From: Rubrivirga marina | Lineage (GTDB): Bacteria > Bacteroidota > Rhodothermia > Rhodothermales > Rubricoccaceae | Assembly: GCF_002283365.1 (NCBI RefSeq) | Contig: NZ_MQWD01000001.1 | Span: 2,823,749 to 2,887,748 of the forward strand | Reading direction: 5' to 3' | DNA: 64,000 bases | Part shown: positions 1-64,000 of the stretch, in pieces | Layout of the letters: each line of letters opens with the position of its first letter | Position numbering within the stretch: position 1 is the stretch's first letter | Position numbers and translations under genes: made by a program | The notes under the pieces: model-generated | Told to the model about the DNA's origin: nothing | What the model saw: the letters and a program-made list of their open reading frames with translations, nothing else | Databases searched by the model: none

Positions 1-860
1 TCCGCCCGGTCCGCCTCGGTCACGACGTGGACGACCTCGTCGCCGCCGAGCGCGTCGGCGAGGCGCCGGCGGGTCCGGTCGGCGTAGACCTCCTCCTCGT
101 TGACCAGGCGGCCGGTGCCGTAGACGAGCATGTCGGCGGGCGCGTCGAACGCGACCAGGAAGTCGCCGACCTCGAGGTAGTGTTCGCCCATCCCGAGGTA
201 GGGGTCGGTGTGCCAGCCGTAGACGTCGTCGTAGACGGCGACGGTGGGGTACCAGTAGCCGAGGTAGAACACCTCGCCGTCGGTTCCCTGGCGGAACGTG
301 CCGGTCGCGGGCGGGACGGTGTAGCTCCAGGCGACGTCGATCGCCGCCGTCTCTCCCGGCCCGAGCGGGTCCTCGAGGCCGACGGTCATGACGGTCCCGA
401 AGATGGCGTACTGGCCCGGCTCGACGGTTCCCTGGTAGGAGCCGGGCGTCGCCCCGACGGTCACGTCCTCGTAGTCCGTCCCGTTGACGGCGAAGGTGCT
501 CAGGGTCATCCCCCCCGTGACGGCGACGGGCCGATTCCGCTGAACGCCGGGGGCGTGGACGTTCTGCCGGAGCTTGAGGACGAGGAACGCCAGCTCGTCG
601 GGCGACTCGTTGGTGTATGTGATCGTTCCGGCCCCGGTGATCTGTGCGGCCTCGGCGTCGAGGCGGGCGGTGAGGTCGTAGTCCGCGCGGTTCTGCCAGT
701 GATTGGGCCCGGGGCTGCCCGTGAGCGTCCGCGTCCCCTCGGCGATGGCGTGCTGGTACTGCGGGGGCGGAATCACCGGGTAGGGGAGCACGCGCTGCGC
801 GGCGGGCGCGACGGCGAGGCCGACCGCGACGGCGGCCAGCACGAGGGGACGGGGCGGCAT
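1..860 (-). CDS. Secreted M1-family metallopeptidase, N-terminal part (runs off the window)
   Basis: Only the first 286 codons are present, so the zinc-binding HExxH region cannot be checked. Residues 1-20 are a signal peptide (LVLAAVAVGLAVAPAAQ), so the product is exported. The following beta-rich stretch (NHWQNRADYDLTARLD, YTNESPDELAFLVLKLRQ, YLGYWYPTVAVYDDVYGW) resembles the N-terminal domain of secreted M1 (gluzincin) aminopeptidase-like proteins common in Bacteroidota-like bacteria. The family call rests on this domain alone. The ATG at 860-858 is chosen because it directly precedes the signal peptide. The gene points away from the tRNA at 1014 and is not part of the island beyond it. 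Confidence 0.8.
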   Translation of the reverse strand, partial: MPPRPLVLAAVAVGLAVAPAAQRVLPYPVIPPPQYQHAIAEGTRTLTGSPGPNHWQNRADYDLTARLDAEAAQITGAGTITYTNESPDELAFLVLKLRQNVHAPGVQRNRPVAVTGGMTLSTFAVNGTDYEDVTVGATPGSYQGTVEPGQYAIFGTVMTVGLEDPLGPGETAAIDVAWSYTVPPATGTFRQGTDGEVFYLGYWYPTVAVYDDVYGWHTDPYLGMGEHYLEVGDFLVAFDAPADMLVYGTGRLVNEEEVYADRTRRRLADALGGDEVVHVVTEADRA

Positions 861-1013
861 CGGCAACGGAGCGGTTTGAGCGTCGAACGAGGCGGGCGCG
901 CAAGTTCGCGCCACGTCGGCGGCCACGACGGCGCCGAGGCGAGTGGAGAGACGGTGGAGACCGCGCCCCCCGTGGTGACCGTGCCCGCCTCGGGCTACCT
1001 TTGGCGTCCCTGA

Positions 1014-1097
1014 GCCCGAGTGGCGGAATTGGTAGACGCGCACGATTCAGGGTCGTGTTCCCTTACGGGAGTGCTGGTTCGATTCCAGTCTCGGGCA
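1014..1097 (+). tRNA. tRNA-Leu (anticodon CAG)
   Basis: The seven-base acceptor arms pair (GCCCGAG at 1014-1020 with CTCGGGC at 1090-1096, discriminator A at 1097). There is a D-loop (AATTGGTAGAC), an anticodon loop with CAG at 1048-1050, a long class-II variable arm (GTTCCCTTACGGGAGT) and a T-arm (GCTGG TTCGATT CCAGT). The long variable arm and anticodon give tRNA-Leu. The CCA end is not fully encoded (ACCT follows). The 3' half overlaps the last codons of the recombinase on the other strand, which marks this tRNA as an integration site. Confidence 0.96.
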
Positions 1098-2622
1098 CCT
1101 TAGAGGACCGGTTGCTAGTCTCGGCGGCCGGTCCTCTGTCGTTTGCTGGTTTTCCGTCCCGTTTGCCCCGAAGTAGGCGGATGGACTCGGCCAACTCAGG
1201 AGTTCGATACGCGCCGTCCTCGAAGACGAGATTGCCGGGGAAGATCGAACTCAGGATGCGGTCCTTCGCCTCGATCCCGGCGGCGGCGTAGTAGCGCGGG
1301 AGGTCCGCCAGCAGGGACAGGCCGTAGCGCGCGTTGTGGAGCAGGTCGCTCGTGTCGTCGCCTAGCGCCTTGCGCCGGTCCTCTAACTCCCGCTTCTGCG
1401 TCTCGTAGCGCTCCACCAATCGGATGAAAGCATCGTGCGGGATGGAGCCCTCCACCAGCTTCTCAGCAGCGTCCGTCAGCTTCTCGTCTAGCGCGTCGAT
1501 CTCCGCCTCCACTTTGGCGCTGGCGGCCTCTCGGCTGCCCTCCCGTTCGTCCTGCACGTCCTTGAGGACGGCGAGGTAGAGCCGCGCTATCTCGGGAGCC
1601 ACATGGATGCTTCCGAACAGTGCCAAGAGTGCCCCATGTGCGTCTTCGGCTCGGAACCGCACTGAGCACGGATGCTGGCAGTGGTAGTAGTGGTAACGGC
1701 CTCCCTTCGCGGAACTGGCGGTCAGGTTGCCGCCACACTCTGGACATGTGAGGTGCCCCCGCAGCGGGTACTCCGCACGTCGGCGGGGGCGAGGGCCGCC
1801 GGTCTTCTGATTCCCGTCGAGGATTTCCTGCACACGCCAGAACGTCTGCTCCGAGATCAGCGCCTCGTGCAGCGACGGCACCAGTCGTTCTGGTTCGTCG
1901 CCGTAGGCGTCGACGCGGATCAGCCCAGCGTAGGCCGGGTTATGAAGGAAGTTGTAGAGTTGGCTCTTTCCGCAGCGTACGCCGCGCTTGCGGATGTGCA
2001 ATAGGGCCTCGGACGGGAGGTAGACACCGGAGGCCACCATCTCGAATGCCTCGCGCATCGCGGGGGCATCCTCGTTCGGGCGCATCAGGGGCCGGTCCGT
2101 TTCGTCACGGCCTTTCGAGTACCCGAGCGGCGGCTTGGTGACGTAGCGGCCCTCCAGTTTCGCTCGGCGCATCCCGTCGCGCGTGGCCTGAGAGCGGCGA
2201 AGGTTGTCAACCTCAGCTACGGCGAAGTAGAGCGCTTTTAAGATCAGGCTCTCGGGGCTCCCGTCTACCGGTTGCTCGACGCATTGGAGTTCAACCCCGA
2301 GGCCTTTGAGTGTAGCGGCCATGCTCCAGGAATGCTCGCTGCTGCGCGAGAACCGATCCCACTTGAGGACCAGCAGGAGATCCACATTCCCTTTGTTCGT
2401 TCGGATGTAGGCCAGCAACTTTTTAAACTCCGGCCGCTCAAACGTTTTCGCGGAGTAGTCGTCTTGGAAGTGCGCTGCGACCTCGATCCCTCTTCTCAGG
2501 CAGTACTCCCTAAGCTTCGCCTCTTGGTCGCGGAGGCTGTAACCGCGTTCTGCTTGATCGTCCGTCGAGACGCGAGTATAGATGATCGCACGGCGCGTCC
2601 TTTTGCTGGTGGGCATGTTCAT
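1063..2622 (-). CDS. Large serine recombinase (site-specific integrase)
   Basis: The protein is 519 aa with the full large-serine-recombinase layout. An N-terminal resolvase domain carries YTRVSTDDQ with nucleophile Ser19, and KWDRFSR near residue 90. A Recombinase domain follows (about 155-280), then a zinc ribbon with Cys293, Cys296, Cys315 and Cys319, and a coiled-coil segment (about 365-425). Such enzymes cut and rejoin DNA at att sites through a 5'-phosphoserine intermediate. The last codons (KVPETGIEPALP) are antisense to the 3' half of tRNA-Leu, so the reading frame crosses the insertion junction and the native C-terminus may have differed before integration. An ATG at 2616 is an alternative start. 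It overlaps the small ORF at 2510-2737. Confidence 0.93.
   Translation of the reverse strand: MNMPTSKRTRRAIIYTRVSTDDQAERGYSLRDQEAKLREYCLRRGIEVAAHFQDDYSAKTFERPEFKKLLAYIRTNKGNVDLLLVLKWDRFSRSSEHSWSMAATLKGLGVELQCVEQPVDGSPESLILKALYFAVAEVDNLRRSQATRDGMRRAKLEGRYVTKPPLGYSKGRDETDRPLMRPNEDAPAMREAFEMVASGVYLPSEALLHIRKRGVRCGKSQLYNFLHNPAYAGLIRVDAYGDEPERLVPSLHEALISEQTFWRVQEILDGNQKTGGPRPRRRAEYPLRGHLTCPECGGNLTASSAKGGRYHYYHCQHPCSVRFRAEDAHGALLALFGSIHVAPEIARLYLAVLKDVQDEREGSREAASAKVEAEIDALDEKLTDAAEKLVEGSIPHDAFIRLVERYETQKRELEDRRKALGDDTSDLLHNARYGLSLLADLPRYYAAAGIEAKDRILSSIFPGNLVFEDGAYRTPELAESIRLLRGKRDGKPANDRGPAAETSNRSSKVPETGIEPALP
1102..1137 (+). terminator. Hairpin terminator of tRNA-Leu
   Basis: There is a perfect 10-bp inverted repeat: AGAGGACCGG at 1102-1111 pairs with CCGGTCCTCT at 1128-1137 around a 16-nt loop, 4 nt after the tRNA. 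No strong T-tract follows. A rearranged copy of this sequence occurs at about 9277-9330. Confidence 0.6.
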
Positions 2623-2737
2623 CGTACTCGATCAAGGCGAGCTGATATAGGAGGTCCCGCAGCGCCTCGGTTTCTGCGCGAGTGTAGGTGGCGCCGTCCT
2701 GCTCCAGAATGGAGCGGCACGCCTCGATGGAGAGCAT
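2510..2737 (-). CDS. Small conserved-looking protein overlapping the recombinase start
   Basis: A 75-aa ORF begins 115 bp upstream of the recombinase start and overlaps it by 113 bp in another frame. The first 40 residues (MLSIEACRSILEQDG, then ALRDLLYQLALIEYDE) look like a compact acidic two-helix protein with balanced composition. The overlapped tail (QPPRPRGEA) looks unconstrained. I recall similar short acidic ORFs ahead of serine recombinases in related genomes, but cannot verify it here. It is probably co-transcribed with the recombinase; function unknown. It could be a directionality or regulatory partner, which is only inference from position. Confidence 0.5.
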   Translation of the reverse strand: MLSIEACRSILEQDGATYTRAETEALRDLLYQLALIEYDEHAHQQKDAPCDHLYSRLDGRSSRTRLQPPRPRGEA

Positions 2738-2757
2738 TCATGGATTCGCGGGGCCAG

Positions 2758-2823
2758 CCTCCGGGGTCTCCGGTCAACAGGTCGTGTGAGGGGTCATGGC
2801 TTCGCCTCCGGGGCCTCCGGTCA
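2758..2823. repeat. Two 19-bp direct repeats upstream of the recombinase operon
   Basis: CCTCCGGGGTCTCCGGTCA at 2758-2776 recurs as CCTCCGGGGCCTCCGGTCA at 2805-2823, 18 of 19 bases identical and 47 bp apart. Both lie between the end of the MerR-like gene and the start of the small ORF, where a promoter or regulator site would be. Confidence 0.6.
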
Positions 2824-2835
2824 GCGAGCGGCATG

Positions 2836-3675
2836 TCAAAGCTTTTCTCTAAGCACTTGGGAGAGGTGCACAGTCTTGCCGTCCTGCCTCTTGACGGTCA
2901 GCTCCGTGTGATCCGCCTCCTCTAGTAGTTCCTCGAGGGTCTTCCCGTCGCCGGCACGTTCTCGCTCCAACATCACAGGACGCCCCTCCTTGAGCTTGAC
3001 TCTCAGTCTGAGGTTGCCGGGGTCTCGGATAGCGTGAATCACCTTGAACTCGGCGTCGCTAACCAGTACGCCCGGCTTGTACTCTGGCGTTAGGTCGAGC
3101 TTCGGGAGAATCTTTTGGACTACTCGGTTGAGGCTGATGCGGACGTGGTCAGCAAGAGGGGTGAACAACTGGTTGTTGGCGTACTCGCGTTCGTTCGCCA
3201 ACTCGACCTCGCCATCTTCGAACACGAGCAGATAGGCGGGCACGCCTTGCATTGCTTCCAGCACGTAGAACTCGAATAGTCTCAGACCCCCCGCTCGAAG
3301 GCCTGGCGGGTCGAGTTTGCGGATGCCCTGCTTGGCCTCACGCAGCGTCGAACTCGGAACCCCGAACCGACGGAGCTCCATGATCGAGCCAAGCCACGCG
3401 AGGTCCATGATGCTGTACCGTCGCCAGCCTTGTCCGTCCTCCCTCGGGTCGTCCACAACGCCTTCCGACTCCCACAGGTTTACCACGCGCGAACTAGCGT
3501 CTGTGCGCTCCGCAGTGAAGCGTTTGGCGCGGATGGCCGCCAGCATCTCGGGTAAATCGTCCGATTCAACGAGCCCATAGAACCGGACGAAGTGGCCGTC
3601 ACCCCGCACCACCTGCCGACCGGCTCGGAGCCGCCGCAGGTTCTCTTTCTGGAAGGTTGATTGATCAGAGCTCAA
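2836..3675 (-). CDS. MerR-like transcriptional regulator of the island
   Basis: The protein is 279 aa. Residues about 60-115 (VVNLWESEGVV, WRRYSIMDLAWLGSIMELR, RFGVPSSTLREAKQGI) fit a MerR-type winged helix: a recognition segment, a W-R-R-Y turn and the helix that reads the second half-site. The C-terminal 150 residues match no domain I recognise. The start codon is TTG at 3675; no ATG or GTG gives a complete N-terminus. The start lies inside a large inverted repeat (3674-3744), which suggests autoregulation. It sits between the recombinase pair and the restriction-modification gene on the same strand, so it probably controls one or both. Regulator role is likely; MerR assignment is moderate. 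Confidence 0.7.
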   Translation of the reverse strand: MSSDQSTFQKENLRRLRAGRQVVRGDGHFVRFYGLVESDDLPEMLAAIRAKRFTAERTDASSRVVNLWESEGVVDDPREDGQGWRRYSIMDLAWLGSIMELRRFGVPSSTLREAKQGIRKLDPPGLRAGGLRLFEFYVLEAMQGVPAYLLVFEDGEVELANEREYANNQLFTPLADHVRISLNRVVQKILPKLDLTPEYKPGVLVSDAEFKVIHAIRDPGNLRLRVKLKEGRPVMLERERAGDGKTLEELLEEADHTELTVKRQDGKTVHLSQVLREKL

Positions 3676-3744
3676 AGTTTCCGGTGCGGGAAGGTTTAGG
3701 GCCGAAACTAGCCGGCACTGGATCCTTCCGCAACCGGAAACTTT
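3674..3744. promoter_or_regulatory. Large imperfect inverted repeat at the regulator's 5' end
   Basis: The left arm (3674-3694, AAAGTTTCCGGTGCGGGAAG plus one G) and right arm (3724-3744, starting CCTTCCGCAACCGGAAAC) are nearly perfect inverted complements separated by 29 bp. The repeat fills the gap between the end of the restriction-modification gene (3748) and the TTG start of the MerR-like gene (3675), so it can serve as that gene's operator or form a hairpin in its leader. There is no T-tract, so it is a poor terminator. Confidence 0.65.
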
Positions 3745-3747
3745 AGG

Positions 3748-6700
3748 TCAGGCCCCGTACTCCCCCCCCTCTGTGAGTCGGGCTTGGCCGAGGCCGACTA
3801 GGGTATCCAGCAGCGTGGATACGTCGGCGCGACGGGCTCGGATGAAGTGGCGGGCCACCTGCTCCACGGTCAGAGGACCGGGCGCGCTCTCCAACGTGCG
3901 CCGGAGTTCCAGCGCGCGGCCGGGCAGGGTGTCGGGCCACGGGACCGGCTCGGCGGCAACAGCTAGGGCCTCGACGGCCTCCACCTCGACGCCGAGGCCG
4001 AGTTGGTCGGCGGCACCGGGGTTCTGGTAGGAGGGCCGGAGGTAGCGCACGCGCCCGGCGTCCTCCTCCTGCTGTCGGGCCCCGTTCAGCGCGACCACGC
4101 GCCGCAGAATGTCCTCGTCTGAGAGGGAGGCGGGCCAACCGTAGGCCTCGAACACGGCAGCGTCGAGCGCGTCGTGAAGCTCCTGGAGGATACCCACCTG
4201 CCCCCGTTCGTACGTGTCCCGCGTCTTGCCCTCCAGCGGTACGCCGGACCGGACGGCCTCCAGCGCGTTGTAGAGGGCAGTCAGTGTGAGGTCAGGGTGC
4301 TCCGCCTGCACGCGGTTGCGGTGGGCGTGCAGCAGTTCGGCGCGGTCCCGGATGGTGCTCTTTTGGTCCCCCGTCGGGTCCGGGAACGGGAAGGGCTGAA
4401 ACGTCTTCGTGCTCGTGTAGCGCGGGTCATTGCCGACGCCGAGACGGCCGCCAACACCGAGAGACCAAACGACGTGCGGGCGGCTGGAGAGCACGCCGAG
4501 GGTGTAGGAGTCGTCAGAGGCCACGGCGATCAGCGCCCCGTCAGGCAGGATGTCCCCGTCGAGGAAGGCGAAGACGCGGTGCTTGGACACCTCCGGGGTC
4601 ACGATGTAGCGGGGCAGGCCGCGCACGGCGTCCCGAAATGCCGGGATGGTCTCGCCATGAAGCCACCAGTTTTCTCGGCGGACCTTCCGCTTGTTCTGGT
4701 CGCGGGCGGGCTTCACGCGGTCCCGGACGCGCTGGTAGAGCGCGGGCACGCGGTCACGGGCTTCCTCGGCCGTTAGGCCGTAGAGGTCGATCACTCGCAC
4801 GTCGCGTGAGATCCGCACCACATCGCTCCCATTGCGAAAGCGGGGGAGGTGGAGCGTCACGGCGGGGTCAGCGCCGAGGCCCAATGCCCGCGCCTCCTCC
4901 TCCGTCACGGTGAAGTCGCCCACCAGCTTGGCGCCCATGAAACTGAGGTCGCGGTTGGATTCAAGCGGCTTTACCCCAGTCACGTCGACGCCTATTGTCA
5001 GGTCCGCGAACACCTCTCCCCGGCGGTACTCCATCTCCAGTCGCCGGGCATCGTCTCCCTCGACGCGCTCCTCACTCATCACGGTCGCCAGCTCGCCCTC
5101 GGCCGGACCAAGCACGCCCACGGTCATTGCTACGCGGACGGCGGCGCCGAGCGTGCCGTCTACCCATGGGTGATCCGGCACGGCGTAGGCCAGCGCCAGC
5201 GGCGGGTCGGCTGACAGGTGCCGTTCGACTACACGCCGGTTGTTCGTCTGCGTGATCGAGTTAGTCGTGATGAACCCGAAGCGCTCCGCCCGCCCGTGCC
5301 GCACGGCGTCGGCCGCCTTCTCCCACCAGTACATCACGAGGTCCGCCGATCCGGGGACCTCGGGGTAAGCCGCCCGCAGGGCCTCGGTGTACCCGTCGCC
5401 TAGGGCGTCCCGCATCATCTGGCTTCCGACGAACGGCGGGTTGCCCACAAGAAAGTGTGAGGACGGCCACGCGGCCGGGGTCGGGTCGGCGTAGTCGAAG
5501 ACCGGCACGCGGGCCTCGGTGTCGGGGACAGGTTCGCCCGTCGCGGGGTGCGGCATGGTCGTTCGCCCGTCCCAGACCGTCAGCGGTTCGCCGTCGTCTC
5601 CGGTGCGCGGGATCCGCTCGGCGTAGTCCAGCACGGCGTCCCGGCACACCACGTTGCCGTAGGCCTGGAGCACGGGATCGGTGATGGCCTGAGGACCCCC
5701 GTAGGTGCGGAGGTGCCACTGGAGGTACCCGATCCACAATACGAGGTCCGCGAGCGCGGCGGCGCGCGGGTTGACCTCGATCCCGAGGAACTGCTGCGGC
5801 GTCACGGCGGCGCTCTCCATCTCCAGAGCGGCCACGCCGTACTGCTCCTGCGTCTGTCGCACCTCGCCTTCCAGCCGTTTCAGGTGTTCCAGGGTCACGT
5901 AGAGGAAGTTGCCAGATCCGCAGGCCGGATCGAGCACGCGGACGCTCGTCAGGCGACGCTGGAAGCCGTTCAGCGTCTCCGTGACGGCCGCTCGGGTCTT
6001 GCGGGCTCCGGCGGCCCGTGCCCGGTCGGTGGGGTACTCGCTCGTCTCGTGCACTTCCTCAAGGCTCGCCACGGCGGCCTGTATGGCCTCCCACTCTTTG
6101 CGGAGCGGCTCGATCACGGTCGGGACGACAAGCCGCTCGACGTAGGCCCGAGGCGTGTAGTGGGCGCCGAGCTTGTGCCGCTCTCGGGGGTCCAACGCCC
6201 GCTCTAGGAGCGTCCCGAAGATGGCCGGTTCAACGTCGCGCCAGTTGGCCCGAGCGGCGGTCAGCAAAAGGTCGAGCTGAGGCCTCGATAGCGCCGGGGC
6301 GTTGGTCTCCGAGAACAGCCGCCCGTTGAACCGGCGGACGCGGGCGCGGAGGTCGGGGGAGAACCCACCCGCGTCCATCGTGTGCCAGAGCGCCGCGAGC
6401 CCGTCGGGGAGCACGTCGAGACTGTCCCGGTAGCTCTCCAGCAGGCCCGTGAACGCGCGCTCGGGGAGGAGGCCGGTGTCCTCGGCGAACATGGTGAACA
6501 GGCTCCGAGTCAGGAAACCGAACACCTCCGCCGGGGCATGGCCGTCGGCCTCTAGCGAGGTCGCCAACTCCGCGAGTGTGACTGCGAGCGCGCGGGTTGC
6601 CTCGGCCTGCCTCCGGCTCGGGTCCAATGCCTCGGGGTCCGTCCATACCAGCCTCAGCCGCTCTCGCACGGCGTCATCCCTTAGGTCCGTCAGGAAGACG

Positions 6701-7242
6701 CGGTAGCCCCGTTGGTCAGGGGAGGGGACGTAGCGCTGCGGATGGCCGAAGTTGGCGTAGAGGTCGATGCAGTGCCCCACGTCGATCACGAGGAGCAGTG
6801 GTGGTACTGGCTCTCGCCAGTCGCCCACGTCGAGGTTTCGCGCGTAGCGGGCGGCCTGCTCTTTCGCGGCCCGCATCGTCCGTTCCCACGCGGCCGATCC
6901 GCGCGTGCCGTGTCCAGCGCTGCGGGTCTTCCCGCGCCTGCGCCTTTCCTCGTCTACGCCCTGCTTCGTCTCGGCCACAAAGCAGCCGCGCCGGTAGAGG
7001 TCGATCCGGCCTCCGGCCTGCTGCGCCTGATCGTCGAAGACGACGGGCCGCTCGAACACGTAGGCGTCGCGCGCCGGGTTCTTCGTGGCCGGCTCGGGCT
7101 CCGCGACGCCAAGCACGTCCCGGCACAGCTCTTTCAGAAACGACTGCGCGTTGGCGAGTTCAGCAGCTTGGGCGCGTTTCCAGCGCTCTATAAAGGCATC
7201 TACCGGGTTCGGGACTGAGGTGTTTGGTCGGAGCATCGGCAC
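3748..7242 (-). CDS. Single-chain restriction-modification enzyme, MmeI-like (type IIG/IIL)
   Basis: A 1164-aa bifunctional enzyme predicted to cleave DNA and to methylate adenine N6 with S-adenosylmethionine. A PD-(D/E)xK nuclease site lies near residues 80-93 (GRIDLYRRGCFVAETKQG). A helical linker follows, then SAM motif I DPACGSGNF at about 438 and catalytic motif IV NPPF near 600. The C-terminal half contains the target-recognition region, with VALNGARQQEEDAGRVRYLR near residue 1080, a stretch typical of MmeI-like enzymes. In this class one specificity domain serves both activities, so no separate methylase is needed. It is the main cargo of the tRNA-Leu island and probably a phage-defence gene. 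Specificity cannot be read by eye. Confidence 0.9.
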   Translation of the reverse strand: MPMLRPNTSVPNPVDAFIERWKRAQAAELANAQSFLKELCRDVLGVAEPEPATKNPARDAYVFERPVVFDDQAQQAGGRIDLYRRGCFVAETKQGVDEERRRRGKTRSAGHGTRGSAAWERTMRAAKEQAARYARNLDVGDWREPVPPLLLVIDVGHCIDLYANFGHPQRYVPSPDQRGYRVFLTDLRDDAVRERLRLVWTDPEALDPSRRQAEATRALAVTLAELATSLEADGHAPAEVFGFLTRSLFTMFAEDTGLLPERAFTGLLESYRDSLDVLPDGLAALWHTMDAGGFSPDLRARVRRFNGRLFSETNAPALSRPQLDLLLTAARANWRDVEPAIFGTLLERALDPRERHKLGAHYTPRAYVERLVVPTVIEPLRKEWEAIQAAVASLEEVHETSEYPTDRARAAGARKTRAAVTETLNGFQRRLTSVRVLDPACGSGNFLYVTLEHLKRLEGEVRQTQEQYGVAALEMESAAVTPQQFLGIEVNPRAAALADLVLWIGYLQWHLRTYGGPQAITDPVLQAYGNVVCRDAVLDYAERIPRTGDDGEPLTVWDGRTTMPHPATGEPVPDTEARVPVFDYADPTPAAWPSSHFLVGNPPFVGSQMMRDALGDGYTEALRAAYPEVPGSADLVMYWWEKAADAVRHGRAERFGFITTNSITQTNNRRVVERHLSADPPLALAYAVPDHPWVDGTLGAAVRVAMTVGVLGPAEGELATVMSEERVEGDDARRLEMEYRRGEVFADLTIGVDVTGVKPLESNRDLSFMGAKLVGDFTVTEEEARALGLGADPAVTLHLPRFRNGSDVVRISRDVRVIDLYGLTAEEARDRVPALYQRVRDRVKPARDQNKRKVRRENWWLHGETIPAFRDAVRGLPRYIVTPEVSKHRVFAFLDGDILPDGALIAVASDDSYTLGVLSSRPHVVWSLGVGGRLGVGNDPRYTSTKTFQPFPFPDPTGDQKSTIRDRAELLHAHRNRVQAEHPDLTLTALYNALEAVRSGVPLEGKTRDTYERGQVGILQELHDALDAAVFEAYGWPASLSDEDILRRVVALNGARQQEEDAGRVRYLRPSYQNPGAADQLGLGVEVEAVEALAVAAEPVPWPDTLPGRALELRRTLESAPGPLTVEQVARHFIRARRADVSTLLDTLVGLGQARLTEGGEYGA

Positions 7243-7467
7243 ATGAGTCGCTGGCCAATACTATTCCCACACCTCGACCTGAGCCCTTCCGAAATCGAGA
7301 ACCGAACGAACCCGCAGGAATCCGCTCTGTCAAACGAGAAGCGAGCCTAGCACGGCGCCGCGCACATCGTCCAGAGGACCTGACGCAGGGCTGTCGATGC
7401 ACAGTGGCTGAACTTGGCCGAGACCCTGGGTCGGTCTAGGGTTCCCGTCAGTCTATGGTTACCAATT

Positions 7468-7492
7468 TGACCCTGACCCGGTGTAGCGGACG
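7468..7492. repeat. Probable terminal inverted repeat of a decayed IS3-family element
   Basis: TGACCCTGACCCGGTGTAGC, continuing GGACG, lies just beyond the C-terminal end of the transposase remnant, in the position and orientation expected for an IS3-type end. It resembles the sequence at 36190-36215 next to the other IS3 remnant. No partner end is seen on the other side. Confidence 0.4.
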
Positions 7493-7503
7493 CCCGGTCA
7501 AGG

Positions 7504-7734
7504 CTATGCGGCAAGCCTGAGCGCTTGCCGTTGGTGGTGCCGGTCATCGTGTGCGACCAGCACGAGGAAGCCATGCGACGCATGCCGCCGTCGCGTGCTG
7601 TAGAGGGTCTCGAGGTAGTCGAAGAGCGCTGACCGGACCTCGGCCTGCGTCTCGAACCGGTGGTCGTGGATGGCCTCCGACTTCAGGGTCACGACCACTC
7701 TATGGTTCTTCTGAATACCCTCCACTTTTCGCAC
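7504..7734 (-). pseudogene. IS3-family transposase (OrfB) C-terminal remnant
   Basis: The frame reads LKSEAIHDHRFETQAEVRS and then LFDYLETLYSTRRRHASHG, which is the end of the IS3 OrfB integrase core (typical form: LK.E..h..rf.t..eA...i..Yie.fYN..R.Hs.lG), including the final catalytic Glu of the DDE triad. Only about 65 residues survive; the D-D part is absent and the first 12 codons of the frame are unrelated. It lies within the 530-bp gap between the restriction-modification gene and the next cassette. The rest of the gap (7243-7467) shows no gene. Confidence 0.8.
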
Positions 7735-7772
7735 CAGAAGGATTCAAGCCCCTCGCTGTCGAACCTGACAAT

Positions 7773-8618
7773 TCAATTGCCCCGCCGAAAGACTTGGATC
7801 AAGCGCTTCCAGGTCGGCCAAGCGTGGTGAGGTTTCTTCTTTCCGCCGTAGGTATTCCTTCTCTCAGTTGATGGTGCCGCAGAAGGGGCGGACTCTATAG
7901 CCTCCGCTTCATCTGGGCCGTTGATCTCGTTGAATAGTTGGTATGCTGTTTGGTCGAATACGTTTATTGACCTGAGGGAGCCAACTGGAATGATCACTTC
8001 AAAGTCCCCTCTGGTCATATTGTTGAATCGACTGGCTTCGTGGTCGACGTTGAGCAGAACCTGTGTGTAATCAGTGGTTAGTTGTAAAATATGTGTTTTT
8101 GGATCGCGATATCCGCTCACTGACGGGATGAGCGTGATGTATCGCCTTTCTTGTGCTGGATCAACTGGTGCCGACACATAGCCAATGTAGACCTTGCCCG
8201 AATCCATGGTGATGGATACCTGCCACTTGTTATCTATGGCACGGTCTAGCAATACCTCCAGGCGGTCGCCATCGCTTTTCACGACCTCGCGGTGTCGCTC
8301 CTCTGCGTCCATTCGTGGGTTGAGGATTTCAGGTGCGGCTAGTCCAAGTGCCAGCGATAGCAACCCGCTACCAGCAAAAGGGAAAGGCACATACCACCTC
8401 CACGATGCACCTAGCCATCCTCCTAGGTGCTCAATGTCGAACCACACTATTGCGCGAGTGAGAGTCCAAGCTGTCGCGATCAGGCCGACGCCAACTAGCG
8501 CGGACAAGAAAACCAATCGCTGGCCAGACTCCCTTTTGACGTACGGTCGCGTGTAATGCCAACGGCTGACGAACCAAAATCCCCCCAGTAAGGGGAGTAG
8601 CAGCACGTTGTATGGCAT
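7773..8618 (-). CDS. Membrane protein of unknown function with a cytosolic beta-rich domain
   Basis: A 281-aa protein with three predicted membrane segments near the N-terminus (YNVLLLPLLGGFWFVSRW; LVFLSALVGVGLIATAWTL; FPFAGSGLLSLALGLAAP). A soluble domain of about 170 residues follows (KWQVSITMDSGKVYIGYV, RRYITLIPSVSGYRD, THILQLTTDYTQVLLNVD). The alternating strands with SGKVYIGYV recall a small barrel that could bind a nucleotide or RNA, but I assign no family. It follows the 69-aa gene by 21 bp and probably forms an operon with it. Its codons are more A+T-rich than its neighbours', which marks recent acquisition. Position in an island with a restriction enzyme and recombinase makes a defence role possible, not shown. 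Confidence 0.75.
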   Translation of the reverse strand: MPYNVLLLPLLGGFWFVSRWHYTRPYVKRESGQRLVFLSALVGVGLIATAWTLTRAIVWFDIEHLGGWLGASWRWYVPFPFAGSGLLSLALGLAAPEILNPRMDAEERHREVVKSDGDRLEVLLDRAIDNKWQVSITMDSGKVYIGYVSAPVDPAQERRYITLIPSVSGYRDPKTHILQLTTDYTQVLLNVDHEASRFNNMTRGDFEVIIPVGSLRSINVFDQTAYQLFNEINGPDEAEAIESAPSAAPSTERRNTYGGKKKPHHAWPTWKRLIQVFRRGN

Positions 8619-8639
8619 CGGCTAGGCTCGACTACGCCT

Positions 8640-8849
8640 TCACTTTGTGAGTCGGCGGCGTACGAGTCGTCGCGGGCGAACGCGCTTTGCTTTCGAAGCC
8701 TTGACAAGACGTCCCATTTGGGCAAGAGCGCCCCTGACTTGGGGGTCATCTAGATAGTACCCAGGCTCAACGTAGAGCACGCCTGAGCTCGTCAGGCGCA
8801 CCCCAGGGTCGTGCTTGTGCTCTGAGGCTTTTCCTTTTGTCGAGCTCAT
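8640..8849 (-). CDS. Small basic hypothetical protein, partner of the membrane protein
   Basis: A 69-aa protein starting MSSTKGKASEHKHDPGVRLT, with a central SSGVLYVEPGYYLDDPQV motif and a strongly basic C-terminus (KASKAKRVRPRRLVRRRLTK) that could contact nucleic acid or membrane. It lies 21 bp upstream of the three-helix membrane protein on the same strand, with the same A+T-richer composition. No family recognised. The predicted order, small soluble protein then membrane protein, is seen here only. Confidence 0.55.
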   Translation of the reverse strand: MSSTKGKASEHKHDPGVRLTSSGVLYVEPGYYLDDPQVRGALAQMGRLVKASKAKRVRPRRLVRRRLTK

Positions 8850-9438
8850 TTTGTCAGAGCGCCATGTGGCCAGTTCTGGCGCTGGTTTCCCATAATTGAA
8901 CGCTGCTTCCAGCGTTTCAGTGCCATGAATGTACTCCGCTCCTCGGTATCGGTTGCTCCCAAGCCCGAAGCAGGAGGATGGAGCCGCCAGTCTGGTGTTG
9001 GCAGCGCACTAGCGCCAACAGAACCTCCTGTACCGGGAATGCAGAAGCTGTGTCCCGCCCCTTTGGGAGGCAGAGGGGACGTCCGAGAATGAGGTCGTAG
9101 AGAGTTGGAAGCCTGAAAGGGATATGCCTACGTGACTGGGTCGCTACCGGGGAACGGGCCTCTCGTATCCGGCAAGTGGGTCCAGCAAGGTCACAGGGAC
9201 TAGCGGGGCCAACGCCGCTAGTTGCTCCATCTCGGCTACGAAGCGGTTCGATACCAGACCACTCAGGGGCACCCTCAGAGGGCCGTTGAGAGCGATCTCG
9301 GCGGCCTTTTCTGGTTCCGGTCGGTCCTCCTGAGGACGTCACGGCGCGGGGGCTGCTGGCGTATTGCTGGTGCCCGGTGCCCCACTCGGGGGCCGGTGGA
9401 GGCGCGCTCGCAGCCACCCGCAGAGGCGGGAGCGAGCG
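8850..9438. other. Gene-free stretch at the island's right end
   Basis: No convincing coding frame. It holds a short hairpin (AACGCTG at 8899-8905 with CAGCGTT at 8910-8916), an imperfect palindrome (TGTTGGCAGCGC and GCGCCAACA, 8996-9020), the tRNA-Leu-like segment at 9245-9330, and a small palindrome GTCCTC-CT-GAGGAC (9324-9337). This concentration of symmetric sites just upstream of the tyrosine integrase fits an attachment region. Confidence 0.5.
9245..9330 (+). repeat. Degenerate copy of the tRNA-Leu 3' end and terminator (candidate att site)
   Basis: The same blocks occur in the same order and strand as at 1076-1137. GGTTCGATACCAG (9245-9257) matches the tRNA GGTTCGATTCCAG with one change; GGGCACC ends near 9273; AGAGGGCCG lies at 9277-9285; TCTCGGCGGCC (9296-9306) is identical to 1119-1129; then, after a 16-nt insertion, GGTCCTC resumes. 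It cannot fold as a tRNA because the T-stem no longer pairs. An old attR left when the island entered the tRNA would look like this. Confidence 0.55.
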
Positions 9439-10548
9439 ATGGCAGGACTCCACAAGGACAAGCGGACGGGGATCTACACCGTCCAGTTCTACGACGCGGA
9501 CCGGTCGCCCAAGAGGAAGCAGGTGTCGACGGGGACGCGCGACTTCCGGACGGCGAGGAGGCTCCACAGGCGGTGGGAGGCGGCGTACGCGGAGGGCCGT
9601 TACGACCCGTGGACCGACCCTCCCCCGGAGGCGACCGAGGCGCGGCTGGTCAGGACTGTGACGACCCCCACGCTGGCTGAGGCTCGCGACGCCTTCCTGC
9701 TCAGCAGGTCCCACCTCGCGTCGAACACGAGGCTGAACTACGAGCGGGTCACGCGCTGGTACGTCGAGCACGCGGGGGGCGATCGGCCCATCGCGACTGT
9801 CAACAGCGACTCGGTCACTACGTGGTTGAACACGCGCGATGTGCGGCCGGTATCGAAGGCGAACTACCTCCGGCACCTCCGGGCGTTCGTCCGGTTCTGC
9901 GTCGAGCGCGGCTGGGCGGCCTCGGACGTCACGGACGACGTGGGGTTGGAGCGAGTGCCACGCCAGTTCCCCAAGGCCCTCCGGCCCGACCAGGTCGAGG
10001 CCGTCGCCGCGTACGCCGAGCGTCACTGTCGGGACGGCGAGGAGCGGTCGGCCGCGTGGGCCGCCCAGTTCGTCCGCCTCGGGGCGGAGACGGCGATGAG
10101 GCGGAACGGGCTCCACCTGAGGTGGGACCACGTCGACCTGGAGCGCGGGCACCTCACGGTGGCCTGTACGGACGCGTTCACGTCGAAGTCCGGGGCCGAG
10201 CGCAGGATCCCGTTGTCGTCGCGGGCCGCCTCTGTGCTCGACGATCTCGGAGGCGGGCGGTCGTCGCCATCGGGGTTGGTCCTGGTCGCGGGGCGGGGGA
10301 GGGGCGTTCACCCCGGGACGTGCAGCAAGACGGTCAAGCGGTTCGCCGTGGCCGCGGGCGTCCCGGACCTCACGCCCCACGTCCTCAGGCACTCGTCCGT
10401 CACGTGGCTGATCGAGAGGGGCGTTCCCGTCCCGGTCGTCCAGCGCTTCGCGGGCCACGCCGACGTCGCGACGACGATGCTCTACTGCTCCGTCGCCGAC
10501 GACGTCGCGGGGGACCGGATCCGGTCGGCGCTGGACGGGCCCGGTTGA
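9439..10548 (+). CDS. Tyrosine recombinase / phage-type integrase
   Basis: A 369-aa protein that should catalyse strand exchange between att sites. An N-terminal DNA-binding arm (VQFYDADRSPKRKQVSTGTR, residues 16-35) and a core-binding domain (about 78-160) precede the catalytic domain. The active site is complete: Arg221 (ETAMRRNG), Lys250 (FTSKSG), His314 and Arg317 (HVLRHSS), His340 (FAGH) and nucleophile Tyr349 (MLYC). ATG 9439 is chosen over an in-frame ATG at 9364 because the extension is arginine-rich filler and GGCGGGAG precedes 9439. It converges on umuC. A fragment of a paralogue lies at 29188-29307. Confidence 0.93.
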   Translation: MAGLHKDKRTGIYTVQFYDADRSPKRKQVSTGTRDFRTARRLHRRWEAAYAEGRYDPWTDPPPEATEARLVRTVTTPTLAEARDAFLLSRSHLASNTRLNYERVTRWYVEHAGGDRPIATVNSDSVTTWLNTRDVRPVSKANYLRHLRAFVRFCVERGWAASDVTDDVGLERVPRQFPKALRPDQVEAVAAYAERHCRDGEERSAAWAAQFVRLGAETAMRRNGLHLRWDHVDLERGHLTVACTDAFTSKSGAERRIPLSSRAASVLDDLGGGRSSPSGLVLVAGRGRGVHPGTCSKTVKRFAVAAGVPDLTPHVLRHSSVTWLIERGVPVPVVQRFAGHADVATTMLYCSVADDVAGDRIRSALDGPG

Positions 10549-10598
10549 GTTGTCCCTCTACGACCGAGGGCGTCTGAGGTCGTCGTGTTATTCGCCCT

Positions 10599-11987
10599 TC
10601 ATGCCCGGACGGCAGCGATCTCTCCCCACCGCGTCGTGTAGCGCGGGCTCATCCGCTCCCTTCGCATCTCCCACTGCGGCGCCCCGGCCGCCCCGTCCCG
10701 CGCCTTTCTGAGCGCGCTCAGCGGTCCCATCGCCGCGAACGCGACGGCCCGCCGCCCGAACCGCCGGTTGCACGCGTCGACCGCGTCCATGAGCCGGCCC
10801 TGCGCCGCCGTCCACTCCGGCGTCCGCTCGTCGGCCCCGAACAGTGCGCCCTGCTCCGTCCCCACCGGCCGGAGTTCATTGAGGATCACGCCGGCCTTCC
10901 GGTACCTGTAGGTCCGGCCCTGCGCGTCGGCCGCGACGAACGCCTCGCCCAGCGCGAGCATCGCGGCCCGGATGAGGTCGGGCGTCCGGGCCGAGGCGAC
11001 CGTCAGGTCGCGCTCGACCCAGCCCGTCCGGTGTGGCCCCTGGCCAAAGCCCTTCGTCGTGCAGAACGCGCCGACCCGGCCGGCCACGAGCCCCTCGCGC
11101 CGGAGCTTCTCCGCCGCCCGCGCCGCGTGCGTCGCCACGGCCTGGCGAACCACGTCGACGTCCTCGACCGGCTCGCCGAAGGAGCGGGAGCGGACCATCG
11201 TCTTCCGCTCGACCGGGCCGTCCCCGTCGCGGACGCACGCCGTCCCCCGGAGCTCGTGGACCGTCCTCAGGAGGACGACGTTGAACCGGCTCCGGATCAC
11301 GGCGTCGGGCGCCCCGGCGAGCTTTGCCGCCGTCGAGAACCCGAGGTCGCGGAGCCGCTGACCCCACCGCCGCCCGACGCCCCACACGTCGCCGACGTCG
11401 AGCGAGGCCAGGAACGCCTCGCGGTCGGGGTGGCCCCAGAGGCAGACGACGGGCTCGCCGCCGGCCTTCAGGAGCGTCCGGGCGTACTCGCTCGCCGCCT
11501 TCGCGAGCGTCTTCGTCTCGGCCACGCTCACGCGGACGGGGACCCCTGTCCACCGGAGCACGCGGCGCCGGATCTCGCGGGCGGTCGCTTCCATGTGCTC
11601 GCGGAGCGCGTCGCCGGTCCGCCCGCCCGTCGGGAGGTGGACGAACGCCTCGTCAATGCTGTAGGGGACGACATGGGGCGAGACGGAGAGGAGCGTGTCC
11701 ATGACCCGCCGGCTCATGTCCCCGTAGAGCGTGTAGTTCGAGCTGTAGACCCGCGCGCCCATGTCGGCCAGCTCGCGTCGGCACTTGAAGAACGGCTCGC
11801 CCATCCGGACCCCGGCGTCCTTCACCTCCTGGCTCCGGGCGATGACGCACCCGTCGTTGTTCGAGAGGACGGCGACGGGGAGGCCGTCGAGCGAGGGGTC
11901 GAAGACCCGCTCGCACGAGACGTAGAACGCGGAGCAGTCGACGAGGGCGACGAGCCGACGGAGCGGGACGACGGACGCTGGGGACAC
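10599..11987 (-). CDS. umuC: Y-family DNA polymerase, UmuC subunit (orphan)
   Basis: A 462-aa error-prone polymerase of the Pol V type, used to copy past DNA lesions. The N-terminus has LVALVDCSAFYVSCERVF with metal-binding Asp17, then SNNDGCVIARSQEVKDAGV, and SIDEAF (Asp112, Glu113) completes the acidic site. Little-finger and C-terminal UmuC regions follow (GWVERDLTVAS, GRTYRYRKAGVIL). I favour GTG 11987 because the fused relative at 19556 begins MSPRRLVAL at the equivalent place; ATG 12077 would add 30 unalignable residues. No intact umuD lies upstream, although UmuC normally needs UmuD'. Every umuD-like sequence in this window is broken. Fragments of this gene recur at 15305, 19500 and 25480. 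Confidence 0.92.
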   Translation of the reverse strand: MSPASVVPLRRLVALVDCSAFYVSCERVFDPSLDGLPVAVLSNNDGCVIARSQEVKDAGVRMGEPFFKCRRELADMGARVYSSNYTLYGDMSRRVMDTLLSVSPHVVPYSIDEAFVHLPTGGRTGDALREHMEATAREIRRRVLRWTGVPVRVSVAETKTLAKAASEYARTLLKAGGEPVVCLWGHPDREAFLASLDVGDVWGVGRRWGQRLRDLGFSTAAKLAGAPDAVIRSRFNVVLLRTVHELRGTACVRDGDGPVERKTMVRSRSFGEPVEDVDVVRQAVATHAARAAEKLRREGLVAGRVGAFCTTKGFGQGPHRTGWVERDLTVASARTPDLIRAAMLALGEAFVAADAQGRTYRYRKAGVILNELRPVGTEQGALFGADERTPEWTAAQGRLMDAVDACNRRFGRRAVAFAAMGPLSALRKARDGAAGAPQWEMRRERMSPRYTTRWGEIAAVRA

Positions 11988-12087
11988 GAGGCGGGTCGGT
12001 GGAACTGGGAAAGAGGCTCCCCGCCCTGCCAACCCCCGTGTCACCGGCCCCGTCGGCGCCCGATGCGACGACCTCACAGTCGCCCCC

Positions 12088-13356
12088 TCAGCCCTCCAGC
12101 CCGAACCGGTTGGGGTACACGACGAGCTCGCTCCCGAAGCCGTGCCGCCCCACGAGGTCCGGCCGGCCGTCCTCGTCGAGGTCGGCCGCGAGGACGACGA
12201 CGAGCGGCGCGACGAACGGGCCCCCAGGGAGCTCCCGCCCCTCGTACGCCGGCGGCGCCCCGCGCCCCGCCGTGTTCACGAGGAGCGCCGCGACCCCGAT
12301 CCCGGTCACCACGACGTCGACGTCGCCGTCCCCGTCGAAGTCCGCCGCGGCCAGACCGTTGACCTCGGCCGAGGGGTCGTCCGAGACCGCGAGCACGGTC
12401 GACGTGAACTGGCCGGACCCGTCATTGACGAGCGCGGCGACCTCGGGCGGCCTCGGCGTCGGGGCTTCGGGCGCGACGACGAGGTCGGTGTCCCCGTCGC
12501 CGTCGAGGTCCGCCGCCGCCATCGACAGCGAGGCGGTCGAGGGCACGAGGGCGGGCACGACGCGCTGGCTCGCGACCCGGAGAGGGGCCCCGGCCCCGAA
12601 CGTCGCGAGCGTCAGCCCGGCCGCCGACCCGTGGACGACGTCGTCGCGCCCGTCCCCGTCGAAGTCGGCCACGGCCAGCCCACGTACGCTGTACTCGCCG
12701 TGCTCGGTGGCCGGGCGGAGCCGGACGCGCGTGGGCCCGACGGTGGCCGGGCGGGACCCGACACGCGCGGGCCCGACCTCGCCGGTATCGAAGGCGTCGG
12801 CCGCCCCGAAGTACCGGGCTGAAACGACCTCGGGCCGCCCGTCGCCGTCGAGGTCGCCCACGGCGACGAGGCCGACCGGGTCGGCCCCCCCGAGCACGTC
12901 GACCCGCCAGCTCTCGGCGAGGGCGAACCGTCCGGACCCGTCGTTCGAGAGGAGGTCGACGGCGCCGGCCGAGCCCCCGCCGGCCACGACCGCGTCGGGG
13001 TCGCCGTCGCCGTCGAGATCGGCGAGGGCGGCGGAGACCCAGCAACACGCGTCGCGGTTGGAGGCGGTCGAGGGGAGGACTCGGAACGACAGGGCGTCGG
13101 GGCCGGCGTCCGCGAGGGCCGCGTAGAGCGTCGGGAGGCTCTCGCCGCTCGGGGTCTGGGGCGTCGCGACGACGAGGTCGGCCCGGCCGTCGCCGTCGAC
13201 GTCGCCGACGGCGGGCCCCGGCCTCGGGACCCCGTCCACGCCGACGGCGACGGCCGGCCCGAACGAAATCTCGGGAGGGGGATCGGAGGGCCCCCCGGTG
13301 TCGCACGCCGAGAGGGCGGCGAGCGCGGCGAGGGCGGACGCGAGGGGTCGGGTCAT
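12088..13356 (-). CDS. FG-GAP/VCBS-repeat lipoprotein
   Basis: A 422-aa secreted protein with a lipoprotein signal peptide (LASALAALAALSAC, lipobox LSAC). At least seven calcium-binding FG-GAP loops follow: DVDGDGRADLV, DLDGDGDPDAV, DLDGDGRPEVV, DFDGDGRDDVV, DLDGDGDTDLV, DFDGDGDVDVV and DLDEDGRPDLV. Such repeats form a beta-propeller on the cell surface, often for adhesion or polymer binding; the ligand is unknown. ATG 13356 is chosen because it starts the signal peptide. The open frame continues upstream into a umuD remnant in the same frame, which would give a false longer start at 13575. Confidence 0.88.
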   Translation of the reverse strand: MTRPLASALAALAALSACDTGGPSDPPPEISFGPAVAVGVDGVPRPGPAVGDVDGDGRADLVVATPQTPSGESLPTLYAALADAGPDALSFRVLPSTASNRDACCWVSAALADLDGDGDPDAVVAGGGSAGAVDLLSNDGSGRFALAESWRVDVLGGADPVGLVAVGDLDGDGRPEVVSARYFGAADAFDTGEVGPARVGSRPATVGPTRVRLRPATEHGEYSVRGLAVADFDGDGRDDVVHGSAAGLTLATFGAGAPLRVASQRVVPALVPSTASLSMAAADLDGDGDTDLVVAPEAPTPRPPEVAALVNDGSGQFTSTVLAVSDDPSAEVNGLAAADFDGDGDVDVVVTGIGVAALLVNTAGRGAPPAYEGRELPGGPFVAPLVVVLAADLDEDGRPDLVGRHGFGSELVVYPNRFGLEG

Positions 13357-13429
13357 GGGCGCCGAAGGTAGGCGTTCCCGCCCGAGGATCAAGGGGCGAA
13401 TCCGTGGACGTCCACGTCCCGAACGGCGC

Positions 13430-13556
13430 TCACGCGGCCACCCGCCGGAGCCCCCTCCCGGACGGGAGGTGGAACCCGGCGAGATCACCCGGTCGCCCCG
13501 GCGCACGGACCGCTTCACGGTCGGCTCGCCGTCGACGGCGGCCACGGCGGTCCTCC
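13430..13556 (-). pseudogene. umuD: umuD C-terminal remnant with internal deletion
   Basis: One frame reads VAAVDGEPTVKRSVRRGDRV, the UmuD segment with the catalytic Lys. After a deletion of about 30 codons and a frame change, GFHLPSGRGLRRVAA appears, the same tail as in the copies at 19266 and 28626. No serine of the Ser-Lys protease pair is present. It lies directly upstream of the FG-GAP lipoprotein gene. Confidence 0.75.
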
Positions 13557-13599
13557 CCGTCGCCCGCGTGCTCACCCCGCGACCCCGAGTCGGCCCCCA

Positions 13600-14103
13600 C
13601 TACAGGCGGAAGGCGTGGCGGGTCAACCCGCCCAGCGCGTGGTGGTGCCGCACGGCGGTGACGATCGCGTCGTCGGCGACCGACCGGTCGAGGTCCCCGA
13701 GGCCGACGTGGCGATCGCCGGGCAACAGCGCCCCGGACCGGGGCTCCCGCCGGCTCGACGGGGGCCGCCCCCGATCCGGGACGAGACGGACGGAGACCCC
13801 GCCGAGGTCGACGGAGAACACGACCCCGGTCGCGCCGATGAAGAGGCCGCCGTGGGAGGTCCCGACCCCGACCGTCGTCCCGAGGACGCCGCCGTCCCTC
13901 GACGGGCCGGCCGCCTTGGCCGCCAGTCCCCGCGTCGCGAGGACGGTGTCGGCCTCGAACACGGCGGGGACGAGGTGCCCGCGGTACCACTCGAGGAAGG
14001 CCCGCTCGACCCGGCCCTCGCCGGCGGCCTCGGGCCCTCGCCAGCGGTCGGCGCCTCGCCGCTCTCCGAGGGCCGCGTGCAGTCGGCACGTGAGGTCGTT
14101 CAT
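13600..14103 (-). CDS. Hypothetical protein
   Basis: A 167-aa protein with no recognised domain and no signal peptide. Codons are consistently G/C-ending along the whole frame, and an ordered beginning (MNDLTCRLHAALGERRGAD, FLEWYRGHLVPAVFEADTV) supports coding. The middle is glycine-rich with short strands (GTSHGGLFIGATGVVFSVDL). The C-terminal third is rich in Arg, Asp and His. It lies just upstream of a umuD remnant on the same strand. The competing + strand frames have arginine/proline-rich low-complexity composition. Confidence 0.5.
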   Translation of the reverse strand: MNDLTCRLHAALGERRGADRWRGPEAAGEGRVERAFLEWYRGHLVPAVFEADTVLATRGLAAKAAGPSRDGGVLGTTVGVGTSHGGLFIGATGVVFSVDLGGVSVRLVPDRGRPPSSRREPRSGALLPGDRHVGLGDLDRSVADDAIVTAVRHHHALGGLTRHAFRL

Positions 14104-15304
14104 GGTGCGCTCAGGGGTCCGGGTGGGGGCACGAGTCCGTGGGCGCCGGGGGAGGCCCGGCCCGCCGTCGACGTTAGGGCCGGCTCGGGGGCCGGCGGAT
14201 GGTGCGGGGGGACGAGCCGGTGCCGTCGCCTCGACCTACGGGTCCGCCGCCGGTTCGGCCTCCGGGCGTCTCGGCGGCTGCCCCCTCGGGGGGCCGCCCC
14301 CTTAGGAGGCCGCCCCCACGTCCCCCACCGCCGGCCCTATTGACGGCCTCCCCGGTCCCTCCCGATCCCGGCGCGGCGTCCGAGCGCCCACTCCGAGTCC
14401 GCCGCCCGCGGCCCGTGCCGATTCGAGGCCCCCGGGTCGTTCCCTGAGCACCCGCTCCTGACCCCTGACCGGCGGGCTCGTCACCGCGGCCCGGTCTCCA
14501 CACCCGTGGAGGCCGGGCCTCTCTCGTATCCGACCGCGACGTGCGTCCCGTCGGCCTTCCACCCACGGCGAACACGCGTTCGCCCCAGCCTGCGCCGAGG
14601 GGCGCACGCCATGACCCCACTCCCATCCCAGGCCGAGGTCCGCCCTGCCGACACGCTGGTCGCCCCGTCCGTCGTCGTCGTGAAGGGGCCAGGGTGTGCC
14701 ACGGCGCTCCCTCAGGGAGGCCTTCGTCGCCGACGGACTGCCAGCGCACCGAGTGAGGGAGACAGGTAGTGGGGCCAGGGCCCAGGGGCGACGGGGGGTA
14801 CCGTCGAGACCCTCAGTTCCGATTGACGATCGGGAGGGCCCGATCTGCCGGCTCGATCAGCGCACGGCGGTCGAGCCGGTGCTCCGGGCCGGGCGCGGCC
14901 GCCCGCCCCGCGAGGCTCCAGGCCGTCGACCCCGCGGCGGAGGCCAGGGCGAGCTCGACGCGAGCGTGGTTGTAGAGCCTTCGGTCGGGCCGATTCGGGG
15001 GGCGGGGCATGAGCGCGATAGCTAAGACGTTCCCCTAGAATCGGCTGGTGTCTCCAGACCTTGAGCCGGTGTCCGCGGTCTCGTCCGCAGACGCGCGCCC
15101 CGCCAGACGGAGCCGACGGGCCTAGTCGACGTCGATCCCGGGCGTGAGCGGCCGGCGCGTTGTCGGCCGTCGGGTAGACCCGCGCGGAGCCGAGGTTGTG
15201 GAGGGGATCGCGGTTCGTGGGTCCGCCTCGGCGGGTCCGTGCGCAGACCCATCGAGGCGGAAGGAGGTAGGCCTCGGCGTGGGACGCGGTCACGGCCTCG
15301 GCGG
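14104..15304. other. Long stretch without an intact gene
   Basis: Several short open frames exist on both strands, but none has a recognisable domain and most are Arg/Pro/Gly-rich, as expected of non-coding G+C-rich DNA. One clear structure is a terminator-like hairpin, CCGGTCTCCAC at 14491-14501 pairing with GTGGAGGCCGG at 14506-14516. The stretch ends in a umuC fragment, so it is probably debris of mobile DNA. Confidence 0.5.
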
Positions 15305-15449
15305 CCGGAGCTCGCGGAGGACGACGCCGGCCTGGCCGGCCCCGATCGCCGGCCGCGACGAACGCCTCGCCCAACGCGAGCATCGCGGCCCGGATGAGGT
15401 CGGGCGTCAGGGCCGAGGCGACCGCGAGATCGCGTTCGACCCACCCCAA
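15305..15449 (-). pseudogene. umuC: umuC C-terminal fragment
   Basis: GWVERDLAVASALTPDLIRA, continuing AMLALGEAFVAAG, matches the intact UmuC nearly residue for residue (GWVERDLTVASARTPDLIRA). At DNA level the match continues with small gaps to about 15305 (CGGAGCTCGCGGAGGACG against the intact CGGAGTTCATTGAGGATC). Both ends are cut off abruptly. About 48 codons remain. Confidence 0.8.
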
Positions 15450-15823
15450 AAGCGTCTAGCCCGAAAGCTTTGGACGGTTGAAGGCCCACTCCTGGCCGGC
15501 CTCTGTGCCTACGCGTGGCGCTTGCATGAGGCCCGCCGCGCCACTGCCGAAGTGAGGGGCCGGGCTGTCGCGCCACGTGGCCGCCTCGGCCAGCCCAATG
15601 ATTGGCCGGGACAGAGCCGCCGCGAGCTAGGGGCACGAGCGCAGCGTGGGACCACCGGCCGGCAGGGCCTCCCCTCTGCCCCCACCTCCGAATGGGTGGA
15701 ACGACCCATGACATCGCCCTCTGTGTGGGAGAGAATGGGTTCGGTGCCTGCTGCGCCCCTGCCCGCAAACCCTCCCAACGCCTCTCCCTTGGACCCGAGC
15801 TCCCCACGCCCACTCGCTCAGAC
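15450..15823. other. Gene-free stretch before the phospholipase operon
   Basis: No complete gene. A short + strand frame (about 15480-15650: TVEGPLLAGLCAYAWRLHEA, continuing RRATAEVRG) faintly recalls small terminase subunits of phages, but it is too short to assign. The last 100 bp should hold the promoter and leader of the operon starting at 15824; I see no clear promoter motif. Confidence 0.35.
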
Positions 15824-16375
15824 ATGACCCACCGACTCGACCGCTTCGCCCGCGCGCTCGGCGCCTCCGAGCAGAGCGTGACCCGCGCCCTCCCGGGCGT
15901 CCTCGGTGCCTGGCTCAGCCTCACTCCCGAGCCGGCCGTGGCCGCGCCCGCCCTTACCTGCGAGCCCGTTCCTGCCGACGGCCATTGCCCCCCGACGCGG
16001 CTCAAGCAGGGCAAGCCGGGCAACGTCCCGACGCACAACGGCTGCGGCGCCGAGGGCGGCTCGATCCCGGTCCCGCAAGGGTTCGGGAGCGCCGCCTTCA
16101 CGCCCGCCTGCAACCAGCACGACCACTGCTACGAGAACTGCTCGATGTCGCAGGCCGAGTGCGACGACGACTTCTTCGGCGGGATGGTCCACTCGTGCGA
16201 GCAGGCATACGCCGGCACGCTCCACACGCTCACACGCGGGTGGTGCATGAACACGGCCGTGGCCTACTGGCAGGCCGTCGCGCAGGGCGGGGCGCCCGCG
16301 TGGGCCGCCGCTCAGGTCAAGGCCTGCGAGTGCTGCGAGGGCGGCGGCTGCGGCCGCGAGTCCGGCCGCTGCTGA
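15824..16375 (+). CDS. Secreted phospholipase A2-like protein, cysteine-rich
   Basis: A 183-aa exported protein likely to hydrolyse the sn-2 ester of phospholipids outside the cytoplasm. The PLA2 active-site signature is clear: ACNQHDHCYENC with His99 and Asp100, framed by paired cysteines. It has 14 cysteines after residue 45, implying up to seven disulfides. The N-terminus (MTHRLDRFARALGAS, then VLGAWLSLTPEPAVAA) resembles the leader of the third gene (MTTRLDTLARTLGAS) but lacks its twin arginine. ATG 15824 is chosen because it begins this leader. It is the first gene of a tight operon, 11 bp before a MauE/thioredoxin protein that probably forms its disulfides. The calcium-binding loop is not obvious, so activity is unproven. 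Confidence 0.82.
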   Translation: MTHRLDRFARALGASEQSVTRALPGVLGAWLSLTPEPAVAAPALTCEPVPADGHCPPTRLKQGKPGNVPTHNGCGAEGGSIPVPQGFGSAAFTPACNQHDHCYENCSMSQAECDDDFFGGMVHSCEQAYAGTLHTLTRGWCMNTAVAYWQAVAQGGAPAWAAAQVKACECCEGGGCGRESGRC

Positions 16376-16386
16376 GCCCCACGCCC

Positions 16387-17844
16387 ATGCCGACGCTCCT
16401 CGTCCTCGCACGGCTGGCCCTCGCCGCCGTCTTCCTCGTGGCCGGCCTCGCCAAGCTCGCCGACGTCGCCGGCTCGCGCCGCGCCCTCCGCGGCTTCGGC
16501 GTACCCGCGCTGCTGGCGGCCCCGCTCGGCGTCGCCCTCCCGCTCGTGGAGGTGGTCGTGGCCGTCCTCCTGCTGCCGGCGTCGACCGCGGGGGCCGCGG
16601 CGACGGCCGCGCTCGGCCTCCTGCTCGTGTTCTCGGTCGGGATCGGCGCCGCCCTCCTCCGGGGGCAAGCGCCCGACTGCCACTGCTTCGGCCAGTTCCA
16701 CTCGCGCCCGGCCGGGCCGGCCACGCTGGTGCGGAACCTGGCGCTGGCGGCCCTGGCCGGGGGCGTCGCCGCGGCCGCTCTGAACGGGTCGGCAGGACCG
16801 GGCGCGCTCGCCTGGGTCGCTCGCCTGCCGATCGCGACGCCCACGGGCGTGCTGGCCCTCGCCGGGGTCGGGGTGGCCGGGGGGCTGACGTGGGGGCTCC
16901 TCGGGCTCCTCCGCCAGAACGGCCGGCTCATGCTCCGCGTCGAGGCGCTAGAGGCCCGGCTCGGCACCTCCGGGGGCCCGGCCGCCGTCGGCGCCTCGGC
17001 CCCGTCCTTCCGGTTGCCCGCGCTCGACGGCGCCGACGTCTCTCTGGGCGACGTGCTCTCGGGAGACCGGCCGGCGCTCCTCGTCTTCTCCGACCCCGGC
17101 TGCGGCCCGTGCCGGGCGCTCCTCCCCGAGGTCGGCCGGTGGCAGCGTGAGCACGCCGGCCGGTGGACGACCGTCGTGGTGAGCCGCGGGAGCGCCGAGG
17201 CGAACGCGGCCGAGGCCGCCAGGCACGGGCTGGACCGCGTCCTCCGCCAGCGGGACCGCGAGGTGGCCGAGGCCTACGACTGCCACGGCACGCCCGGCGC
17301 CGTCCTCGTCGACGCGCAAGGCCGGGTCGCGAGTCCGGTCCTGGAAGGGGCCGACGCGATCCGGGCGTGGGTGACGCAGGCTGCCCTCGGCCGCGCGCTG
17401 TCCGAGGCCGCCGCTCCGGTGCCCGCCGGGCTCCCCGTCGGCGCGCCGGCCCCCGGGGTCCGGCTCCCGATGGTCGACGGGCCTGACGTCGCCCTCGCCG
17501 ACCTCCGCGGCGCCGAGGCCGTCCTCGTCTTCTGGAACCCCCGCTGCGGTTACTGCCAGCGGATGCTCCCCGACCTCCGGGCCCTCGAGGCCGACCTCGC
17601 GTCCGACCCCCACGCGCCGCGGCTCCTCGTCGTCACCTCCGGGACGGCCGAGGACGCCCGGGCCCTCGACCTCCGCTCGCCCGTCCTCCTCGACTCCGCC
17701 TTCGCCGCGGGGCGCGCGTTCGGCGCCAGCGGCACGCCGTCCGCCGTCCGGATCGGCGCGGACGGCCGTGTCGCCTCGGCCGTCGCCGTCGGCGCGCCAG
17801 CCGTGCTCGCTCTGGCCGCTGGTAGAACCGAACCCGCCCTCTAG
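16387..17844 (+). CDS. MauE/DoxX-like membrane protein fused to two thioredoxin domains
   Basis: A 485-aa membrane thiol-disulfide protein. Residues 1-135 are a MauE-type four-helix membrane domain with its typical CHCFG (Cys98, Cys100), followed by one more helix (about 155-175). Then come two thioredoxin/TlpA-like folds: the first with CGPC (Cys239, Cys242) and cis-Pro in GTPGA; the second with CGYC (Cys387, Cys390) and GTPSA. In methylamine utilisation MauE and MauD help form the disulfides of the small dehydrogenase subunit; here both roles seem fused, with a duplicated thioredoxin. It sits between two cysteine-rich exported proteins (gaps 11 and 7 bp), its likely substrates. No methylamine dehydrogenase gene is present. 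Confidence 0.88.
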   Translation: MPTLLVLARLALAAVFLVAGLAKLADVAGSRRALRGFGVPALLAAPLGVALPLVEVVVAVLLLPASTAGAAATAALGLLLVFSVGIGAALLRGQAPDCHCFGQFHSRPAGPATLVRNLALAALAGGVAAAALNGSAGPGALAWVARLPIATPTGVLALAGVGVAGGLTWGLLGLLRQNGRLMLRVEALEARLGTSGGPAAVGASAPSFRLPALDGADVSLGDVLSGDRPALLVFSDPGCGPCRALLPEVGRWQREHAGRWTTVVVSRGSAEANAAEAARHGLDRVLRQRDREVAEAYDCHGTPGAVLVDAQGRVASPVLEGADAIRAWVTQAALGRALSEAAAPVPAGLPVGAPAPGVRLPMVDGPDVALADLRGAEAVLVFWNPRCGYCQRMLPDLRALEADLASDPHAPRLLVVTSGTAEDARALDLRSPVLLDSAFAAGRAFGASGTPSAVRIGADGRVASAVAVGAPAVLALAAGRTEPAL

Positions 17845-17851
17845 CCCTGCC

Positions 17852-18889
17852 ATGACCACCCGCCTCGACACCCTGGCCCGGACCCTCGGCGCCTCGACCT
17901 CCCGCCGCGACGCCCTCCGCGCGCTCGGCGCCTTCGCTGCCACGACGGCCCTCTCATTCGCCGGGACGGGCTTCGCCAGCCCACGGACCGCGGACCGCGC
18001 CCCGGTCTCGGTCCGCACGGGCGGAGCCTGCGTCGGGTCTCCCGTCCCCGGTCTCCCGGAGTTCTGCTCCAACAGCTCGAACTGCCTCTGCATGGACACG
18101 CCGGAAGGCGCGTACGCCTGCGCCGAGCTCCCGTTCGACGTCTCCTTCTGTGAGGCCCCGACCTGCGCGTCGAGCGCCGACTGCGCCGGCCTCGGCCCCG
18201 CCTACTTCTGCGGGAGCCCGGGGGACGAGTTCTGCGACGACGGCCTCGCCCGGTGCGTGGCGCCCTGCGGCCTCCTCGATTGGGCCGGCACGTGGGCCGG
18301 GGTGTCCGTGCTGGGCGGCGAGCGGCTCGACGTCCAGTTCGAGATCGCCGACGTCGAGGACGCTTTGACCGGCCGGCTCGCGGTGGCCGACCCCGTGACC
18401 GGGGCCTGGGTCGATCTCGGGACGCTCTCGGGGTACCACTACAGCACCTGGGGCTCGTGGACCATGGCGACGGGCCTCTCCGTCGCGGGCGAGTTCTCCA
18501 ATGGCGCGTTCGCAGGGACGCTCGCGTTCCCGGCCGTCGGGTCGTCGGCCGCGTTCGTTGCCAACGTGACGCTGGAGAAGGTGGGCGGACCGGTCGGGGA
18601 CGAGCCGAGCCCGCCGGGGAGCCGTGCCGTCGAGCTGGGGGCGCCCTACCCGAACCCCGCCCGGAACGGCGCGGCCGTCACGGTCCCGCTCCGCGTGGCC
18701 GAGCCGGGCGCGGTCCGCGTTGCCGTGTTCGACGTGGTCGGCCGCGAGGTCGCCGTGCTCCACGATGGCCCCGCCGCGGCAGGCGACCTCCGGCTCACCG
18801 TCGACACGCCGCTGGCGGCTGGGGTCTATGTCGTCCGCGCGACGACGGGCGCTGCGGCCGTGACACGCACGCTCACCGTCGTGCGCTAA
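17852..18889 (+). CDS. Tat-exported, cysteine-rich protein with T9SS sorting domain
   Basis: A 345-aa exported protein. The leader has a twin-arginine motif (TSRRDALRALGAF, Arg18-Arg19) and a hydrophobic core ending FASP, so export through Tat is likely. Residues about 55-150 hold 12 cysteines (SNCLCM, SADCAGLGPAYFCG, EFCDDGLARCVAPCG). A beta-rich domain of unknown role follows (about 155-260). The last 80 residues (LGAPYPNPARNGAAVTVPL to VTRTLTVVR) are a T9SS type A sorting domain that directs passage through the outer membrane. Combining a Tat leader with T9SS sorting is unusual and would allow folding or disulfide formation first. Third gene of the operon. Confidence 0.85.
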   Translation: MTTRLDTLARTLGASTSRRDALRALGAFAATTALSFAGTGFASPRTADRAPVSVRTGGACVGSPVPGLPEFCSNSSNCLCMDTPEGAYACAELPFDVSFCEAPTCASSADCAGLGPAYFCGSPGDEFCDDGLARCVAPCGLLDWAGTWAGVSVLGGERLDVQFEIADVEDALTGRLAVADPVTGAWVDLGTLSGYHYSTWGSWTMATGLSVAGEFSNGAFAGTLAFPAVGSSAAFVANVTLEKVGGPVGDEPSPPGSRAVELGAPYPNPARNGAAVTVPLRVAEPGAVRVAVFDVVGREVAVLHDGPAAAGDLRLTVDTPLAAGVYVVRATTGAAAVTRTLTVVR

Positions 18890-19265
18890 TCGAGCGATGT
18901 TGGTCGGGCAGAGACCTCGGCCGCGAGGTCAACCGCCGCCGCACACACAGGCACGTCGCGCCCTCGGTCAGCCAGGGCGCGCCGAAGGAGGCCCTAGACT
19001 CGGCGATCGCCGAGCCCTCACGCTCCGAGGCCGCCCGAGCGCGAGGCTGCAGACGTTCGCGAACGGGGCGGGGTCACTGGGAGCCGGCTCTCGGCCGCGT
19101 CGGCCCCAGTGACGAGGGCACGGGTGCCAGCAGAGGTCTCGGCCGGCGTTAGGATAGGGCCGCCCGAGCCTGAAACAGTCGGGCCCGTGGGAGTTACGGC
19201 GTGGGGTCTGGGCCACATACGACTCGCGCTCTGCGGCGTTATCTGCCCTCAGCTCCCTGGGCCAC
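18890..19265. other. Gene-free stretch after the phospholipase operon
   Basis: No coding frame with a recognisable product. One strong symmetric element lies here: GTCACTGGG (19073-19081) and CCCAGTGAC (19105-19113), a 9-bp hairpin 184 bp after the operon that could end its transcript, although no T-run follows. Confidence 0.45.
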
Positions 19266-19556
19266 CTAAGCTGCCACACGCCGGAGGCCCCTCCCTACAG
19301 GCAAGTGGAACCCGACGTGGCTTGCGACCACGCCCCACACGTCGATGTCCTGCCCGTCGAGGAGCTCGATCGGCCCGTGGTCCGGGGTCGCCGCGAGGAG
19401 CACGACCCGCTCGCCGCGCCGGACGTACTGCTTGACGGTCAGCTCGCCGTCGACAGCCGCCACGACGATCATCCCCGACTCGGGCCCTACAGCTCGGTCG
19501 ACGACGACGTAAAACGCGGAGCCGTCGGCGAGGGCGACGAGACGGCGGGGAGACAT
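19266..19556 (-). CDS. Chimeric UmuC-start/UmuD-C-terminus protein (likely non-functional)
   Basis: A 96-aa open frame. Residues 1-17 (MSPRRLVALADGSAFYV) match the first residues of UmuC. From FYVVVDRAVGPESG onward it is the C-terminal two thirds of UmuD: VVAAVDGELTVKQYVRR with the catalytic Lys, then TPDHGPIELLDGQDIDVWGV and a GFHLPVGRGLRRVAA tail. The UmuD cleavage site and catalytic Ser are missing, so it cannot self-process, and UmuC's metal ligand region is incomplete. The join falls where the two proteins share a short FYV/VVD-like string, which suggests recombination or deletion between adjacent umuC and umuD copies. It remains open over its full length, so it may be expressed. Confidence 0.65.
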   Translation of the reverse strand: MSPRRLVALADGSAFYVVVDRAVGPESGMIVVAAVDGELTVKQYVRRGERVVLLAATPDHGPIELLDGQDIDVWGVVASHVGFHLPVGRGLRRVAA

Positions 19557-19633
19557 AGGACGAGGGGAGGGACCAGGGGGGCGCCTCGTGTCGCCCGCCC
19601 TGTCACACCCGCCGGGCCCGCCCGCCTCTGGGC

Positions 19634-21577
19634 CTACGGGACGGGGAGCCGGACGGCGAACGTGGCCCGGCCAGGGGCCGAGTCCAACAGGACGAGGTCG
19701 CCCCCGTGCCCCTGGACCACCGTCTCCCACGCCATCGAGAGCCCGAGGCCGGTCCCCTCGCCCGTCGGCTTCGTCGTGTAGAACGGCTCGAACGCCCGGG
19801 CCCGGGCCTCCTCCGAGAGCCCGCCGCCGTTGTCCTCGACGACGACCTCGACGACGGCCCCGTCCCGTCGCGTGAGGACCGTCACGGCCGGGCGGTACCC
19901 CTCGCCCTCGGCCGCACACCGGGCGGCCACGGCGTACAGCGCGTTCTCGACGAGGCCCGCGACGGCCCGGCCGAGGTCCTCGGGGACCGCCTGCAGAGGG
20001 GGGACGTCGGGGCCCAGGACCAAGGCCACCTCCGCGGCCGGACTCCCCGCCGCGAGCCGGGCCTGCCGCGTCGCCTCGACCGTCAGCCGGAGGAGGGCGT
20101 GGACGTCGACCGTCCGCCGGTCGCCGGGGCCGCTCCGGGCGTGGGACATCATCGACCGGACGATCCCGTCGGCCCGGCGCCCGTGCTCGGCGATCTTGGC
20201 GAGGTTGGCCCCGAGCGTGTCGAGGTCCTCGACCAGTGGGTCTGGGAGGCCCCCGCCGAGCGCGTCGGCCACGGCGTCGTGGACGTCCGAGACGAGGTCG
20301 ACCGAGAGGTCGGCGAAGTTCGTCACGAAGTTCAGCGGGTTCTTGAGCTCGTGGGCCACGCCGGCCGTGAGCCGCCCGAGCGACGCGAGCTTCTCGGACT
20401 GGACGAGCCGGGCCTGCGCCCGGTGGACCTCGGCGAGGGCGGCCTCCAGCTCGTCGTTCTTCCGCCCCATCTCGTCGGAGTGGCGCCGGGCCCGCTCGGC
20501 GTCGTCGAGCGCGCGCTCGGCGGCGTGGCGGGCCGAGAGGGCCTCCAGGCGGGCCGCCATCTCTTGGCCGAGGATGTCCTCTCGGACCGCCTCGTTCCGG
20601 CGGAGGTGGCGGAGCGCGTGGCCCATCCGCCCGAGCGTCTCGTACGCCTCGGCGAGGGCGACGTGGGCCTGGCTGGCCCGGAGCTTGGCCCCGACGGCCT
20701 CGGCCAACTCCAGCGCCCGCTCCATCGTCTCGACGGCCTCCTTCGGCTTTCCCAGCGCGCGGAGGGCCCGGCCGATGTCCAGGAGGCTCTCGCACTCGTC
20801 TGGGCGGAGGCCGGCGCCCCGGCGGAGGTCAAGCGCCACGCGGTGGAGGAGAAGCGCGTCGCGGGGGGCGCCCTCGGCCTGGGCGAGGACGGCGAGCGCG
20901 TGGAGCGCCTGGGCCTCCGTCGCCACGTCGCCGGCCCCGCGGGCCATCGCGAGCCCCCGCTCGTGGTGGCCCTTCGCCTCGGCGTACCGGCCGAGGTCGC
21001 AGAGGGCCGTCCCGACGGCGACGTGGGCCCGGGCCTGTCCTCCAGCGATCCCGAGGCGGTCGAACAGCGCCAACGCCTCATGCCCGAACCGGAGCCCGTC
21101 GCGGGGCGCGTCGAGGTCGGTCGCGGCCCCGCTCAGCCCGATGAGGGCCCACGCCTCTTGGAGCGCGTCGCCGTCGGCGCGGACCCGGTCGAGGAGGGCC
21201 TGGAGGACCCGGAGGACCTCCTCGAAGTTGCCGAGGTCCCGGTGGGCCCACGCGAGCCCCTGCTGGACCCACCGGTCGAGCTCCAGTGGGAGGAGGTCCC
21301 GATCGCGCTCGGCGTCGAGGAGGAGGTGGAGCGCCCCGAGCGGGTCGGCGTGGAGGAGCCGGGCGTACCCGGCGAGGGCCGTCGCGAACGCCCGCCCCGG
21401 GGCGTACCCCAGCCGGCCGGCCAGAGCGAGCGACTCCCGGGCGAGCCCCTCGATCCGGTCGGCCTCGCCCGGCCCGAGCCCGTGGGCCAGCGCGTTGAGC
21501 GCGTCCACGCGGGCCGAGCTCGCCTCGCCCTCCAGGGCAGCGACGCGGGCTTCGAGGTCGGGGACCGGGTCGGTCAT
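19634..21577 (-). CDS. Cytosolic TPR-sensor histidine kinase
   Basis: A 647-aa protein. The N-terminal 350 residues are TPR-like helical repeats (ESLLDIGRALRALGKPKEAV, VALAEAYETLGRMGHALRHL). A coiled coil (about 350-400) leads to an H-box VAHELKNPLNF and a HATPase domain (VENALYAV, VEDNGGGLSEEA, GEGTGLGLSM). It lacks membrane segments and signal peptide, so it should sense a cytosolic signal through protein contacts. ATG 21577 is preferred; an in-frame ATG 60 bp upstream would run through the palindrome at 21630-21648. No response regulator lies beside it, so its partner is elsewhere. It is divergent from the DUF72 gene. Confidence 0.88.
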   Translation of the reverse strand: MTDPVPDLEARVAALEGEASSARVDALNALAHGLGPGEADRIEGLARESLALAGRLGYAPGRAFATALAGYARLLHADPLGALHLLLDAERDRDLLPLELDRWVQQGLAWAHRDLGNFEEVLRVLQALLDRVRADGDALQEAWALIGLSGAATDLDAPRDGLRFGHEALALFDRLGIAGGQARAHVAVGTALCDLGRYAEAKGHHERGLAMARGAGDVATEAQALHALAVLAQAEGAPRDALLLHRVALDLRRGAGLRPDECESLLDIGRALRALGKPKEAVETMERALELAEAVGAKLRASQAHVALAEAYETLGRMGHALRHLRRNEAVREDILGQEMAARLEALSARHAAERALDDAERARRHSDEMGRKNDELEAALAEVHRAQARLVQSEKLASLGRLTAGVAHELKNPLNFVTNFADLSVDLVSDVHDAVADALGGGLPDPLVEDLDTLGANLAKIAEHGRRADGIVRSMMSHARSGPGDRRTVDVHALLRLTVEATRQARLAAGSPAAEVALVLGPDVPPLQAVPEDLGRAVAGLVENALYAVAARCAAEGEGYRPAVTVLTRRDGAVVEVVVEDNGGGLSEEARARAFEPFYTTKPTGEGTGLGLSMAWETVVQGHGGDLVLLDSAPGRATFAVRLPVP

Positions 21578-21629
21578 GTCGGCCGAGAACGTAGAGACGG
21601 GGACGAGGCGGGACAAGATGGGGGACGGC

Positions 21630-21648
21630 GGTGACACGCCGTGTCACC
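21630..21648. promoter_or_regulatory. Perfect 9-bp-arm palindrome between divergent genes
   Basis: GGTGACACG-C-CGTGTCACC lies in the 112-bp gap between the TPR-kinase (start 21577, minus) and the DUF72 gene (start 21690, plus), 42 bp from the latter start. It fits a dimeric repressor or activator operator serving one or both promoters. A half-site, CGTGTCACC, occurs upstream of umuC near 12049. Confidence 0.55.
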
Positions 21649-21689
21649 TGGGCCCCCTACGTTCGCCGTCGACCTCCCCATTGACCGCC

Positions 21690-22760
21690 ATGTCCGAGCC
21701 GTCGCCGTTCGACCTCCGCCACGTCCACCCCCACCTCCGGTTCGGGACGGCCTCCGACCGGTACGCCGGGTGGATCGGCCAGGTCTACCCCGAGGACGTC
21801 TGGGCCGACCGGGTCTCGACGCGGACCAAGAAGCTCGGCGGGACGACGTACGAGGAGCGGACGCTCCCGGTCGAATCGACGGCCGACTACTTCCGCCACT
21901 TCTCCGTCGTCGAACTCGACTTCACGTTCTACCGACCGCTCGCCGACGACGCCGGGAAGCCAACGTCGAACCGGTTCGTCCTGGAGCGGTACGCCGAGCA
22001 CGCCCCCGACGACGCCCGCTTCCTCCTCAAGGCGCCCCAGGCGTTCTCGGCCCGGACGCTCCGTCGCGAGCGGGCCCCGGCGTCGGCCGTGAAGCTCGAC
22101 GAGGGCCTGGCCAAGAGGGGCCGCCCGGCGTACGTCCCGAACCCGACGTACCTCGACGCGGCCCGGTACGCCGACCAGTTCCTCGGCCCGGCCGTCGACG
22201 TCCTGGGCGACCGGCTGACCGGCGTCGTGTTCGAGCAGGAGTACGCGCCGAAGGGCCAGAGCCCGACGCCGGAGGCGTTCGTCGGCGAGCTCGACGGGTT
22301 CTTCGCCGACGTCCCGCCCGCGGTCGGGGGCGCCGCGGTCCAGGCCCACCTCGAAGTCCGCTCGCCGCACCTCCTGGAGCCGCCGTACTTCGCGTGGTTG
22401 GAGTCGCGGGGGCTCGGGTACGTCTTCAGCCACTGGACGTGGCTCCCGTCGCTCGGCGACCAGGCCCGGCGGGCCGGCGGGCGGTTCACGGCGGCGAACG
22501 GGGAGGCCGTCGTCCGGCTCCTCACGCCGCTCCGGACCCGGTACGAGGAGGCCTACGGGCTGGCCTACCCGTTCGACGCCGTCGTCCCCGCGCTGGCCGG
22601 GACGCCGGGGGCCCGGGAGATGATCGAGGACACGGCCGACCTCGCGGCGAAGGCGGTCGAGGCCGGGGCGGTCCTCAACGTGATCCCGAACAACCGGGCG
22701 TTCGGGAACGCCCCGCACCTCGCCCGGGCCGTGGCCGACCGGGCGCTCGACCGGCTCTGA
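21690..22760 (+). CDS. DUF72 family protein
   Basis: A 356-aa protein with the DUF72 TIM-barrel layout: an early FGTASDRYAGWIGQVYP, then FSVVELDFTFYRPL, FLLKAPQAFSA, VVFEQEYAPKG and a late VIPNNRAFGNAP. The family (E. coli YecE-like) is widespread and of unknown reaction, with a barrel related to metal-dependent sugar or endonuclease-type enzymes. No signal peptide, so cytosolic. ATG 21690 is the first start after the upstream palindrome and aligns with the family N-terminus. It is followed at 14 bp by a short helical protein gene. Confidence 0.87.
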   Translation: MSEPSPFDLRHVHPHLRFGTASDRYAGWIGQVYPEDVWADRVSTRTKKLGGTTYEERTLPVESTADYFRHFSVVELDFTFYRPLADDAGKPTSNRFVLERYAEHAPDDARFLLKAPQAFSARTLRRERAPASAVKLDEGLAKRGRPAYVPNPTYLDAARYADQFLGPAVDVLGDRLTGVVFEQEYAPKGQSPTPEAFVGELDGFFADVPPAVGGAAVQAHLEVRSPHLLEPPYFAWLESRGLGYVFSHWTWLPSLGDQARRAGGRFTAANGEAVVRLLTPLRTRYEEAYGLAYPFDAVVPALAGTPGAREMIEDTADLAAKAVEAGAVLNVIPNNRAFGNAPHLARAVADRALDRL

Positions 22761-22774
22761 GGCCGTACGGGGAG

Positions 22775-23098
22775 GTGCTCAGCGCTTCCGGCTGGACCGG
22801 ACGTCGCGAGACACGAACGTCACGATGCCGACACGACGTCCAGGCCCTCCTCTCCGTCTTCCGCAGCGACCCCGACAAGCGCCTCCGCGTCATGGCCCTC
22901 CGTGGTCTCGAGGCCGCGGGCGGCGTCGTGGCGACGCTCCGGGACGAGGCGGGGGCCGAGTTGGGTCGCCCGGTGGACCCCCGGGCCCGCCACCTCCTCA
23001 TCGCCATCCTCGTCGACCACTACGGGGCGCACGCGCTCCGCAACGACCGGGCCGTGGCGGCCCTCGCCCAGGCGGCCTCGACCGACCCGGGCCGGTGA
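22775..23098 (+). CDS. Small HEAT-like helical protein
   Basis: A reading frame of about 107 codons. The clear part is DVQALLSVFRSDPDKRLRVM, then ALRGLEAAGGVVATLRDEAG, then HLLIAILVDHYGAHALRNDR and AVAALAQAASTDPGR, which looks like two or three alpha-helical HEAT-type hairpins. The start is uncertain: GTG 22775 is the only usual start before the helical part, but its first 20 residues are arginine-rich; ATG 22892 would give a shorter protein. It lies just after DUF72 and ends before a strong hairpin. Function unknown. Confidence 0.5.
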   Translation: MLSASGWTGRRETRTSRCRHDVQALLSVFRSDPDKRLRVMALRGLEAAGGVVATLRDEAGAELGRPVDPRARHLLIAILVDHYGAHALRNDRAVAALAQAASTDPGR

Positions 23099-23118
23099 CC
23101 TCCCCCGCTCGTGATCCC

Positions 23119-23152
23119 TCGCGCCCCGTTGGGTCATCCTGGCGGGGCGCGA
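23119..23152. terminator. Bidirectional hairpin between convergent genes
   Basis: TCGCGCCCCG (23119-23128) pairs perfectly with CGGGGCGCGA (23143-23152), 10-bp arms and a 14-nt loop. It lies between the end of the HEAT-like gene (plus) and the end of the lipoprotein gene (minus), overlapping the last codons of the latter. It has no T-tract. Confidence 0.6.
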
Positions 23153-23706
23153 GTCCGTGCGGTGAGGTCATCCGTCCCGACGGCGGCGCCCTCGGCTGGA
23201 CAGGGCCCGTGGGGGAACAGCGATTCCCTCTGGGTGATGCACCCGCACGTGGGGCGGAGGCTCGACACCTCCGCGACGGCCGGGGACCGGAGGAGCTCCG
23301 AGACGCCCGGGGGACCGAGGTCCGCGAGCACGGCGGAGAGGCCGTCGCGCCGCTGGAAGCGGGCCGGCCGGGGCGACCCTCCAACGGCGACCACGGCCGC
23401 CTCGACGCTGTCGCGGTCGGGCCCAGCCACGAGCACGTACGGCCCCCAGACCCCGTAGCACGGGCGCGACGTGTCGGGCTCGACGCCGCGAGTGCGGGCG
23501 CGGTGGACGGCGACCTCGGCGAGGAGCTCGCGGGGCCCGAGGAGCTTCGCCCGCTCCAGTTCGGGGACCTCGGCCCTGACGACCTCGCTGGTGGCCCAGC
23601 ACCCGCACGCGCCGCACCCCCAGTTCACCTCGATGGGGGGGAGGGCCGGCTCGGGGCGGCACCCGACGAGGGCTCCGAGAGCGAGCGTGAGGAGGACGGA
23701 TCGCAT
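23134..23706 (-). CDS. Small cysteine-containing lipoprotein
   Basis: A 190-aa protein. MRSVLLTLALGALVGC is a lipoprotein signal peptide (lipobox LVGC). The mature part has a cysteine cluster soon after (NWGCGACGCW) and a second near the end (RPTCGCITQ), which may form disulfides or bind metal. The middle (RPCYGVWGPYVLVAGPDRDS, then VEAAVVAVGG) looks like a small alpha/beta domain. No family recognised. ATG 23706 is chosen over an upstream in-frame ATG because it begins the signal peptide. Convergent with the HEAT-like gene. Confidence 0.72.
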   Translation of the reverse strand: MRSVLLTLALGALVGCRPEPALPPIEVNWGCGACGCWATSEVVRAEVPELERAKLLGPRELLAEVAVHRARTRGVEPDTSRPCYGVWGPYVLVAGPDRDSVEAAVVAVGGSPRPARFQRRDGLSAVLADLGPPGVSELLRSPAVAEVSSLRPTCGCITQRESLFPHGPCPAEGAAVGTDDLTARTRAPPG

Positions 23707-23784
23707 GGTGGCCGAACCTCGCGGGCGGGCGCGCTCCGCCCCAAATTCCGCCATCGCTTGGAACGGTTGGCTCGCACGCGGTGC

Positions 23785-23988
23785 CTACAGCGCCTTGTCG
23801 AGGCCGGGGACCGTGTGGCGCGGCGGACTCTCGGAGGCCCGACTCACGCGCCCCTCGCGCGTCCAGCGGTCGAGCGTCCGCGTGGACACGCCGAGGTGGG
23901 CCGCCGCCTCGGCGCGCGCCAGGAGCCGGTCGCCGAGGCGGTCATTGAGGACGGCGACGTGGCGGGCGAGCCGCTCGACCTCGGCCAC
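23785..23988 (-). CDS. Small helix-turn-helix protein (excisionase/MerR-like)
   Basis: About 67 codons. A helical N-terminus (VAEVERLARHVAVLNDRLGD) precedes LLARAEAAAHLGVSTRTLDR, then WTREGRV, a standard helix-turn-helix of the excisionase/MerR type. The likely start is GTG 23988; the frame remains open further upstream but that part is low-complexity. No Shine-Dalgarno sequence is evident. Such proteins act as DNA-binding directionality factors or small repressors; the target is unknown. The 270 bp after it (23989-24259) show no gene. Confidence 0.5.
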   Translation of the reverse strand: MAEVERLARHVAVLNDRLGDRLLARAEAAAHLGVSTRTLDRWTREGRVSRASESPPRHTVPGLDKAL

Positions 23989-24259
23989 CAGCGGGGCGAC
24001 GGCGCGGGCGCAAGGTGGGGTCAGAGAGAGAGAGGACCAGGAGGAGACCGGCGGCGGCGGGCCGTCCCACGTCGTCCTGTACCGCCGCCGGCCGGTCACC
24101 TCACGACGGTGGCGCCCACCCCCGACGCGGGGCGGTCGCCCGGGTGACGGGCCTGGTAGACTCTGACTCCGAGGCGGGCCCGTGATGGACGGGCATGGGC
24201 GGCAGGGGGAGGCCGCCGATGTACGGACTCCGAGGCCCACCGTGTCTTGAACGAACCGA

Positions 24260-25171
24260 TCAGAGAACGGAATCGGGGCTCCGGGTCGGGGGCGCCTCCT
24301 CGATCCCCATCCGCCGGTCGATCACGCGCTCTGCGCTCTCCCAACGTGTCGGGGACACTCCCGCGAGGCGGCGGTAGGCCCGGACGAAGTGGGACTGGTC
24401 GGCGTAGCCGAACCGCTCGACCACGTCGGACCACGTCGTGCCCGGCACTGCGTGGAGAAAGGCGTGCGCGAGCCGGAACCGGACGATCTCGGCGTACCGC
24501 TTGACCGAGACGCCGAGCACCGCGAACCGCCGTCGGAGCGTCGGCGTGCTGACCATGAGGCTGTGTGCGATCGCGTCGACCCTGATCCGCCCCTCGGCCG
24601 CTTCGATCGCGTCAACGGCACGCTGGAGGAACTCGGCCTCGACGAGGTCGCTCCACGGCGCGCTGGCAAGCCCGTTCCCCAGGAAGTCGAGCGTGAGAGC
24701 GGCCCGGCTTTCGAAGTCGGCCGCGTCGAGGAGCGCCCGCTCGAAGGCGTGGGCCGCCTCTGCGAGTGGGGCTCGGACGAGCGCGGCGAGCGCCGGCGGC
24801 CTGTCAGCCCCGCCTCGCCAATACCGCCGGACGCCGAGGACCGCCAGCGGCCCGACGGCCGGGAACGTCGCGTAGAACGCCTGGAGCCCGCCGATGACTT
24901 CCGCGGCGTAGGCGTCGGGCTGGGGACCGGAGAGCAGGACCGGGGGGATCCAGAACGGCGGGTGCCCGCTGAACTCGCCACGGGCCTGCCCTCGGACGGT
25001 GACGTTGAGGATGGGCGTGACGCCCGCGCTGACGGGGATCCGGTACGATCCGGCCGAGGCGATGGGGTACGGGACCTCGTAGAGCTCGCTGAGGAACGGA
25101 CGGAGCGAGCTCGGAAGGGCGTCGTGCGAGATCCGGCGTTCGCCGGGCGCGCTCGGGGCGATCGTGTTCAG
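24260..25171 (-). CDS. AraC-family transcriptional regulator (unusual or lost start)
   Basis: About 303 codons. The C-terminus has both AraC helix-turn-helix motifs: IRVDAIAHSLMVSTPTLRRR, then the classical second motif TWSDVVERFGYADQSHFVRA, continuing YRRLAGVSPTRW. The N-terminal 200 residues (FLSELYEVPYPIASAGSYRI, FWIPPVLLSGPQPDAYAAEV) form an effector-binding domain of the Arac_binding_2 kind. The frame is open up to a stop near 25192 but contains no ATG, GTG or TTG before the conserved part. The best start is CTG 25171 (LNTIAPSAPGERR). Either a CTG start is used or the ATG has mutated. The in-frame ATG at 24556 would leave only the DNA-binding domain. Confidence 0.72.
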   Translation of the reverse strand: MNTIAPSAPGERRISHDALPSSLRPFLSELYEVPYPIASAGSYRIPVSAGVTPILNVTVRGQARGEFSGHPPFWIPPVLLSGPQPDAYAAEVIGGLQAFYATFPAVGPLAVLGVRRYWRGGADRPPALAALVRAPLAEAAHAFERALLDAADFESRAALTLDFLGNGLASAPWSDLVEAEFLQRAVDAIEAAEGRIRVDAIAHSLMVSTPTLRRRFAVLGVSVKRYAEIVRFRLAHAFLHAVPGTTWSDVVERFGYADQSHFVRAYRRLAGVSPTRWESAERVIDRRMGIEEAPPTRSPDSVL

Positions 25172-25479
25172 AGGCGTTGGAGCAGGGAGGCCTCAAGTAA
25201 CGCCCTTCCAGCCCCTAGACAAGGGGCCACCGACAAATGCCTCGGCGCCGCAGACTGTCATCTCGGGCGTCTTGGAATTTGACCCGGGGGCGAGCGTTTC
25301 GTTCAAGACCTGCGGGGGGGCGGCGCCTGCTTTAGAGCGCTCCGCGGACGGTGGCACACGGTGCCCGCCCTTCCGCTCGACATCACACCCCGCCAAGCCC
25401 TCATGCTCAGCCCCATCACCTCGCCTCGCCGCGTCCCGGTTCGTCGGGTGTCGTCCCCTGTCGTCGTCGAACCCGCCCT

Positions 25480-25590
25480 GCCGACCGATCCGGCCCTTCG
25501 GTACTGGAACGCCCGCCCGTCGGCGTGGCGGGCCTCGTAGGCGTGGCCCAGCGCGAGCATCGCGGTCCGGATAGGGTCGTTAGGGACATG
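25480..25590 (-). pseudogene. umuC: umuC C-terminal fragment
   Basis: DPIRTAMLALGHAYEARHAD, continuing GRAFQYRRAG, aligns with the intact UmuC segment DLIRAAMLALGEAFVAADAQ, GRTYRYRKAG. The similarity stops on both sides. The surrounding gap (25172-25620) has no gene and should hold the promoter of the AraC gene. Confidence 0.7.
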
Positions 25591-25620
25591 GGGGATCCCG
25601 GGCAGAAGGTGGAGAGGGCC

Positions 25621-27255
25621 TCAGAACCGCGAGGCGGTGATCAGGATGTCCGCGTGGGCCCAGGCGGCCTCGAACTCGGGGCGGAGGACGTCGGCCTCGG
25701 CGTCGCGGCCCTGCTGGCGGAGCGACCCCATCAGCCCCGTGAGCGCCCACCCGTTCCTCGGCCACGACACGAGGTCGTCGCGGTAGACCCGCTCGGCCTC
25801 CTCGGCGCGGCCGGCGTCGAGGAGGACGGCGCCGAGGGCGAGGCGGGCCTGGAGCGGCCAGTTGGGCGGCTCGGTGTACATCTGCTGCTCCTCAAGCCCG
25901 ACGGCCTCCTCCAGCGCGACGACGGCGGCCTCGGTGTCGCCGCGCGCGGCGGCGAGTTCGCCGGCGAGGTACCGCTCGGCGATGCCGAGGACGGAGTGGG
26001 GCGTGTTGAACCCGAAGATGGTGAGGGTGTCGAGCGCCATGTCGGCCGCGATCGGCCGGAGCGCCGCCCACTCCGCCTCCGCCTCGTCGACGCGGTCTGT
26101 GCGGGCGAGGGCGACGCCGCGCGCGAAGTGCCACAGGCCAGTGGGGTAGTCGAGCTCAGAAGGAGGTGCCTGGGCGGCGAGGATCTCGTCCCACCCGCCG
26201 AAGCGGACGCGGGCGAGGAGCGGGATCGCCGTGATGTGCTGGACCTGCCCGCCGAGCCCGCCGGGGGCGTGGAAGAGGGCGGGGTCGGCCATGTGCGAGA
26301 GGTGGCCGGCCGCCTCCAGCGTCGCCGCCCGCATCCCCGCCATCGAGGCGGCCATCCACAGCATGTCGTGGTTGTGGGGGACGTACCCGATGGGGTAGAG
26401 CCCCTGCGCGTGGCACTGCGCGAGGTAGTTGTCGTCCGCCTCGGTCGCTAGCTCGTTCGAGACGACGGCGTCGTGGTAGCGCCCGACGCGGAGGTAGATG
26501 TGGCTCGGCATGTGGACGAGGTGGCCGGCGTTGGGGACGAGCGGCCCGAGCCGGTCCGCAGCGTCGACGCCCAGCTCTGGCCGCTGCTTCTCGACGGCGT
26601 GGATCCAGAGGTGGAGCGCCAGCGGGTGGGCCGGGTCCACGGCCATCGCGCGTTCGAGCGCGGCGAGAACCTCCTCGGTCTCGGGCTTCGGCGAGCCGTC
26701 GCCGTACCAGTAGTCCCACGGCATCGTGTCCATGAGGGCCTCGGCGAAGAGGCCCTGCACGTCGGCGTCGTCGGGGTAGCGCCGGGCGACCTCTCGCATG
26801 GCGTCGGCGTAGGCGCGGTCGAGGGCGGAGCGGTCCTCGACGGGCTCCGCGACGTACCGGGCGGCAAGGGCCTCGACGAGGGCCCGGTCGGCGGCGGGGG
26901 CCGAAGCGGCCCGCTCGCGGGCGCGCCCGAGGGCCGCCCACGCCACGGGCACGTCCGCCGGCGTCATCGGGGCGTTGACGTGGGGGCCGAGGACGAGGGC
27001 CTCGCCCCAGGCGCACATCGCGCAGGCGGGGTCGAGCCGCTGGGCCTCGCGGAAGGCGCGGGCGGCCTCGGCGTGGTTGAAGGCGTAGGCGAGGACGAGC
27101 CCCTGGTCGAAGAACCGCTGCGCGTCGGCGTCGTCGGTGTCGGCGGGGCGGGTGTGGTCGCCCAGGCCGTCGAGACGCGGAGCCAGCGGGTCGCCGCCCT
27201 GGGCGCTGGCGGCGATGGCCACCAGCGGGACGAGGAGAAGAACGGGAGCACGCAT
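25621..27255 (-). CDS. Secreted TPR-repeat protein
   Basis: A 544-aa exported protein. MRAPVLLLVPLVAIAASAQ is a signal peptide. The mature part is TPR-like helical repeats: ADAQRFFDQGLVLAYAFNHA, continuing EAARAFREAQRLDP, then ACAMCAWGEALVLGPH, AALERAMAVDPAHPLALHLW and GRYHDAVVSNELATEADD. Histidine and tryptophan are frequent in the middle (PHNHDMLWMAASMAGM). This pattern is common in periplasmic TPR proteins whose partners are unknown. ATG 27255 starts the signal peptide. It lies 32 bp after the cupin gene on the same strand, so the two are probably co-transcribed. Confidence 0.85.
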   Translation of the reverse strand: MRAPVLLLVPLVAIAASAQGGDPLAPRLDGLGDHTRPADTDDADAQRFFDQGLVLAYAFNHAEAARAFREAQRLDPACAMCAWGEALVLGPHVNAPMTPADVPVAWAALGRARERAASAPAADRALVEALAARYVAEPVEDRSALDRAYADAMREVARRYPDDADVQGLFAEALMDTMPWDYWYGDGSPKPETEEVLAALERAMAVDPAHPLALHLWIHAVEKQRPELGVDAADRLGPLVPNAGHLVHMPSHIYLRVGRYHDAVVSNELATEADDNYLAQCHAQGLYPIGYVPHNHDMLWMAASMAGMRAATLEAAGHLSHMADPALFHAPGGLGGQVQHITAIPLLARVRFGGWDEILAAQAPPSELDYPTGLWHFARGVALARTDRVDEAEAEWAALRPIAADMALDTLTIFGFNTPHSVLGIAERYLAGELAAARGDTEAAVVALEEAVGLEEQQMYTEPPNWPLQARLALGAVLLDAGRAEEAERVYRDDLVSWPRNGWALTGLMGSLRQQGRDAEADVLRPEFEAAWAHADILITASRF

Positions 27256-27287
27256 GGGAGTGGGGAGCTGAGTGTTGTAGGCCGAGG

Positions 27288-27806
27288 TCACCGCTCGCGG
27301 AACGAGAGCCCGAACCGTTCGCAGAGCGTGGGGACGCTGTCGAAGTCCATCTCCAGGCCGTAGGCGTCGTTGATCCGCACCACGCGGTCCACGTCGCCCC
27401 ACGCCTCGGCGATCTCGCGGAAGAAGTCCTCGAACCCGGCCGGCGAGATGACCTCGATGATCCGGCACGGCACGTCGCCGGCGTTCCAGAACGTGTGCCA
27501 CTGGCCGCGCGGCTTGAACACCCACGTCCCCGCCTCGGCCGTCACCACGTCGTCGCCGAGGAGGGCGCCGAGCGTGCCCTCGATCACGAACGAGTACTCG
27601 TCCTCGTGGCGGTGGCGGTGGAGCGGGGCCGCGAGCTGGCGCGGCGCGATGGGGTGGTGGACGACGGCGAAGCGCCCGCCGGCCTCGGCGCCGTCGATCT
27701 TCCAATCGACGCCGAACCCGCCGAAGTCGTGGGACGCGCGCCCGTCGGGCGGGACCACCGTGGGCTCGGTTGCGAGGGGATGTCCGTTCTCAGGGATGGG
27801 GCTCAT
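27288..27806 (-). CDS. Cupin-domain protein
   Basis: A 172-aa cytosolic protein with one conserved cupin barrel. Motif 1 is PLHRHRHEDEYSFVIEGTLG, where the histidines and glutamate bind a metal; motif 2 is GTWVFKPRGQWHTFWNAG. After the barrel is an acidic helical tail (FEDFFREIAEAWGDVDRVV). The family ranges from dioxygenases to sugar-binding proteins, so the reaction is not predictable. It is the first gene of a pair with the TPR protein. About 50 bp upstream is an A+T-rich blip (TTTACAACTGTGAATAG on the minus strand) that may be its promoter. Confidence 0.85.
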   Translation of the reverse strand: MSPIPENGHPLATEPTVVPPDGRASHDFGGFGVDWKIDGAEAGGRFAVVHHPIAPRQLAAPLHRHRHEDEYSFVIEGTLGALLGDDVVTAEAGTWVFKPRGQWHTFWNAGDVPCRIIEVISPAGFEDFFREIAEAWGDVDRVVRINDAYGLEMDFDSVPTLCERFGLSFRER

Positions 27807-28625
27807 GGCAGTCGTGTCGGGTGGGAGTGGGCGGACGACGCTCGGCGTCTCATCGGGTCGCTGCTATTCACAGTTGTAAAGGGACGAGGCTCTGGGCGGC
27901 CGGTGGGGCCTGGCCATCGGGGCGGCACACGGATCGGGCGCCGCCGTCCGCAGGGAGAGGCACGGGGGTCGTCATTCGTCCGCGCGGCGCCACGCTCGCA
28001 ACCGGCCCCGCCGGTCCTGCTCGGCGTCGGCCTGGCCTCGGTGGACGTCGTGCCGGCGTCGTGACTGGCGTGCTGGGCCGCTGCAGGGACCGCGAAGCTC
28101 GCCGCGGAGGCCCACGCGAGCAGGCCCGAGTGCCAGATGGCTCGTCGGGTGGCGGGGGATGGCGCACCGCGCGGGGTCGCCATGCCAGACACGGAGACGT
28201 GGATCACAGACTCCCACGCGCCGCCCTCGCATCGGGCGGTGGGTCTCAGGCCGGGGTCGGCAATGCGAACCCCACCCGACACAGGATGGTTCGATCTAGC
28301 CATCGCCCGGGACCTCGGCCCGCGAGGCTCTCGGCCCCACACGACGCTCCATGCGGGGCCGGTACGGAGTGTAGGAGGCGGGGCGCTGACACGGCAAGAG
28401 CCCGGCCAGAATTACCGCACCATGTTTAGCGACACCGGTCGGCAGGAGCGCCATGTCGGCGGCGGCCCTTCGGCATTCCCATAGAGCCAGCGTGGGAGGA
28501 TGGGCTCACATCGGGCAAGGCGTGTCGTCCCACGCGTGGCCGGTAGAGCACTGCCGGTGAAGCAGTACCGAGGCCGCGGATCGACGGCGATGAGCGCCGT
28601 CCTCGGCCTCCGCCGCCGTTACGCC
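27807..28625. other. Gene-free stretch with a decayed exported-protein start
   Basis: No intact gene. On the minus strand, from ATG 28183, the frame begins like a signal peptide (HSGLLAWASAASFAVPAAAQ) and then loses coding character; it runs to a stop at 27803 that overlaps the cupin start by 4 bp, but it crosses the A+T-rich probable cupin promoter. It is most likely the 5' remnant of a lost secreted-protein gene. The rest (28184-28625) shows nothing recognisable. Confidence 0.4.
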
Positions 28626-29158
28626 TCAATCGGTCAAGTGACGGAGCCCCTTTCCTACGGGAGAGTGAAACCCGACGTGGCTCGTCACGACGCCCCACAC
28701 GACGAGCTCCTGGCCCTCGGCGAGTTCGCTCGGATCGTACTCCGGGTTCGCCGCGGGGAGCGGACGCGCTCGCGGCCCCGGACCTCCATCCGCGTGAACC
28801 GCTTGGGCGTGAGCTCGCCGTCGACGGCTGCGGCGACGATCGACCCGTTCTTCGGCTCCTCGGCCCGGTCGACGGCGATCCGGTCCCCGTCGAGGATCCC
28901 GTCGCCCGTCATCGACTCGCCCCGGACGCGGAGGAAGAAGCACGAGGGGGAGTCGGCCTCGACGAGCTCGTGGAGGTTCAGCCGGCCCCCGACCTAGTCG
29001 TCGGCCGGATAGAGGAACCCGGCCGGGACGTGCTCGAGGTAGAGCTGGAGGCGGGGGCTGGGGGCGACGGCCGAGGCCGGGAGGACCTCGACGACGAGCT
29101 CTCCCGGGGGAAGCGGTCGCGTCGACGCACCGTCTCCGAGGTGGGGGGAGGTGGGCAT
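28626..29158 (-). pseudogene. umuD: umuD pseudogene (one stop and one frameshift)
   Basis: A nearly full-length UmuD, the LexA-like self-cleaving protease subunit of Pol V, can be read from ATG 29158. It has an N-terminal arm, then FLYPADD, an amber stop (28994-28996), and resumes RLNLHELVEADSPSCFFLRV with RGESM (catalytic Ser) and DGILDGDRIAVDRAEEPKNG. VAAAVDGELTPK carries the catalytic Lys. Near 28757 the frame shifts and the end continues as NPEYDPSELAEGQELVVWGV to the GFHSPVGKGLRHLTD tail. Two lesions make it inactive. It is the most complete umuD in the window and lies beside an integrase fragment on the opposite strand. Confidence 0.88.
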
Positions 29159-29187
29159 GGGAGGGGGATCGGTCCGCCCTGACGGTC

Positions 29188-29307
29188 CGAGGCTCCGGAG
29201 GTCCTGGGAGGCCCCGTACGCGGAGGGTCAGTACGACCCGTGGACCGGGGGGCCGCCGGAGGCCACCGAGGCACGGCCAGTCGAGACGATGACGCCCGTC
29301 ACGCCGG
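29188..29307 (+). pseudogene. Tyrosine integrase fragment
   Basis: GGTCAGTACGACCCGTGGAC and its flanks match the intact integrase gene near 9595-9614; translated, WEAPYAEGQYDPWTGGPPEA, continuing TEARPVETMTP, corresponds to WEAAYAEGRYDPWTDPPPEA, TEARLVRTVTTP. Only about 40 codons of the N-terminal region survive; the catalytic domain is gone. It lies next to the umuD pseudogene, as the intact integrase lies next to umuC. Confidence 0.8.
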
Positions 29308-29326
29308 CCTCATCACCGGACAGAGC

Positions 29327-30085
29327 CTAGAACGCCGCGGCGACTCCGAGGTCGGTATGCCAACGCGACAACGTGCCGTCGATCGTGTAGCCGGTGCCGA
29401 CCGAGAGGCCGACGCGTCCCAGCACCGGGCGCTGAGCGCGGACCGAGACGCCCCACGATTGGCGGATCGCCGCCGTCCCGTCGGGGGCGACAATCGGTTC
29501 CTGCCCCTGTCCGAGCCTGACTTCGGCGAAGGGCGCCGTCAGACCGCCGGTCCCGTCGAAGAGGTGGCGCGCTGAGAGAGAGGTCGATACCCCGGTCACC
29601 GCTGCCGGGTCGACGACGGCCCGAACCCGGATGAGCCAGTTGCCGGCGTATCGGGCTAGCGACCCCGTGCCGAGCGTGACCGTGTTGGCCTCGAACGTGA
29701 GGTGGCGGACCCCGAAGGAGCCTTCCCATCCGCCGCCGAGGGCGAGGTACCCCTCGCCAAGGAGGTCCGAACGAGCGATGGCGGTCGCACCGGGGGCCAC
29801 CTGCGCCCGAAGGTTCCCGTAGCCGGCTCGACCAAAGGAACGGTAGAGGTCCGTCGCCGCGAACGGCGCCGTCTCCCCGTTCCGTCGCCAGTGGCCGGCC
29901 TCCAATGACGCCGCCCCTTCCGAAAATCGGCGCTGGACCGCCACCTGCGACCTTTGCCACGCCTCGCGGTCCGATCGAAACGCCTCGACCCCGTAGCTGA
30001 CGACGCCGCCCCACCCGGCGCGGTGCTGTGCGCGGGCGGAGGCCGAGAGGGCCATCAGGGCGGCAACGAGGAGGGCGGCGCGCAT
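29327..30085 (-). CDS. YaiO-family outer-membrane beta-barrel protein
   Basis: A 252-aa protein. MRAALLVAALMALSASARAQ is a signal peptide, and the rest is amphipathic beta strands with aromatic girdles ending in Phe (RWHTDLGVAAAF), as in outer-membrane barrels. Stretches such as GVVSYGVEAFRSDREAWQRS and RRFSEGAASLEAGHWRRNG fit the YaiO family. In E. coli yaiO neighbours a glycosyltransferase gene (yaiP), and the same pairing is seen here. It is the last gene of a four-gene operon, 2 bp after the glycosyltransferase, so it may pass or anchor the polymer made by that enzyme. Substrate unknown. Confidence 0.82.
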   Translation of the reverse strand: MRAALLVAALMALSASARAQHRAGWGGVVSYGVEAFRSDREAWQRSQVAVQRRFSEGAASLEAGHWRRNGETAPFAATDLYRSFGRAGYGNLRAQVAPGATAIARSDLLGEGYLALGGGWEGSFGVRHLTFEANTVTLGTGSLARYAGNWLIRVRAVVDPAAVTGVSTSLSARHLFDGTGGLTAPFAEVRLGQGQEPIVAPDGTAAIRQSWGVSVRAQRPVLGRVGLSVGTGYTIDGTLSRWHTDLGVAAAF

Positions 30086-30087
30086 GG

Positions 30088-31503
30088 TCAGGTAGAGGTC
30101 GTGGCGAATCCGGTCCGCGTCATCTCGCCCCACGACGAGTCCTTCCGCAGGAACTTCCAGACTCCCTGTAACCGCCACCAGACCGTCAGCTGGCGGTAGC
30201 CGAGGTTTTCGGCGACCACCATGACGAGGAGGAGAGCGAGGTCCCGGAGCGAGGTGTAGCGGCGGAGGGCGAACTGTTCGAGGGCCACGGCCGCGATCGA
30301 CTGGCAGACTCCGAGCGCGAGGGCCAGTCCAAGCAGGAGGAGGGCCACCGGGACGTTCAGGACGCCGAGGATCAGCGAGGCCACGAGCACCCCGTAACCG
30401 ACGGCCTCGACGAGGGGACCGAGCATCTCGATGAGGAGGAACGAGGGGAGCGAGATCATCCCGACCCGGCCGTACCGCGGGTTGAAGAGCATGCGCCGGT
30501 GCTTCCACACGACCTCCAGCCCGCCGCGTTGCCAGCGGTCCCGTTGACGCCCGAGGACGGCCAGTGTCGACGGGCACTCCGTCCACGAGACGGCCCCCGG
30601 CGCGAAGTCGACCCGGTAGGGCAGCCCGCGCTCGCGGTGGTACCGGTGGAGCTTCAGCGTCAGCTCGAAGTCCTCGCCTACGGTGTCGGGGTCGAGCCCG
30701 CCGACGGCGACGACCGCCGACCGGCGGAAGAGCCCGAACGCCCCGGAGATCAGCGGGAGCGCGTCGATCGCGTTCCACCCGACGCGCGACGCGGCGAAAG
30801 CCCGGATGTACTCGAGCACCTGGAACCGGGCGACCCACCCGCGCGGCATCCGGATCTCCTCAACGCGGCCGCCGCGGACCCCGCAGTCGTTGACGATCCC
30901 GATCGTCCCCGCCACGGCCACCGTCGTGCGGTCCTCGAGGTACGGCTGGGCCACGCGGTACAACGCGTCCGGGGCCAGGAGGCTGTCGCCGTCGAGGGTG
31001 CAGAGGAGCGGCGTCCGGCAGTGGTTGATCCCGACGTTGATCGCGTCGGAGCGCCCGCCGTTGGCCTTCTGAATGAACCAGAGGTCTGGTCGGCTCCGGC
31101 TCCGGTACGAGCGGAGCACCTCGGCCGTCTCGATGCGGGCCGTCCGATGGCGGACGGCTGGGACGAGGTCGAACGCCTCGATGAGCCGCTCGGCCGTCCG
31201 GTCCTTCGAGCCGTCGTCGACCACGAGGATCTCCTTGCTGGGGTACTCGACCCCGAGGAGCGCCCGGACGGCCTCGACGCACACGGTCTCCTCGTTGTAC
31301 ATCGGCGCGATGAGCGTGATCGGGGGAGCGCTGGTGGCCCCGGCCGCCTCGCCGACGTGGAATGTCCGGGACCACCGCCGGAGGCGGAGGAGCGCGGGGA
31401 ACGCGAGCGCGGTCGTGGCGGAGTACGTCGCGGCGATGGCCACGAAGAATCCCAGCGTCAGCCCGCTGACTGCCCAGAAGAGCGCGTGGAACAGGTCGGT
31501 CAT
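30088..31503 (-). CDS. Membrane family-2 glycosyltransferase, processive synthase type
   Basis: A 471-aa inner-membrane enzyme predicted to polymerise sugar from a nucleotide-sugar donor. An N-terminal helix (LFWAVSGLTLGFFVAIAATY) precedes the GT-A domain: LIAPMYNEE, VVDDGSKD, LDGDS (DxD), VGEDFELTLK and the processivity motif QRDRWQRG. Three or four C-terminal helices follow (LVEAVGYGVLVASLILGVLN, ALLLLGLALALGVCQSIAAV). The D, DxD, ED, QxxRW set places it with cellulose- and poly-GlcNAc-type synthases. Start ATG 31503 overlaps the HEAT gene by 4 bp. It may be controlled by cyclic-di-GMP, given the neighbouring GGDEF-EAL gene, but it has no PilZ domain. Confidence 0.9.
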   Translation of the reverse strand: MTDLFHALFWAVSGLTLGFFVAIAATYSATTALAFPALLRLRRWSRTFHVGEAAGATSAPPITLIAPMYNEETVCVEAVRALLGVEYPSKEILVVDDGSKDRTAERLIEAFDLVPAVRHRTARIETAEVLRSYRSRSRPDLWFIQKANGGRSDAINVGINHCRTPLLCTLDGDSLLAPDALYRVAQPYLEDRTTVAVAGTIGIVNDCGVRGGRVEEIRMPRGWVARFQVLEYIRAFAASRVGWNAIDALPLISGAFGLFRRSAVVAVGGLDPDTVGEDFELTLKLHRYHRERGLPYRVDFAPGAVSWTECPSTLAVLGRQRDRWQRGGLEVVWKHRRMLFNPRYGRVGMISLPSFLLIEMLGPLVEAVGYGVLVASLILGVLNVPVALLLLGLALALGVCQSIAAVALEQFALRRYTSLRDLALLLVMVVAENLGYRQLTVWWRLQGVWKFLRKDSSWGEMTRTGFATTST

Positions 31504-32573
31504 GTCGCGGGGGCGAGGAACCCGGCCTCGGCGAGCGCCTGGCGCGCCACGCCGGCGCAGGGCGCGTCGCCCTCGGCGATCGCCTGGAGCGGGGCGGTCC
31601 GACCGGCCTCGACGAGGCCGCGGGCGGCCCGGAGCGCGACCCACGGGGAGGGGTCGGCGAGCGCGTGCTCGATCCGAGCCGCGTCGTCCGGGCGGATGCT
31701 GAGGGCCGACAGGGCGCTGATGGCGTGGAGCCGGACCACCTCGTCGCCGTGGTGGAGGAGGGCGCGGGCGGCGTCCGCGTGGCCGGGGCCGCCGACGTCG
31801 CGGAGCAGCCGGAGCGCGGCGGCCTGGACCTCCCGGGGCGGCTCGCTCTCCGACAGAAGGGCCGCGGCCGTGTCGCCGGCCGGGACGTAGCCCAGCCGGC
31901 GGAGGGCCTCGGCGCACGCGGTCCTCGCCGACTCGCTGAGCTCGGGGCTGGCGAGACCGGCCTCGAGGGTGGGGCCGGCCTCGATCCCGAAGAGCGTGAG
32001 CGCCGAGGCGACGGCCGGGCTCCCCCACGCCTCGAACCCGTCGAGCGCCCCGACGACGGGGCGGAGGTACCGGAGGTCACGAGACCGTCCCAACGCTCGG
32101 GCCGTGATCATCCCGACCTCGGGCGCCGGGTCGTGGAGGAGGGGGACGAGCCGGTGGAGGTCGGGGACGGACCCGACGAGCCCGAACAGGTGCGCAGCGA
32201 GCGCTCGGCGGTCGGCGCGGCGGTCGCAGAGCCACTGCCGTGCCGTGTCGAGGTGGGGGGCCGCGGCCTCGGCGAAGACGGCCCGGCTCTCGCCCCCCAG
32301 GCGGAGGGCATAGGCGATGAGGAGCTGGAAGTAGTCCCCCCGCTCGCCGTCACCGACCAGCGGGCCCAACGACGAGGGGGGGCGCTCCCCCACGAGGGCA
32401 TCGAGGAGCGCCCGCTCCCAACGGGCCCACCGCTCGGCCCGGCGCGACTCCGCGCGGTCGGCGGCGACATGGACGACGACCACGAGCGCGGTGAGCGCGA
32501 GCGCGACCACCGTCAGGACGAGGAGCCCGGTGGCCGCGGCGTCCACGAAGTCGGCCGGGGGGAAGGGGGTCAC
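31500..32573 (-). CDS. Membrane-anchored HEAT-repeat protein
   Basis: A 357-aa protein with one N-terminal membrane helix (TGLLVLTVVALALTALVVVV) and a cytosolic solenoid of HEAT-type hairpins: RRALAAHLFGLVGSVPDLHR, PEVGMITARALGRSRDLRYL, REVQAAALRLLRDVGGPGHA and VRLHAISALSALSIRPDDAA. Such solenoids act as scaffolds. It overlaps the genes on either side by 4 bp, so translation is coupled and it probably joins the regulator to the glycosyltransferase in a membrane complex. This role is inferred from position. Confidence 0.82.
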   Translation of the reverse strand: MTPFPPADFVDAAATGLLVLTVVALALTALVVVVHVAADRAESRRAERWARWERALLDALVGERPPSSLGPLVGDGERGDYFQLLIAYALRLGGESRAVFAEAAAPHLDTARQWLCDRRADRRALAAHLFGLVGSVPDLHRLVPLLHDPAPEVGMITARALGRSRDLRYLRPVVGALDGFEAWGSPAVASALTLFGIEAGPTLEAGLASPELSESARTACAEALRRLGYVPAGDTAAALLSESEPPREVQAAALRLLRDVGGPGHADAARALLHHGDEVVRLHAISALSALSIRPDDAARIEHALADPSPWVALRAARGLVEAGRTAPLQAIAEGDAPCAGVARQALAEAGFLAPAT

Positions 32574-33100
32574 AGGGAACGGCGACGCGTGAGACGGCGG
32601 ACTCCCGCGCTGACGGCGATGAGCGAGAAGGGGCGGACGATGACGTCGTCGGCGTCCAGGTCGTAGGCGCGGGCGACGAGGCGGTCGTTCCCCGGCCAGA
32701 GGATGACGCCCACGCCCAACTCGGGCCGGTCCGTCTCTCCGGCCCGGACCCGGCGGAGGACCTCGAGCCCGTCGACACCTGGGAGCGACGCGCTGAGGAG
32801 CGCCGCGTCGAGCCGCTCGTCCGATAGGGCGTCGAGCGTAGCCTTCCCGTCGCTCACCGTGGTCACTGCCATCCCGTCACGCTCGAGGCGGTGCCGGACG
32901 ACGTTCGCCGAGATCCGGTCGTCCTCTGCGAGGAGGACCCGGGGTCGGGTGTCGGCCGGGGCAGGCCTCGCTACGAAGGCGGGCGCCGCGGCCTCCGACC
33001 GCGGCGCCACCCGACCGGGGAGGAGGGCGGCTGGCGGTTGGCGCTCTGGCGCCGGCATCGCCCCCTCGCGGACGTCCGGTTTAGTGTGTCGGTCAGTCAT
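32570..33100 (-). CDS. Degenerate response-regulator receiver (pseudo-receiver)
   Basis: A 176-aa protein. An N-terminal 50-residue Pro/Ala-rich linker precedes one CheY-like domain (VLLAEDDRISANVVRHRLER, then LPGVDGLEVLRRVRAG). The acidic pair is present (Asp60-Asp61), but the phosphoacceptor Asp is replaced by Ser103 (DAALLSASLPG). The usual Thr/Ser becomes WP (VILWPGN), and the invariant Lys is Arg (VIVRPFS). It should not be phosphorylated in the normal way. No output domain follows, so it may act by protein contact, perhaps with the HEAT protein encoded next (4-bp overlap). First gene of the polysaccharide operon. Confidence 0.82.
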   Translation of the reverse strand: MTDRHTKPDVREGAMPAPERQPPAALLPGRVAPRSEAAAPAFVARPAPADTRPRVLLAEDDRISANVVRHRLERDGMAVTTVSDGKATLDALSDERLDAALLSASLPGVDGLEVLRRVRAGETDRPELGVGVILWPGNDRLVARAYDLDADDVIVRPFSLIAVSAGVRRLTRRRSL

Positions 33101-33129
33101 CGGAGCCGTTCGATTCTAGGGGGGTATCG

Positions 33130-33152
33130 GTTTGGGACTCCCTGACTCAAAC
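33130..33152. promoter_or_regulatory. Inverted repeat in the promoter of the polysaccharide operon
   Basis: GTTTG (33130-33134) and CAAAC (33148-33152) flank 13 bp containing two GACTC copies, 30 bp upstream of the pseudo-receiver start. A regulator site is plausible. No sigma motif can be read with confidence. Confidence 0.35.
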
Positions 33153-33186
33153 GGCGGCCCGCCCCAATTCCACGCCACCCCTCGTC

Positions 33187-33210
33187 GTCCCCCCGGCGCG
33201 ACGGGGGGAC
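33187..33210 (-). terminator. Hairpin after the GGDEF-EAL gene
   Basis: GTCCCCCC (33187-33194) pairs perfectly with GGGGGGAC (33203-33210) around GGCGCGAC. It lies 20 bp beyond the stop of the GGDEF-EAL gene on the minus strand and separates it from the next operon. Confidence 0.6.
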
Positions 33211-33229
33211 TTCACTGCGCGGGAGGGGC

Positions 33230-36028
33230 CTAATCTGCTGTCCACAGGGCCTGCCACGGGGGCTCACCCGCCGCGATCAACGAGGCGACGTCCTCGGGCC
33301 ACAGCGGTTTGGAGAAGAGGTAGCCCTGGCCGAACTGGCATCCCATGGCCTGGAGCCCAGCGAGGTGTTCCGGTTTCTCGATCCCCTCGGCCACGATCGA
33401 TTTGCCGAGGATGTGCCCGAGCTCGACCACCGTCCGGACCAACTCCCGGTTCCGGGTGCACTCGTCCATGTCCGTCACGAACGACCTGTCCACCTTGATC
33501 CGGTCGACCGGGAGCGCGTGGAGCGTGGCGAGCGAGGAATATCCCGTCCCGAAGTCGTCGAGGCAGAACCTCACGCCGCCCCGTTGGAGCCGGCGGAGCA
33601 CCGTCGCCACGGCGTCTGGGTCCTCCATGAGCAAGCTCTCGGTGATCTCGAGGAGGAGCCGGCGGGGGGCGAACCCGAGATCCTCCTCGAGGTTGCCGAC
33701 GGCGTCGGCGTAGCTCGACTCGAGGAGGTCGCGGCCGGTGCAGTTGACGTTGAGCAGCAGGAACGAGTCCCGCTCCCCGCGATCGGCGAGGGCGCGCTCC
33801 CATTCCGTCATCTGGCGGCACGCCTCCCGGAGCACCCACCTGTCGACGGACACGATCTCGCCTCCCTTCTCGGCTGCGTCGATGAACGCGTCGGGGTAGA
33901 GGAGGCCGAGCGCGGGGTGGTCCCACCGGACGAGGGCCTCGAACCCGGCAAGGGCCCCGTCGGAGAGCTGGACGACGGGCTGGTACGCCACTCGGAGCTC
34001 CCCGCGCTCGACGGCGGCGGGGAGATCCAGTTCGAGCCGGAGCCGCTGCTCCAGGGCCGTGTGTGTGCCCGGTCTGAACGTGGCGGCCCGGCCCCGGCCC
34101 TCCCCCTTCGCCGCGTACATCGCGAGGTCGGCCTCCATGAGGACCGAGTCAGCGGTGTCGTGGTCGGGGCGGCCGACCACGACACCGACGGAGGCCCCGG
34201 TCGTGCACGCGTGCTCATCGATCTGGACGGGGGGGGCGAGCGCGTCTTGGACCCGGGCCGCTACGTGTTCCGCGGCGTCGGGCTCCCCGACCCCCTCGAG
34301 GAGGATGGCGAACTCGTCACCGCCGAGCCGGGCGACCGTGTCGGCGGGGCGGGCGGCTCTGACGAGGCGGCCGGCGACCTCCTGGAGGAGCCGGTCCCCG
34401 ACCGTGTGGCCGAGCGTGTCGTTGACGGTCTTGAACCGGTCGAGGTCGAGGAACAGAACGGCGTACGCTCCTTCCCCGCGGCGCGTCCGCTCGACGGCGA
34501 CCTCGAGGCGGGCGGTGAAGAGGGCCCGGTTGGGGAGGCCGGTGAGCGCGTCGTGGTGGGCCTGGTGGTAGAGTTCGTCCTCCATCTCGCGCCGTTTGCT
34601 CACGTCGCGGATCAGCCCGACGTATCCGACCAGACGGCCGTCGCTGTCGCGGACGGGAGACCCCACGGTCTCCCCCGTGAACACGGTGCCGTCGGCCCGG
34701 CGGTACTCGACCTCGTAGGGATCGAGCGAGAGGCCGGCGCTCGCGTTGAAGCGGGAGTGACCGGTTTGGGCGAACCCGGACGGATCGGCGTAGAGGACAG
34801 CTGTGCGGTGGCCCACGACGTCCGCCGGCTCGAGGCCGAACAGACGGGAGAACGCGGGGTTGACGCTCTGAATGCGCCGCTCCGGGTCCGCGACGACGAG
34901 GGCGTCCGGGAGCGCCCTCTGAACGAGCCCCAACGTGGCCCCCTGCACATCGGCAAGGCGCTCGGCTTCGGCTCGGTCCGAGGCGAGGCCGGACGCCGTC
35001 ACGAGCCCGCCGATCCACCGCGCCGCGAGCCGGACGAGGTCCCGGTCGGCCTCCGTGAAGTGGGGGGTCTGAGGGGTCGGAGACGAGAAGTTGACCGTGC
35101 CCCAGACGCTGCCGGCGACGTGGATCGGCGCGCCGATGTAGGCCTCGAGCCCGAACGCCTCGTAGCAGGGGTGGCGGCTGTGCTCCCCGCCCGCCATGTG
35201 GTCGATGGCGAGGACGTCGCCGTAGTGGAGGGTGATCGAGCAGTACGTCTGGCCGAACGCGAACACATCGCCCGCCCCCATCTCCACGCCGTCGGGCACA
35301 GCGCAGGCGACGACTTCGTACCGGTCTTTCGAGGGGGTGATCCGGCTGACGATGCCGATGTCGAGCCCGAGGAGGCCGCGGAGCCGGTCGACGATGTCCG
35401 AGAGGGCATCGACGTCGTCGATCGTCTGGAGGGCGAAGGCATCGGCGAGCGTACGCGTCCGTTCGGCTTGGGCGACCAGGGCCCGTTTTTCAGCATCGAG
35501 CTGCGCCTTCGGCTCCTTCAGCGTCTCGGCCGTCTCCCACAGCGCGAACTCGTCGGTGAGCGTGACCGCCAAGTCGGCGAGGGCCTCCACCTCCTCGTCT
35601 GTCCACGAGCGGGGGACGCGGTCGATGGTGCAGAGCGCGCCGAGGACGGTGCCGTCGGGGGAGCGGAGCGGGGTGCCGAGGTACGCGACGAGGTCGAGGT
35701 CGCGGACCGCCGCGGACTCCGAGAGGAGGGGGTGGCGGCGGACGTCCTCAAGGACGAGAGGCGACTCGTTGGTGACGACGTGTCGGCATACGGAGTGCGA
35801 GAGCGGGGTCTCGCGCTGGGAGGCCCAGGGCTCCGGGAGGCCGACAGCCCCCAGGAAGACCTGGCGGTCGGGTCCGACGAGGCTGACGAGTGCGGTCGGC
35901 GTGTTGAGCAGGCGGGCGGCGAGGCGAGCGAACCGGTCGTACCTGTCGCACCGGTCGAAGGCGAGCATGTCGGGCTGCCGAGGCGGAGGGGCCAGGGGCC
36001 GGGCCGGCGATCTCGTGAGGGAGTCCAA
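33230..36028 (-). CDS. GAF-GAF-PAS-GGDEF-EAL cyclic-di-GMP enzyme
   Basis: A 932-aa cytosolic signalling protein. The order is GAF (about 25-170; ALVSLVGPDRQVFLGAVGLP), a linker coiled coil, a second GAF (about 205-345; FGQTYCSITLHYGDVLAIDH), PAS (about 365-480; ALPDALVVADPERRIQSVNP), GGDEF (about 490-655) and EAL (about 665-920). RLGGDEFAILLEG shows an intact diguanylate cyclase site. FEALVRWDHP, LNVNCTGRDLLES, CLDDFGTGYSSL and IKVDRSFV show an intact phosphodiesterase site, so the protein may make or degrade cyclic-di-GMP. It is transcribed toward the polysaccharide operon but separated from it by a terminator hairpin. ATG 36028 is used; ATG 35968 (MLAFDRCDRY) is equally possible. Confidence 0.92.
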   Translation of the reverse strand: MDSLTRSPARPLAPPPRQPDMLAFDRCDRYDRFARLAARLLNTPTALVSLVGPDRQVFLGAVGLPEPWASQRETPLSHSVCRHVVTNESPLVLEDVRRHPLLSESAAVRDLDLVAYLGTPLRSPDGTVLGALCTIDRVPRSWTDEEVEALADLAVTLTDEFALWETAETLKEPKAQLDAEKRALVAQAERTRTLADAFALQTIDDVDALSDIVDRLRGLLGLDIGIVSRITPSKDRYEVVACAVPDGVEMGAGDVFAFGQTYCSITLHYGDVLAIDHMAGGEHSRHPCYEAFGLEAYIGAPIHVAGSVWGTVNFSSPTPQTPHFTEADRDLVRLAARWIGGLVTASGLASDRAEAERLADVQGATLGLVQRALPDALVVADPERRIQSVNPAFSRLFGLEPADVVGHRTAVLYADPSGFAQTGHSRFNASAGLSLDPYEVEYRRADGTVFTGETVGSPVRDSDGRLVGYVGLIRDVSKRREMEDELYHQAHHDALTGLPNRALFTARLEVAVERTRRGEGAYAVLFLDLDRFKTVNDTLGHTVGDRLLQEVAGRLVRAARPADTVARLGGDEFAILLEGVGEPDAAEHVAARVQDALAPPVQIDEHACTTGASVGVVVGRPDHDTADSVLMEADLAMYAAKGEGRGRAATFRPGTHTALEQRLRLELDLPAAVERGELRVAYQPVVQLSDGALAGFEALVRWDHPALGLLYPDAFIDAAEKGGEIVSVDRWVLREACRQMTEWERALADRGERDSFLLLNVNCTGRDLLESSYADAVGNLEEDLGFAPRRLLLEITESLLMEDPDAVATVLRRLQRGGVRFCLDDFGTGYSSLATLHALPVDRIKVDRSFVTDMDECTRNRELVRTVVELGHILGKSIVAEGIEKPEHLAGLQAMGCQFGQGYLFSKPLWPEDVASLIAAGEPPWQALWTAD

Positions 36029-36189
36029 GACGGGGAGCGTTGACGGCGGGCACGAAGGGGCTGCACCCTCTGTATCGGTCGCCTCGGGCCCGAATCAACC
36101 GAGCGTCTGTGGACGTGCCTGCGGATGTGGCGAGGCGTCAGGTCAACGGTCGTTGGGTGAGCGAGAGGGGCGAGGGGACGGGGGCGATT

Positions 36190-36695
36190 TGATCCGACCC
36201 CGGCCTGACGGACACTGAGTTGAGGGTCTCCTCGCAACCCCAGACCCCCGTGTCCATGTCCGCCACCTGACGCCCTTCACCTCCGAGTACAAGCGCGAGG
36301 CCGTCCGCCTCGCCGCCGGCCTCGGCGACGTCCCCCAGGCCGCCCGCGACCTCGGCATCGGCCCCAAGCTCGTCCACCGCTGGAAGCGCGAGCTCCGTGA
36401 CGACGGCCGCCGCGCCTTCCCCCGCAACGGCTCCCCACGCGACGAGGAGGGCGCCCGGCTCAAGCGAGAGTTGAAGCGGGCCCGGGAGGAGGGGGCCACC
36501 CTCAAGCGAGCCGTCTGTTGGTTCGGGGACCGGCCCCAAGTCAGCTCGCCCTCCCGCTGAGGTACCGGATGATCCAGCGAGAGGCCCGCCACCCGGTCCG
36601 GACGATCGAGGATGCCGTCATGCCCGCCAGCAGCCCCACGGCCCTGGCACGCGCCACCACTCGGCCACCAGCGGCGCCATCAGAATGACGCCCAT
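36190..36695 (+). pseudogene. IS3-family element remnant (OrfA and start of OrfB)
   Basis: TGATCCGACCCCGGCCTGAC at 36190 looks like the left terminal repeat. OrfA follows: TPFTSEYKREAVRLAAGLGD, then VPQAARDLGIGPKLVHRWKR (helix-turn-helix) and a leucine-zipper part to AVCWFGDRPQ. Its natural ATG (36256) is out of frame because of a small indel, so it cannot be translated normally. OrfB starts (RYRMIQREARHPVRTIEDAV, TTRPPAAPSE) and stops after about 50 codons; the DDE core is lost. The flanks (36029-36189 and 36696-36883) show no gene. Confidence 0.78.
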
Positions 36696-36883
36696 GAGGA
36701 CCGTCTGCAGCGGGACCGGCTCGGAGAGGGGAGGTCGAACCCGCGCAGCGGGGAAGGGGGGGCGCAGGGTCGTCACGGAGGTCCCCGGATTCGACCCCGC
36801 CGCGCGGTCTCAGCCAGACACACGAGCGGGCTCAGGCGCCGTTCACGGAGACACAGTCGGTCCTCTCCGCTCCCCTCTGGCCC

Positions 36884-38014
36884 ATGCGTGCGCTCCTCCT
36901 GATGGCGGCCGTCGCCGTCGCCCCCCCAGCCCCGGCCGACGGGCCGGCCCCGCCTATCGCCGTCCGCCACGACGTGGACGACGCCCGCTACCTCTCGCTC
37001 GGGGCGGCCTTCCCGGCGGCGGTGCGCGTCGGCGAGGACGGCGGCGACGGGACGCTGATCGCGCCGGACTGGGTGCTGACCGCCGCGCACGTCGCCGCAG
37101 GCCTGACCCGCCGCACCGACGGGGCCCTCTCGGTCTTCGTCGACGGCCAGCCGGAAGGCTACGCGGTGGACCAGGTGATCGTCCACCCGGCGTACGTGCC
37201 GCGGGGGCCGGTGGACCTCGCCCTGCTCCACCTCGCGCGTCCCGTGGAGGGCGTCGCGCCCGCGGCGCTGTACCGGGGCCGCGACGAGACCGGCCAGAAG
37301 ATCGTGCTCGTGGGCCACGGCGATACCAAGCCCGGCACCGGCGGCGAGTGGCAGCGGGACGGTCGCCCCCGCGGCGCCACCAACCTCGTCGACGCCGTCG
37401 ACGACCAGCGCATCCAGTTCGACTTCGACCCCCCCGCCACGGCGACGCCGCTGGAGGGAACTGCCGGGCCGGGCGACTCGGGCGGCCCCGCCTTCATCGA
37501 TGTCGATGGCCGGCCCTGCGTCGCGGGCGTCTCGTCGATGGGGATGCCCGGCGCGAACGGGCCCGGCACCTACGGCGCCCGGGAGTTCTACGTCCGCGTG
37601 TCCTCGTTCGCGGCGTGGATCGACGGCGTGCTGGCCGACCCGCCGGCCGAGCGGTTCGTGAACCTGCCGCCCGAGCGGGCCGGGCCGGGAGGGGCGGGTG
37701 GCTCCGGCGGGGCGCGCGTCGGCGGGCCCGGGGAGGCGCTGCCGGAGGGCGTGGCCGTGCTGGAGGGCATCGGCCTGCTAGTGGCCGAGCGGGAGGGGCA
37801 GGTCCGCATGGTCGGGCGGATCGACGAGCACTTCCCGGCGGCGCTGCTCGACGGCGGCATCCGGCCCCCGGCCGCCCTGCTCCGCCTCGACGACGCGCCG
37901 GTCGCCTCCGTGGCCGCGCTGACAGCGGCCTATGAGGCGCTGGCGCCGGGGACGGCGTTCACGCTCGAATTCTTCCACCAGGGGCAGACCCGCCGGTTCA
38001 GCCTCACGAAGTAG
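36884..38014 (+). CDS. Secreted trypsin-like serine protease with C-terminal PDZ-like domain
   Basis: A 376-aa exported protease. A signal peptide (RALLLMAAVAVAPPAPADG) precedes a chymotrypsin-fold domain with the full triad: His in LTAAHVAAG, Asp in PVDLALLHL and Ser in GPGDSGGPAF. A Gly/Pro-rich linker (PGGAGGSGGARVGGPGEAL) leads to a PDZ-like domain (ARYG-free form, HFPAALLDGGIRPPAALLRL, continuing DDAPVASVAA). The layout resembles periplasmic quality-control proteases (HtrA-like), but the protease part is closer to secreted trypsins. It stands alone, convergent with the symporter gene. Confidence 0.88.
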   Translation: MRALLLMAAVAVAPPAPADGPAPPIAVRHDVDDARYLSLGAAFPAAVRVGEDGGDGTLIAPDWVLTAAHVAAGLTRRTDGALSVFVDGQPEGYAVDQVIVHPAYVPRGPVDLALLHLARPVEGVAPAALYRGRDETGQKIVLVGHGDTKPGTGGEWQRDGRPRGATNLVDAVDDQRIQFDFDPPATATPLEGTAGPGDSGGPAFIDVDGRPCVAGVSSMGMPGANGPGTYGAREFYVRVSSFAAWIDGVLADPPAERFVNLPPERAGPGGAGGSGGARVGGPGEALPEGVAVLEGIGLLVAEREGQVRMVGRIDEHFPAALLDGGIRPPAALLRLDDAPVASVAALTAAYEALAPGTAFTLEFFHQGQTRRFSLTK

Positions 38015-38029
38015 TCCGGGAGCGCGCGG

Positions 38030-38042
38030 GGGGCTCTGCCCC
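38030..38042. terminator. Short hairpin between convergent genes
   Basis: GGGGC-TCT-GCCCC lies midway between the protease stop (38014) and the symporter stop (38060). It is small and lacks a T-tract, but placement fits a shared terminator. Confidence 0.4.
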
Positions 38043-38059
38043 AGCGGCGAGGCCGTGGG

Positions 38060-39373
38060 CTACGCGGCGACGCCCACGGTGGGGAGGCTCGGCGCGAGGG
38101 GCGGCAGCGCAGGCGGGGGCGCCGGCCGCTCGTCCCACCCGGCTTCGCCCTCCCACCGCGCGATGACCGCTGTCGCGAGGCCGTTGCCGACGAGGTTGAC
38201 CGTCGTCCGGGCCATGTCCATGAGTTCGTCGACGGCCAGGATGACCGTCACGCCCGCAAGGGGGAGGCCGAACGCGGCGAGCGTCCCAGAGAGCACCACG
38301 AGCGACGCCCGGGGGACGGCCGCGACGCCCTTCGAGGTCAGCATGAGCGTGAGCATCATGGCCGCCTGCTGGCCCCACGTGAGGTCGATCCCGGCCGCCT
38401 GCGCCACGAACACGCTCGCGACCGCGAGGTAGAGCGTGCTCCCGTCGAGGTTGAACGAGTAGCCCGTCGGCATCACGAAGCTGACGATCCGACGCGGCAC
38501 TCCGAACTGCTCCATCCGCTCCATCGCGAGCGGGAGCGCGGCGTCGCTGGACGTCGTCGAGAAGGCGATGAGGGCGGGGGCGCGGATGGCGTCCCAGAAC
38601 CGCCGGAGCGGCACGCGGGCGGCCAGCGCCACGGGCACGAGGGCGACGACGACGAACACGACGAGCGCGGCGTACAGCGTCAGGACCAGCTTCAGGAGCG
38701 GCAGGAGCACCGCGATCCCGCTGTGCGAGACGGTCACCGCGATGGCCGCCCCGACGCCGATCGGGACGAACCGCATCACGAGCCCGACCAGCTTGAAAGT
38801 CACCTCGGCCAGCCCCTCGCAGAACCCGAGGATCGCCCGCTTCGGCTCGCCCGTCACCTGCGTCAGCGCGACGGCGAAGAGGATCGAGAAGAAGACGATC
38901 TGGAGCACGTTGTTGCCAGCGAGCGCGTCGATGAAGCTCGTCGGGACGATCTCGCGGACGTGGTCGGCGACCCCCTTGGGCGCGACGAGCTCGGGCGGGG
39001 CGGCCTCGGCGGCGGCGGCGAGCGCCGTCGTCAGCGCCGGGTCGTCGCCCGGCCGCGCGAGGTTGACGGCCGCCAGCCCGACGACCAGCGCCACCGTCGT
39101 CACGACCTCGAAGTAGAGGAGCGACCGCCACGCGAGCCGCCCGACCTTCTTGAGGTCGTCGCCATGCCCGGCGATCCCGACCACGAGCGTCGCGAACAGG
39201 ATCGGTCCGATGATCATCTTGATCATCCGGATGAACAGGTCCGAGAGCAGCTTGAGGTCGCTCGCGGCCCAGCCGCCGTGGAGCGCGCGCTCGGCGTCGG
39301 GGAAGAAGACGCCGAGCGCGGCCCCGGCCGCCATCCCTACGAAGATCCACTGGGTGAGCGAAAGACGGCGCAT
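38060..39373 (-). CDS. Dicarboxylate/amino acid:cation symporter (DAACS family)
   Basis: A 437-aa inner-membrane symporter taking up dicarboxylates or acidic amino acids with Na+ or H+. Family marks include IKMIIGPILFATLVVGIAGH in the first half, the serine-rich hairpin STTSSDAALPLAMERMEQFG, the TM7 motif GYSFNLDGSTLYLAVASVFV and VPRASLVVLSGTL. Length is usual for GltP/DctA-type carriers. ATG 39373 shares its A with the stop of the preceding antiporter gene, so translation is coupled. It is the last gene of the DedA-antiporter-symporter operon. Confidence 0.92.
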   Translation of the reverse strand: MRRLSLTQWIFVGMAAGAALGVFFPDAERALHGGWAASDLKLLSDLFIRMIKMIIGPILFATLVVGIAGHGDDLKKVGRLAWRSLLYFEVVTTVALVVGLAAVNLARPGDDPALTTALAAAAEAAPPELVAPKGVADHVREIVPTSFIDALAGNNVLQIVFFSILFAVALTQVTGEPKRAILGFCEGLAEVTFKLVGLVMRFVPIGVGAAIAVTVSHSGIAVLLPLLKLVLTLYAALVVFVVVALVPVALAARVPLRRFWDAIRAPALIAFSTTSSDAALPLAMERMEQFGVPRRIVSFVMPTGYSFNLDGSTLYLAVASVFVAQAAGIDLTWGQQAAMMLTLMLTSKGVAAVPRASLVVLSGTLAAFGLPLAGVTVILAVDELMDMARTTVNLVGNGLATAVIARWEGEAGWDERPAPPPALPPLAPSLPTVGVAA

Positions 39374-40323
39374 CAGGCGACGGCGACGAGCAGGTACGCC
39401 GTGTACCCGACGTAGGAGAGGAGGAGGAGCGCGCCCTCGAGCCGGTCGAGCCGGAAGCCGGTCCGCAGGAGGGGCAGGAGCGCGATGGCGAGGACCAGCA
39501 TCACGCCGAGGTCGACGGGCCCGATGCCGCCCGGTGCGAGCGGCCGCACCAGAGACGTGACGCCGAGGATGCCGAGGACGTTGAAGATGTTGGACCCGAC
39601 GACGTTGCCGATGGCGATGTCGCTCTGGCCCCTCAGCGCCGCGACGACCGACGTCGCGAGCTCGGGGAGGCTCGTCCCGGCGGCGAGGATCGTCAGCCCG
39701 ATGATGGCCTCGCTCAGGCCGGCGGCCTCGGCGATCGAGACGGCGCCGGTGACCAGCATCCGGGCGCCGGCCACGAGGAGCACCAGCCCGCCGACCACGA
39801 AGGCGAGGTCGCGCCAGAGCGGCCCGTCGGCGTCGGGGAGCGCGCCGCCGGCCTCGGCCTGGACCTCGGGCGCCTCGCGGCGGGCGGCCCACAGCGTGTA
39901 GGCCGTGTAGGCTCCGGCGCCGGCGAGGAGGACCGTCCCCTCGAGCGCCCCGAGGCGGCCGTCGAGCAGGAGCGCGCAGAGCAGGAGCGACGACCCGATC
40001 ACGATCGGCACGTCGACGCGGATGACCTGCGCGTGTGCGGCGGCCGGGCGGACGAGCGCGGCCACGCCCAGGATGAACGCGACGTTGAAGATGTTCGAGC
40101 CGACGACATTCCCGACGGCCAGGTCGCCCTGGCCCTGGAGCGCGGCCGAGAGGCTGACGACGAGCTCGGGGCTCGACGTCCCGAACGCGACGACGGTGAG
40201 CCCGACGGCCAGCGGCGTGAGGCCGAGCCGGAGCGCGAGCGCGGCGCCGCCGCGGACGAGCCCCTCGGCCCCGCCGGTGAGGACGACGAGGCCGACGGCA
40301 ATGAGGAGGAGGTCGAGAAGCAT
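39373..40323 (-). CDS. Calcium/sodium antiporter (CaCA family, YrbG-like)
   Basis: A 316-aa inner-membrane exchanger. Both inverted alpha repeats are intact: [20 protein letters not shown] with [10 protein letters not shown], and [20 protein letters not shown] with [10 protein letters not shown]. These form the ion-binding centre of YrbG-type Ca2+/Na+ exchangers. Ten hydrophobic segments are visible. It follows the DedA gene by 42 bp and overlaps the symporter start by one base. It would export Ca2+ in exchange for Na+ or another cation. Confidence 0.92.
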
Positions 40324-40365
40324 GGGACGGAGCAGGACCAGGGACGGAGGACCGGGGGGCGTCCG

Positions 40366-40995
40366 TTAGGGCGCGAGCGGCGCGAGGCGGCGGTTGCGGA
40401 CGACCTCGACGATGAGCGGCACCAGCGACATCGCGATGACGCCGAGCACGAACAGCCCGAAGTTCTCCTTCACGATAGGCAGGCTCCCGAAGGCGTAGCC
40501 GGTCCCGAGGAACGGGACGATCCAGAGGATGGCGCCGAGCACGTTGTACCGGAGGAAGCGCGGGTAGTCCATCGCACCGATCCCCGCCACGAACGGCGCG
40601 ACCGTACGTACGATGGGCACGAACCGGGCGATCACGACAGCCCGGCCGCCGTGGCGCGCGAAGAACGCCTCCGTCTGGGCGAGCCGCTCGGGCCGGACGA
40701 GCCGCCCGGCCGCCGCCCGCCCCAACCGGTGCCCGACGGCATAGTTGACGGCGTCGCCGAGGACGGCCGCCGCGAAGAGGGCCAGCCCGAGCGTCCACAC
40801 GTTGAAGGCGCCCGTCGCGGCGAGGCCGCCGGCCGCGAATATGAGCGAGTCGCCGGGGAGGAGCGGCATCACGACGAGGCCCGTCTCGCAGAACACGACG
40901 GCCGCGATGGCGACGACGGCCCACGGCCCGGCCCACGCCGCGAGGTCGGCGAGGTGCTGGTCGACGTGGAGGAGGAGGTCGAGGAGGTCAGGCAT
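40366..40995 (-). CDS. DedA-family membrane protein
   Basis: A 209-aa inner-membrane protein with the DedA/SNARE-associated fold. VFCETGLVVMPLLPGDSLIF contains the conserved acidic G-L-x-x-x-P-x-x-P-G-[DE] motif; ARFVPIVRTVAPFVAGIGAM has the essential arginines. Some DedA proteins flip polyprenyl phosphate or phospholipid and are needed for envelope integrity and membrane potential. ATG 40995 fits the family start and lies about 15 bases after the predicted transcription start of a sigma-54-like promoter. First gene of a three-gene operon; divergent from the CPA2 antiporter operon. Confidence 0.92.
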   Translation of the reverse strand: MPDLLDLLLHVDQHLADLAAWAGPWAVVAIAAVVFCETGLVVMPLLPGDSLIFAAGGLAATGAFNVWTLGLALFAAAVLGDAVNYAVGHRLGRAAAGRLVRPERLAQTEAFFARHGGRAVVIARFVPIVRTVAPFVAGIGAMDYPRFLRYNVLGAILWIVPFLGTGYAFGSLPIVKENFGLFVLGVIAMSLVPLIVEVVRNRRLAPLAP

Positions 40996-41020
40996 GGGCG
41001 GGGGGGCGTCGGCGGCGCTC

Positions 41021-41036
41021 GCCAAAGGCCGTGCCA
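41021..41036 (-). promoter_or_regulatory. Sigma-54-like promoter of the DedA operon
   Basis: On the minus strand TGGCACG (41036-41030), GCCT, TTGG (41025-41022) matches the -24/-12 consensus TGGCACG-N4-TTGC except for the last base. It lies 27 bp before the DedA start and 54 bp from the palindrome at 41090-41104. Confidence 0.6.
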
Positions 41037-41089
41037 CCCCGGAGCGACGCCCGCGCCCACCCATGTGGACGCCCTCAGCCCGCCGCCGC

Positions 41090-41104
41090 GTTGCGGTCTG
41101 CAAC
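41090..41104. promoter_or_regulatory. Palindrome GTTGC-N5-GCAAC, candidate enhancer site
   Basis: GTTGCGGTCTGCAAC is a perfect 5-bp-arm palindrome with 5-bp spacer, located between two divergent sigma-54-like promoters at distances typical of enhancer-binding protein sites. The same palindrome, GTTGCACCCTGCAAC, occurs at 61220-61234 next to an NtrC-type activator gene. Confidence 0.6.
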
Positions 41105-41168
41105 GGCCCGCACGCCCGACCGGCGATCTGCAATCTCGCGGGGCATCCCCCGGGGTTTACACTGGCTT

Positions 41169-41183
41169 CGGCACGCGGATTGT
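41169..41183 (+). promoter_or_regulatory. Weak sigma-54-like promoter of the antiporter operon
   Basis: GGCACG (41170-41175), CGGA, TTGT (about 41180-41183) keeps the -24 core but has an imperfect -12. It ends 27 bp before the ATG at 41211 and lies about 75 bp from the palindrome centre. Confidence 0.4.
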
Positions 41184-41210
41184 CTCCGCGCGGCGATCCC
41201 CTCCCCCGCG

Positions 41211-41669
41211 ATGTCCGATCCCCCGGCCTCCGGCCGCCGCGCGCTCCGCACGGCCGCCCTCTACGTCGTCCTCGTCGGCGTCCCCGCGCTCGGCGTCGCC
41301 GCCACGATCCACGTTGGGCAGAACCTCGAGGCGCCGCCGTCGGTCGGGGGCGCGTGGGCCGTCGCGCCGGACGCCGAGGGGTGCGCGCGTGCGGCGGGCG
41401 CCCTCGTCGTCGAGCAGTCGGGGCCGCAGATCGAGGCGGTCTACACGCCCGAAGGCGCGAGCGCCGTCGCCCTCCGGGGGCGCGTCGCCGACACGGCGGC
41501 CGTGCTCGGCGAGCGCGCGAGCTGCGAGCGAGTCGAGGTGGCCGTCGCGCGCGACCCGTCCCGGCCCGCGACGCTCCGGGCAACGCTCCAGACCGGCGTC
41601 TGCGGGTGCCGGACCACGTCGGCCACGCTCACCCGCGCCGACGCGGCGCCCCTCGCGGGGGGCCACTGA
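41211..41669 (+). CDS. Membrane-anchored hypothetical protein ahead of the antiporter
   Basis: A 152-aa protein with one N-terminal membrane helix (TAALYVVLVGVPALGVAATI) and a periplasmic domain of about 115 residues. That domain has four cysteines (EGCARAAG, ASCERVEVA, VCGCRTTS), so one or two disulfides are likely. Its beta-rich part (EAVYTPEGASAVALRGRVAD) matches no family I know. Its stop overlaps the antiporter start (TGATG), so the two are translationally coupled, suggesting an accessory or sensor role for the antiporter. Confidence 0.72.
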   Translation: MSDPPASGRRALRTAALYVVLVGVPALGVAATIHVGQNLEAPPSVGGAWAVAPDAEGCARAAGALVVEQSGPQIEAVYTPEGASAVALRGRVADTAAVLGERASCERVEVAVARDPSRPATLRATLQTGVCGCRTTSATLTRADAAPLAGGH

Positions 41670-43702
41670 TGCTGCTCTACCTCCTGCCGCAGATCGCGGC
41701 GATCCTCGTCCTCGGGCGGATCCTGGGCGGCCTCGCGCACCGGGTCGGGCAGCCGCGCGTGGTCGGCGAGATGGCGGCGGGCATCGTGCTCGGGCCGTCG
41801 CTGCTGGGATGGCTGGCGCCGGCCGCGCAGGCGGCCCTGTTCCCGGCCGAGAGCCTCGGCGCGCTCAACGCGATCGCCCAGGTCGGGCTGGTGCTGTTCC
41901 TGTTCCTCGTCGGGCTCGAGCTCGACCCCGCCAAGCTGCGGGGGCAGGGGCACGCGGCGCTCGTGACGAGCCACGCGTCGATCATCGCGCCGTTCCTGCT
42001 GGGGTCGGTGCTCGCGCTCTACCTGTACCCCCAGCTGAGCGACGCGTCGGTCCAATTCTCGCACTTCGCCCTGTTCATGGGCGCGGCCATGAGCGTGACG
42101 GCGTTCCCGGTGCTGGCGCGGATCCTCGCCGAGCGGAACCTCTTGCAAACCAAGCTGGGCGTCGTCGCCATCACGTGTGCGGCCGTCGACGACGTGACGG
42201 CGTGGGGGCTGCTGGCCGTCGTGATCGCGCTCGTCCGGACGTCGGGCGCCGTCGAGGTCGTGGCCGTGTTCGCGTGGACGATCGTGTTCGTGGCGCTCGT
42301 GCTGTTCGCGCTCCGGCCCGCGCTCCGGCGCCTCGCGGTCTACCACCGGACGCGCGGCGGGCTCACGCGCGGGGCCCTCGCGACGGTCCTGCTCGTCACG
42401 ATCGCGTCGGCCTGGACGACCGAGTGGATCGGCATCCACGCGCTCTTCGGCGCCTTCCTGGCGGGCGTGGCGATGCCCAAGGACCCCGACTTCGTCCGCG
42501 ACGTGGAGCACCGGCTGAGCGACGTCACGACGCTCCTCTTCCTGCCGCTCTTCTTCGCCTACGCCGGGCTCAACACCCAGATCGGCCTGCTCGACTCGCC
42601 GCGGCTCTGGCTCGACGCCGGCCTCGTGGTCGCCGTCGCGACGGCCGGCAAGTTCGGCGGCTCGGCGCTCGCGGCCCGGATGTCGGGGCTCGGGATGCGC
42701 GAGTCGGCCGCGCTCGGCATCCTCATGAACACGCGGGGGCTGATGGAGCTCGTGATCCTGACGATCGGCCTCGAGCTCGGCGTCGTGAGCCCGGCCCTGT
42801 TTGCGATGATGGTGATCATGGCCCTCGCCACGACCGTCATGACCACGCCGGTCCTCGAGCGGATCTACCCCGCGAGCCTCGCCCAGCAGGAGTCGGCCGA
42901 CGCCGCGCCGTCGGCGTTCTCGGTGCTGCTCCCGGTGGCGCTCCCGTCGAACGGGCCCGAACTGCTGCGCGTGGCGCGCGCCCTCGCCCCGGCGTCGCGG
43001 CTGCGCGTGTACCCGCTCCACCTGCTCCGCGCCGACCGGCCGCTCGCCGACGCCCTCGCCCCGCTCCCGGCCGACGAGACCGACGCGCTCCTCCCGCTCC
43101 TCGCCGCCGCCGACGGCCTCGACATCCGCCCGCTCGCGTTCGTCAGCCGCGACGTCGGCGGCGACGTCGTCGACCTCGCCAAGGCCAAGCAGGCCGACCT
43201 CGTGCTGATGGGCTGGCACGAGCCGGTCGTAGCGAGGAGCGCGCTTGGCGGCGTCGTCCGCGACGTGATGCGGCGGGCCCCGACCGAGGTGGCCGTGGTC
43301 CTCTCCCGAGGCGACGGGGCGTGGGGCCGCGTGCTCGTCCCGTTCGCGGGCGGCCCACACGACCGGGCGGCGCTGGCGCTGGCCCGGCGCCTCGCCGAGG
43401 GCCCCGAGGCCGTCCCTGTCACCGTCCTCACGGCCGGGCTCGACGCGCGCGACGCGGTGTCGGTGGCGGCCGTCGAGGCGGCCCGGGCGGCGGGCCTCGA
43501 CATCCGTCCGGCGCTGCCGGGCGCCCCCCTCGACGCCGTCGTCGCGGAGGCGGCGTCCGGGTACGGGCTCGTGGTCGCCGGCGCGTCGGCGGCGTGGGGG
43601 TTGGAGCCGTCGCTGTTCTCGGTGGCCCACGAGCGGCTGGCACGCGAGGTGCCGGCCTCGCTCCTCGTCGTCCGCGCGGGGCCCGAGCAGGGGGCGGGCT
43701 GA
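41669..43702 (+). CDS. CPA2-family cation:proton antiporter with tandem USP-like domains
   Basis: A 677-aa inner-membrane antiporter. The first 405 residues are the Na+/H+ exchanger domain with about 12 helices. VAITCAAVDDVTAWGLL contains the double-Asp ion and proton site; GLELDPAKLRGQG and GILMNTRGLMELVILTIGLE are further CPA2 marks. The cytosolic end (about 415-670) holds two universal-stress-like halves (KQADLVLMGWHEPV, RVLVPFAGGPHDRAALALAR), probably binding nucleotide to gate transport. It exchanges Na+ or K+ for H+. Coupled to the upstream small gene; its stop abuts the stop of the convergent CNNM gene at 43703. Confidence 0.93.
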   Translation: MLLYLLPQIAAILVLGRILGGLAHRVGQPRVVGEMAAGIVLGPSLLGWLAPAAQAALFPAESLGALNAIAQVGLVLFLFLVGLELDPAKLRGQGHAALVTSHASIIAPFLLGSVLALYLYPQLSDASVQFSHFALFMGAAMSVTAFPVLARILAERNLLQTKLGVVAITCAAVDDVTAWGLLAVVIALVRTSGAVEVVAVFAWTIVFVALVLFALRPALRRLAVYHRTRGGLTRGALATVLLVTIASAWTTEWIGIHALFGAFLAGVAMPKDPDFVRDVEHRLSDVTTLLFLPLFFAYAGLNTQIGLLDSPRLWLDAGLVVAVATAGKFGGSALAARMSGLGMRESAALGILMNTRGLMELVILTIGLELGVVSPALFAMMVIMALATTVMTTPVLERIYPASLAQQESADAAPSAFSVLLPVALPSNGPELLRVARALAPASRLRVYPLHLLRADRPLADALAPLPADETDALLPLLAAADGLDIRPLAFVSRDVGGDVVDLAKAKQADLVLMGWHEPVVARSALGGVVRDVMRRAPTEVAVVLSRGDGAWGRVLVPFAGGPHDRAALALARRLAEGPEAVPVTVLTAGLDARDAVSVAAVEAARAAGLDIRPALPGAPLDAVVAEAASGYGLVVAGASAAWGLEPSLFSVAHERLAREVPASLLVVRAGPEQGAG

Positions 43703-45034
43703 CTACGCGTCCGAGGGCACCGACGGGCCGCCGCCTCCGGGGACGCCCACCCGGCAACGCCCGACGCCGAGGCCCTCGACGACCTCGACCTCGAACCGGA
43801 CCCCGTCGTGCTCGACGGCGTCGCCCGCAGCAGGCGGGCGGCCGAGGAGGACGAGGACGAGCCCGCTCACGGTCTCGACCTCGGCGTGGACGACCGGCCG
43901 GCCCAGCCACTCCTCCAGGTCCTCGAGGCGGACGGCCCCGTCGACCGAGAACGCCCCCGGGCCGGCCGGTTCGACGTCCGGCGGCCCCTCGCCCGCGCCC
44001 TCCTCGACCTCGCCGACGGCCTCGATCCCCAGGTCCTCGATCGTCACGATCCCGGCCGTCCCCCCGTGCTCGTCCATCACGACGGCCAGTTGCGTCCGGG
44101 CCTCGCCCATCGCCGCGAGCACGCGGTCGAGCCCGGCCCCCTCGGGCACGAACACGGCGGGGCGGACGTCGGCGGCCTCCAGCGCGCGGGCGGCCCGGAC
44201 GAGCCGGAGCACGTCCTTGACGTGGACGACCCCGACGACGTGGTCGAGGTCGCCCTCGTAGACGGGGTACCGCGTGTGGGCCTCGTCGAGGAGCCGCTCG
44301 CGCAGGGCCTCGTGCGGCGTCCCCAGCGGGAGCCCGACGACCCGGACGCGGGGGACCATCACGTCGCCGGCCGTCCGCCCCCCGAACGCGAACAGCTCGC
44401 GGACGACGCGCCCGGCCTCGCTCCGCATCAGCCCGCCGGCCTCGCTCTCGCGCACGACGTCGGCAAGTTCCTCGGGCGTGTGGTAGTGGCCGGCCGCCCG
44501 CTCGCGGCGGACGCCGACGGCGCGGAGGAGGGCGTTCCCGACTGCGTTCAGCCCGACGACGAGCGGGTACAGCGCCGTCTGGACGACGAGCATCGGCCGG
44601 GCCACGCGGTAGACCGTCGCCTCGGCGCGCGAGAGCGCGAGCGACTTCGGGACCATTTCGCCGAGGACCACGTGGAGGTACGTCAGCGCGGCGATGGCGA
44701 GGACCGACGCGAGCGCGTGCGACGAGACCGACAGCCCGAGCCCCTCCAAGCCGGCCCCGCCGAGCCGTTCGGCGAGCCACTCGGCGAGCGCGTGCTCGCC
44801 GTACATCCCGAGCCCCAGGCTCGCGAACGTGATCCCGAGCTGGGCCGTCGCGATGAACCGGTCCTGGCGGACGGGGTCGCTCATGATCCGCCACGCGAGC
44901 CGGGCCGCGGCCCCGCCCTCGGCCGCCCGCCGCTCGACGGCCGCGCGGGGGGCGCCGATGGCGGCGAATTCGGCCGCGACGAACAGCCCGTTGAGGGCCA
45001 CGAGCGCGAGGACGATGAGGGCGGGGACGAGCAT
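43703..45034 (-). CDS. CNNM/CorC-type membrane transporter-regulator (first copy)
   Basis: A 443-aa protein with a DUF21 (CNNM) membrane domain of three to four helices (VPALIVLALVALNGLFVAAE, LGEMVPKSLALSRAEATVYR). A CBS pair (about 205-330; RTAGDVMVPRVRV, RYPVYEGDLDHVVGVVHVKD, VVMDEHGGTAGIVTIEDLG) and a C-terminal CorC_HlyC domain (about 350-435) complete it. Such proteins move or regulate Mg2+ (and Co2+) and respond to ATP through the CBS pair. The start overlaps the stop of the second copy by one base. The two differ enough to form a heterodimer, as in other tandem CNNM pairs. Confidence 0.9.
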   Translation of the reverse strand: MLVPALIVLALVALNGLFVAAEFAAIGAPRAAVERRAAEGGAAARLAWRIMSDPVRQDRFIATAQLGITFASLGLGMYGEHALAEWLAERLGGAGLEGLGLSVSSHALASVLAIAALTYLHVVLGEMVPKSLALSRAEATVYRVARPMLVVQTALYPLVVGLNAVGNALLRAVGVRRERAAGHYHTPEELADVVRESEAGGLMRSEAGRVVRELFAFGGRTAGDVMVPRVRVVGLPLGTPHEALRERLLDEAHTRYPVYEGDLDHVVGVVHVKDVLRLVRAARALEAADVRPAVFVPEGAGLDRVLAAMGEARTQLAVVMDEHGGTAGIVTIEDLGIEAVGEVEEGAGEGPPDVEPAGPGAFSVDGAVRLEDLEEWLGRPVVHAEVETVSGLVLVLLGRPPAAGDAVEHDGVRFEVEVVEGLGVGRCRVGVPGGGGPSVPSDA

Positions 45035-46329
45035 CAGGCGTCGGGGTCGGGGCCCGCCGGGGCGGGCGTGACGAGGACCGACGCGACGGCGTGGCCGTCG
45101 ACCCGCTCGACCTCGACCTCGGCGTCGCCGAGGCGGAGCCGCTCGCCGGCCGCGGGGACGCGCCCCAGTGCGGCGACCACGAGCCCGCCGACCGTCGCGG
45201 CCGCGCCGACGGACGGGCCCAGGAGCTCGGCCGCCTCGTCGGCACGGAGGGCCCCGGGGAGCCGCGTCCGGCCGTCGGGGAGCGGCTCGGCTGCCGGCCG
45301 GCCCTCCTTGAACTCGTCGCCGACGCCGCCGACCAGCGCGGAGAGCACGTCCTCCAGCGTGACGATCCCCTCCGTCCCGCCGTACTCGTCGACGACGGCG
45401 GCGAGCCGGACGCGCCGCTCGCGGAACCGGGCCAGGAGTTGGTCGGCCGCGAGCCCGCCGGGCACGCTGAGGAGCGGCCGGAGGGGGGGGAGCCCGGGCC
45501 GCCCGGCCGCGAGGTGGACCGCGACGTCCTTCGTGTGGAGCACGCCGACGGGGTGGTCGAGGTCGCCGCGGTAGGCGGGGAGCCGGGTGAAGGGGCTCGC
45601 GGCGGCGGCCTCGACGGCCGCCTCGGGGTCGGCCGCGTCGACGCCCACGACGGCCCGACGCGGGGTCATGAGCTGGCGGGCCGTCGTCCGCCCGAGCCGG
45701 AGCGCGCGGCGGAGCCGGTCCTGCTCGTCGGCCTCGAGGAGCCCGCCGTCGCTGCTCTCGGCGATGAGGAGGTCGATCTCCTCTGGCGAGTGGACGTGCC
45801 GGTGGCCCCCGCCCGGCTGGAGCCCGAGGGCTCGGAGCACCGCCCACCCGCTCCCGTTGAGCACGGCGATGAACGGGCGGTAGACGACGGCCGACCACCG
45901 GGTCGGGAGGTAGGTCAGGAGCGCGGCCGGGACTGGGAACTGAAGCGCGAGCGACTTCGGGACGAGCTCCCCGACGACCACCTGGAGCGCCGTCAGCGCG
46001 ACGAGCACGGCGACCGCCGCCGTCGACCGCGCCCCGACCGGGTCGAGCCCGGCCCCGATCAGCGCGTCCCCGAGCGCGATGGCGACCGTCGCCTGCCCGA
46101 ACGCGCCGAGGACGAGGCTCGAGAGCGTGATCCCGATCTGGCACGCGGCGATGTAGTCGTCGAGCCGCCGTCCGTCCTCGAGCGTCGGGAGCAACCGCCG
46201 CGCGAGCGCGTGGCCCTCGCGGGCGAGCGCACGGATCTGTCCGTGCCGGACGCTCACGGCCGCGAACTCGGCCGCCACGTAGAGCCCGTTGACGAGGATC
46301 AACACGGCGATGACGCCCCAGGCCCCCAC
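45034..46329 (-). CDS. CNNM/CorC-type membrane transporter-regulator (second copy)
   Basis: About 431 aa. The same layout is seen: DUF21 membrane domain (VIAVLILVNGLYVAAEFAAV, VVVGELVPKSLALQFPVPAA), a CBS pair (TTARQLMTPRRAV, TRLPAYRGDLDHPVGVLHTK, VVDEYGGTEGIVTLEDVLSA) and a CorC_HlyC end. I chose GTG 46329 because it begins directly at the first helix, as in its neighbour. An in-frame ATG at 46428 would add 33 residues rich in Pro/Arg. Mg2+-linked function as for the first copy. It follows trkA on the same strand after about 170 bp, so it may share its transcript or have its own promoter. Confidence 0.88.
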   Translation of the reverse strand: MGAWGVIAVLILVNGLYVAAEFAAVSVRHGQIRALAREGHALARRLLPTLEDGRRLDDYIAACQIGITLSSLVLGAFGQATVAIALGDALIGAGLDPVGARSTAAVAVLVALTALQVVVGELVPKSLALQFPVPAALLTYLPTRWSAVVYRPFIAVLNGSGWAVLRALGLQPGGGHRHVHSPEEIDLLIAESSDGGLLEADEQDRLRRALRLGRTTARQLMTPRRAVVGVDAADPEAAVEAAAASPFTRLPAYRGDLDHPVGVLHTKDVAVHLAAGRPGLPPLRPLLSVPGGLAADQLLARFRERRVRLAAVVDEYGGTEGIVTLEDVLSALVGGVGDEFKEGRPAAEPLPDGRTRLPGALRADEAAELLGPSVGAAATVGGLVVAALGRVPAAGERLRLGDAEVEVERVDGHAVASVLVTPAPAGPDPDA

Positions 46330-46501
46330 GGCTACGTCCTCGACGGACGGAGCCGTCGAGCGGGGGGAGGGTCGTCGGTCGGAGTGGGCATCGGGGGCGC
46401 CCCGGGGGCCGGGGCGGCGGGCGGGCACGAGGGCGCCGCCGTCAACCTCCGGCCCGGCCTCCTGTTCCGGTCCGCGCCGGCCGTCGGGTGGGGGCCGGGC
46501 G

Positions 46502-47161
46502 TCACCGGATCTTCGCCACGCGCGCCAGCGACGCCTCGTCGCCCGTGACCACGAGCGTGTGGGTGTCGAGGAGCGGCGCGTCGGGGTCGGGGACCGGCGT
46601 CGTCGTGTCGGCCAGCACGTCGTGGACGGCGACGACGGAGACGCGGTGCGCCCGCGTCAGGTCGAGCTCGCGGAGCGTCTGCCCTTCCCACGCGCGCGGG
46701 ACCGCCATCTCCTGGATGCTCAGCCCGCTCCCGAGGCGGACGTAGTTGATGAGCGCGGCGCCCTGCGTCATCTGCAGCGCCAGGTTGATCGCCGACTCCC
46801 GCTCCGGGAAGACGGTCCGGGTGGCCCCGACGCGGGCGACGATCCGGGCGTGGTCGGCCGAGACGACCTTCGCGACCACCTCGCGGACGCCCAGGTCGCG
46901 GAGGGCCATGACGGCGAGCGCGCTCGCGCTCAGGTCATCGCCTGTGCTCACGACGGCCGCATCGGCCCCGCCCGCGCCGATCCGCTCGAGGACGGCCCGG
47001 TCCCGGGCGTCGCCGACGACGGCGCGCGTCACAAGCGGGGCCATCCGGTCGACGAGCTCGCCGTCGCGGTCGATGGCGACGACGTCGTGGCCCTGTTTGT
47101 GGAGGGCCTGCGCGGCGGCCGAGCCGAAGATGCCGAGGCCGACGATCACGTAGCGGTTCAT
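46502..47161 (-). CDS. trkA: TrkA/KtrA K+ channel regulatory subunit
   Basis: A 219-aa cytosolic RCK protein. The N-terminus is a Rossmann fold (YVIVGLGIFGSAAAQALHKQ, then the acidic VVAIDRDGE) that binds NAD(H) or ATP. After it, an RCK-C domain (about 140-219; SIQEMAVPRAWEGQTLREL, LVVTGDEASLARV). A ring of these gates the TrkH/KtrB pore encoded just upstream in the transcript (31-bp gap). The short, single-RCK form is KtrA-like rather than the double E. coli TrkA. Confidence 0.92.
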   Translation of the reverse strand: MNRYVIVGLGIFGSAAAQALHKQGHDVVAIDRDGELVDRMAPLVTRAVVGDARDRAVLERIGAGGADAAVVSTGDDLSASALAVMALRDLGVREVVAKVVSADHARIVARVGATRTVFPERESAINLALQMTQGAALINYVRLGSGLSIQEMAVPRAWEGQTLRELDLTRAHRVSVVAVHDVLADTTTPVPDPDAPLLDTHTLVVTGDEASLARVAKIR

Positions 47162-47192
47162 GGGGCTGGGGCGTGGGGCGTGGAGCGGGGGG

Positions 47193-48593
47193 TCATCCGA
47201 GGCCGACGTCTTCGGAGGCGTAGCGGAACGCCGTCGGGTCGCGGCGCCGCGAGAGCGCGGCGGCGAACGCGAGCGGGCCGACGCGGCCGACGAACATCAG
47301 CCCGATCGCCGTCCACCGGCCGACGACCGAGAGGTCGGGCGTGACGCCCATCGACAGGCCGACGGTGTTGAACGCGCTCGCGGCCTCGAACATCAGCGCC
47401 AGGAACTCGGCCTCGACCGTCGCGCCCTGCGCCTCGGCCCAGGCCAGCTCGCTCCACGTCAGGACGAAGATGGCCGCGGTCACAACCCCGAACGCGACGA
47501 CGAACAGCCCGACGGCGCGTTGGATCGTCCCCTCGGGGACCGTCCGGCCCCAGACGGCGACGTGGTCGCGGCCCCGGAGCCGGGCCCAGGCGAGGAGCAC
47601 GAGGAGCGCCGCCGTCGTCGTCTTGATCCCGCCCGCCGTCGAGCCGGGCGAGCCCCCGACGGACATAAGCAAGACCGTCAAAAAGTTGGTGCTCGGGGCC
47701 GCCTCGGCGTAGTCGATGGCGTTGAACCCGGCCGTCCGCGCGGTCACGCTCAGGAAGAGGCCGTTGACGGCCCGGTCGAGCGGGTCGAGCTCGGAGAAGG
47801 TCCGCCCCCACTCGAAGGCGGTGAAGAGCACGCCGCCGCCGACCGCGAGCAGCGCCGTCGTCGCGAGCACGAGCCGGGTGTGCACCGACAGCCGCGGCCG
47901 TCGCTCGGGGTGACGACGGAGCCGGTCCATCAGCTCCTCCAGGACCAGGAACCCGATCCCGCCAACGGTGACGAGGGCCATCACCACGACCAGGATTCCC
48001 GCGTCGCCCTGGGCGCCGACGAGGGAGTCCGAGAACGTCGAGAAGCCGGCGTTGCAGAAGGCGCTGACCGAGTGGAAGACGGCCGGCCAGAGGGCCCCGC
48101 TCATCCCCATCTCCGGCGCCCACTGGACGTAGAGCAGCGCGGCCCCGACGGCCTCGATGCCGAGCGTGAACCCGACGACGTGGCGCGTCAGCCGGAGCGG
48201 GTCGAGGCCGACGGCCGGGCCCGCGGCGCTCCGCGCGAGGTCCTCCTGGCGGAGCGAGAGCCGGCGGCCCAGCGCGGCCAGCAGCAGCGTCGAGAACGTG
48301 AGGATGCCGAGCCCGCCGAGCTGGATGAGGAGGAGCACGTAGGCCTGCCCCCAGCCCGTGAAGAACGTCGCCGTGTCGACGACGACCAGGCCCGTCACGC
48401 AGATGGCGCTGGTCGCCGTGAACAGGGCGTCGAGCCACGACAGCGGCTCGCCCGCGTAGAGGCCGGGGAGCGCCTTGAATCCGACCGTCCCCACCCCGAC
48501 CAGCAGGAGGAACGAGCCGACGAAGAGCTGGGCGGCCGAGAGCGACCGTCCCCACGCGCCCCGCTGGCGCACCGGGCCGTCGGCGTCGGTCAC
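47193..48593 (-). CDS. TrkH/KtrB K+ uptake pore
   Basis: A 466-aa inner-membrane protein with the four pore repeats of SKT carriers, each with a filter glycine: TSAICVTGL, SAFCNAGFSTF, TARTAGFN and SAFNTVGLSMG. It carries out K+ uptake, probably coupled to Na+ or H+, with TrkA as gate. GTG 48593 overlaps the EIIA stop by 4 bp (GTGA), so translation is coupled. ATG starts further upstream would run inside EIIA. The three genes EIIA-trkH-trkA form one operon. Confidence 0.92.
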   Translation of the reverse strand: MTDADGPVRQRGAWGRSLSAAQLFVGSFLLLVGVGTVGFKALPGLYAGEPLSWLDALFTATSAICVTGLVVVDTATFFTGWGQAYVLLLIQLGGLGILTFSTLLLAALGRRLSLRQEDLARSAAGPAVGLDPLRLTRHVVGFTLGIEAVGAALLYVQWAPEMGMSGALWPAVFHSVSAFCNAGFSTFSDSLVGAQGDAGILVVVMALVTVGGIGFLVLEELMDRLRRHPERRPRLSVHTRLVLATTALLAVGGGVLFTAFEWGRTFSELDPLDRAVNGLFLSVTARTAGFNAIDYAEAAPSTNFLTVLLMSVGGSPGSTAGGIKTTTAALLVLLAWARLRGRDHVAVWGRTVPEGTIQRAVGLFVVAFGVVTAAIFVLTWSELAWAEAQGATVEAEFLALMFEAASAFNTVGLSMGVTPDLSVVGRWTAIGLMFVGRVGPLAFAAALSRRRDPTAFRYASEDVGLG

Positions 48594-49141
48594 GAGCCCC
48601 AGGCGGCCGGCGGCGCCTCGTGCGCCCGCTCCCAGCGCGCGAGCGCGGCCCGGACGTCGGCAGTGCCCCCGGCCGTCCGGAGGGCGTGGCGGAAGTCGGC
48701 GTCGTGGCAGGCACGGGCGACCTGGGCCGTCGTCCCGAGCCCGGCGGCGCCGGGCGGGAGGAGGAGGAGCCAGACGACCTCGGTCGGAGCCTCGGCGTCG
48801 GCCACGCCGCCGCGCGTGAGGCCGAGCGCGAACGCCGGCCACTCGAGCCCGTCGACCCGGGCGTGCGGGAGGTCGACGCCCTCGCCGAGGTGCGTCGACC
48901 CGAGCGCGTCGCGCTTCTGGAGGAGCCGGAGGACGAGCGCCTCGTCCAGCCCGGCCGCGTCCGCCACGCGCGGCGCCAGCGCCGCGACGACCGCTTGCCG
49001 GTCGACGGGCTCGGTCCACACCGCGACGCCGCCCGGAGCGAGGAGGGCCGGGAGCCGGAGCGACGCGTCGAAGGCGTCGGGGGGGGGAGTCAGGGCGGGG
49101 CGGCCCCGCTTCCACCAGGGGCGGGGTCGGTCGTCGGACAT
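48590..49141 (-). CDS. PTS EIIA type-2 (fructose/Ntr-like) domain protein
   Basis: A 183-aa cytosolic protein. After a charged N-terminus (DRPRPWWKRGRPALTPP), it has the EIIA-fructose/nitrogen fold with LVLRLLQKRDALGSTHLGEG and the phosphorylatable His in VDLPHARVDG. In proteobacteria EIIA-Ntr binds Trk and other K+ systems. Here the gene overlaps trkH by 4 bp, so direct control of K+ uptake by its phosphorylation is likely. No EI or HPr gene lies in the window, so the phosphate donor is unknown. A strictly sugar-transport EIIA is unlikely as no EIIBC follows. Confidence 0.82.
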   Translation of the reverse strand: MSDDRPRPWWKRGRPALTPPPDAFDASLRLPALLAPGGVAVWTEPVDRQAVVAALAPRVADAAGLDEALVLRLLQKRDALGSTHLGEGVDLPHARVDGLEWPAFALGLTRGGVADAEAPTEVVWLLLLPPGAAGLGTTAQVARACHDADFRHALRTAGGTADVRAALARWERAHEAPPAAWGS

Positions 49142-49202
49142 GCGGGGTGGGCTTCTGGTCGTCCCTTCAACCCCGGCGGCACCCGGCGTGTTCGCGGCTC
49201 GC

Positions 49203-49234
49203 GCGGTGTTTGGGGATTGCGGTGTTTGGGGATT
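49203..49234. repeat. Perfect 16-bp tandem duplication
   Basis: GCGGTGTTTGGGGATT occurs twice without gap (49203-49218 and 49219-49234). It lies 62 bp upstream of the EIIA-trkH-trkA operon start, in the intergenic region shared with pstS. It may be a regulator's repeated site or a recent duplication. Confidence 0.65.
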
Positions 49235-49399
49235 AGAGAGTCGTCACGGCCACCCCCAGCTGCCAGCGACAGCGGACGCCGGGTGCGTGTCTAACCCCGA
49301 GGTCCCGCGTCCCACGAGGCCGGAGAAGAGAGCGCGAAGCCAGAGGCGGTCCGCCGCGCGACGCCTCGAACCCAGCGTCCGCGCGGGCCTCGACAGCGC

Positions 49400-49415
49400 G
49401 TTACACAATGGTAAC
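49400..49415. promoter_or_regulatory. Small palindrome upstream of pstS
   Basis: GTTAC-ACAATG-GTAAC lies 45 bp before the pstS start, in a low G+C spot of an otherwise G+C-rich gap. It could be an operator or part of the promoter. I see no typical pho box. Confidence 0.35.
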
Positions 49416-49459
49416 CGTCCGAGACGAACCGTCCGGGTCGCGCCGGGAGTTCGAGGGGC

Positions 49460-50470
49460 ATGCGACTCCTTGCCCTCCTCCCGCTCCTCGTGCTCGCCGG
49501 CTGCGCCGGGTGCGAGGAGGCCGACCCCTCCGGCCTCGCGGGCGCCGTCACCGTCGACGGCTCCTCGACCGTCTTCCCCCTCGCCGAGGCCGTGGCCGAG
49601 GAGTTCATGCGCGACCACTCGGGCGTGCGGATCACCGTCGGCGCGAGCGGGACGGGCGGCGGGTTCGACAAGTTCGCGCGCGGCGAGACCGACGCCTCGA
49701 ACGCGAGCCGCGTGGTCAAGGCCGAGGAGCTCGAGCGGCTCCGCGCCTCGGGCGTGCGGTTCATCGAGATTCCCGTGGCGTACGACGGGATCGCCGTCGT
49801 GACGCACCCCGCGAGCGACTGGGTCGAGTGCCTGACGACCGACGAGCTCCGGAGGATCTGGGAGCCCGAGTCGGCAGTCGAGACCTGGGCCGACGTCCGG
49901 GCCGGCTTCCCGGCCGTGCCCATCGCGCTCTACGGGCCGGGCACCGACTCGGGCACCTACGACTACTTCACCGAGGCGATCACCGGCGAGGAGGGCGCGA
50001 GCCGGACCGACTACACGGCGTCGGAGGCCGACAACGTCCTCGTCCAAGGCGTCTCCGGCGAGGAGGGCTCGCTCGCCTTCTTCGGGCTCGCCTACGTGGC
50101 CGAGAACCCGGACCGGCTGAAGGTGCTCGGCGTCGACAGCGGCGACGGGTGCGTGGTGCCGACGCCCCAGACCGTCCAGTCCGGGGAGTACGCGCCGCTC
50201 GCGCGCGTCGAGTTCGTCTACGTGAACGCCGCCGAGGCCGACCGCAACGAGGCGCTCGACGCCTACGTTCGGTTCTTCCTCCGGATGGCGGGGCCGCTCG
50301 CGACCGAGGTCGGGGCCGTGCCCCTCAGCGACGAGGCCTACCGCCTCGCCACCGAGCGCTACCACTCCCGTGCCACGGGCAGCCTCTTCGCCGGCCGCGT
50401 CGGCACCCGCGTGGTCGACGTGCTGACGACCGCCACCGAGTCCGCCGCCCTCCGGGCGGCCACCCGATGA
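49460..50470 (+). CDS. pstS: Phosphate ABC transporter substrate-binding lipoprotein
   Basis: A 336-aa lipoprotein (MRLLALLPLLVLAGC, lipobox LAGC) that binds phosphate in the periplasm. GAVTVDGSSTVFPLAEAVAE, the GASGTGGGFDKFARGETDAS segment and YGPGTDSGTYDYF are the three phosphate-contacting strings of PstS. ATG 49460 follows GAGGGG at proper spacing. It is the first gene of pstSCAB and overlaps pstC by 4 bp. No phoU or phoR/phoB follows, so regulation is from elsewhere. Confidence 0.95.
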   Translation: MRLLALLPLLVLAGCAGCEEADPSGLAGAVTVDGSSTVFPLAEAVAEEFMRDHSGVRITVGASGTGGGFDKFARGETDASNASRVVKAEELERLRASGVRFIEIPVAYDGIAVVTHPASDWVECLTTDELRRIWEPESAVETWADVRAGFPAVPIALYGPGTDSGTYDYFTEAITGEEGASRTDYTASEADNVLVQGVSGEEGSLAFFGLAYVAENPDRLKVLGVDSGDGCVVPTPQTVQSGEYAPLARVEFVYVNAAEADRNEALDAYVRFFLRMAGPLATEVGAVPLSDEAYRLATERYHSRATGSLFAGRVGTRVVDVLTTATESAALRAATR

Positions 50471-51414
50471 CCGACCTCGCTCTGGGGCACGGCGCCGAGG
50501 CCGTCCCGTCCGCTGCGCCCACCTTTGAGGGGAACGTCTCGCGGAGCGCCACGGAGCGGACCGTTGGCGCCCTCCTCTCGGCCTGCGCGCTCGTCACCGT
50601 CGCGACGACGCTCGGCATCGTGGCCGTGCTCGTCTGGGAGACCGTCGCGTTCTTCGGCCAGGTCTCGCCCGTCGAGTTCTTTACGGCGACGGAGTGGACC
50701 CCGCTCTTCGTCGACGGCCAGTTCGGCGTGTGGCCGCTCGTGACGGGGACGCTGCTGATCACCGTCATCGCGGCCGTCGTGGCGCTCCCGCTCGGGTTGC
50801 TCGCGGCCGTCTATGTGAGCCAGTTCGCGCGGGCCGGCGTCCGGCGCGTGGTGAAGCCCGCGCTCGAGCTCCTGGCCGGCATCCCGACGGTCGTCTACGG
50901 CTACTTCGCGTTGACGTTTGTGACGCCGCTCCTCCAGGCGGTCGTCCCCGGGCTGGGCGTGTACAACGCGCTCTCGGCCGGGCTGGTCGTCGGGATCATG
51001 ATCCTGCCGCTCGTGGCGTCGTTGTCGGAGGATGCGCTCCGGGCCGTCCCGCGGCGGCTCTCGGAGGGCGCGTACGCGCTGGGGGCGACCGAGGGCGAGG
51101 TCGTCTGGCAGGTCACGATCCCGGCGGCCCTTAGCGGCATCGTGGCCTCGTTCATCCTGGCCCTCGGTCGGGCCGTCGGCGAGACGATGATCGTGGTGCT
51201 CGCCGCTGGGGCGACGCCCGCGCTCACGCTCGACCCCCGCGAGAGCGTCCTCACGATGACGTCGTTCATCGTCAACGCCACGCTCGGCGACGCGGCGCAG
51301 GGCTCGGCCGTCTTCCAGAGCCTGTTCGCCGTCGGCCTCCTCCTGTTCCTGATCACGCTCGCGATGAACGTCGGCGCCCAGCGGGTCGTCCGGCGGTTCG
51401 CCGAAAAGGCGTAG
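50467..51414 (+). CDS. pstC: Phosphate ABC transporter permease PstC
   Basis: A 315-aa inner-membrane permease with six main helices. The cytoplasmic coupling (EAA) loop reads SEGAYALGATEGEVVWQVTI, and a typical KPALELLAGIPTVVYGYFAL precedes it. The periplasmic region between the first helices (PVEFFTATEWTPLFVDGQF) is shared with other PstC. Start ATG 50467 overlaps the pstS stop. It pairs with PstA. Confidence 0.95.
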   Translation: MTDLALGHGAEAVPSAAPTFEGNVSRSATERTVGALLSACALVTVATTLGIVAVLVWETVAFFGQVSPVEFFTATEWTPLFVDGQFGVWPLVTGTLLITVIAAVVALPLGLLAAVYVSQFARAGVRRVVKPALELLAGIPTVVYGYFALTFVTPLLQAVVPGLGVYNALSAGLVVGIMILPLVASLSEDALRAVPRRLSEGAYALGATEGEVVWQVTIPAALSGIVASFILALGRAVGETMIVVLAAGATPALTLDPRESVLTMTSFIVNATLGDAAQGSAVFQSLFAVGLLLFLITLAMNVGAQRVVRRFAEKA

Positions 51415-51416
51415 CC

Positions 51417-52301
51417 ATGTCCGCATTCGACCTCACCGTTCCGTCCCCCGCGCTCGCCCGTCGTCGTCGGCGGGGGGGCGTGCTGCGCGGGCTGTCGCTG
51501 GCGGCCGTCGTCGTCGGCCTCGGGACGCTCGTCGCGCTCCTCGGGCAGGTCCTCGTCGAGGGAATCCCGTGGCTGAGCGCCGACCTGCTGTTCGAGTACC
51601 CGTCGCGGATCGCCGAGCGGGCCGGGCTGAAGGCGGCCCTGGCCGGGACGTTCTGGCTCATGCTGGTGACCGCGGCCGTCGCGGTGCCGATCGGCGTCGG
51701 AGCGGCGGTCTACCTCGAGGAGTACGCCCGGCCCGGACGCTTTCTGGACCTCGTGACGATCAACATCGCGAATCTCGCGGGCGTGCCGAGCGTGATCTAC
51801 GGGGTCCTCGGGCTGGCCGTGTTCGTTCGCGTGCTGGGCTTCGGCGCGAGCTTCGTCGCGGGCGGGATCACGCTCGCGCTCCTCGTCCTGCCCGTCATCG
51901 TGATCGCGACGCAGGAGGCGCTCCGGGCCATCCCGAAGGGCGTCCGCGAGAGCGCCTACGCGCTCGGGGCGACGCGCTGGCAGGTCGTCCGCGCCCACCT
52001 GCTCCCGCTCGCGGCGCCCGGCGCGCTGACCGGCATCATCCTCGCGCTCAGCCGGGCCATCGGCGAGACGGCCCCGATCCTCGTCGTCGGCGCGGCGACG
52101 TTCCTGGCGTTCCTGCCCGCGACGCCGCTCGACGCCTTCTCGGCGCTCCCGGTCCAGATCTACAACTGGGCGTCGCGGCCGCAGGACGAGTTCCGCGGGC
52201 TGGCCGCGGCCGGGATCCTCGTGCTCCTCGCCGTCCTCCTCGTGCTCAACGGCCTCGCCATCTGGCTCCGCGACCGCGCGGAGAGCCGGACGGCCCGCTA
52301 A
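51417..52301 (+). CDS. pstA: Phosphate ABC transporter permease PstA
   Basis: A 294-aa inner-membrane permease. The EAA loop [20 protein letters not shown] and [20 protein letters not shown] are typical of PstA. An arginine-rich N-terminal tail ([14 protein letters not shown]) is cytosolic. It begins 2 bp after pstC ends, so it is part of the same transcript. It forms the channel with PstC and couples to PstB. Confidence 0.95.
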
Positions 52302-52311
52302 CCCTCTCCCC

Positions 52312-53118
52312 ATGACCACGACCCTCCCTCGTCCCCGCCCCGTCCGCGCCCCGTCCGAGGTGGCCTACGAGCCCCCGATCAAGCTGGAGGTCCGCGACCT
52401 CTCGGTCTGGTACGGGTCGACCCAGGCGCTCCACGGCGTCTCGCTCGACGTCCCCGAGCGGTCGGTCCTCGCCCTCATCGGCGCGTCGGGCTCGGGCAAG
52501 AGCACGCTGCTCCGGGCGATGAACCGGATCCACGAGCTCACGCCCGGCACGCGGACCGAGGGCGACGTCCGCCTCGACGGGCAGTCGGTCTACGGCGCGG
52601 CCGACCCGGTCCTCGTCCGGCGGCACATCGGGATGGTGTTCCAGGCGCCGAACCCGTTCCCCAAGACGATCTACGAGAACGTGGCGTGGGGCGCCCGCAT
52701 CAACGGCCTCGACGGCGACATGGACGACCGGGTCGAGGAGGCGCTCGAGCAGGCGGCCCTCTTTTCCGAGGTCAAGGACCGGCTCCACACGTCGGCGTAC
52801 GGGCTCTCGGGCGGGCAACAGCAGCGGCTCTGCATCGCGCGGGCCCTCGCCGTCGAGCCGGCCCTGCTCCTGATGGACGAGCCGACGAGCGCGCTCGACC
52901 CCCGCGCGTCGGCGCTCATCGAGGAGACCGTCCGGACCCTCGCCGATCGGTACACGGTCGTGATCGTGACGCACAACATGCAGCAGGCCCGCCGGGTCTC
53001 GGACCGGACTGCGTTCATGGACGCTGGCCGCCTCGTCGAGGTCGGCGAGACGCCGCAGGTGTTCGAGGCCCCGCGAGAGGAGCGGACGCGGGCCTATGTC
53101 TCCGGCCAGTTCGGCTGA
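52312..53118 (+). CDS. pstB: Phosphate ABC transporter ATPase PstB
   Basis: A 268-aa ATPase. Walker [11 protein letters not shown]-loop [18 protein letters not shown], signature [17 protein letters not shown], Walker [17 protein letters not shown] and the switch histidine in [12 protein letters not shown] are all intact. [11 protein letters not shown] is characteristic of PstB. The first 20 residues are an extra Pro/Arg-rich tail. Last gene of the pst operon, followed by a hairpin. Confidence 0.96.
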
Positions 53119-53119
53119 C

Positions 53120-53141
53120 GCCGCCCCCGCCGCGGGGCGGC
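53120..53141 (+). terminator. Hairpin after pstB
   Basis: GCCGCCCC (53120-53127) pairs with GGGGCGGC (53134-53141) around a 6-nt loop, directly after the pstB stop. No T-tract. Confidence 0.55.
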
Positions 53142-53156
53142 GGCGGCCGGGGCCAC

Positions 53157-53171
53157 CGTGCATCGTGCAAC
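53157..53171. promoter_or_regulatory. Partial match to the GTTGC-N5-GCAAC palindrome upstream of the NSS gene
   Basis: CGTGC-ATCGT-GCAAC keeps one full arm (GCAAC) and three bases of the other. It lies about 90 bp upstream of the TGGCACG element at 53254, the same arrangement as at 41.1 and 61.2 kb. Confidence 0.35.
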
Positions 53172-53253
53172 GCAGACGCGTATGGCCGTGCGGTCCGCAC
53201 GACGGGGCGACGGCGGGAGGCCCCTGGGACGGGGCGTGAGAGTGGGGGGAACG

Positions 53254-53268
53254 TGGCACGGAGTTTCG
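53254..53268 (+). promoter_or_regulatory. Sigma-54-like element upstream of the NSS symporter gene
   Basis: TGGCACG (53254-53260), GAGT, TTCG keeps the full -24 heptamer, but the -12 is TTCG rather than TTGC. The NSS ATG is 71 bp downstream. Confidence 0.4.
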
Positions 53269-53338
53269 TAGCGGCGGCCAAGGCCCTGCTGGGCCCTCAC
53301 TCCACCCCCGACGGCGCGCCCGTCCTCCGCATACCCGC

Positions 53339-54994
53339 ATGGCAGACGCCTCGCAGACCCGAGACGCTTGGGGAAGCCGCATTGGCCTGATCCTGGCGAT
53401 GGCCGGCAACGCCGTCGGCCTCGGCAACTTCCTCCGGTTCCCCGTGCAGGCGGCCGAGAACGGCGGCGGCTCGTTCATGGTGCCGTACTTCATCGCCCTC
53501 CTGCTGCTCGGCATCCCGCTGATGTGGGTCGAGTGGGGGATCGGGCGTCACGGCGGACGCTACGGGAAGGGCCACGTGCCCGGGATGCTGGCGGCCCTCT
53601 GGCGGCACCCCGCCGCGAAGTACCTCGGCGTGATGGGCATGGCCATCCCCATCATCGTCCTCATCTACTACACGTACATCGAGTCGTGGTCGCTGGCGTA
53701 CGCGGTGTTCTCGATCTCGGGGACCTTCCAGGACCGCTCGCCCGACGAGATGGCGTCGTTCCTCGCCGACTACCAGTCGGGGGGGGCGTTGGCGATCGGG
53801 TTCTTCGTCGTGACGCTGGCGATCAACGTCTGGGTCATCTCGAAGGGCATCGAGCACGGGATCGAGCGGCTGGCGAAGATCGGGATGCCGGTCCTGTTCC
53901 TGTTCGCGGTCGTCCTCGCGGGCGTGGTCCTGTTCGCGCTCACGGCGCAGCCCGGCGCGGGCGGCGCGACGGCGGCCGACGGCCTCGAGTTCATCTACAG
54001 CCCGGACTTCTCGCTCCTCGGGAGCCCGAGCGTCTGGCTGGCGGCCGCGGGCCAGATCTTCTTTACGCTCTCGGTCGGGATGGGCACGCTCTCGGCCTAC
54101 GCGAGCTACCTCAAGAAGGACGACGACCTCCTCCTCTCGGGCCTCGCCACGAGCGCGACGAACGAGACGGCCGAGGTCGTCCTCGGCGGGACGATCGCGA
54201 TCCCGGCCGCGGTCGCCTTCTTCGGCGTCACCGGGGCGGTCGCGATCGCGGGCGAGGGCGCCTTCAACCTCGGCTTCGTGACGATGCCGATCGTGTTCCA
54301 AAGCCTCCCGCTCGGGGCGTTCCTCGGCTTCATGTGGTTCGGGCTCCTCTTCTTCGCCGGCATCACGTCGTCGGTCGCCATGGCGACGCCGCTGATCGCC
54401 TTCTTCCGCGAGGAGTTCGGGGCGCGCCGCGAGCCGGTCGCCTGGGCGCTCGGCGGCCTCGTCCTCGCCGCCGGCCTCCTCCACGTGGCGCTCCTCGATC
54501 GCGGGTTCCTCGACGAGTGGGACTACTGGGCGGGGACGTTCGGGCTGGCGCTCTTCGCCCTCGTCGAGGTGGTCCTCTTCATGTGGGTGTTCAAGCCCGA
54601 GAACGCGTGGCGCGAGCTCCACGAGGGCGCCGACATCCGCCTCCCGCGCGTGTTCAAACTCGTGCTGACGTACGTGACGCCGGCCTACCTCGGCCTCCTG
54701 TTCCTGTGGTGGGCCGTCGCCGACGCCGTGCCGATCCTGGCCATGGAGCAGACCCCGAACGGCACGCCGTACGCGCCCGAGGACGTGCCGGTCGTGCTCC
54801 TCTCGCGCGGCGTGATGGTGCTGCTCTTGGTCGTCGGCGCCGTCCTCGTCCGCGTCGCGTGGAAGCGGAACGGCTACGACGACCGCGCCGGCCTCCCACT
54901 CGTCGACGACCCGGCCCTCTCGCGGCAGGCCCGCGAGGCCGCCGAGGTGGGCGCCCCCGCTGTCCCCCCTGCCCCTGCCCTCGAGGTCTCCTGA
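53339..54994 (+). CDS. Neurotransmitter:sodium symporter family (NSS) transporter
   Basis: A 551-aa inner-membrane Na+-dependent symporter for an amino acid or similar solute. Helix 1 has the Na+ and substrate motif GNAVGLGNFLRFPVQAAENG, and helix 6 has FFTLSVGMGTLSAYASYLKK; about 12 helices are visible. The substrate cannot be read by eye. Start ATG 53339 fits the family (RDAWGSRIGLILAMAG). Its stop overlaps the start of a 61-aa membrane protein (TGATG), so the two are made together. Confidence 0.92.
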   Translation: MADASQTRDAWGSRIGLILAMAGNAVGLGNFLRFPVQAAENGGGSFMVPYFIALLLLGIPLMWVEWGIGRHGGRYGKGHVPGMLAALWRHPAAKYLGVMGMAIPIIVLIYYTYIESWSLAYAVFSISGTFQDRSPDEMASFLADYQSGGALAIGFFVVTLAINVWVISKGIEHGIERLAKIGMPVLFLFAVVLAGVVLFALTAQPGAGGATAADGLEFIYSPDFSLLGSPSVWLAAAGQIFFTLSVGMGTLSAYASYLKKDDDLLLSGLATSATNETAEVVLGGTIAIPAAVAFFGVTGAVAIAGEGAFNLGFVTMPIVFQSLPLGAFLGFMWFGLLFFAGITSSVAMATPLIAFFREEFGARREPVAWALGGLVLAAGLLHVALLDRGFLDEWDYWAGTFGLALFALVEVVLFMWVFKPENAWRELHEGADIRLPRVFKLVLTYVTPAYLGLLFLWWAVADAVPILAMEQTPNGTPYAPEDVPVVLLSRGVMVLLLVVGAVLVRVAWKRNGYDDRAGLPLVDDPALSRQAREAAEVGAPAVPPAPALEVS

Positions 54995-55179
54995 TGCCCG
55001 CTCTCTTGCTGCTCCTCCTCCAGGACGCCGACCTCGCGTCGCGCGTCGTCGCCGACGGCCAGATGGACCCCGCAGCGCTGGCCTTCCTCGCCGTCAGCTG
55101 GGCCTGCGTCCTCGGGCTCACCGGTTGGGCCTTCGCGCGGATCCTCCGCAAGCCGACGCCCTCCGCACCCGAGCTGTAG
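54994..55179 (+). CDS. Tiny membrane subunit of the NSS symporter (MetS-like)
   Basis: A 61-aa protein with one clear membrane helix (ALAFLAVSWACVLGLTGWAF) and a short basic C-terminus (ARILRKPTPSAPEL). It starts within the stop codon of the symporter gene. In Corynebacterium glutamicum the NSS methionine transporter MetP needs a similarly small partner, MetS, encoded next to it. By size, topology and coupling this is the likely equivalent. Sequence alone is too short for a family call. Confidence 0.7.
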   Translation: MPALLLLLLQDADLASRVVADGQMDPAALAFLAVSWACVLGLTGWAFARILRKPTPSAPEL

Positions 55180-55223
55180 CCCCACCTCGGCGTCGAGGCC
55201 GGCCCGATCCCCTACGACGTCCG

Positions 55224-55240
55224 CTCTCCCTCCGGGAGAG
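55224..55240. terminator. Hairpin between convergent operons
   Basis: CTCTCCC-TCC-GGGAGAG lies 45 bp after the tiny NSS subunit gene and 211 bp before the SLC13 stop. The gap 55180-55450 has no gene. Confidence 0.5.
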
Positions 55241-55450
55241 AGACAGGGCACGGGTCGCCGCCCGTCGGATCAGGGAGTCGATTCCAGCGCCGAGGCCGGC
55301 CGGCCCCCATCCCTGGCCGCGTCGACGCTCCTCGGCAACTCCCTCCGCTCCGGGCCTGCCTCGGCGTCGTCGAGGCGGGGGGGGCTGCGGTTGCAGCATC
55401 GGAGTCCGCGTGGCCCGTCGTCCGGGGTCCGTCGTTCCCCGCCCGCCGCC

Positions 55451-57217
55451 CTAGAACCAGACCACCCAGATCATCAGCAGCGACACCGCCCCGACGATGA
55501 GGTTCGCCGCGGCCCCGCTGACCAGAAAGTCCGAGACGCGGTACCGCCCGGCCGACATCACCATCATGTTCGTCTGGTAGCCGATGGGCGTGAGGAAGCT
55601 GCACGACGCGGCCACGGCGATGGCCAGCGCGAAGGCCTCCGGCGGCGCGCCGACCGCCCGGGCCGATTCGAGCCCGACCCCCACCATGAGAGCCGCCGCG
55701 GCGTTGTTCGTGATGAGCTCCGTGAGCAGGCTCGTCGCGACGAAGGCGGCCACGACGACGCCCATCGCCCCGAACGGCCCGGCCGCGCCCCCGACGGCGA
55801 CGGCGACCGCTTCGGCGAGCCCCGTCTGCTCGATGGCCCGCCCCAGGCCGAACGCCGAGGCGATCACGAGGAGGACGGGGAGGTCGACCGACCGCCGGGC
55901 CTCGGCGCCGCTGAGGCACCCCGAGGCGACCATCGCCAGGGCCCCGACGAACGCCGTCGTCGCGATCGGCACGTCGAACACGGCGGACACCCCGATGACG
56001 CCCGCGAGGATCGCCAGCGACGTGGCCCTCCGCGCTGGCGGAGCCGGCGCCCGCCCCGGCCGCACGCGGGCGACGACGACGAACGTGTCGCGGTCGCGGC
56101 CCCACCGCTGGGCGAACCCGGTTGGGGCCTCGACGAGGAGCAGGTCACCGGCCTCGAGGGCGGCCCGCCCCAGGCCGCCCGTCAGCGCCCGGTCCCGCCG
56201 CCGGACGCCCACCACGACCCCGCCGTACCGCTCGCGGAACGCGACCTCACGGAGCGTCCGGCCCACCAACTCGGAGCCGACGGCGACGACGGCCTCGAAC
56301 AGGGGGAGCCCGTCGCCCAGGCCGCGGACCGGCCGCCCGAGCCCGGGCCGTCCGAGGAGACCGTCGAGGGCGTCGAGCGCTCCGACGAACAGGAGTCGGT
56401 CGCCGGCTCGCAGGACGGTCGCGGGCGTCGCCGGGGTCGCCTCGCTGTCCCGTGGCTCGATGTGGGCGAGGTACGCCCCGTCCAGGTCTCGCAGGCCGGC
56501 CTCCTCCACGGATCGGCCCACGAGCGGCGAGCCCTCGGCGACGCGCACCTCGAACAGGCACTCGGCAGGGACCGGTCCGGCCTCGACCGCGTCGAGCCCA
56601 CGGTCGGGCAAGAGCCGGTGACCGACGAGCCCGAACCAGGCGACGAGCGCCAGCGCGGCCGGGAGCGCGATCGGCGTGAGGTCGAACAGCCCCATCTCGG
56701 GGCCCCCTGCCTCCACGACGAGCCCGGCCACCACGAGGTTCGTGCTCGTCCCGATGAGCGTCGTCGTGCCGCCGACGATGGCCGCGTACGACAGGGGGAT
56801 CATGAGCTTCGACGGGGCCACGCCGGCCCGCGCGCACCACGCCTGGACGCGCGGCATGAGCATGGCCACGAGCGGCGTGTTGTTCAGGAAGGCCGAGAGT
56901 GTGGCCGTCGTCAGCATGAGCCGCGCCGTCGCCCGGCCCACGCCCTCCCCGTTCCGGAACAAGAGCCGGTCGGCGAACGCGAGCGCGCCCGTCGCCTGGA
57001 CGCCGGCCGCGACCACGAACAGCGCGCCGACGGCGATGACGGCCGGGTTCGCGAAGCCCGCGAAGGCGTCCTCGGGCGTGAGCACGCCGGCCACGAGGAG
57101 CGGAGCGAGGCTGGCGAGCAGGAGGAGGTCCGGCCGCGCCACGCCCCGCACGAGCGCGACGAGCAGCGCGGCGACGACGGCGAGCGTGAGCCACGCCTCC
57201 CAGGAGAGCCCGGCCAC
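55451..57217 (-). CDS. SLC13/DASS-type permease with central TrkA-C domains
   Basis: A 588-aa inner-membrane carrier for dicarboxylate, sulfate or a similar anion with Na+. The substrate hairpins are FLNNTPLVAMLMP and LTELITNNAAAALMVGVG, the family's S/T-N-N/T motifs. Between the two membrane halves lie two RCK-C (TrkA-C) domains (about 200-370; CLFEVRVAEGSPLVGRSVEE, VVAVGSELVGRTLREVAF), which may bind nucleotide. GTG 57217 is chosen because it precedes the first helix (LSWEAWLTLAVVAALLVAL); a long ATG extension to 57331 would lie inside the RND gene. It begins 5 bp beyond the RND stop, as the last gene of that operon. Confidence 0.88.
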   Translation of the reverse strand: MAGLSWEAWLTLAVVAALLVALVRGVARPDLLLLASLAPLLVAGVLTPEDAFAGFANPAVIAVGALFVVAAGVQATGALAFADRLLFRNGEGVGRATARLMLTTATLSAFLNNTPLVAMLMPRVQAWCARAGVAPSKLMIPLSYAAIVGGTTTLIGTSTNLVVAGLVVEAGGPEMGLFDLTPIALPAALALVAWFGLVGHRLLPDRGLDAVEAGPVPAECLFEVRVAEGSPLVGRSVEEAGLRDLDGAYLAHIEPRDSEATPATPATVLRAGDRLLFVGALDALDGLLGRPGLGRPVRGLGDGLPLFEAVVAVGSELVGRTLREVAFRERYGGVVVGVRRRDRALTGGLGRAALEAGDLLLVEAPTGFAQRWGRDRDTFVVVARVRPGRAPAPPARRATSLAILAGVIGVSAVFDVPIATTAFVGALAMVASGCLSGAEARRSVDLPVLLVIASAFGLGRAIEQTGLAEAVAVAVGGAAGPFGAMGVVVAAFVATSLLTELITNNAAAALMVGVGLESARAVGAPPEAFALAIAVAASCSFLTPIGYQTNMMVMSAGRYRVSDFLVSGAAANLIVGAVSLLMIWVVWF

Positions 57218-57221
57218 CAGG

Positions 57222-60200
57222 CTACAGGAGGGCCGGGGCGTCCGCCCCGGCGCCCCGTGCGACCCCATCTCCCTCGGCGACGGGCGCGGCCTCGGACTCC
57301 GGCTCGACGGGAGACTCGGGAGAGGCCCCACGGCGCCCCAAAACGCGCCCGGCGCGCGCGCGCCAGCCGTCGAGGATTTCGTAGACCGTCGGGATGACGA
57401 GGAGCGTGAGGAGCGTCGACGTGATCACACCGCCGATGACGGCGGCCCCGAGCGGGCGCCGGAACAGGGCGCCCTCGCCGTGCCCGATCGCGATCGGCAC
57501 CATGCCCGCCACGAGCGCGACGGTCGTCATGAGGATCGGCCGGAGGCGCACGGCGCCCGCCTCGATGAGCGCCTCGCGCGTGGGCATCCCACGCGCCTTC
57601 GCGTCCTTGGCGAAGTCGATGAGCAGGATCGCGTTCTTGGCCACGATGCCCGCCAGCAGGATCACCCCGATCATCGACATGATGTTGATCGTGCTCCCGG
57701 CCACCCACAGGCCGCCCATGACGCCGACGAGGGAGAGCGGGAGCGACGCCAGGATGGCGAGCGGGTCGAGAAACGACCCGAACTGGAGCACCAGGATGAG
57801 GTACATCAAGAGGATCCCCGACCCGAGCGCCGTCAGGAGCGTCCCGAACACCTCGGCCTGGTCCTCGGCCTCGCCGCCGGTCGAGAGCGTGACGCCGTCG
57901 GGGAGCGGGCGGGCCTCGGTCTGGCGGGCGATCTCGGCGAGCACGCCGTTGAGGCTCGCGCCCGGCGCCACGTTCGCCTCGACGGTCACGACAGCCTCCC
58001 CGGCGAGGTGCTCGACGAGCGCTGGACCCAGTCCGTCGCGGACCGTCGCGACCTCGTCGAGGGTGATCGCCCGCGCGCCGTCGGGGCCGGCGACGCGGAC
58101 CGGGAGCGCGGCGAGGTCCCCGGACTCGGCCCGGTAAGCCTCGGCGTAGCGGACGACCACGTCGCGCGTCTCTCCGTCAGGGTCCACCCAGTCCCCGGCG
58201 TCGACGCCGGCGAACGCCGGGCGGAGTGAGGCGGCGAGCGTGGCCACGTCGACGCCCCGCTCGAGGGCCGCGTCGCGGTCGATCTGGACGTCGACTTCGG
58301 GGCGGCGCCCGCGCGTCGAGAGGCCGACGTCGGTCGTGCCCGGCGTCGCTTTGACCGTCGCCAGGAGCCCCTCGGCGGCCTCGGCGAGCACGCCCGCGTC
58401 GGCGCCCGAGAGGCGGAGTTGGATCTGCTTCGCGGCATCGAAGCCGGTCGCGAGCGAGACCTCGACGCCCGGGACCTCGGCCACGACGCGCTGGCGGAGC
58501 GCGTCGGCGACGTCCGTCTGGCCCCGCTCGCGGTCCGCGATCGGCACGAGGCGGACGTAGACGGTCCCCTCGTCGACGGCCCCGCTCTCGGCCGAGACCG
58601 TCGCGTAGGTGTAGGCCACCTCGGGGAGCGTGTGGGCGATGGCGTCGATCTGCCCCAGACGCGCGCGCGTCGTGGCGAGCGACGTCCCGGGCGGGAGCGT
58701 GACCGCGATGCGCGCCTCCGAGTTGTCGTCCTCGGGGAAGAACCCACCGCCGACGAGCCCGAGCGCCGGGAGCGCGAAGGCGGCCACGAACGAGGCCCCC
58801 GTGATCGCCAGGACGCTCTTCGGGTGGTCGAGCGCCCACGCCACGACGTGCCGGTACCCCTCGGCCTGCCGGTCGAACCACGCGTTGAAGGCGTCGAGAC
58901 GGCGCGTGACCCAGCCCCGCTCGTGGGCCGGCCGGTGGGGGTCGGGCCAGTAGGCCGAGAGCATGGGGTCGAGCGAGAAGCTGACGAACAGGCTCACGAG
59001 GACGGAGCAGGCGATCGTCAGCGCGAACGGCTGGAACCACTGGCCCGCGAGCCCGCCGATGAACGCGATGGGCACGAACACGGCCACGATCGCGAACGTC
59101 GTCGCGGCGACGGCCATCCCGATCTCGGCCGTCCCCTCGCGCGCCGCCTGGAGGTGGCTCTTGCCCATCTCGACGTGCCGGACGATGTTCTCCCGGACCA
59201 CGATGGCGTCGTCGACGATGATGCCGATGGCGAGCGTGAGCCCGAGCAGCGACATCGTGTTGAGCGTGAACCCGGCGGCGTAAACGGCGGTGAACGAGGC
59301 GAGCATCGAGACCGGGAGCGCGAGACCGGTGATGACCGTCGACCGCCACGAGTTGAGGAAGACGAACACGACGAGGACCGTCAGCGCGAGCCCCTCCAGG
59401 AGCGTCTCGACCACGTTCCGCACCGAGTCCGAGACGCGCTCGCCGGCGTTCTGGACAACGGCCACCTCGGTCCCCGCCGGGAGCTGCGGGCGGACGGCCT
59501 CGACGGCCGCCAGCACGTCGGCCGCGACCGTCGTGGTGCTCGCGTCGGACGCCTTGATCACGTCGACGCCCACGGCCGGCTGGCCGTCGTAGAGCGCCAG
59601 CGAGCGGGCCTCCTCGGCGCCGTCCGAGACGGCCGCCACCTGGCCCAGCACGACCGTCCGTCCGTCGGCTCCGGCGCCGATGGGGAGCCGCGCGAAGTCC
59701 TGCGGGTCCCGCAGGCGGCCCTCCAGACGGATCGCCTGTTCACCCCCGCCCGTCTGGAGCCGGCCCACAGGCGCGGCCAGGTTCTGCGATCGGAGCGCCC
59801 CGACGACCTGCCCCGCCGAGACGCCGAGGCCGGCGAGCGCGTTGGGGTCGAGCGCGACCGTCAGCTCGCGGTCCTGCGCCCCGGCCACGTCGACGCGCGC
59901 CACGCCGGGCACGCCTCGGACGGCCCGGGCGAGGTCGCGGTCGGCCAGCCGCGTCAGCTCGGTGGACGAGAGGGCCGGGTTGGTGAGGGCGACCGACACG
60001 ATGGGGAAGTCATTCGGCGAGAACCGCCGGACGACCGGCTCCTCCATCTCGGCCGGGAGGTCGGCGCGGATGGCCGAGAGGGCGTCGCGGATCTCGGTCG
60101 ACGCCTCCTGCCGGTCGGTCCCGAAGCTGAACTCGACCGAGAGCTGGGCATAGCTGTCGAACGCCGTCCCCTGGATCCGCTCGACGCCGGAGATCCCGCG

Positions 60201-60413
60201 GACCGCCTCCTCGATGGGGTCCAGCACCTCGCGCTCGACGCCGTCCGGGGAGGCCCCGGGGTACGCCACGCCGACGACGAAGAACGGCGGGTTGATCTCG
60301 GGGAACTCGTCGGTCTCCAGCCGGAGGAGCGCGACGAGCCCGAAGGCGACGAGGGCCAGCACCGCCACGACGGTGACGAGCGGGCGGCGGATGGCGAGGT
60401 CGGAGACGAACAC
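57222..60413 (-). CDS. RND (AcrB/HAE1-type) efflux pump, without adaptor gene nearby
   Basis: A 1063-aa inner-membrane pump with normal length and 12 helices. TM4 keeps the proton-relay aspartates (GIIVDDAIVVRENIVRH), and TM10 keeps the lysine (LLAGIVAKNAILLIDFAK). The two large periplasmic loops are present (EINPPFFVVGVAYPGASPDG, ERIQGTAFDSYAQLSVEFSF). Such pumps export drugs, detergents or metals in a tripartite complex. Neither an adaptor (MFP) nor an outer-membrane channel gene is in the window. GTG 60413 directly precedes FVSDLAIRRPLVTVV; the frame runs much further upstream, but only through other genes. It follows the 71-aa membrane protein by 5 bp. Confidence 0.9.
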   Translation of the reverse strand: MFVSDLAIRRPLVTVVAVLALVAFGLVALLRLETDEFPEINPPFFVVGVAYPGASPDGVEREVLDPIEEAVRGISGVERIQGTAFDSYAQLSVEFSFGTDRQEASTEIRDALSAIRADLPAEMEEPVVRRFSPNDFPIVSVALTNPALSSTELTRLADRDLARAVRGVPGVARVDVAGAQDRELTVALDPNALAGLGVSAGQVVGALRSQNLAAPVGRLQTGGGEQAIRLEGRLRDPQDFARLPIGAGADGRTVVLGQVAAVSDGAEEARSLALYDGQPAVGVDVIKASDASTTTVAADVLAAVEAVRPQLPAGTEVAVVQNAGERVSDSVRNVVETLLEGLALTVLVVFVFLNSWRSTVITGLALPVSMLASFTAVYAAGFTLNTMSLLGLTLAIGIIVDDAIVVRENIVRHVEMGKSHLQAAREGTAEIGMAVAATTFAIVAVFVPIAFIGGLAGQWFQPFALTIACSVLVSLFVSFSLDPMLSAYWPDPHRPAHERGWVTRRLDAFNAWFDRQAEGYRHVVAWALDHPKSVLAITGASFVAAFALPALGLVGGGFFPEDDNSEARIAVTLPPGTSLATTRARLGQIDAIAHTLPEVAYTYATVSAESGAVDEGTVYVRLVPIADRERGQTDVADALRQRVVAEVPGVEVSLATGFDAAKQIQLRLSGADAGVLAEAAEGLLATVKATPGTTDVGLSTRGRRPEVDVQIDRDAALERGVDVATLAASLRPAFAGVDAGDWVDPDGETRDVVVRYAEAYRAESGDLAALPVRVAGPDGARAITLDEVATVRDGLGPALVEHLAGEAVVTVEANVAPGASLNGVLAEIARQTEARPLPDGVTLSTGGEAEDQAEVFGTLLTALGSGILLMYLILVLQFGSFLDPLAILASLPLSLVGVMGGLWVAGSTINIMSMIGVILLAGIVAKNAILLIDFAKDAKARGMPTREALIEAGAVRLRPILMTTVALVAGMVPIAIGHGEGALFRRPLGAAVIGGVITSTLLTLLVIPTVYEILDGWRARAGRVLGRRGASPESPVEPESEAAPVAEGDGVARGAGADAPALL

Positions 60414-60418
60414 GAGGG

Positions 60419-60634
60419 CTAGGAGCGATCGCCCCGGCGGCGGGCGCGGACGGCGGAGCGCGCGGCGAGCGTGAGGAGGCCGACGCCCACGGCCGGCTCG
60501 AGCGCGTCGGGCACCAGTCGGCTCGGGATCCCGACGAGGAGGCCGGCCCCGCAGAGCGCGGCGAAGGAGACGGCCCACCCCCGCCAGAACCGGACGGCCC
60601 GCGTCTGGCGGGGGGAGACGCCGCCGGCCACCAT
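60419..60634 (-). CDS. Small membrane protein ahead of the RND pump
   Basis: A 71-aa protein with two hydrophobic segments (RGWAVSFAALCGAGLLVGIP and LEPAVGVGLLTLAARSAV) and a basic C-terminus (RARRRGDRS). It is located between the CBS gene (17-bp gap) and the RND gene (5-bp gap). No family recognised. It may be a small accessory of the pump, by position only. Confidence 0.55.
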   Translation of the reverse strand: MVAGGVSPRQTRAVRFWRGWAVSFAALCGAGLLVGIPSRLVPDALEPAVGVGLLTLAARSAVRARRRGDRS

Positions 60635-60651
60635 CCCCGGTGGCCGACGGG

Positions 60652-61101
60652 CTAGGCCGCGAGCGACGAGGCCCATCGGACCGTGAGGGCGTCGCGGAGG
60701 ACGGCGGCCTCGCCCTGGACCTCGTCCACCCGGCTCTTGACCACATCGCCGATGGACACGACGCCGACGACGCGTCCGTCCTCGACCACGGGGAGGTGCC
60801 GGATCCGGCGGGCCGTCATCCGCGCCATCAGCGAGCGTACCCCGTCGCCGGACTCGCAGGTCTCGACGGGAGTCGACATCTCCAGTCGGACGGGCCGGGC
60901 CAGCGCCAACGCGCCGCTTTCCGCGACCGCACGGACGACATCGCGTTCGGACACAATGCCGACGAGGGCCTCGCCCTCCAGGACGAGGAGCGCGCCGACG
61001 TCGCGGAGTCGGAGCCGACGGGCGGCCTCGATGAGGGGGGCGTCGGGGGCCACCGAGTGGAGGACGGGGCGTTTCTGGCGGAGGATGTCGCGGGCGGTCA
61101 T
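60652..61101 (-). CDS. Two-CBS-domain protein
   Basis: A 149-aa cytosolic protein consisting of one CBS pair: ARDILRQKRPVLHSVAPDA, GALLVLEGEALVGIVSERDV, then IRHLPVVEDGRVVGVVSIGD. Such proteins bind adenine nucleotides or act as sensors of ATP/AMP or ionic strength. ATG 61101 is preceded by the sigma-54-like promoter at 61147-61133 and by the palindrome at 61220-61234, so it is the first gene of the CBS-membrane protein-RND-SLC13 operon. Confidence 0.88.
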   Translation of the reverse strand: MTARDILRQKRPVLHSVAPDAPLIEAARRLRLRDVGALLVLEGEALVGIVSERDVVRAVAESGALALARPVRLEMSTPVETCESGDGVRSLMARMTARRIRHLPVVEDGRVVGVVSIGDVVKSRVDEVQGEAAVLRDALTVRWASSLAA

Positions 61102-61132
61102 GGGCTGAGCGGGGAGGACTGGCCTCGTCGTT

Positions 61133-61147
61133 CCCAACCCCGTGCCA
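61133..61147 (-). promoter_or_regulatory. Sigma-54-like promoter of the CBS-RND operon
   Basis: Minus strand TGGCACG (61147-61141), GGG, TTGG: the -24 heptamer is perfect; the -12 is TTGG and the spacing is one base short of ideal. It lies 32 bp before the CBS start and about 80 bp from the palindrome. Confidence 0.5.
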
Positions 61148-61219
61148 GACCGCGAAACCGATCCGGAGGGCCCCCGGGCGCCGCCACGTCGTGCGCCCTG
61201 CACCTCGGCGTCCCTCCCC

Positions 61220-61234
61220 GTTGCACCCTGCAAC
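61220..61234. promoter_or_regulatory. Palindrome GTTGC-N5-GCAAC upstream of the CBS gene
   Basis: GTTGCACCCTGCAAC (arms extendable to GTTGCA and TGCAAC) lies between the end of the NtrC-type activator gene and the CBS gene promoter. It is the same palindrome as at 41090-41104 and a good candidate for the activator's binding site. Confidence 0.62.
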
Positions 61235-61262
61235 GCGCGCTCCGGCCGGACGAGCGCGTCCG

Positions 61263-62615
61263 TCAGCCCAGGCCGTACCGCTTCCGCTTGCGCCAGAGCG
61301 TGGCCTTGTCGATGCCGAGCACGCGCGCGGCCTCCTCGTAGTCCTTCGACCGGGCGAGCACGCGGACGATGTGCCGACGCTCGATCTCCTCCAGAGAGAG
61401 CGCGGCGTCGTCCGTCGGCCGGTCCGTGGAGCCCTCCGCCTCGCGGACCTCCTCGGGGAAGTGCCTGGGCTCGACCGGCCCGCCCTTGGCCAGGACGACG
61501 GCCCGCTCGACGGCGTTCTGGAGCTCCCGGACGTTGCCCGGCCAGCGGTAGGCCGCCAGCGCCGCGAGCGCGGCGTCGGACCACGACGGGACCGGCCGGC
61601 CGGCGGCCTCTGCGTAGCGGGCCCCGAGGTGCTCGGCCAGGAGCACCACGTCGCCCGGCCGGTCCCGGAGCGGGGGGAGCCGTACGCGGACGCCCGCGAT
61701 CCGGTAGTAGAGGTCCTCCCGGAACGTCCCCTCACGCAGGGCCGCCTCGAGGTCCCGGTTCGTCGCGGCCACGACGCGGACGTCGGCCCGGCGCGGTGTG
61801 GCGTCGCCGACCCGCTCGTACTCGCCGGACTGGAGCACGCGCAGGAGCTTGACCTGGACCGGCGCCGGCACGTCGGCGACCTCGTCGAGGAAGAGGGTCC
61901 CGCCGTCGGCCCGCTCGAACCGGCCGGCCCGGTCGGCCTGGGCGCCGGTGAAGGCGCCGCGGACGTGCCCGAACAGCTCGCTCTCGACGAGCTCGGCCGG
62001 GAGCGCGGCGCAGTTGACGGCCACGAGCGGGCCGCGCCGGCCGCTCCGCTCGTGGACGAACTGGGCGACGAGTTCTTTCCCCGTCCCGCTCTCGCCCGTC
62101 ACGAGCACCGGGAGCGCGCTCTCGGCCACGTCGGCCGCCAGGGCGAGGGCGTCGACGAGCCCGGAGTCCTGCGTCACGATGGGGCCCGCCTGCCGCTGGC
62201 GGCCCAACTCGGCGCGGAGTGCCCGGAGTTGGGACCGCAGCCGCCCGTGCTCGACGGCGCGCTCGACCATGACCCGGAGCGCGTCGACCTCGTACGGCTT
62301 CTGGAGAAAGTGGAAGGCCCCGGCCCGGACGGCCTCGACGGCCGCCTCGACGGTCCCGTGCGCCGTCACGATCACGACGGGCGTCTCGGGGGCCCGCTCC
62401 TGGAGCCCGTCGAGGACGGCCATCCCGTCGAGCGGGGCCATCCGGAGGTCGACGAGCGCGACGTCGAACCGCCCCGGGGCGACGGCATCGAGCGCGTCGT
62501 CGCCTCGAGCGAAGGCCTCGACGGCGCACCCGAACGAGTGCAGGGCGGCCCGGGTCGCGGCGCGGACGTGGGGCTCGTCGTCGACGAGGAGGACGGTCGC
62601 GGAGGGGGCGGTCAT
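61263..62615 (-). CDS. Sigma-54-dependent response regulator (NtrC family)
   Basis: A 450-aa transcription activator. The receiver (1-120) has the acidic pair (VDDE) and phosphoacceptor Asp56 (VALVDLRM); the AAA+ domain has Walker A GESGTGKE, the sigma-54-contacting loop [13 protein letters not shown], Walker [13 protein letters not shown] and the arginine finger region (FREDLYYR). The C-terminus is a Fis-type helix-turn-helix ([20 protein letters not shown], continuing [13 protein letters not shown]). ATG 62615 overlaps the kinase stop by 4 bp, so the pair is co-expressed. With GAFTGA intact it should activate sigma-54 promoters, several of which seem to lie nearby. Confidence 0.95.
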
Positions 62616-64000
62616 GGCGAGGGGGAGGGGACTGCGGGGATCGAAACGAAGAACCGCCCGCCGGGGCCGGGCTCGGCCCATGCCCGCCCGCCGTGGGCCT
62701 CGGCGACGCGGCGGACGATCGTGAGGCCGAGCCCGGCGCTCCCGGCGCGCGCGTCGTCAGGCGTCCCGAGTTGAACGAGCGGCTCGAACACCCGGTCCAC
62801 GGCGTCGTCGGGGAGCCCCGGCCCGTCGTCCTCGACCGCGAGCCGGACGCCGCCGGGGGGCGCCTCGACGCGGACGACGACGCGGGACGCCGCGTGGCGG
62901 ACGGCGTTGGCGGCGAGGTTCGAAAGCGCCATCGCCAGCCCGTCGGCGTCGCCCTCGACGATCGGTACGCCCGCCGCTTCGACGGCGACGTCGACGCCCC
63001 GCTCGGCCGCGACGAGCCGGACGCCCTCGGCCGCCGCGTGCGCGACCTCGGACAGGTCGACCGGGCCGACCGGTCGTCCGCCGACCTCGACCCGGGCGAG
63101 GTCGAGGAGCCGGGCCGTGAGCGCCTTCATCCGCTCGACGTCGCCTCGGACGATCTCGGCCAACTCGCGCTGGTCGTCCGACAGGGGGCCGACCGCGCCG
63201 CGGAGGAGGAGGTCGGCCGCCACGTGCATCGAGGTCAGGGGCGTGCGGAGCTCGTGGCTCACGGCGGCGAGGAACTCGCGACGCGCCACGTCGAGCGCTC
63301 GGAACGGCGTGACGTCGTCGAGGACGAGGACCGCGAGCCGGTCGGGCGAACTCCCGGTCGGTTCATCGGGCTCGGCGGGGACCGACACCTCGGTCCGGCG
63401 GAGCCGGAACGTCTGGTGGCCCACCTCGACGAGCGGGTCGGGACCGTCGGAGGGGCGGGCCGAGGCGAGGGCCGAGGCGACCTCGGCGAGCGGCCGGCCG
63501 GGGGCTCCGCCGCCGACGAGCGCCTCGGCCGCCTCGTTGACCAGGCGGACGCGGGCGTCGGGCCCCTCCGTCACCACGACCGGGCTCGGGATCGCGGCGA
63601 CGAGCGACTCGGCCGTCCGCTTCTCGCGGAGGAGCGCCCGGACGTTCAGCGCCTCATACGCCTCGAGGCGCTCGGCCATCTCGTTGAACGCCCGCGCGAG
63701 GGCCCCGACCTCGCCGCCTGCGCCGGCCCCCACGCGCTGGCGGAAGTCGCCGCGCCCGACCTCGGCGACGCCGGCCGTGAGGTCGCGGAGAGGGCGGGTG
63801 ATCCGCCGAGTCAGGAGCGCTCCGGCGACCCCCGACGCGACGACGGCGCAGGCGACGGCGAGCAGGAGGAGCCGCCGGGCCCGCTCTCCGGCCGCCTCGG
63901 CGCGCTGGGCGCGCTCCGTCGCCGCCCGCTCGTTGAGGACGAGGAGCCGGGCGCGAAGGCCGTCCACCCGCGCGGCCGACGCCTCCCCCTGGCGGTAGGC
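62612..64000 (-). CDS. KinB-like sensor histidine kinase, N-terminus beyond the window
   Basis: The last 462 codons or so of a membrane sensor kinase; the frame continues beyond the window's right edge. Visible are the end of a probable periplasmic helical domain, one membrane helix ([20 protein letters not shown]), HAMP ([20 protein letters not shown]), a PAS-like domain (about 170-220), the H-box [12 protein letters not shown] and an HATPase domain ([29 protein letters not shown]). It pairs with the NtrC-type regulator encoded next (4-bp overlap). The layout matches KinB-type kinases of envelope or metabolic stress. The signal is unknown because the sensor part is missing. Confidence 0.9.

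Follow-up and report, generated by a model that had tools for sequence, protein, structure and literature searches.

A candidate two-gene anti-phage or superinfection-exclusion cassette with a predicted membrane-anchored Sm-fold protein, found in an island of Rubrivirga marina and on phages and plasmids

A pair of short genes in a genomic island of Rubrivirga marina is best explained, with modest confidence, as a two-gene cassette for anti-phage defense or superinfection exclusion that has not been described before and that phages, plasmids and islands have spread. We favor this reading because the cassette is located in the P2 hotspot, beside genes that score as defense genes, and at a tRNA-Leu site that holds defense genes in relatives. 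In the window, i.e., the whole stretch of 64,000 nucleotides that was analyzed (contig NZ_MQWD01000001.1), both genes have an ATG start and lie on the minus strand. The first, orfA (8640..8849), encodes a basic protein of 69 amino acids with 17 lysines and arginines against 5 aspartates and glutamates, and the second, orfB (7773..8618), encodes a membrane protein of 281 amino acids, present in a single copy in the genome. The stop of orfA and the start of orfB are separated by 21 bp on the same strand (8619..8639). The list of open reading frames thus bears out the small basic protein and the close pairing reported in a preliminary description of this DNA, which also held the genes to be more A+T-rich than everything around them. 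Indeed, the cassette, of about 1.1 kb, has a GC content of 0.544 vs. 0.729 for the window. Of 1259 same-sized windows, only 3 fall below this value, each of them overlapping the cassette. A promoter scan returned two promoter-like matches, both on the plus strand and none on the strand of the cassette, and a tRNA was the sole match of the Rfam scan.

The linkage of the two genes extends far beyond this island. An OrfA-like open reading frame lies directly upstream of orfB in 78 of 80 viral loci and in 27 of 28 bacterial loci (L108, L123, and L126 being settled on closer inspection), and the three loci that lack it (L062, L068, and L121) all start at a contig edge. A profile built from 13 OrfA members other than that of the window ranked the window frame 1st of the 388 open reading frames of the window (E 0.008), and a profile of 39 members again placed it 1st of 388 (E 0.25), a match that would be weak alone but falls at the right position. 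Across seven pairs of relatives, non-synonymous changes per site are far fewer than synonymous ones; dN/dS ranges from 0.16 to 0.30 for orfA and from 0.02 to 0.15 for orfB in four of these pairs, the other three being saturated at synonymous sites. Judged from these substitutions, both genes are under purifying selection. A chance pairing of frames in A+T-rich DNA was rejected since the pair is both conserved across phyla and under such selection, and the earlier view of a two-gene cassette is supported, the two genes forming a real and autonomous unit.

The structure of OrfB was predicted with AlphaFold2 as a single chain from an alignment of 43 sequences (mean pLDDT 85.2, pTM 0.72). Helices are predicted at residues 2-19, 32-63, and 80-99, followed by a further helix and a barrel (133-221) with strands at 133-138, 142-150, 160-171, 178-183, 208-211, and 215-221, a model that agrees with the three-helix membrane protein with a small barrel-like domain proposed earlier. 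At a hydropathy cut-off of 1.6, OrfB of the window shows one clear segment only, and at 1.3 three segments appear in 30 of the 43 family members. The loop between TM1 and TM2 is net positive in 37 of 43 members and that between TM2 and TM3 in 12 of 43. Since these charges fit the positive-inside rule, the protein is predicted to have its N-terminus outside and its C-terminus inside, with the barrel domain in the cytosol.

The region from about residue 115 to 223 is predicted to form an Sm/LSm-like domain, the model showing the helix and five-stranded barrel of the Sm fold. The 50 Foldseek matches listed against the PDB all come from snRNP/spliceosome, LSm or Sm-like entries (best E 8e-3, probability 1.00), and VIA-align 2, aligning 60-82 residues, gave Z scores that reach 9.0 for LSm/Sm chains and 8.2 for Hfq. 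Because best Z scores of 7-8 are common for unmatched models, the case for the Sm fold rests on the unanimity of the matches as well as on Z. The modeled domain (Z 8 to 9) is thus similar to the Sm/LSm/Hfq superfamily, from which OrfB differs in being membrane-anchored. The invariant residues K142, Y144, G146, P165, S168, G169, R171, and Y184 all fall within the domain, in which the SGYRD signature occupies residues 168-172.

Such consistent matches would also suit a membrane-anchored Hfq/LSm-like protein that binds RNA and regulates transcripts of the prophage or of the host, OrfA being its cofactor. However, Sm proteins bind RNA at loops L3 and L5, and the loops of OrfB that match them (151-159 and 185-207, with the register taken from the model) are the least conserved of the domain, with mean top-residue frequencies of 0.30 and 0.28, and appear to be devoid of conserved residues, conservation being concentrated in strands 2 and 3. 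Moreover, the fold does not imply RNA binding, as MscS channels have three membrane helices with the N-terminus outside and the C-terminus inside, followed by an Sm-fold beta domain that is not known to bind RNA. We consider an RNA-binding regulator quite improbable. The model of OrfA comprises a beta-hairpin (17-27) and a helix (36-57), with a mean pLDDT of 76.1, and a structure search with this model gave no fold match (best E 3.1).

Broken copies of the cassette bear on the roles of the two proteins. By inspection, orfB is broken next to an intact orfA in seven loci (L004, L015, L016, L066, L123, L126, and L130), both genes look damaged in L014 only, and no locus has orfA alone damaged. This hints at most that OrfB is the costly part of the pair: orfB is about four times longer than orfA, so that 0 of 7 losses restricted to orfA would arise by chance with a probability of about 0.2. 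The same pattern, together with the gene order, the small gene preceding that of the membrane protein and in relatives often overlapping it by 1 to 4 bases, could reflect a toxin-antitoxin module that stabilizes a mobile element, with OrfB as membrane toxin, OrfA as antitoxin and defense absent or secondary. The unequal gene lengths weaken this argument, and the large and strongly conserved Sm domain is, to our knowledge, unlike known small membrane toxins; we hold such a module to be unlikely.

If the cassette does serve defense or exclusion, OrfB would be its membrane effector and OrfA likely a small regulator of OrfB. With its N-terminus outside, three inner-membrane helices and a cytosolic Sm-fold domain bearing all invariant residues, OrfB as predicted could oligomerize at the membrane or form a ring there, which is the usual behavior of Sm-fold domains. 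OrfA, the product translated immediately ahead of OrfB, would bind the Sm domain and keep OrfB inactive until an infection cue releases it, and the freed OrfB would then breach the membrane or block the entry of phage DNA. The MscS channels mentioned above suggest a more specific scheme, as OrfB is also predicted to have three helices in the same orientation with an Sm-fold domain after them. By this analogy, OrfB might form an MscS-like ring whose Sm collar sits over a helix pore, with OrfA plugging or capping the collar; infection would remove OrfA, the pore would open and the infected cell would be depolarized. We regard this scheme as doubtful. OrfB differs from MscS in having neither a Pfam channel-family match nor a C-terminal alpha-beta domain, no MscS protein was seen among the Foldseek and VIA-align matches listed for OrfB, and TM3 shows no enrichment in small residues (0.26 vs. 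0.26 in TM2). Should it nevertheless hold true, phages of many hosts would be using a membrane-anchored Sm ring against their competitors, and such phage-triggered channels would form a new class.

OrfB has relatives not only in bacteria of several phyla but also in phages, prophages and plasmids. The phages include the P2-like Salmonella phages SEN4/SEN5, Klebsiella phage ST15-OXA48phi14.1, Cronobacter phage phiES15, and Pseudomonas phages U5/U6. Plasmid relatives amount to 31 records, 25 of them from Salmonella, and 19 of the 31 are typed as conjugative. In E. coli, relatives were present in 61 of 5426 genomes, 51 of which match over most of the query (the P2-type copy). A profile scan confirmed 176 viral loci, and the viral counts given here rest on 80 of them, which form 41 groups at 90% identity and 13 at 50%. 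The 28 bacterial loci belong to Ignavibacteria, Acidobacteria, Binatia, Proteobacteria, and others, and the family is sparse within the phylum of R. marina (5 of 395 genomes by profile search). Two weak matches in frames of 1000 amino acids (L006 and L007; E 3e-4 and 8e-4) were dropped because their genomes (G065 and G191) are outside these five.

The preliminary description recognized neither family, which holds for named families; OrfB does belong to phrog_3630 (E 9.5e-28, residues 110-239), a phage family whose function is not annotated. In the genome search, the C-terminal part of OrfB matched phrog_3630 at 5.1e-21 and the N-terminal part weakly, at 4.3e-4. Close as well is phrog_23864, again a phage family of unknown function; both entries, as returned, describe single families, without the paired small gene or the Sm fold. 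In PADLOC-DB 2.0.0, neither the 43 OrfB family members (0/43) nor OrfA, searched with the copies of the window and of one E. coli, had a match. Sequence search of solved structures gave low-complexity or chance matches only, and open-licence PMC papers, searched for the architecture, the PHROG and protein accessions, yielded nothing on the cassette. OrfB has a weak match to Pfam DUF6338 (PF19865; E 0.006) over residues 5-148, i.e., the membrane part and the first barrel strands, which misses the gathering score of that family (16.6 vs. 26.5 bits). Three of the 43 family members, including the window copy, match DUF6338 at E 0.01 or better (best 5.7e-5), most others having no match, and these sequence comparisons suggest that DUF6338 is probably a sister family. 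One study reports DUF6338 in biosynthetic clusters (PMC10433244). This report, as well as the position of some bacterial copies among ordinary genes, is consistent with a membrane protein that serves lysogenic conversion or housekeeping, is paired with a small chaperone and is irrelevant to phage competition. Against this, the family is sparsely distributed and located on phages, plasmids and islands, which leaves such a role with only a slim chance.

The location of the cassette in phages argues for a role in phage competition. In P2-like prophages and phages, it lies between the replication and portal genes (L013, L022, and L024, the last having no other annotated gene between cassette and portal); similarly, it is found downstream of the replication gene in L012 and upstream of the portal gene in L015. 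According to Rousset et al. (2022; PMC9122126), this slot is a hotspot of anti-phage systems in P2-like phages, where P2 itself carries old and tin, and also holds non-defense genes. Neighbors of the cassette include bSEFIR (L013, E 6.9e-103), HEC-06/DUF262 (L015, E 1.8e-55), a RecD-like protein and a DNA methyltransferase (L017, E 2.3e-50 and 2.9e-49), and a TIR gene (L022); the IncC plasmid copies have RecD-like and methyltransferase genes alongside.

The TIR gene of L022 belongs to a gene pair in the P2 hotspot (7385-8404) that encodes two proteins, one of 138 aa with three hydrophobic segments and a TIR protein of 200 aa with two such segments, the latter having no match in the phage collection. 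Among 5426 E. coli genomes, 2 contain most of the length of this pair. It stands next to the cassette in 2 of 51 cassette-bearing E. coli genomes, the 49 others having the cassette without it; the TIR neighbor is therefore incidental and the cassette an independent unit, and the possibility that OrfB is part of the L022 TIR system was rejected. In the same locus, nearly all matches listed among the 1255 E. coli genomes hit fall in a segment of roughly 100 bases that follows the cassette immediately downstream (around 7100-7200) and probably represents constant P2-phage sequence bordering the hotspot.

A broader sample of neighbors, made of 124 proteins of at least about 110 amino acids nearest orfB in 22 divergent loci of the 108, with no control set and with 5 of the 129 listed proteins left out of the alignment, contained 4 integrases, 3 M78 peptidases, 2 C5 methyltransferases, and 2 Fic proteins, next to many housekeeping genes. 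In several bacterial genomes, the neighbors are ordinary genes, and the neighbor evidence from bacterial and divergent viral loci is mixed. Location in a defense hotspot or island is seen at the P2 hotspot, in the IncC region and at the tRNA-Leu site, and is mixed in the bacterial loci. Accordingly, the link to defense made in the preliminary description is partly supported: the P2 hotspot, the defense-scoring neighbors and the tRNA-Leu site speak for it, the mixed bacterial neighbors and the lack of a PADLOC model for OrfB against it.

The P2-hotspot systems described by Rousset et al. (PMC9122126) include the TIR-transmembrane system AC1 and a system of three genes that lack known domains. 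The cassette shares their genomic slot and, like AC1, includes a membrane protein. It differs from AC1 in that a TIR gene is not part of it, none being present in the island of the window, and from the P2-hotspot systems in that OrfB matches no PADLOC model. If the cassette acts in defense or exclusion, it would be a compact and widespread system that PADLOC 2.0.0 lacks, with carriers ranging from P2-like phages and other prophages to IncC plasmids and to islands in several phyla. The parts at work in phage competition would then be joined by a membrane-anchored Sm fold. As natural cassettes reside in E. coli prophages, such a role can be tested directly in laboratory strains.

In R. marina, the island starts at a tRNA-Leu (CAG; 1014..1099, plus strand), its edge and probable integration site, which is occupied by islands in relatives as well. 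The island backbone follows with a large serine recombinase (1063..2622, minus strand), whose 3' end overlaps the tRNA, a MerR-like DNA-binding protein (2836..3675, minus strand) and a type IIG (MmeI-like) restriction-modification enzyme (3748..7242, minus strand; PDLC03627), which confirms the restriction enzyme noticed earlier. Next come a 76-aa remnant of an integrase-core (rve) transposase (7504-7734) that adjoins the cassette and is possibly a trace of its arrival, the cassette, and on its other side a tyrosine integrase (9364..10548, plus strand). At the far side of the island, no direct repeat matching the tRNA end was found, and the outer boundary was accordingly not located. Four relatives of the same genus or family had a match to the site and three were compared (the G297 contig was left out); all three carry the type IIG enzyme there. 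One (G298) has kept the recombinase, the MerR-like gene and the type IIG enzyme, with about 71-79% identical DNA, and lacks the cassette. Another (G296) harbors DruF (E 3.6e-124) with a DruM-like methyltransferase (E 1.9e-76) beside the type IIG enzyme. In the third (G231), the cargo comprises an integrase together with a PDC-S37/Hhe-like protein, and the tRNA end occurs a second time about 21 kb further on. Since the type IIG enzyme recurs while the other cargo (Druantia-like, PDC-S37/Hhe-like, cassette) varies, the tRNA-Leu site is an integration hotspot whose variable cargo consists at least partly of defense genes, and the cassette fills the slot here.

Other elements of the island and its surroundings deserve mention. 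The MerR-like protein has a homolog at the same place in L149 (2802-3653) and, because it is kept between the recombinase and the type IIG enzyme in this relative, may control the island or the enzyme. A UmuC-like polymerase gene (10599-12077) recurs several times in other parts of the genome, with two of these copies at 88%, and a 112-nt piece of it is repeated at 15336-15447 (90%). Finally, the segment 12152-13218 contains seven 47-nt repeats, spaced by 156-189 nt, inside a frame with DGDGxxD-type repeats that we take to be reminiscent of beta-propeller (FG-GAP-like) proteins.

What the first reader, a model, noticed from the sequence alone, without database searches (positions are those of the whole stretch)
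15824..18889. Operon coupling a double-thioredoxin MauE protein to two cysteine-rich exported proteins
Three genes separated by 11 and 7 bp encode a secreted PLA2-like protein (14 Cys), a membrane protein with a MauE domain plus two thioredoxin folds (CGPC, CGYC), and a Tat-leader protein with 12 clustered Cys and a T9SS sorting domain. In the mau system MauE and MauD mature the disulfide-rich dehydrogenase subunit exported by Tat. Here MauE and MauD seem fused, the thioredoxin is duplicated, and the clients are different. The pattern suggests a dedicated disulfide-folding line that finishes proteins before T9SS export. I know of no described system of this kind.
Basis: partly seen in the sequence, partly recalled or inferred. 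Interest (0 to 1): 0.85.

Follow-up and report, generated by a model that had tools for sequence, protein, structure and literature searches.

The report
Built-in folding machine for cysteine-rich exports
A bacterial operon joins a membrane-bound disulfide-handling protein, a fused relative of the MauE and MauD proteins, to two cysteine-rich exported proteins, and the same kind of pairing recurs in at least nine other bacterial groups, so it looks like a genuine, little-studied folding system for disulfide-rich exports.

Summary
In detail: three genes at 15824-18889 with 11 and 7 bp gaps encode a PLA2-XII-like protein (14 Cys), MauE plus two thioredoxin domains (CGPC, CGYC), and a twin-arginine-leader protein (12 Cys) with a T9SS tail. 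Across 79 non-redundant relatives, an RR-leader cysteine-rich ORF lies within 500 bp in 19 (11.5-fold over distant DNA, p=2e-7; generic thioredoxins 0/29; canonical MauD loci 11/11, all MauA). The PLA2/MauE-Trx pair itself recurs in Conexibacter, whose MauE-Trx protein is the window's sister in the tree; this suggests horizontal transfer. In Streptomyces the cysteine-rich domain is fused to MauE-Trx. Clients share a long leader with each other and, more weakly, with MauA. I conclude that this is a variant of the MauE/MauD maturation module with other clients. The T9SS step is local: the host has 127 such tails and the relatives' clients show none. Unexpectedly, charge bias in 65/65 MauE homologues, in the single-helix versions and in the Streptomyces fusion puts the thioredoxins on the cytoplasmic side, as expected if disulfides were made before Tat export. 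This side is unproven; ResA-like folds argue against it. Novelty: new variant of a known kind.

The parts
15824..16375 (+). Client 1: PLA2 group-XII-like protein, 183 aa, 14 Cys, HD dyad in CNQHDHCYENC
   Evidence: PF06951 39.3 bits; 37% identical, E 7e-20, to a protein next to MauE-Trx in Conexibacter
15824..15952 (+). Leader of client 1 (residues 1-43); same leader family as client 2 but the RR pair is lost
   Evidence: leader HMM built without the window: 16.2 bits, shuffles at most 10.6
16022..16339 (+). PLA2G12 domain (residues 67-172)
16387..17844 (+). MauE-Trx-Trx membrane protein, 485 aa
   Evidence: AlphaFold model pLDDT 86.5
16387..16770 (+). MauE domain (residues 1-128), helices 2-25, 41-61, 65-91, 111-132
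   Evidence: PF07291 89.3 bits; model pLDDT 90
16678..16686 (+). CxC motif C98-H99-C100, invariant Cys pair of MauE in 65 homologues
16840..16971 (+). Fifth membrane helix and positively charged stalk (residues 152-195)
16987..17331 (+). Thioredoxin domain 1 (residues 201-315, CGPC at 239-242), ResA/MauD-like
17437..17778 (+). Thioredoxin domain 2 (residues 351-464, CGYC at 387-390)
17852..18889 (+). Client 2: exported protein, 345 aa, 12 Cys
17852..17977 (+). Twin-arginine leader of client 2 (residues 1-42, SRRDAL)
   Evidence: leader HMM 43.6 bits, n-region shuffles at most 32.2
18647..18874 (+). T9SS type A sorting domain (residues 266-341)
   Evidence: TIGR04183 28.8 bits; 32.4 bits in the genome search

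Best explanation
The operon encodes a dedicated disulfide-maturation module and its clients. The middle protein is a fused and extended MauE-MauD unit. Its two thioredoxin domains exchange disulfides with cysteine-rich clients (inferred), and the electrons pass from CGYC to CGPC to the invariant CxC of the MauE membrane domain, and presumably on to quinone (inferred). The clients are made from the same operon and carry a MauA-type leader, usually with RR, that brings them to the membrane for Tat export. In this host one client then has a T9SS tail for the outer membrane. Shown: the architecture, the recurrence, the shared leaders, the fusion in Streptomyces, and the sister relation to a Conexibacter operon with the same PLA2 partner. 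Inferred: the redox direction, the dependence of the clients, and the side of the membrane.
For: Recurrence: RR-leader cysteine-rich ORFs within 500 bp in 19 of 79 non-redundant loci (18 of 78 without the window), 11.5-fold over distant DNA, p=1.7e-7; controls 0/29 generic thioredoxins and 1/30 Bacteroidota MauE; canonical MauD 11/11 with MauA. More by eye: L074 and L076 (56 and 55 Cys), L159, L184. Same pair elsewhere: Conexibacter L086, PLA2-like client (PF06951 E 1.7e-5; 37% identity to gene 1) 10 bp upstream of MauE-Trx; window and L086 are sisters (96/53) inside a supported clade whose other identified members are Actinomycetota (98/88). Fusion: four Streptomyces loci have MauE-Trx, an internal RR-hydrophobic segment and a Cys-rich domain in one ORF; that domain is related to the free client beside Trx-Trx in Caballeronia (E 6e-4). 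Leaders: a client-leader HMM finds both window leaders and several MauA leaders above shuffles. Export context: TatA 17 bp downstream in L068. Motifs: first site mostly CGPC, later sites CGFC/CGYC; CxC in 65/65.
Against: About three quarters of the relatives have no detectable client beside them; most Thermomicrobia copies with three thioredoxins stand alone. A Blastocatellia-like group sits between der and tgt-yajC-secD, which suggests a general rather than a dedicated role. No expression, redox or secretion data exist. T-cisPro and ResA-like folds also fit a reductase. Many loci are MAG contigs.
Confidence: 0.7

Rival explanations
1. A general envelope thiol oxidoreductase, in the manner of TlpA, ResA or a DsbA/DsbB replacement, with no dedicated client. 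The neighbouring exported proteins are passengers or merely share regulation.
For: Most family members have no client next door; conserved der-MauE-Trx-Trx-tgt-yajC-secD order in Acidobacteriota; Trx domains closest to ResA, CcmG and Etrx.
Against: Specific enrichment of RR-leader cysteine-rich ORFs next to the gene, absent beside generic thioredoxins; gene fusion in Streptomyces; the host already has a VKOR-Trx protein for general oxidation; the same PLA2 partner in another phylum.
Confidence: 0.2
2. A RiPP-like modification system in which MauE/MauD relatives modify short cysteine-rich precursor peptides, as suggested for Streptomyces clusters.
For: decRiPPter listed three Streptomyces families with mauE homologues and precursors of at least 8 Cys (PMC7794033).
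Against: Here the clients are proteins of about 116-516 aa, with recognisable folds (PLA2, STIG1-like) and Tat-type leaders.
Confidence: 0.04
3. A reducing module that keeps client cysteines reduced or repairs wrong disulfides (isomerase or reductase), fed with electrons through MauE rather than drained by it.
For: CGPC motif and ResA-like fold in domain 1; later sites are CGFC/CGYC, and CGYC is the motif of DsbC from my own knowledge.
Against: No CcdA-like pair of membrane cysteines; MauE keeps a single CxC. Clients with up to 74 Cys need net oxidation.
Confidence: 0.2

Closest known systems
mauE-mauD-mauA of the methylamine utilisation cluster
   Same: MauE with a CxC; MauD-like TM-Trx; Cys-rich client with a long SRR leader directly downstream (L223)
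   Different: MauE and MauD fused; one to three extra Trx domains; clients are PLA2-like, STIG1-like or unknown Cys-rich proteins, not MADH light chain; no MauA in the window operon
VKOR-thioredoxin fusion
   Same: Membrane redox domain fused to Trx; the host has one at G000:C1:4164437
   Different: Different membrane domain (MauE/DoxX type); opposite charge pattern before the Trx
ResA/TlpA/CcmG membrane-anchored thioredoxins
   Same: Trx fold and CxxC
   Different: Those have a positively charged N-flank and an extracytoplasmic Trx; here the charges lie after the helix
Streptomyces MauE 'RiPP candidate' clusters (PMC7794033)
   Same: MauE relative next to a Cys-rich product
   Different: Interpreted there as peptide modification; the fusion, Tat leader, breadth and PLA2 pairing are not in the passages I read
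NACHO/TMEM35A assembly factor
   Same: The MauE model matches its fold (9h9e_B Z 13.2, rmsd 2.2 over 115 residues, next row 7.7)
   Different: Eukaryotic receptor chaperone, no Trx; a shared fold shows no function

Membership tests
MauE (PF07291) | Profile match above gathering score | tested here: met
   89.3 bits against 27
MauD equivalog (TIGR02661) | Score above 188.6 bits | tested here: not met
   71 bits over residues 167-316; all 22 fused relatives match the model (E <= 0.001), no cut-off reported for them
mau/methylamine dehydrogenase system | Light-chain client (PF02975) in the operon | tested here: not met
   no such hit in P0001 or P0003; present in a canonical locus L223
mau/methylamine dehydrogenase system | Cys-rich client with long SRR leader beside MauE and MauD | tested here: met
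PLA2 group XII | PF06951 above gathering score | tested here: met
   39.3 against 34
PLA2 group XII | Phospholipase activity | not testable with these tools
   HD dyad is present in the sequence only
Tat substrate | RR motif plus hydrophobic segment in the leader | tested here: met
   P0003 SRRDAL; P0001 lacks RR, so met for client 2 only
Tat substrate | Pfam TAT_signal profile PF10518 | tested here: not met
   no hit in P0001 or P0003 at E 1; weak sub-threshold hits in other clients
T9SS type A cargo | TIGR04183 above cut-off | tested here: met
   P0003 28.8 against 23; Pfam version below cut-off; P0001 none
Disulfide-forming system | Oxidises client thiols | not testable with these tools
   needs redox trapping or an assay
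DsbB/VKOR-type oxidase | Fold of the membrane domain | tested here: inconclusive
   VKOR-like 6wvi only Z 6.2; NACHO 13.2

The most novel reading that the evidence does not exclude
MauE/MauD-type machines face the cytoplasm: a membrane-bound oxidase that installs disulfides in Tat clients before export, so that the Tat pathway receives folded, disulfide-rich cargo. Supports: (a) in 65 of 65 MauE homologues the loops on the CxC and Trx side carry about 10 K+R against 1 on the other side, and the host VKOR-Trx control reads correctly; (b) single-helix versions and canonical MauD have no or few positives before the helix and 2-5 after it; (c) in the Streptomyces fusions the Trx precedes an RR-hydrophobic segment and then the Cys-rich domain, which puts the Trx inside and the client outside; (d) the clients are Tat-type. 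Against: ResA-like Trx folds are extracytoplasmic in known cases, and MauD is usually assumed to be periplasmic.
Probability: 0.42. Interest if true: 0.88.

Novelty: new variant of a known kind. Interest (0 to 1): 0.68.

Why it matters
Disulfide formation in bacteria is mostly described for unfolded Sec clients in the periplasm, whereas Tat exports folded proteins and, in E. coli, rejects some that lack cytoplasmic disulfides (PMC6708511). How natural disulfide-rich Tat proteins are matured is open. A widespread module that sits beside such proteins, and is sometimes fused to them, makes the question testable, gives a function to a large family named only after methylamine use, and could be useful for making disulfide-rich proteins.

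Tried and rejected
Chance adjacency: rejected by enrichment and controls. A lineage-specific T9SS folding line: rejected, since the relatives' clients lack the tail and the host has 127 tails. Bacteroidota MauE proteins of about 500 aa as the same architecture: rejected; those read end in a different C-terminal domain without CxxC. L078's client as a PLA2: rejected, no similarity. Plasmid search for gene 1 relatives: none. Sequence search of solved structures for MauE: nothing relevant. NACHO topology in papers, to orient MauE: not stated in the passages found. Loci 'of' other tools had to be turned into genome handles first. First leader-HMM run failed on an option and was repeated.

Full report
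OBSERVATION. Gene 1 scores 39.3 bits to PLA2G12, gene 2 89.3 bits to MauE plus two AhpC-TSA/Redoxin domains, gene 3 28.8 bits to the NCBI T9SS tail. Within the genus and family sampled no full-length gene 2 was found; in 296 phylum genomes gene 1 had one other, weak and stop-interrupted hit. The host has one MauE hit, one TatC, one VKOR protein and 127 T9SS tails.

RELATIVES. Plasmid hits led to a Caballeronia Trx-Trx gene followed 63 bp on by a Tat-leader Cys-rich protein, and to a Streptomyces protein with MauE, Trx and a Cys-rich end in one ORF. A scan of 84,980 species genomes gave 26 loci, labelled Thermomicrobiales, Chloroflexi, Deltaproteobacteria/Myxococcota, Actinobacteria, Gemmatimonadetes, Acidobacteria, Alpha- and Betaproteobacteria, Planctomycetes and Verrucomicrobia. 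Genome searches added more: 9 of 199 in the class of Conexibacter, 31 of 150 in that of Thermomicrobiales, 14 of 199 Acidobacteriota, 1 of 148 in the phylum of L068. Architectures are MauE with one to four Trx domains, or a single membrane helix with one or two (three in L108).

LINKAGE. With one automatic rule (RR leader, at least 6 Cys and 3.5% Cys in the mature part), 19 of 79 non-redundant loci have such an ORF within 500 bp, against 4 ORFs in all the more distant DNA; rate ratio 11.5, p=1.7e-7. Generic thioredoxin loci gave 0 of 29, Bacteroidota MauE loci 1 of 30, canonical MauD loci 11 of 11. The Cys threshold was relaxed from 4% after the window's 3.9% was seen, so the window is not independent; without it the count is 18 of 78. 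Several loci are close kin (three Caballeronia, two pairs in Thermomicrobia, one pair in the class of Conexibacter), so there are about 13 separate lineages. The rule misses true cases found by eye: L074 and L076 (56 and 55 Cys upstream), L159, L184. Most Thermomicrobia copies with three Trx domains have no client next door.

THE SAME PAIR ELSEWHERE. In Conexibacter sp. CPCC 205762 the gene 10 bp upstream of MauE-Trx encodes a Tat-leader protein with a PLA2-XII domain, 37% identical to gene 1 (E 7e-20). In a careful tree the window's protein is sister to it (96/53) inside a supported group whose other identified members are Actinomycetota (98/88). The window region carries an integrase fragment, umuC, a 90% identical umuC fragment and an S24 fragment around the operon. 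Horizontal transfer is the simplest reading.

LEADERS AND FUSION. A leader profile built from 15 clients without the window scores 43.6 bits on gene 3 (n-region shuffles at most 32.2) and 16.2 on gene 1 (at most 10.6), although gene 1 lacks RR. MauA leaders of canonical mau loci score up to 27.7; three of eight exceed every shuffle and two more all but a few. In four Streptomyces loci one ORF holds MauE, Trx, an RR-hydrophobic segment and a Cys-rich domain; that domain is related to the free Caballeronia client (pairwise E 6e-4, 35 invariant alignment columns, many of them Cys).

MECHANISM. The invariant parts are the MauE CxC (65 of 65), a first Trx site that is mostly CGPC and later sites that are mostly CGFC or CGYC. 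I read this as a relay between clients, the Trx domains, the CxC and an acceptor in the membrane; the direction is inferred. The MauE model (pLDDT 90) matches NACHO (Z 13.2); the Trx domains match ResA.

WHICH SIDE. Averaged over 65 homologues, K+R is 3.75, 3.29 and 3.14 in loop 1, the CxC loop and the stalk before the Trx, but 0.02, 0.35 and 0.78 in the N-terminus, loop 2 and loop 4; all 65 proteins agree. Single-helix versions with a clear helix mostly show 0 before and 2-5 after it. Canonical MauE and MauD look alike, while the host VKOR-Trx reads as N-in with an exported Trx, as expected. In the Streptomyces fusions the Trx precedes an RR-hydrophobic segment and the client domain. Together these favour a cytoplasmic Trx, which would fit disulfide formation before Tat export; Tat's demand for disulfides in some cargo is reviewed in PMC6708511. 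Against it stand the ResA-like folds and the usual assumption that MauD is periplasmic. I leave this open and give it as the novel case.

KNOWN WORK. MauE was proposed to form disulfides in the MADH small subunit (van der Palen 1997, cited in PMC7794033), and that paper also notes MauE genes next to precursors with at least 8 Cys in Streptomyces, read as RiPP loci. Full-text searches found nothing on the fused architecture with Tat clients; the library is partial.

VERDICT. Real, recurrent, and functionally coherent. It works like MauE/MauD but is not a mau system: no MADH light chain, and below the MauD cut-off.

Noticed in passing
window 10096-12077, 15336-15447, 19266-19700: The operon is surrounded by an integrase fragment, a umuC gene, a 112-nt umuC fragment 90% identical to 10914-11025, and an S24 (UmuD-like) fragment: a recombination patch.
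   Followed up: partly
L169, L172, L176, L177 (about 3.7-9.9 kb; 1.3-7.7 kb in L177): In an Acidobacteriota group a MauE-Trx-Trx gene sits between der and tgt-yajC-secD in conserved order, which suggests a housekeeping role close to Sec export.
   Followed up: partly
L068:7515-7715: A TatA-family gene (PF02416, 62 bits) lies 17 bp downstream of MauE-Trx-Trx.
   Followed up: yes
L032, L043, L058: Bacteroidota have MauE fused to a C-terminal domain of about 350 aa without CxxC, a different family that was not characterised here.
   Followed up: no
L102:3100-11260, L204: Thermomicrobia clusters with several tandem RR-leader Cys-containing proteins around two Trx genes, one with MauE and one without.
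   Followed up: partly
L075, L079, L185: Three clients in different phyla carry STIG1-like domains (PF04885), otherwise named after plant stigma proteins.
   Followed up: no
window 16387-16995 (model me05993ebaca4): The MauE domain has the fold of the eukaryotic receptor assembly factor NACHO/TMEM35A (Z 13.2).
   Followed up: partly
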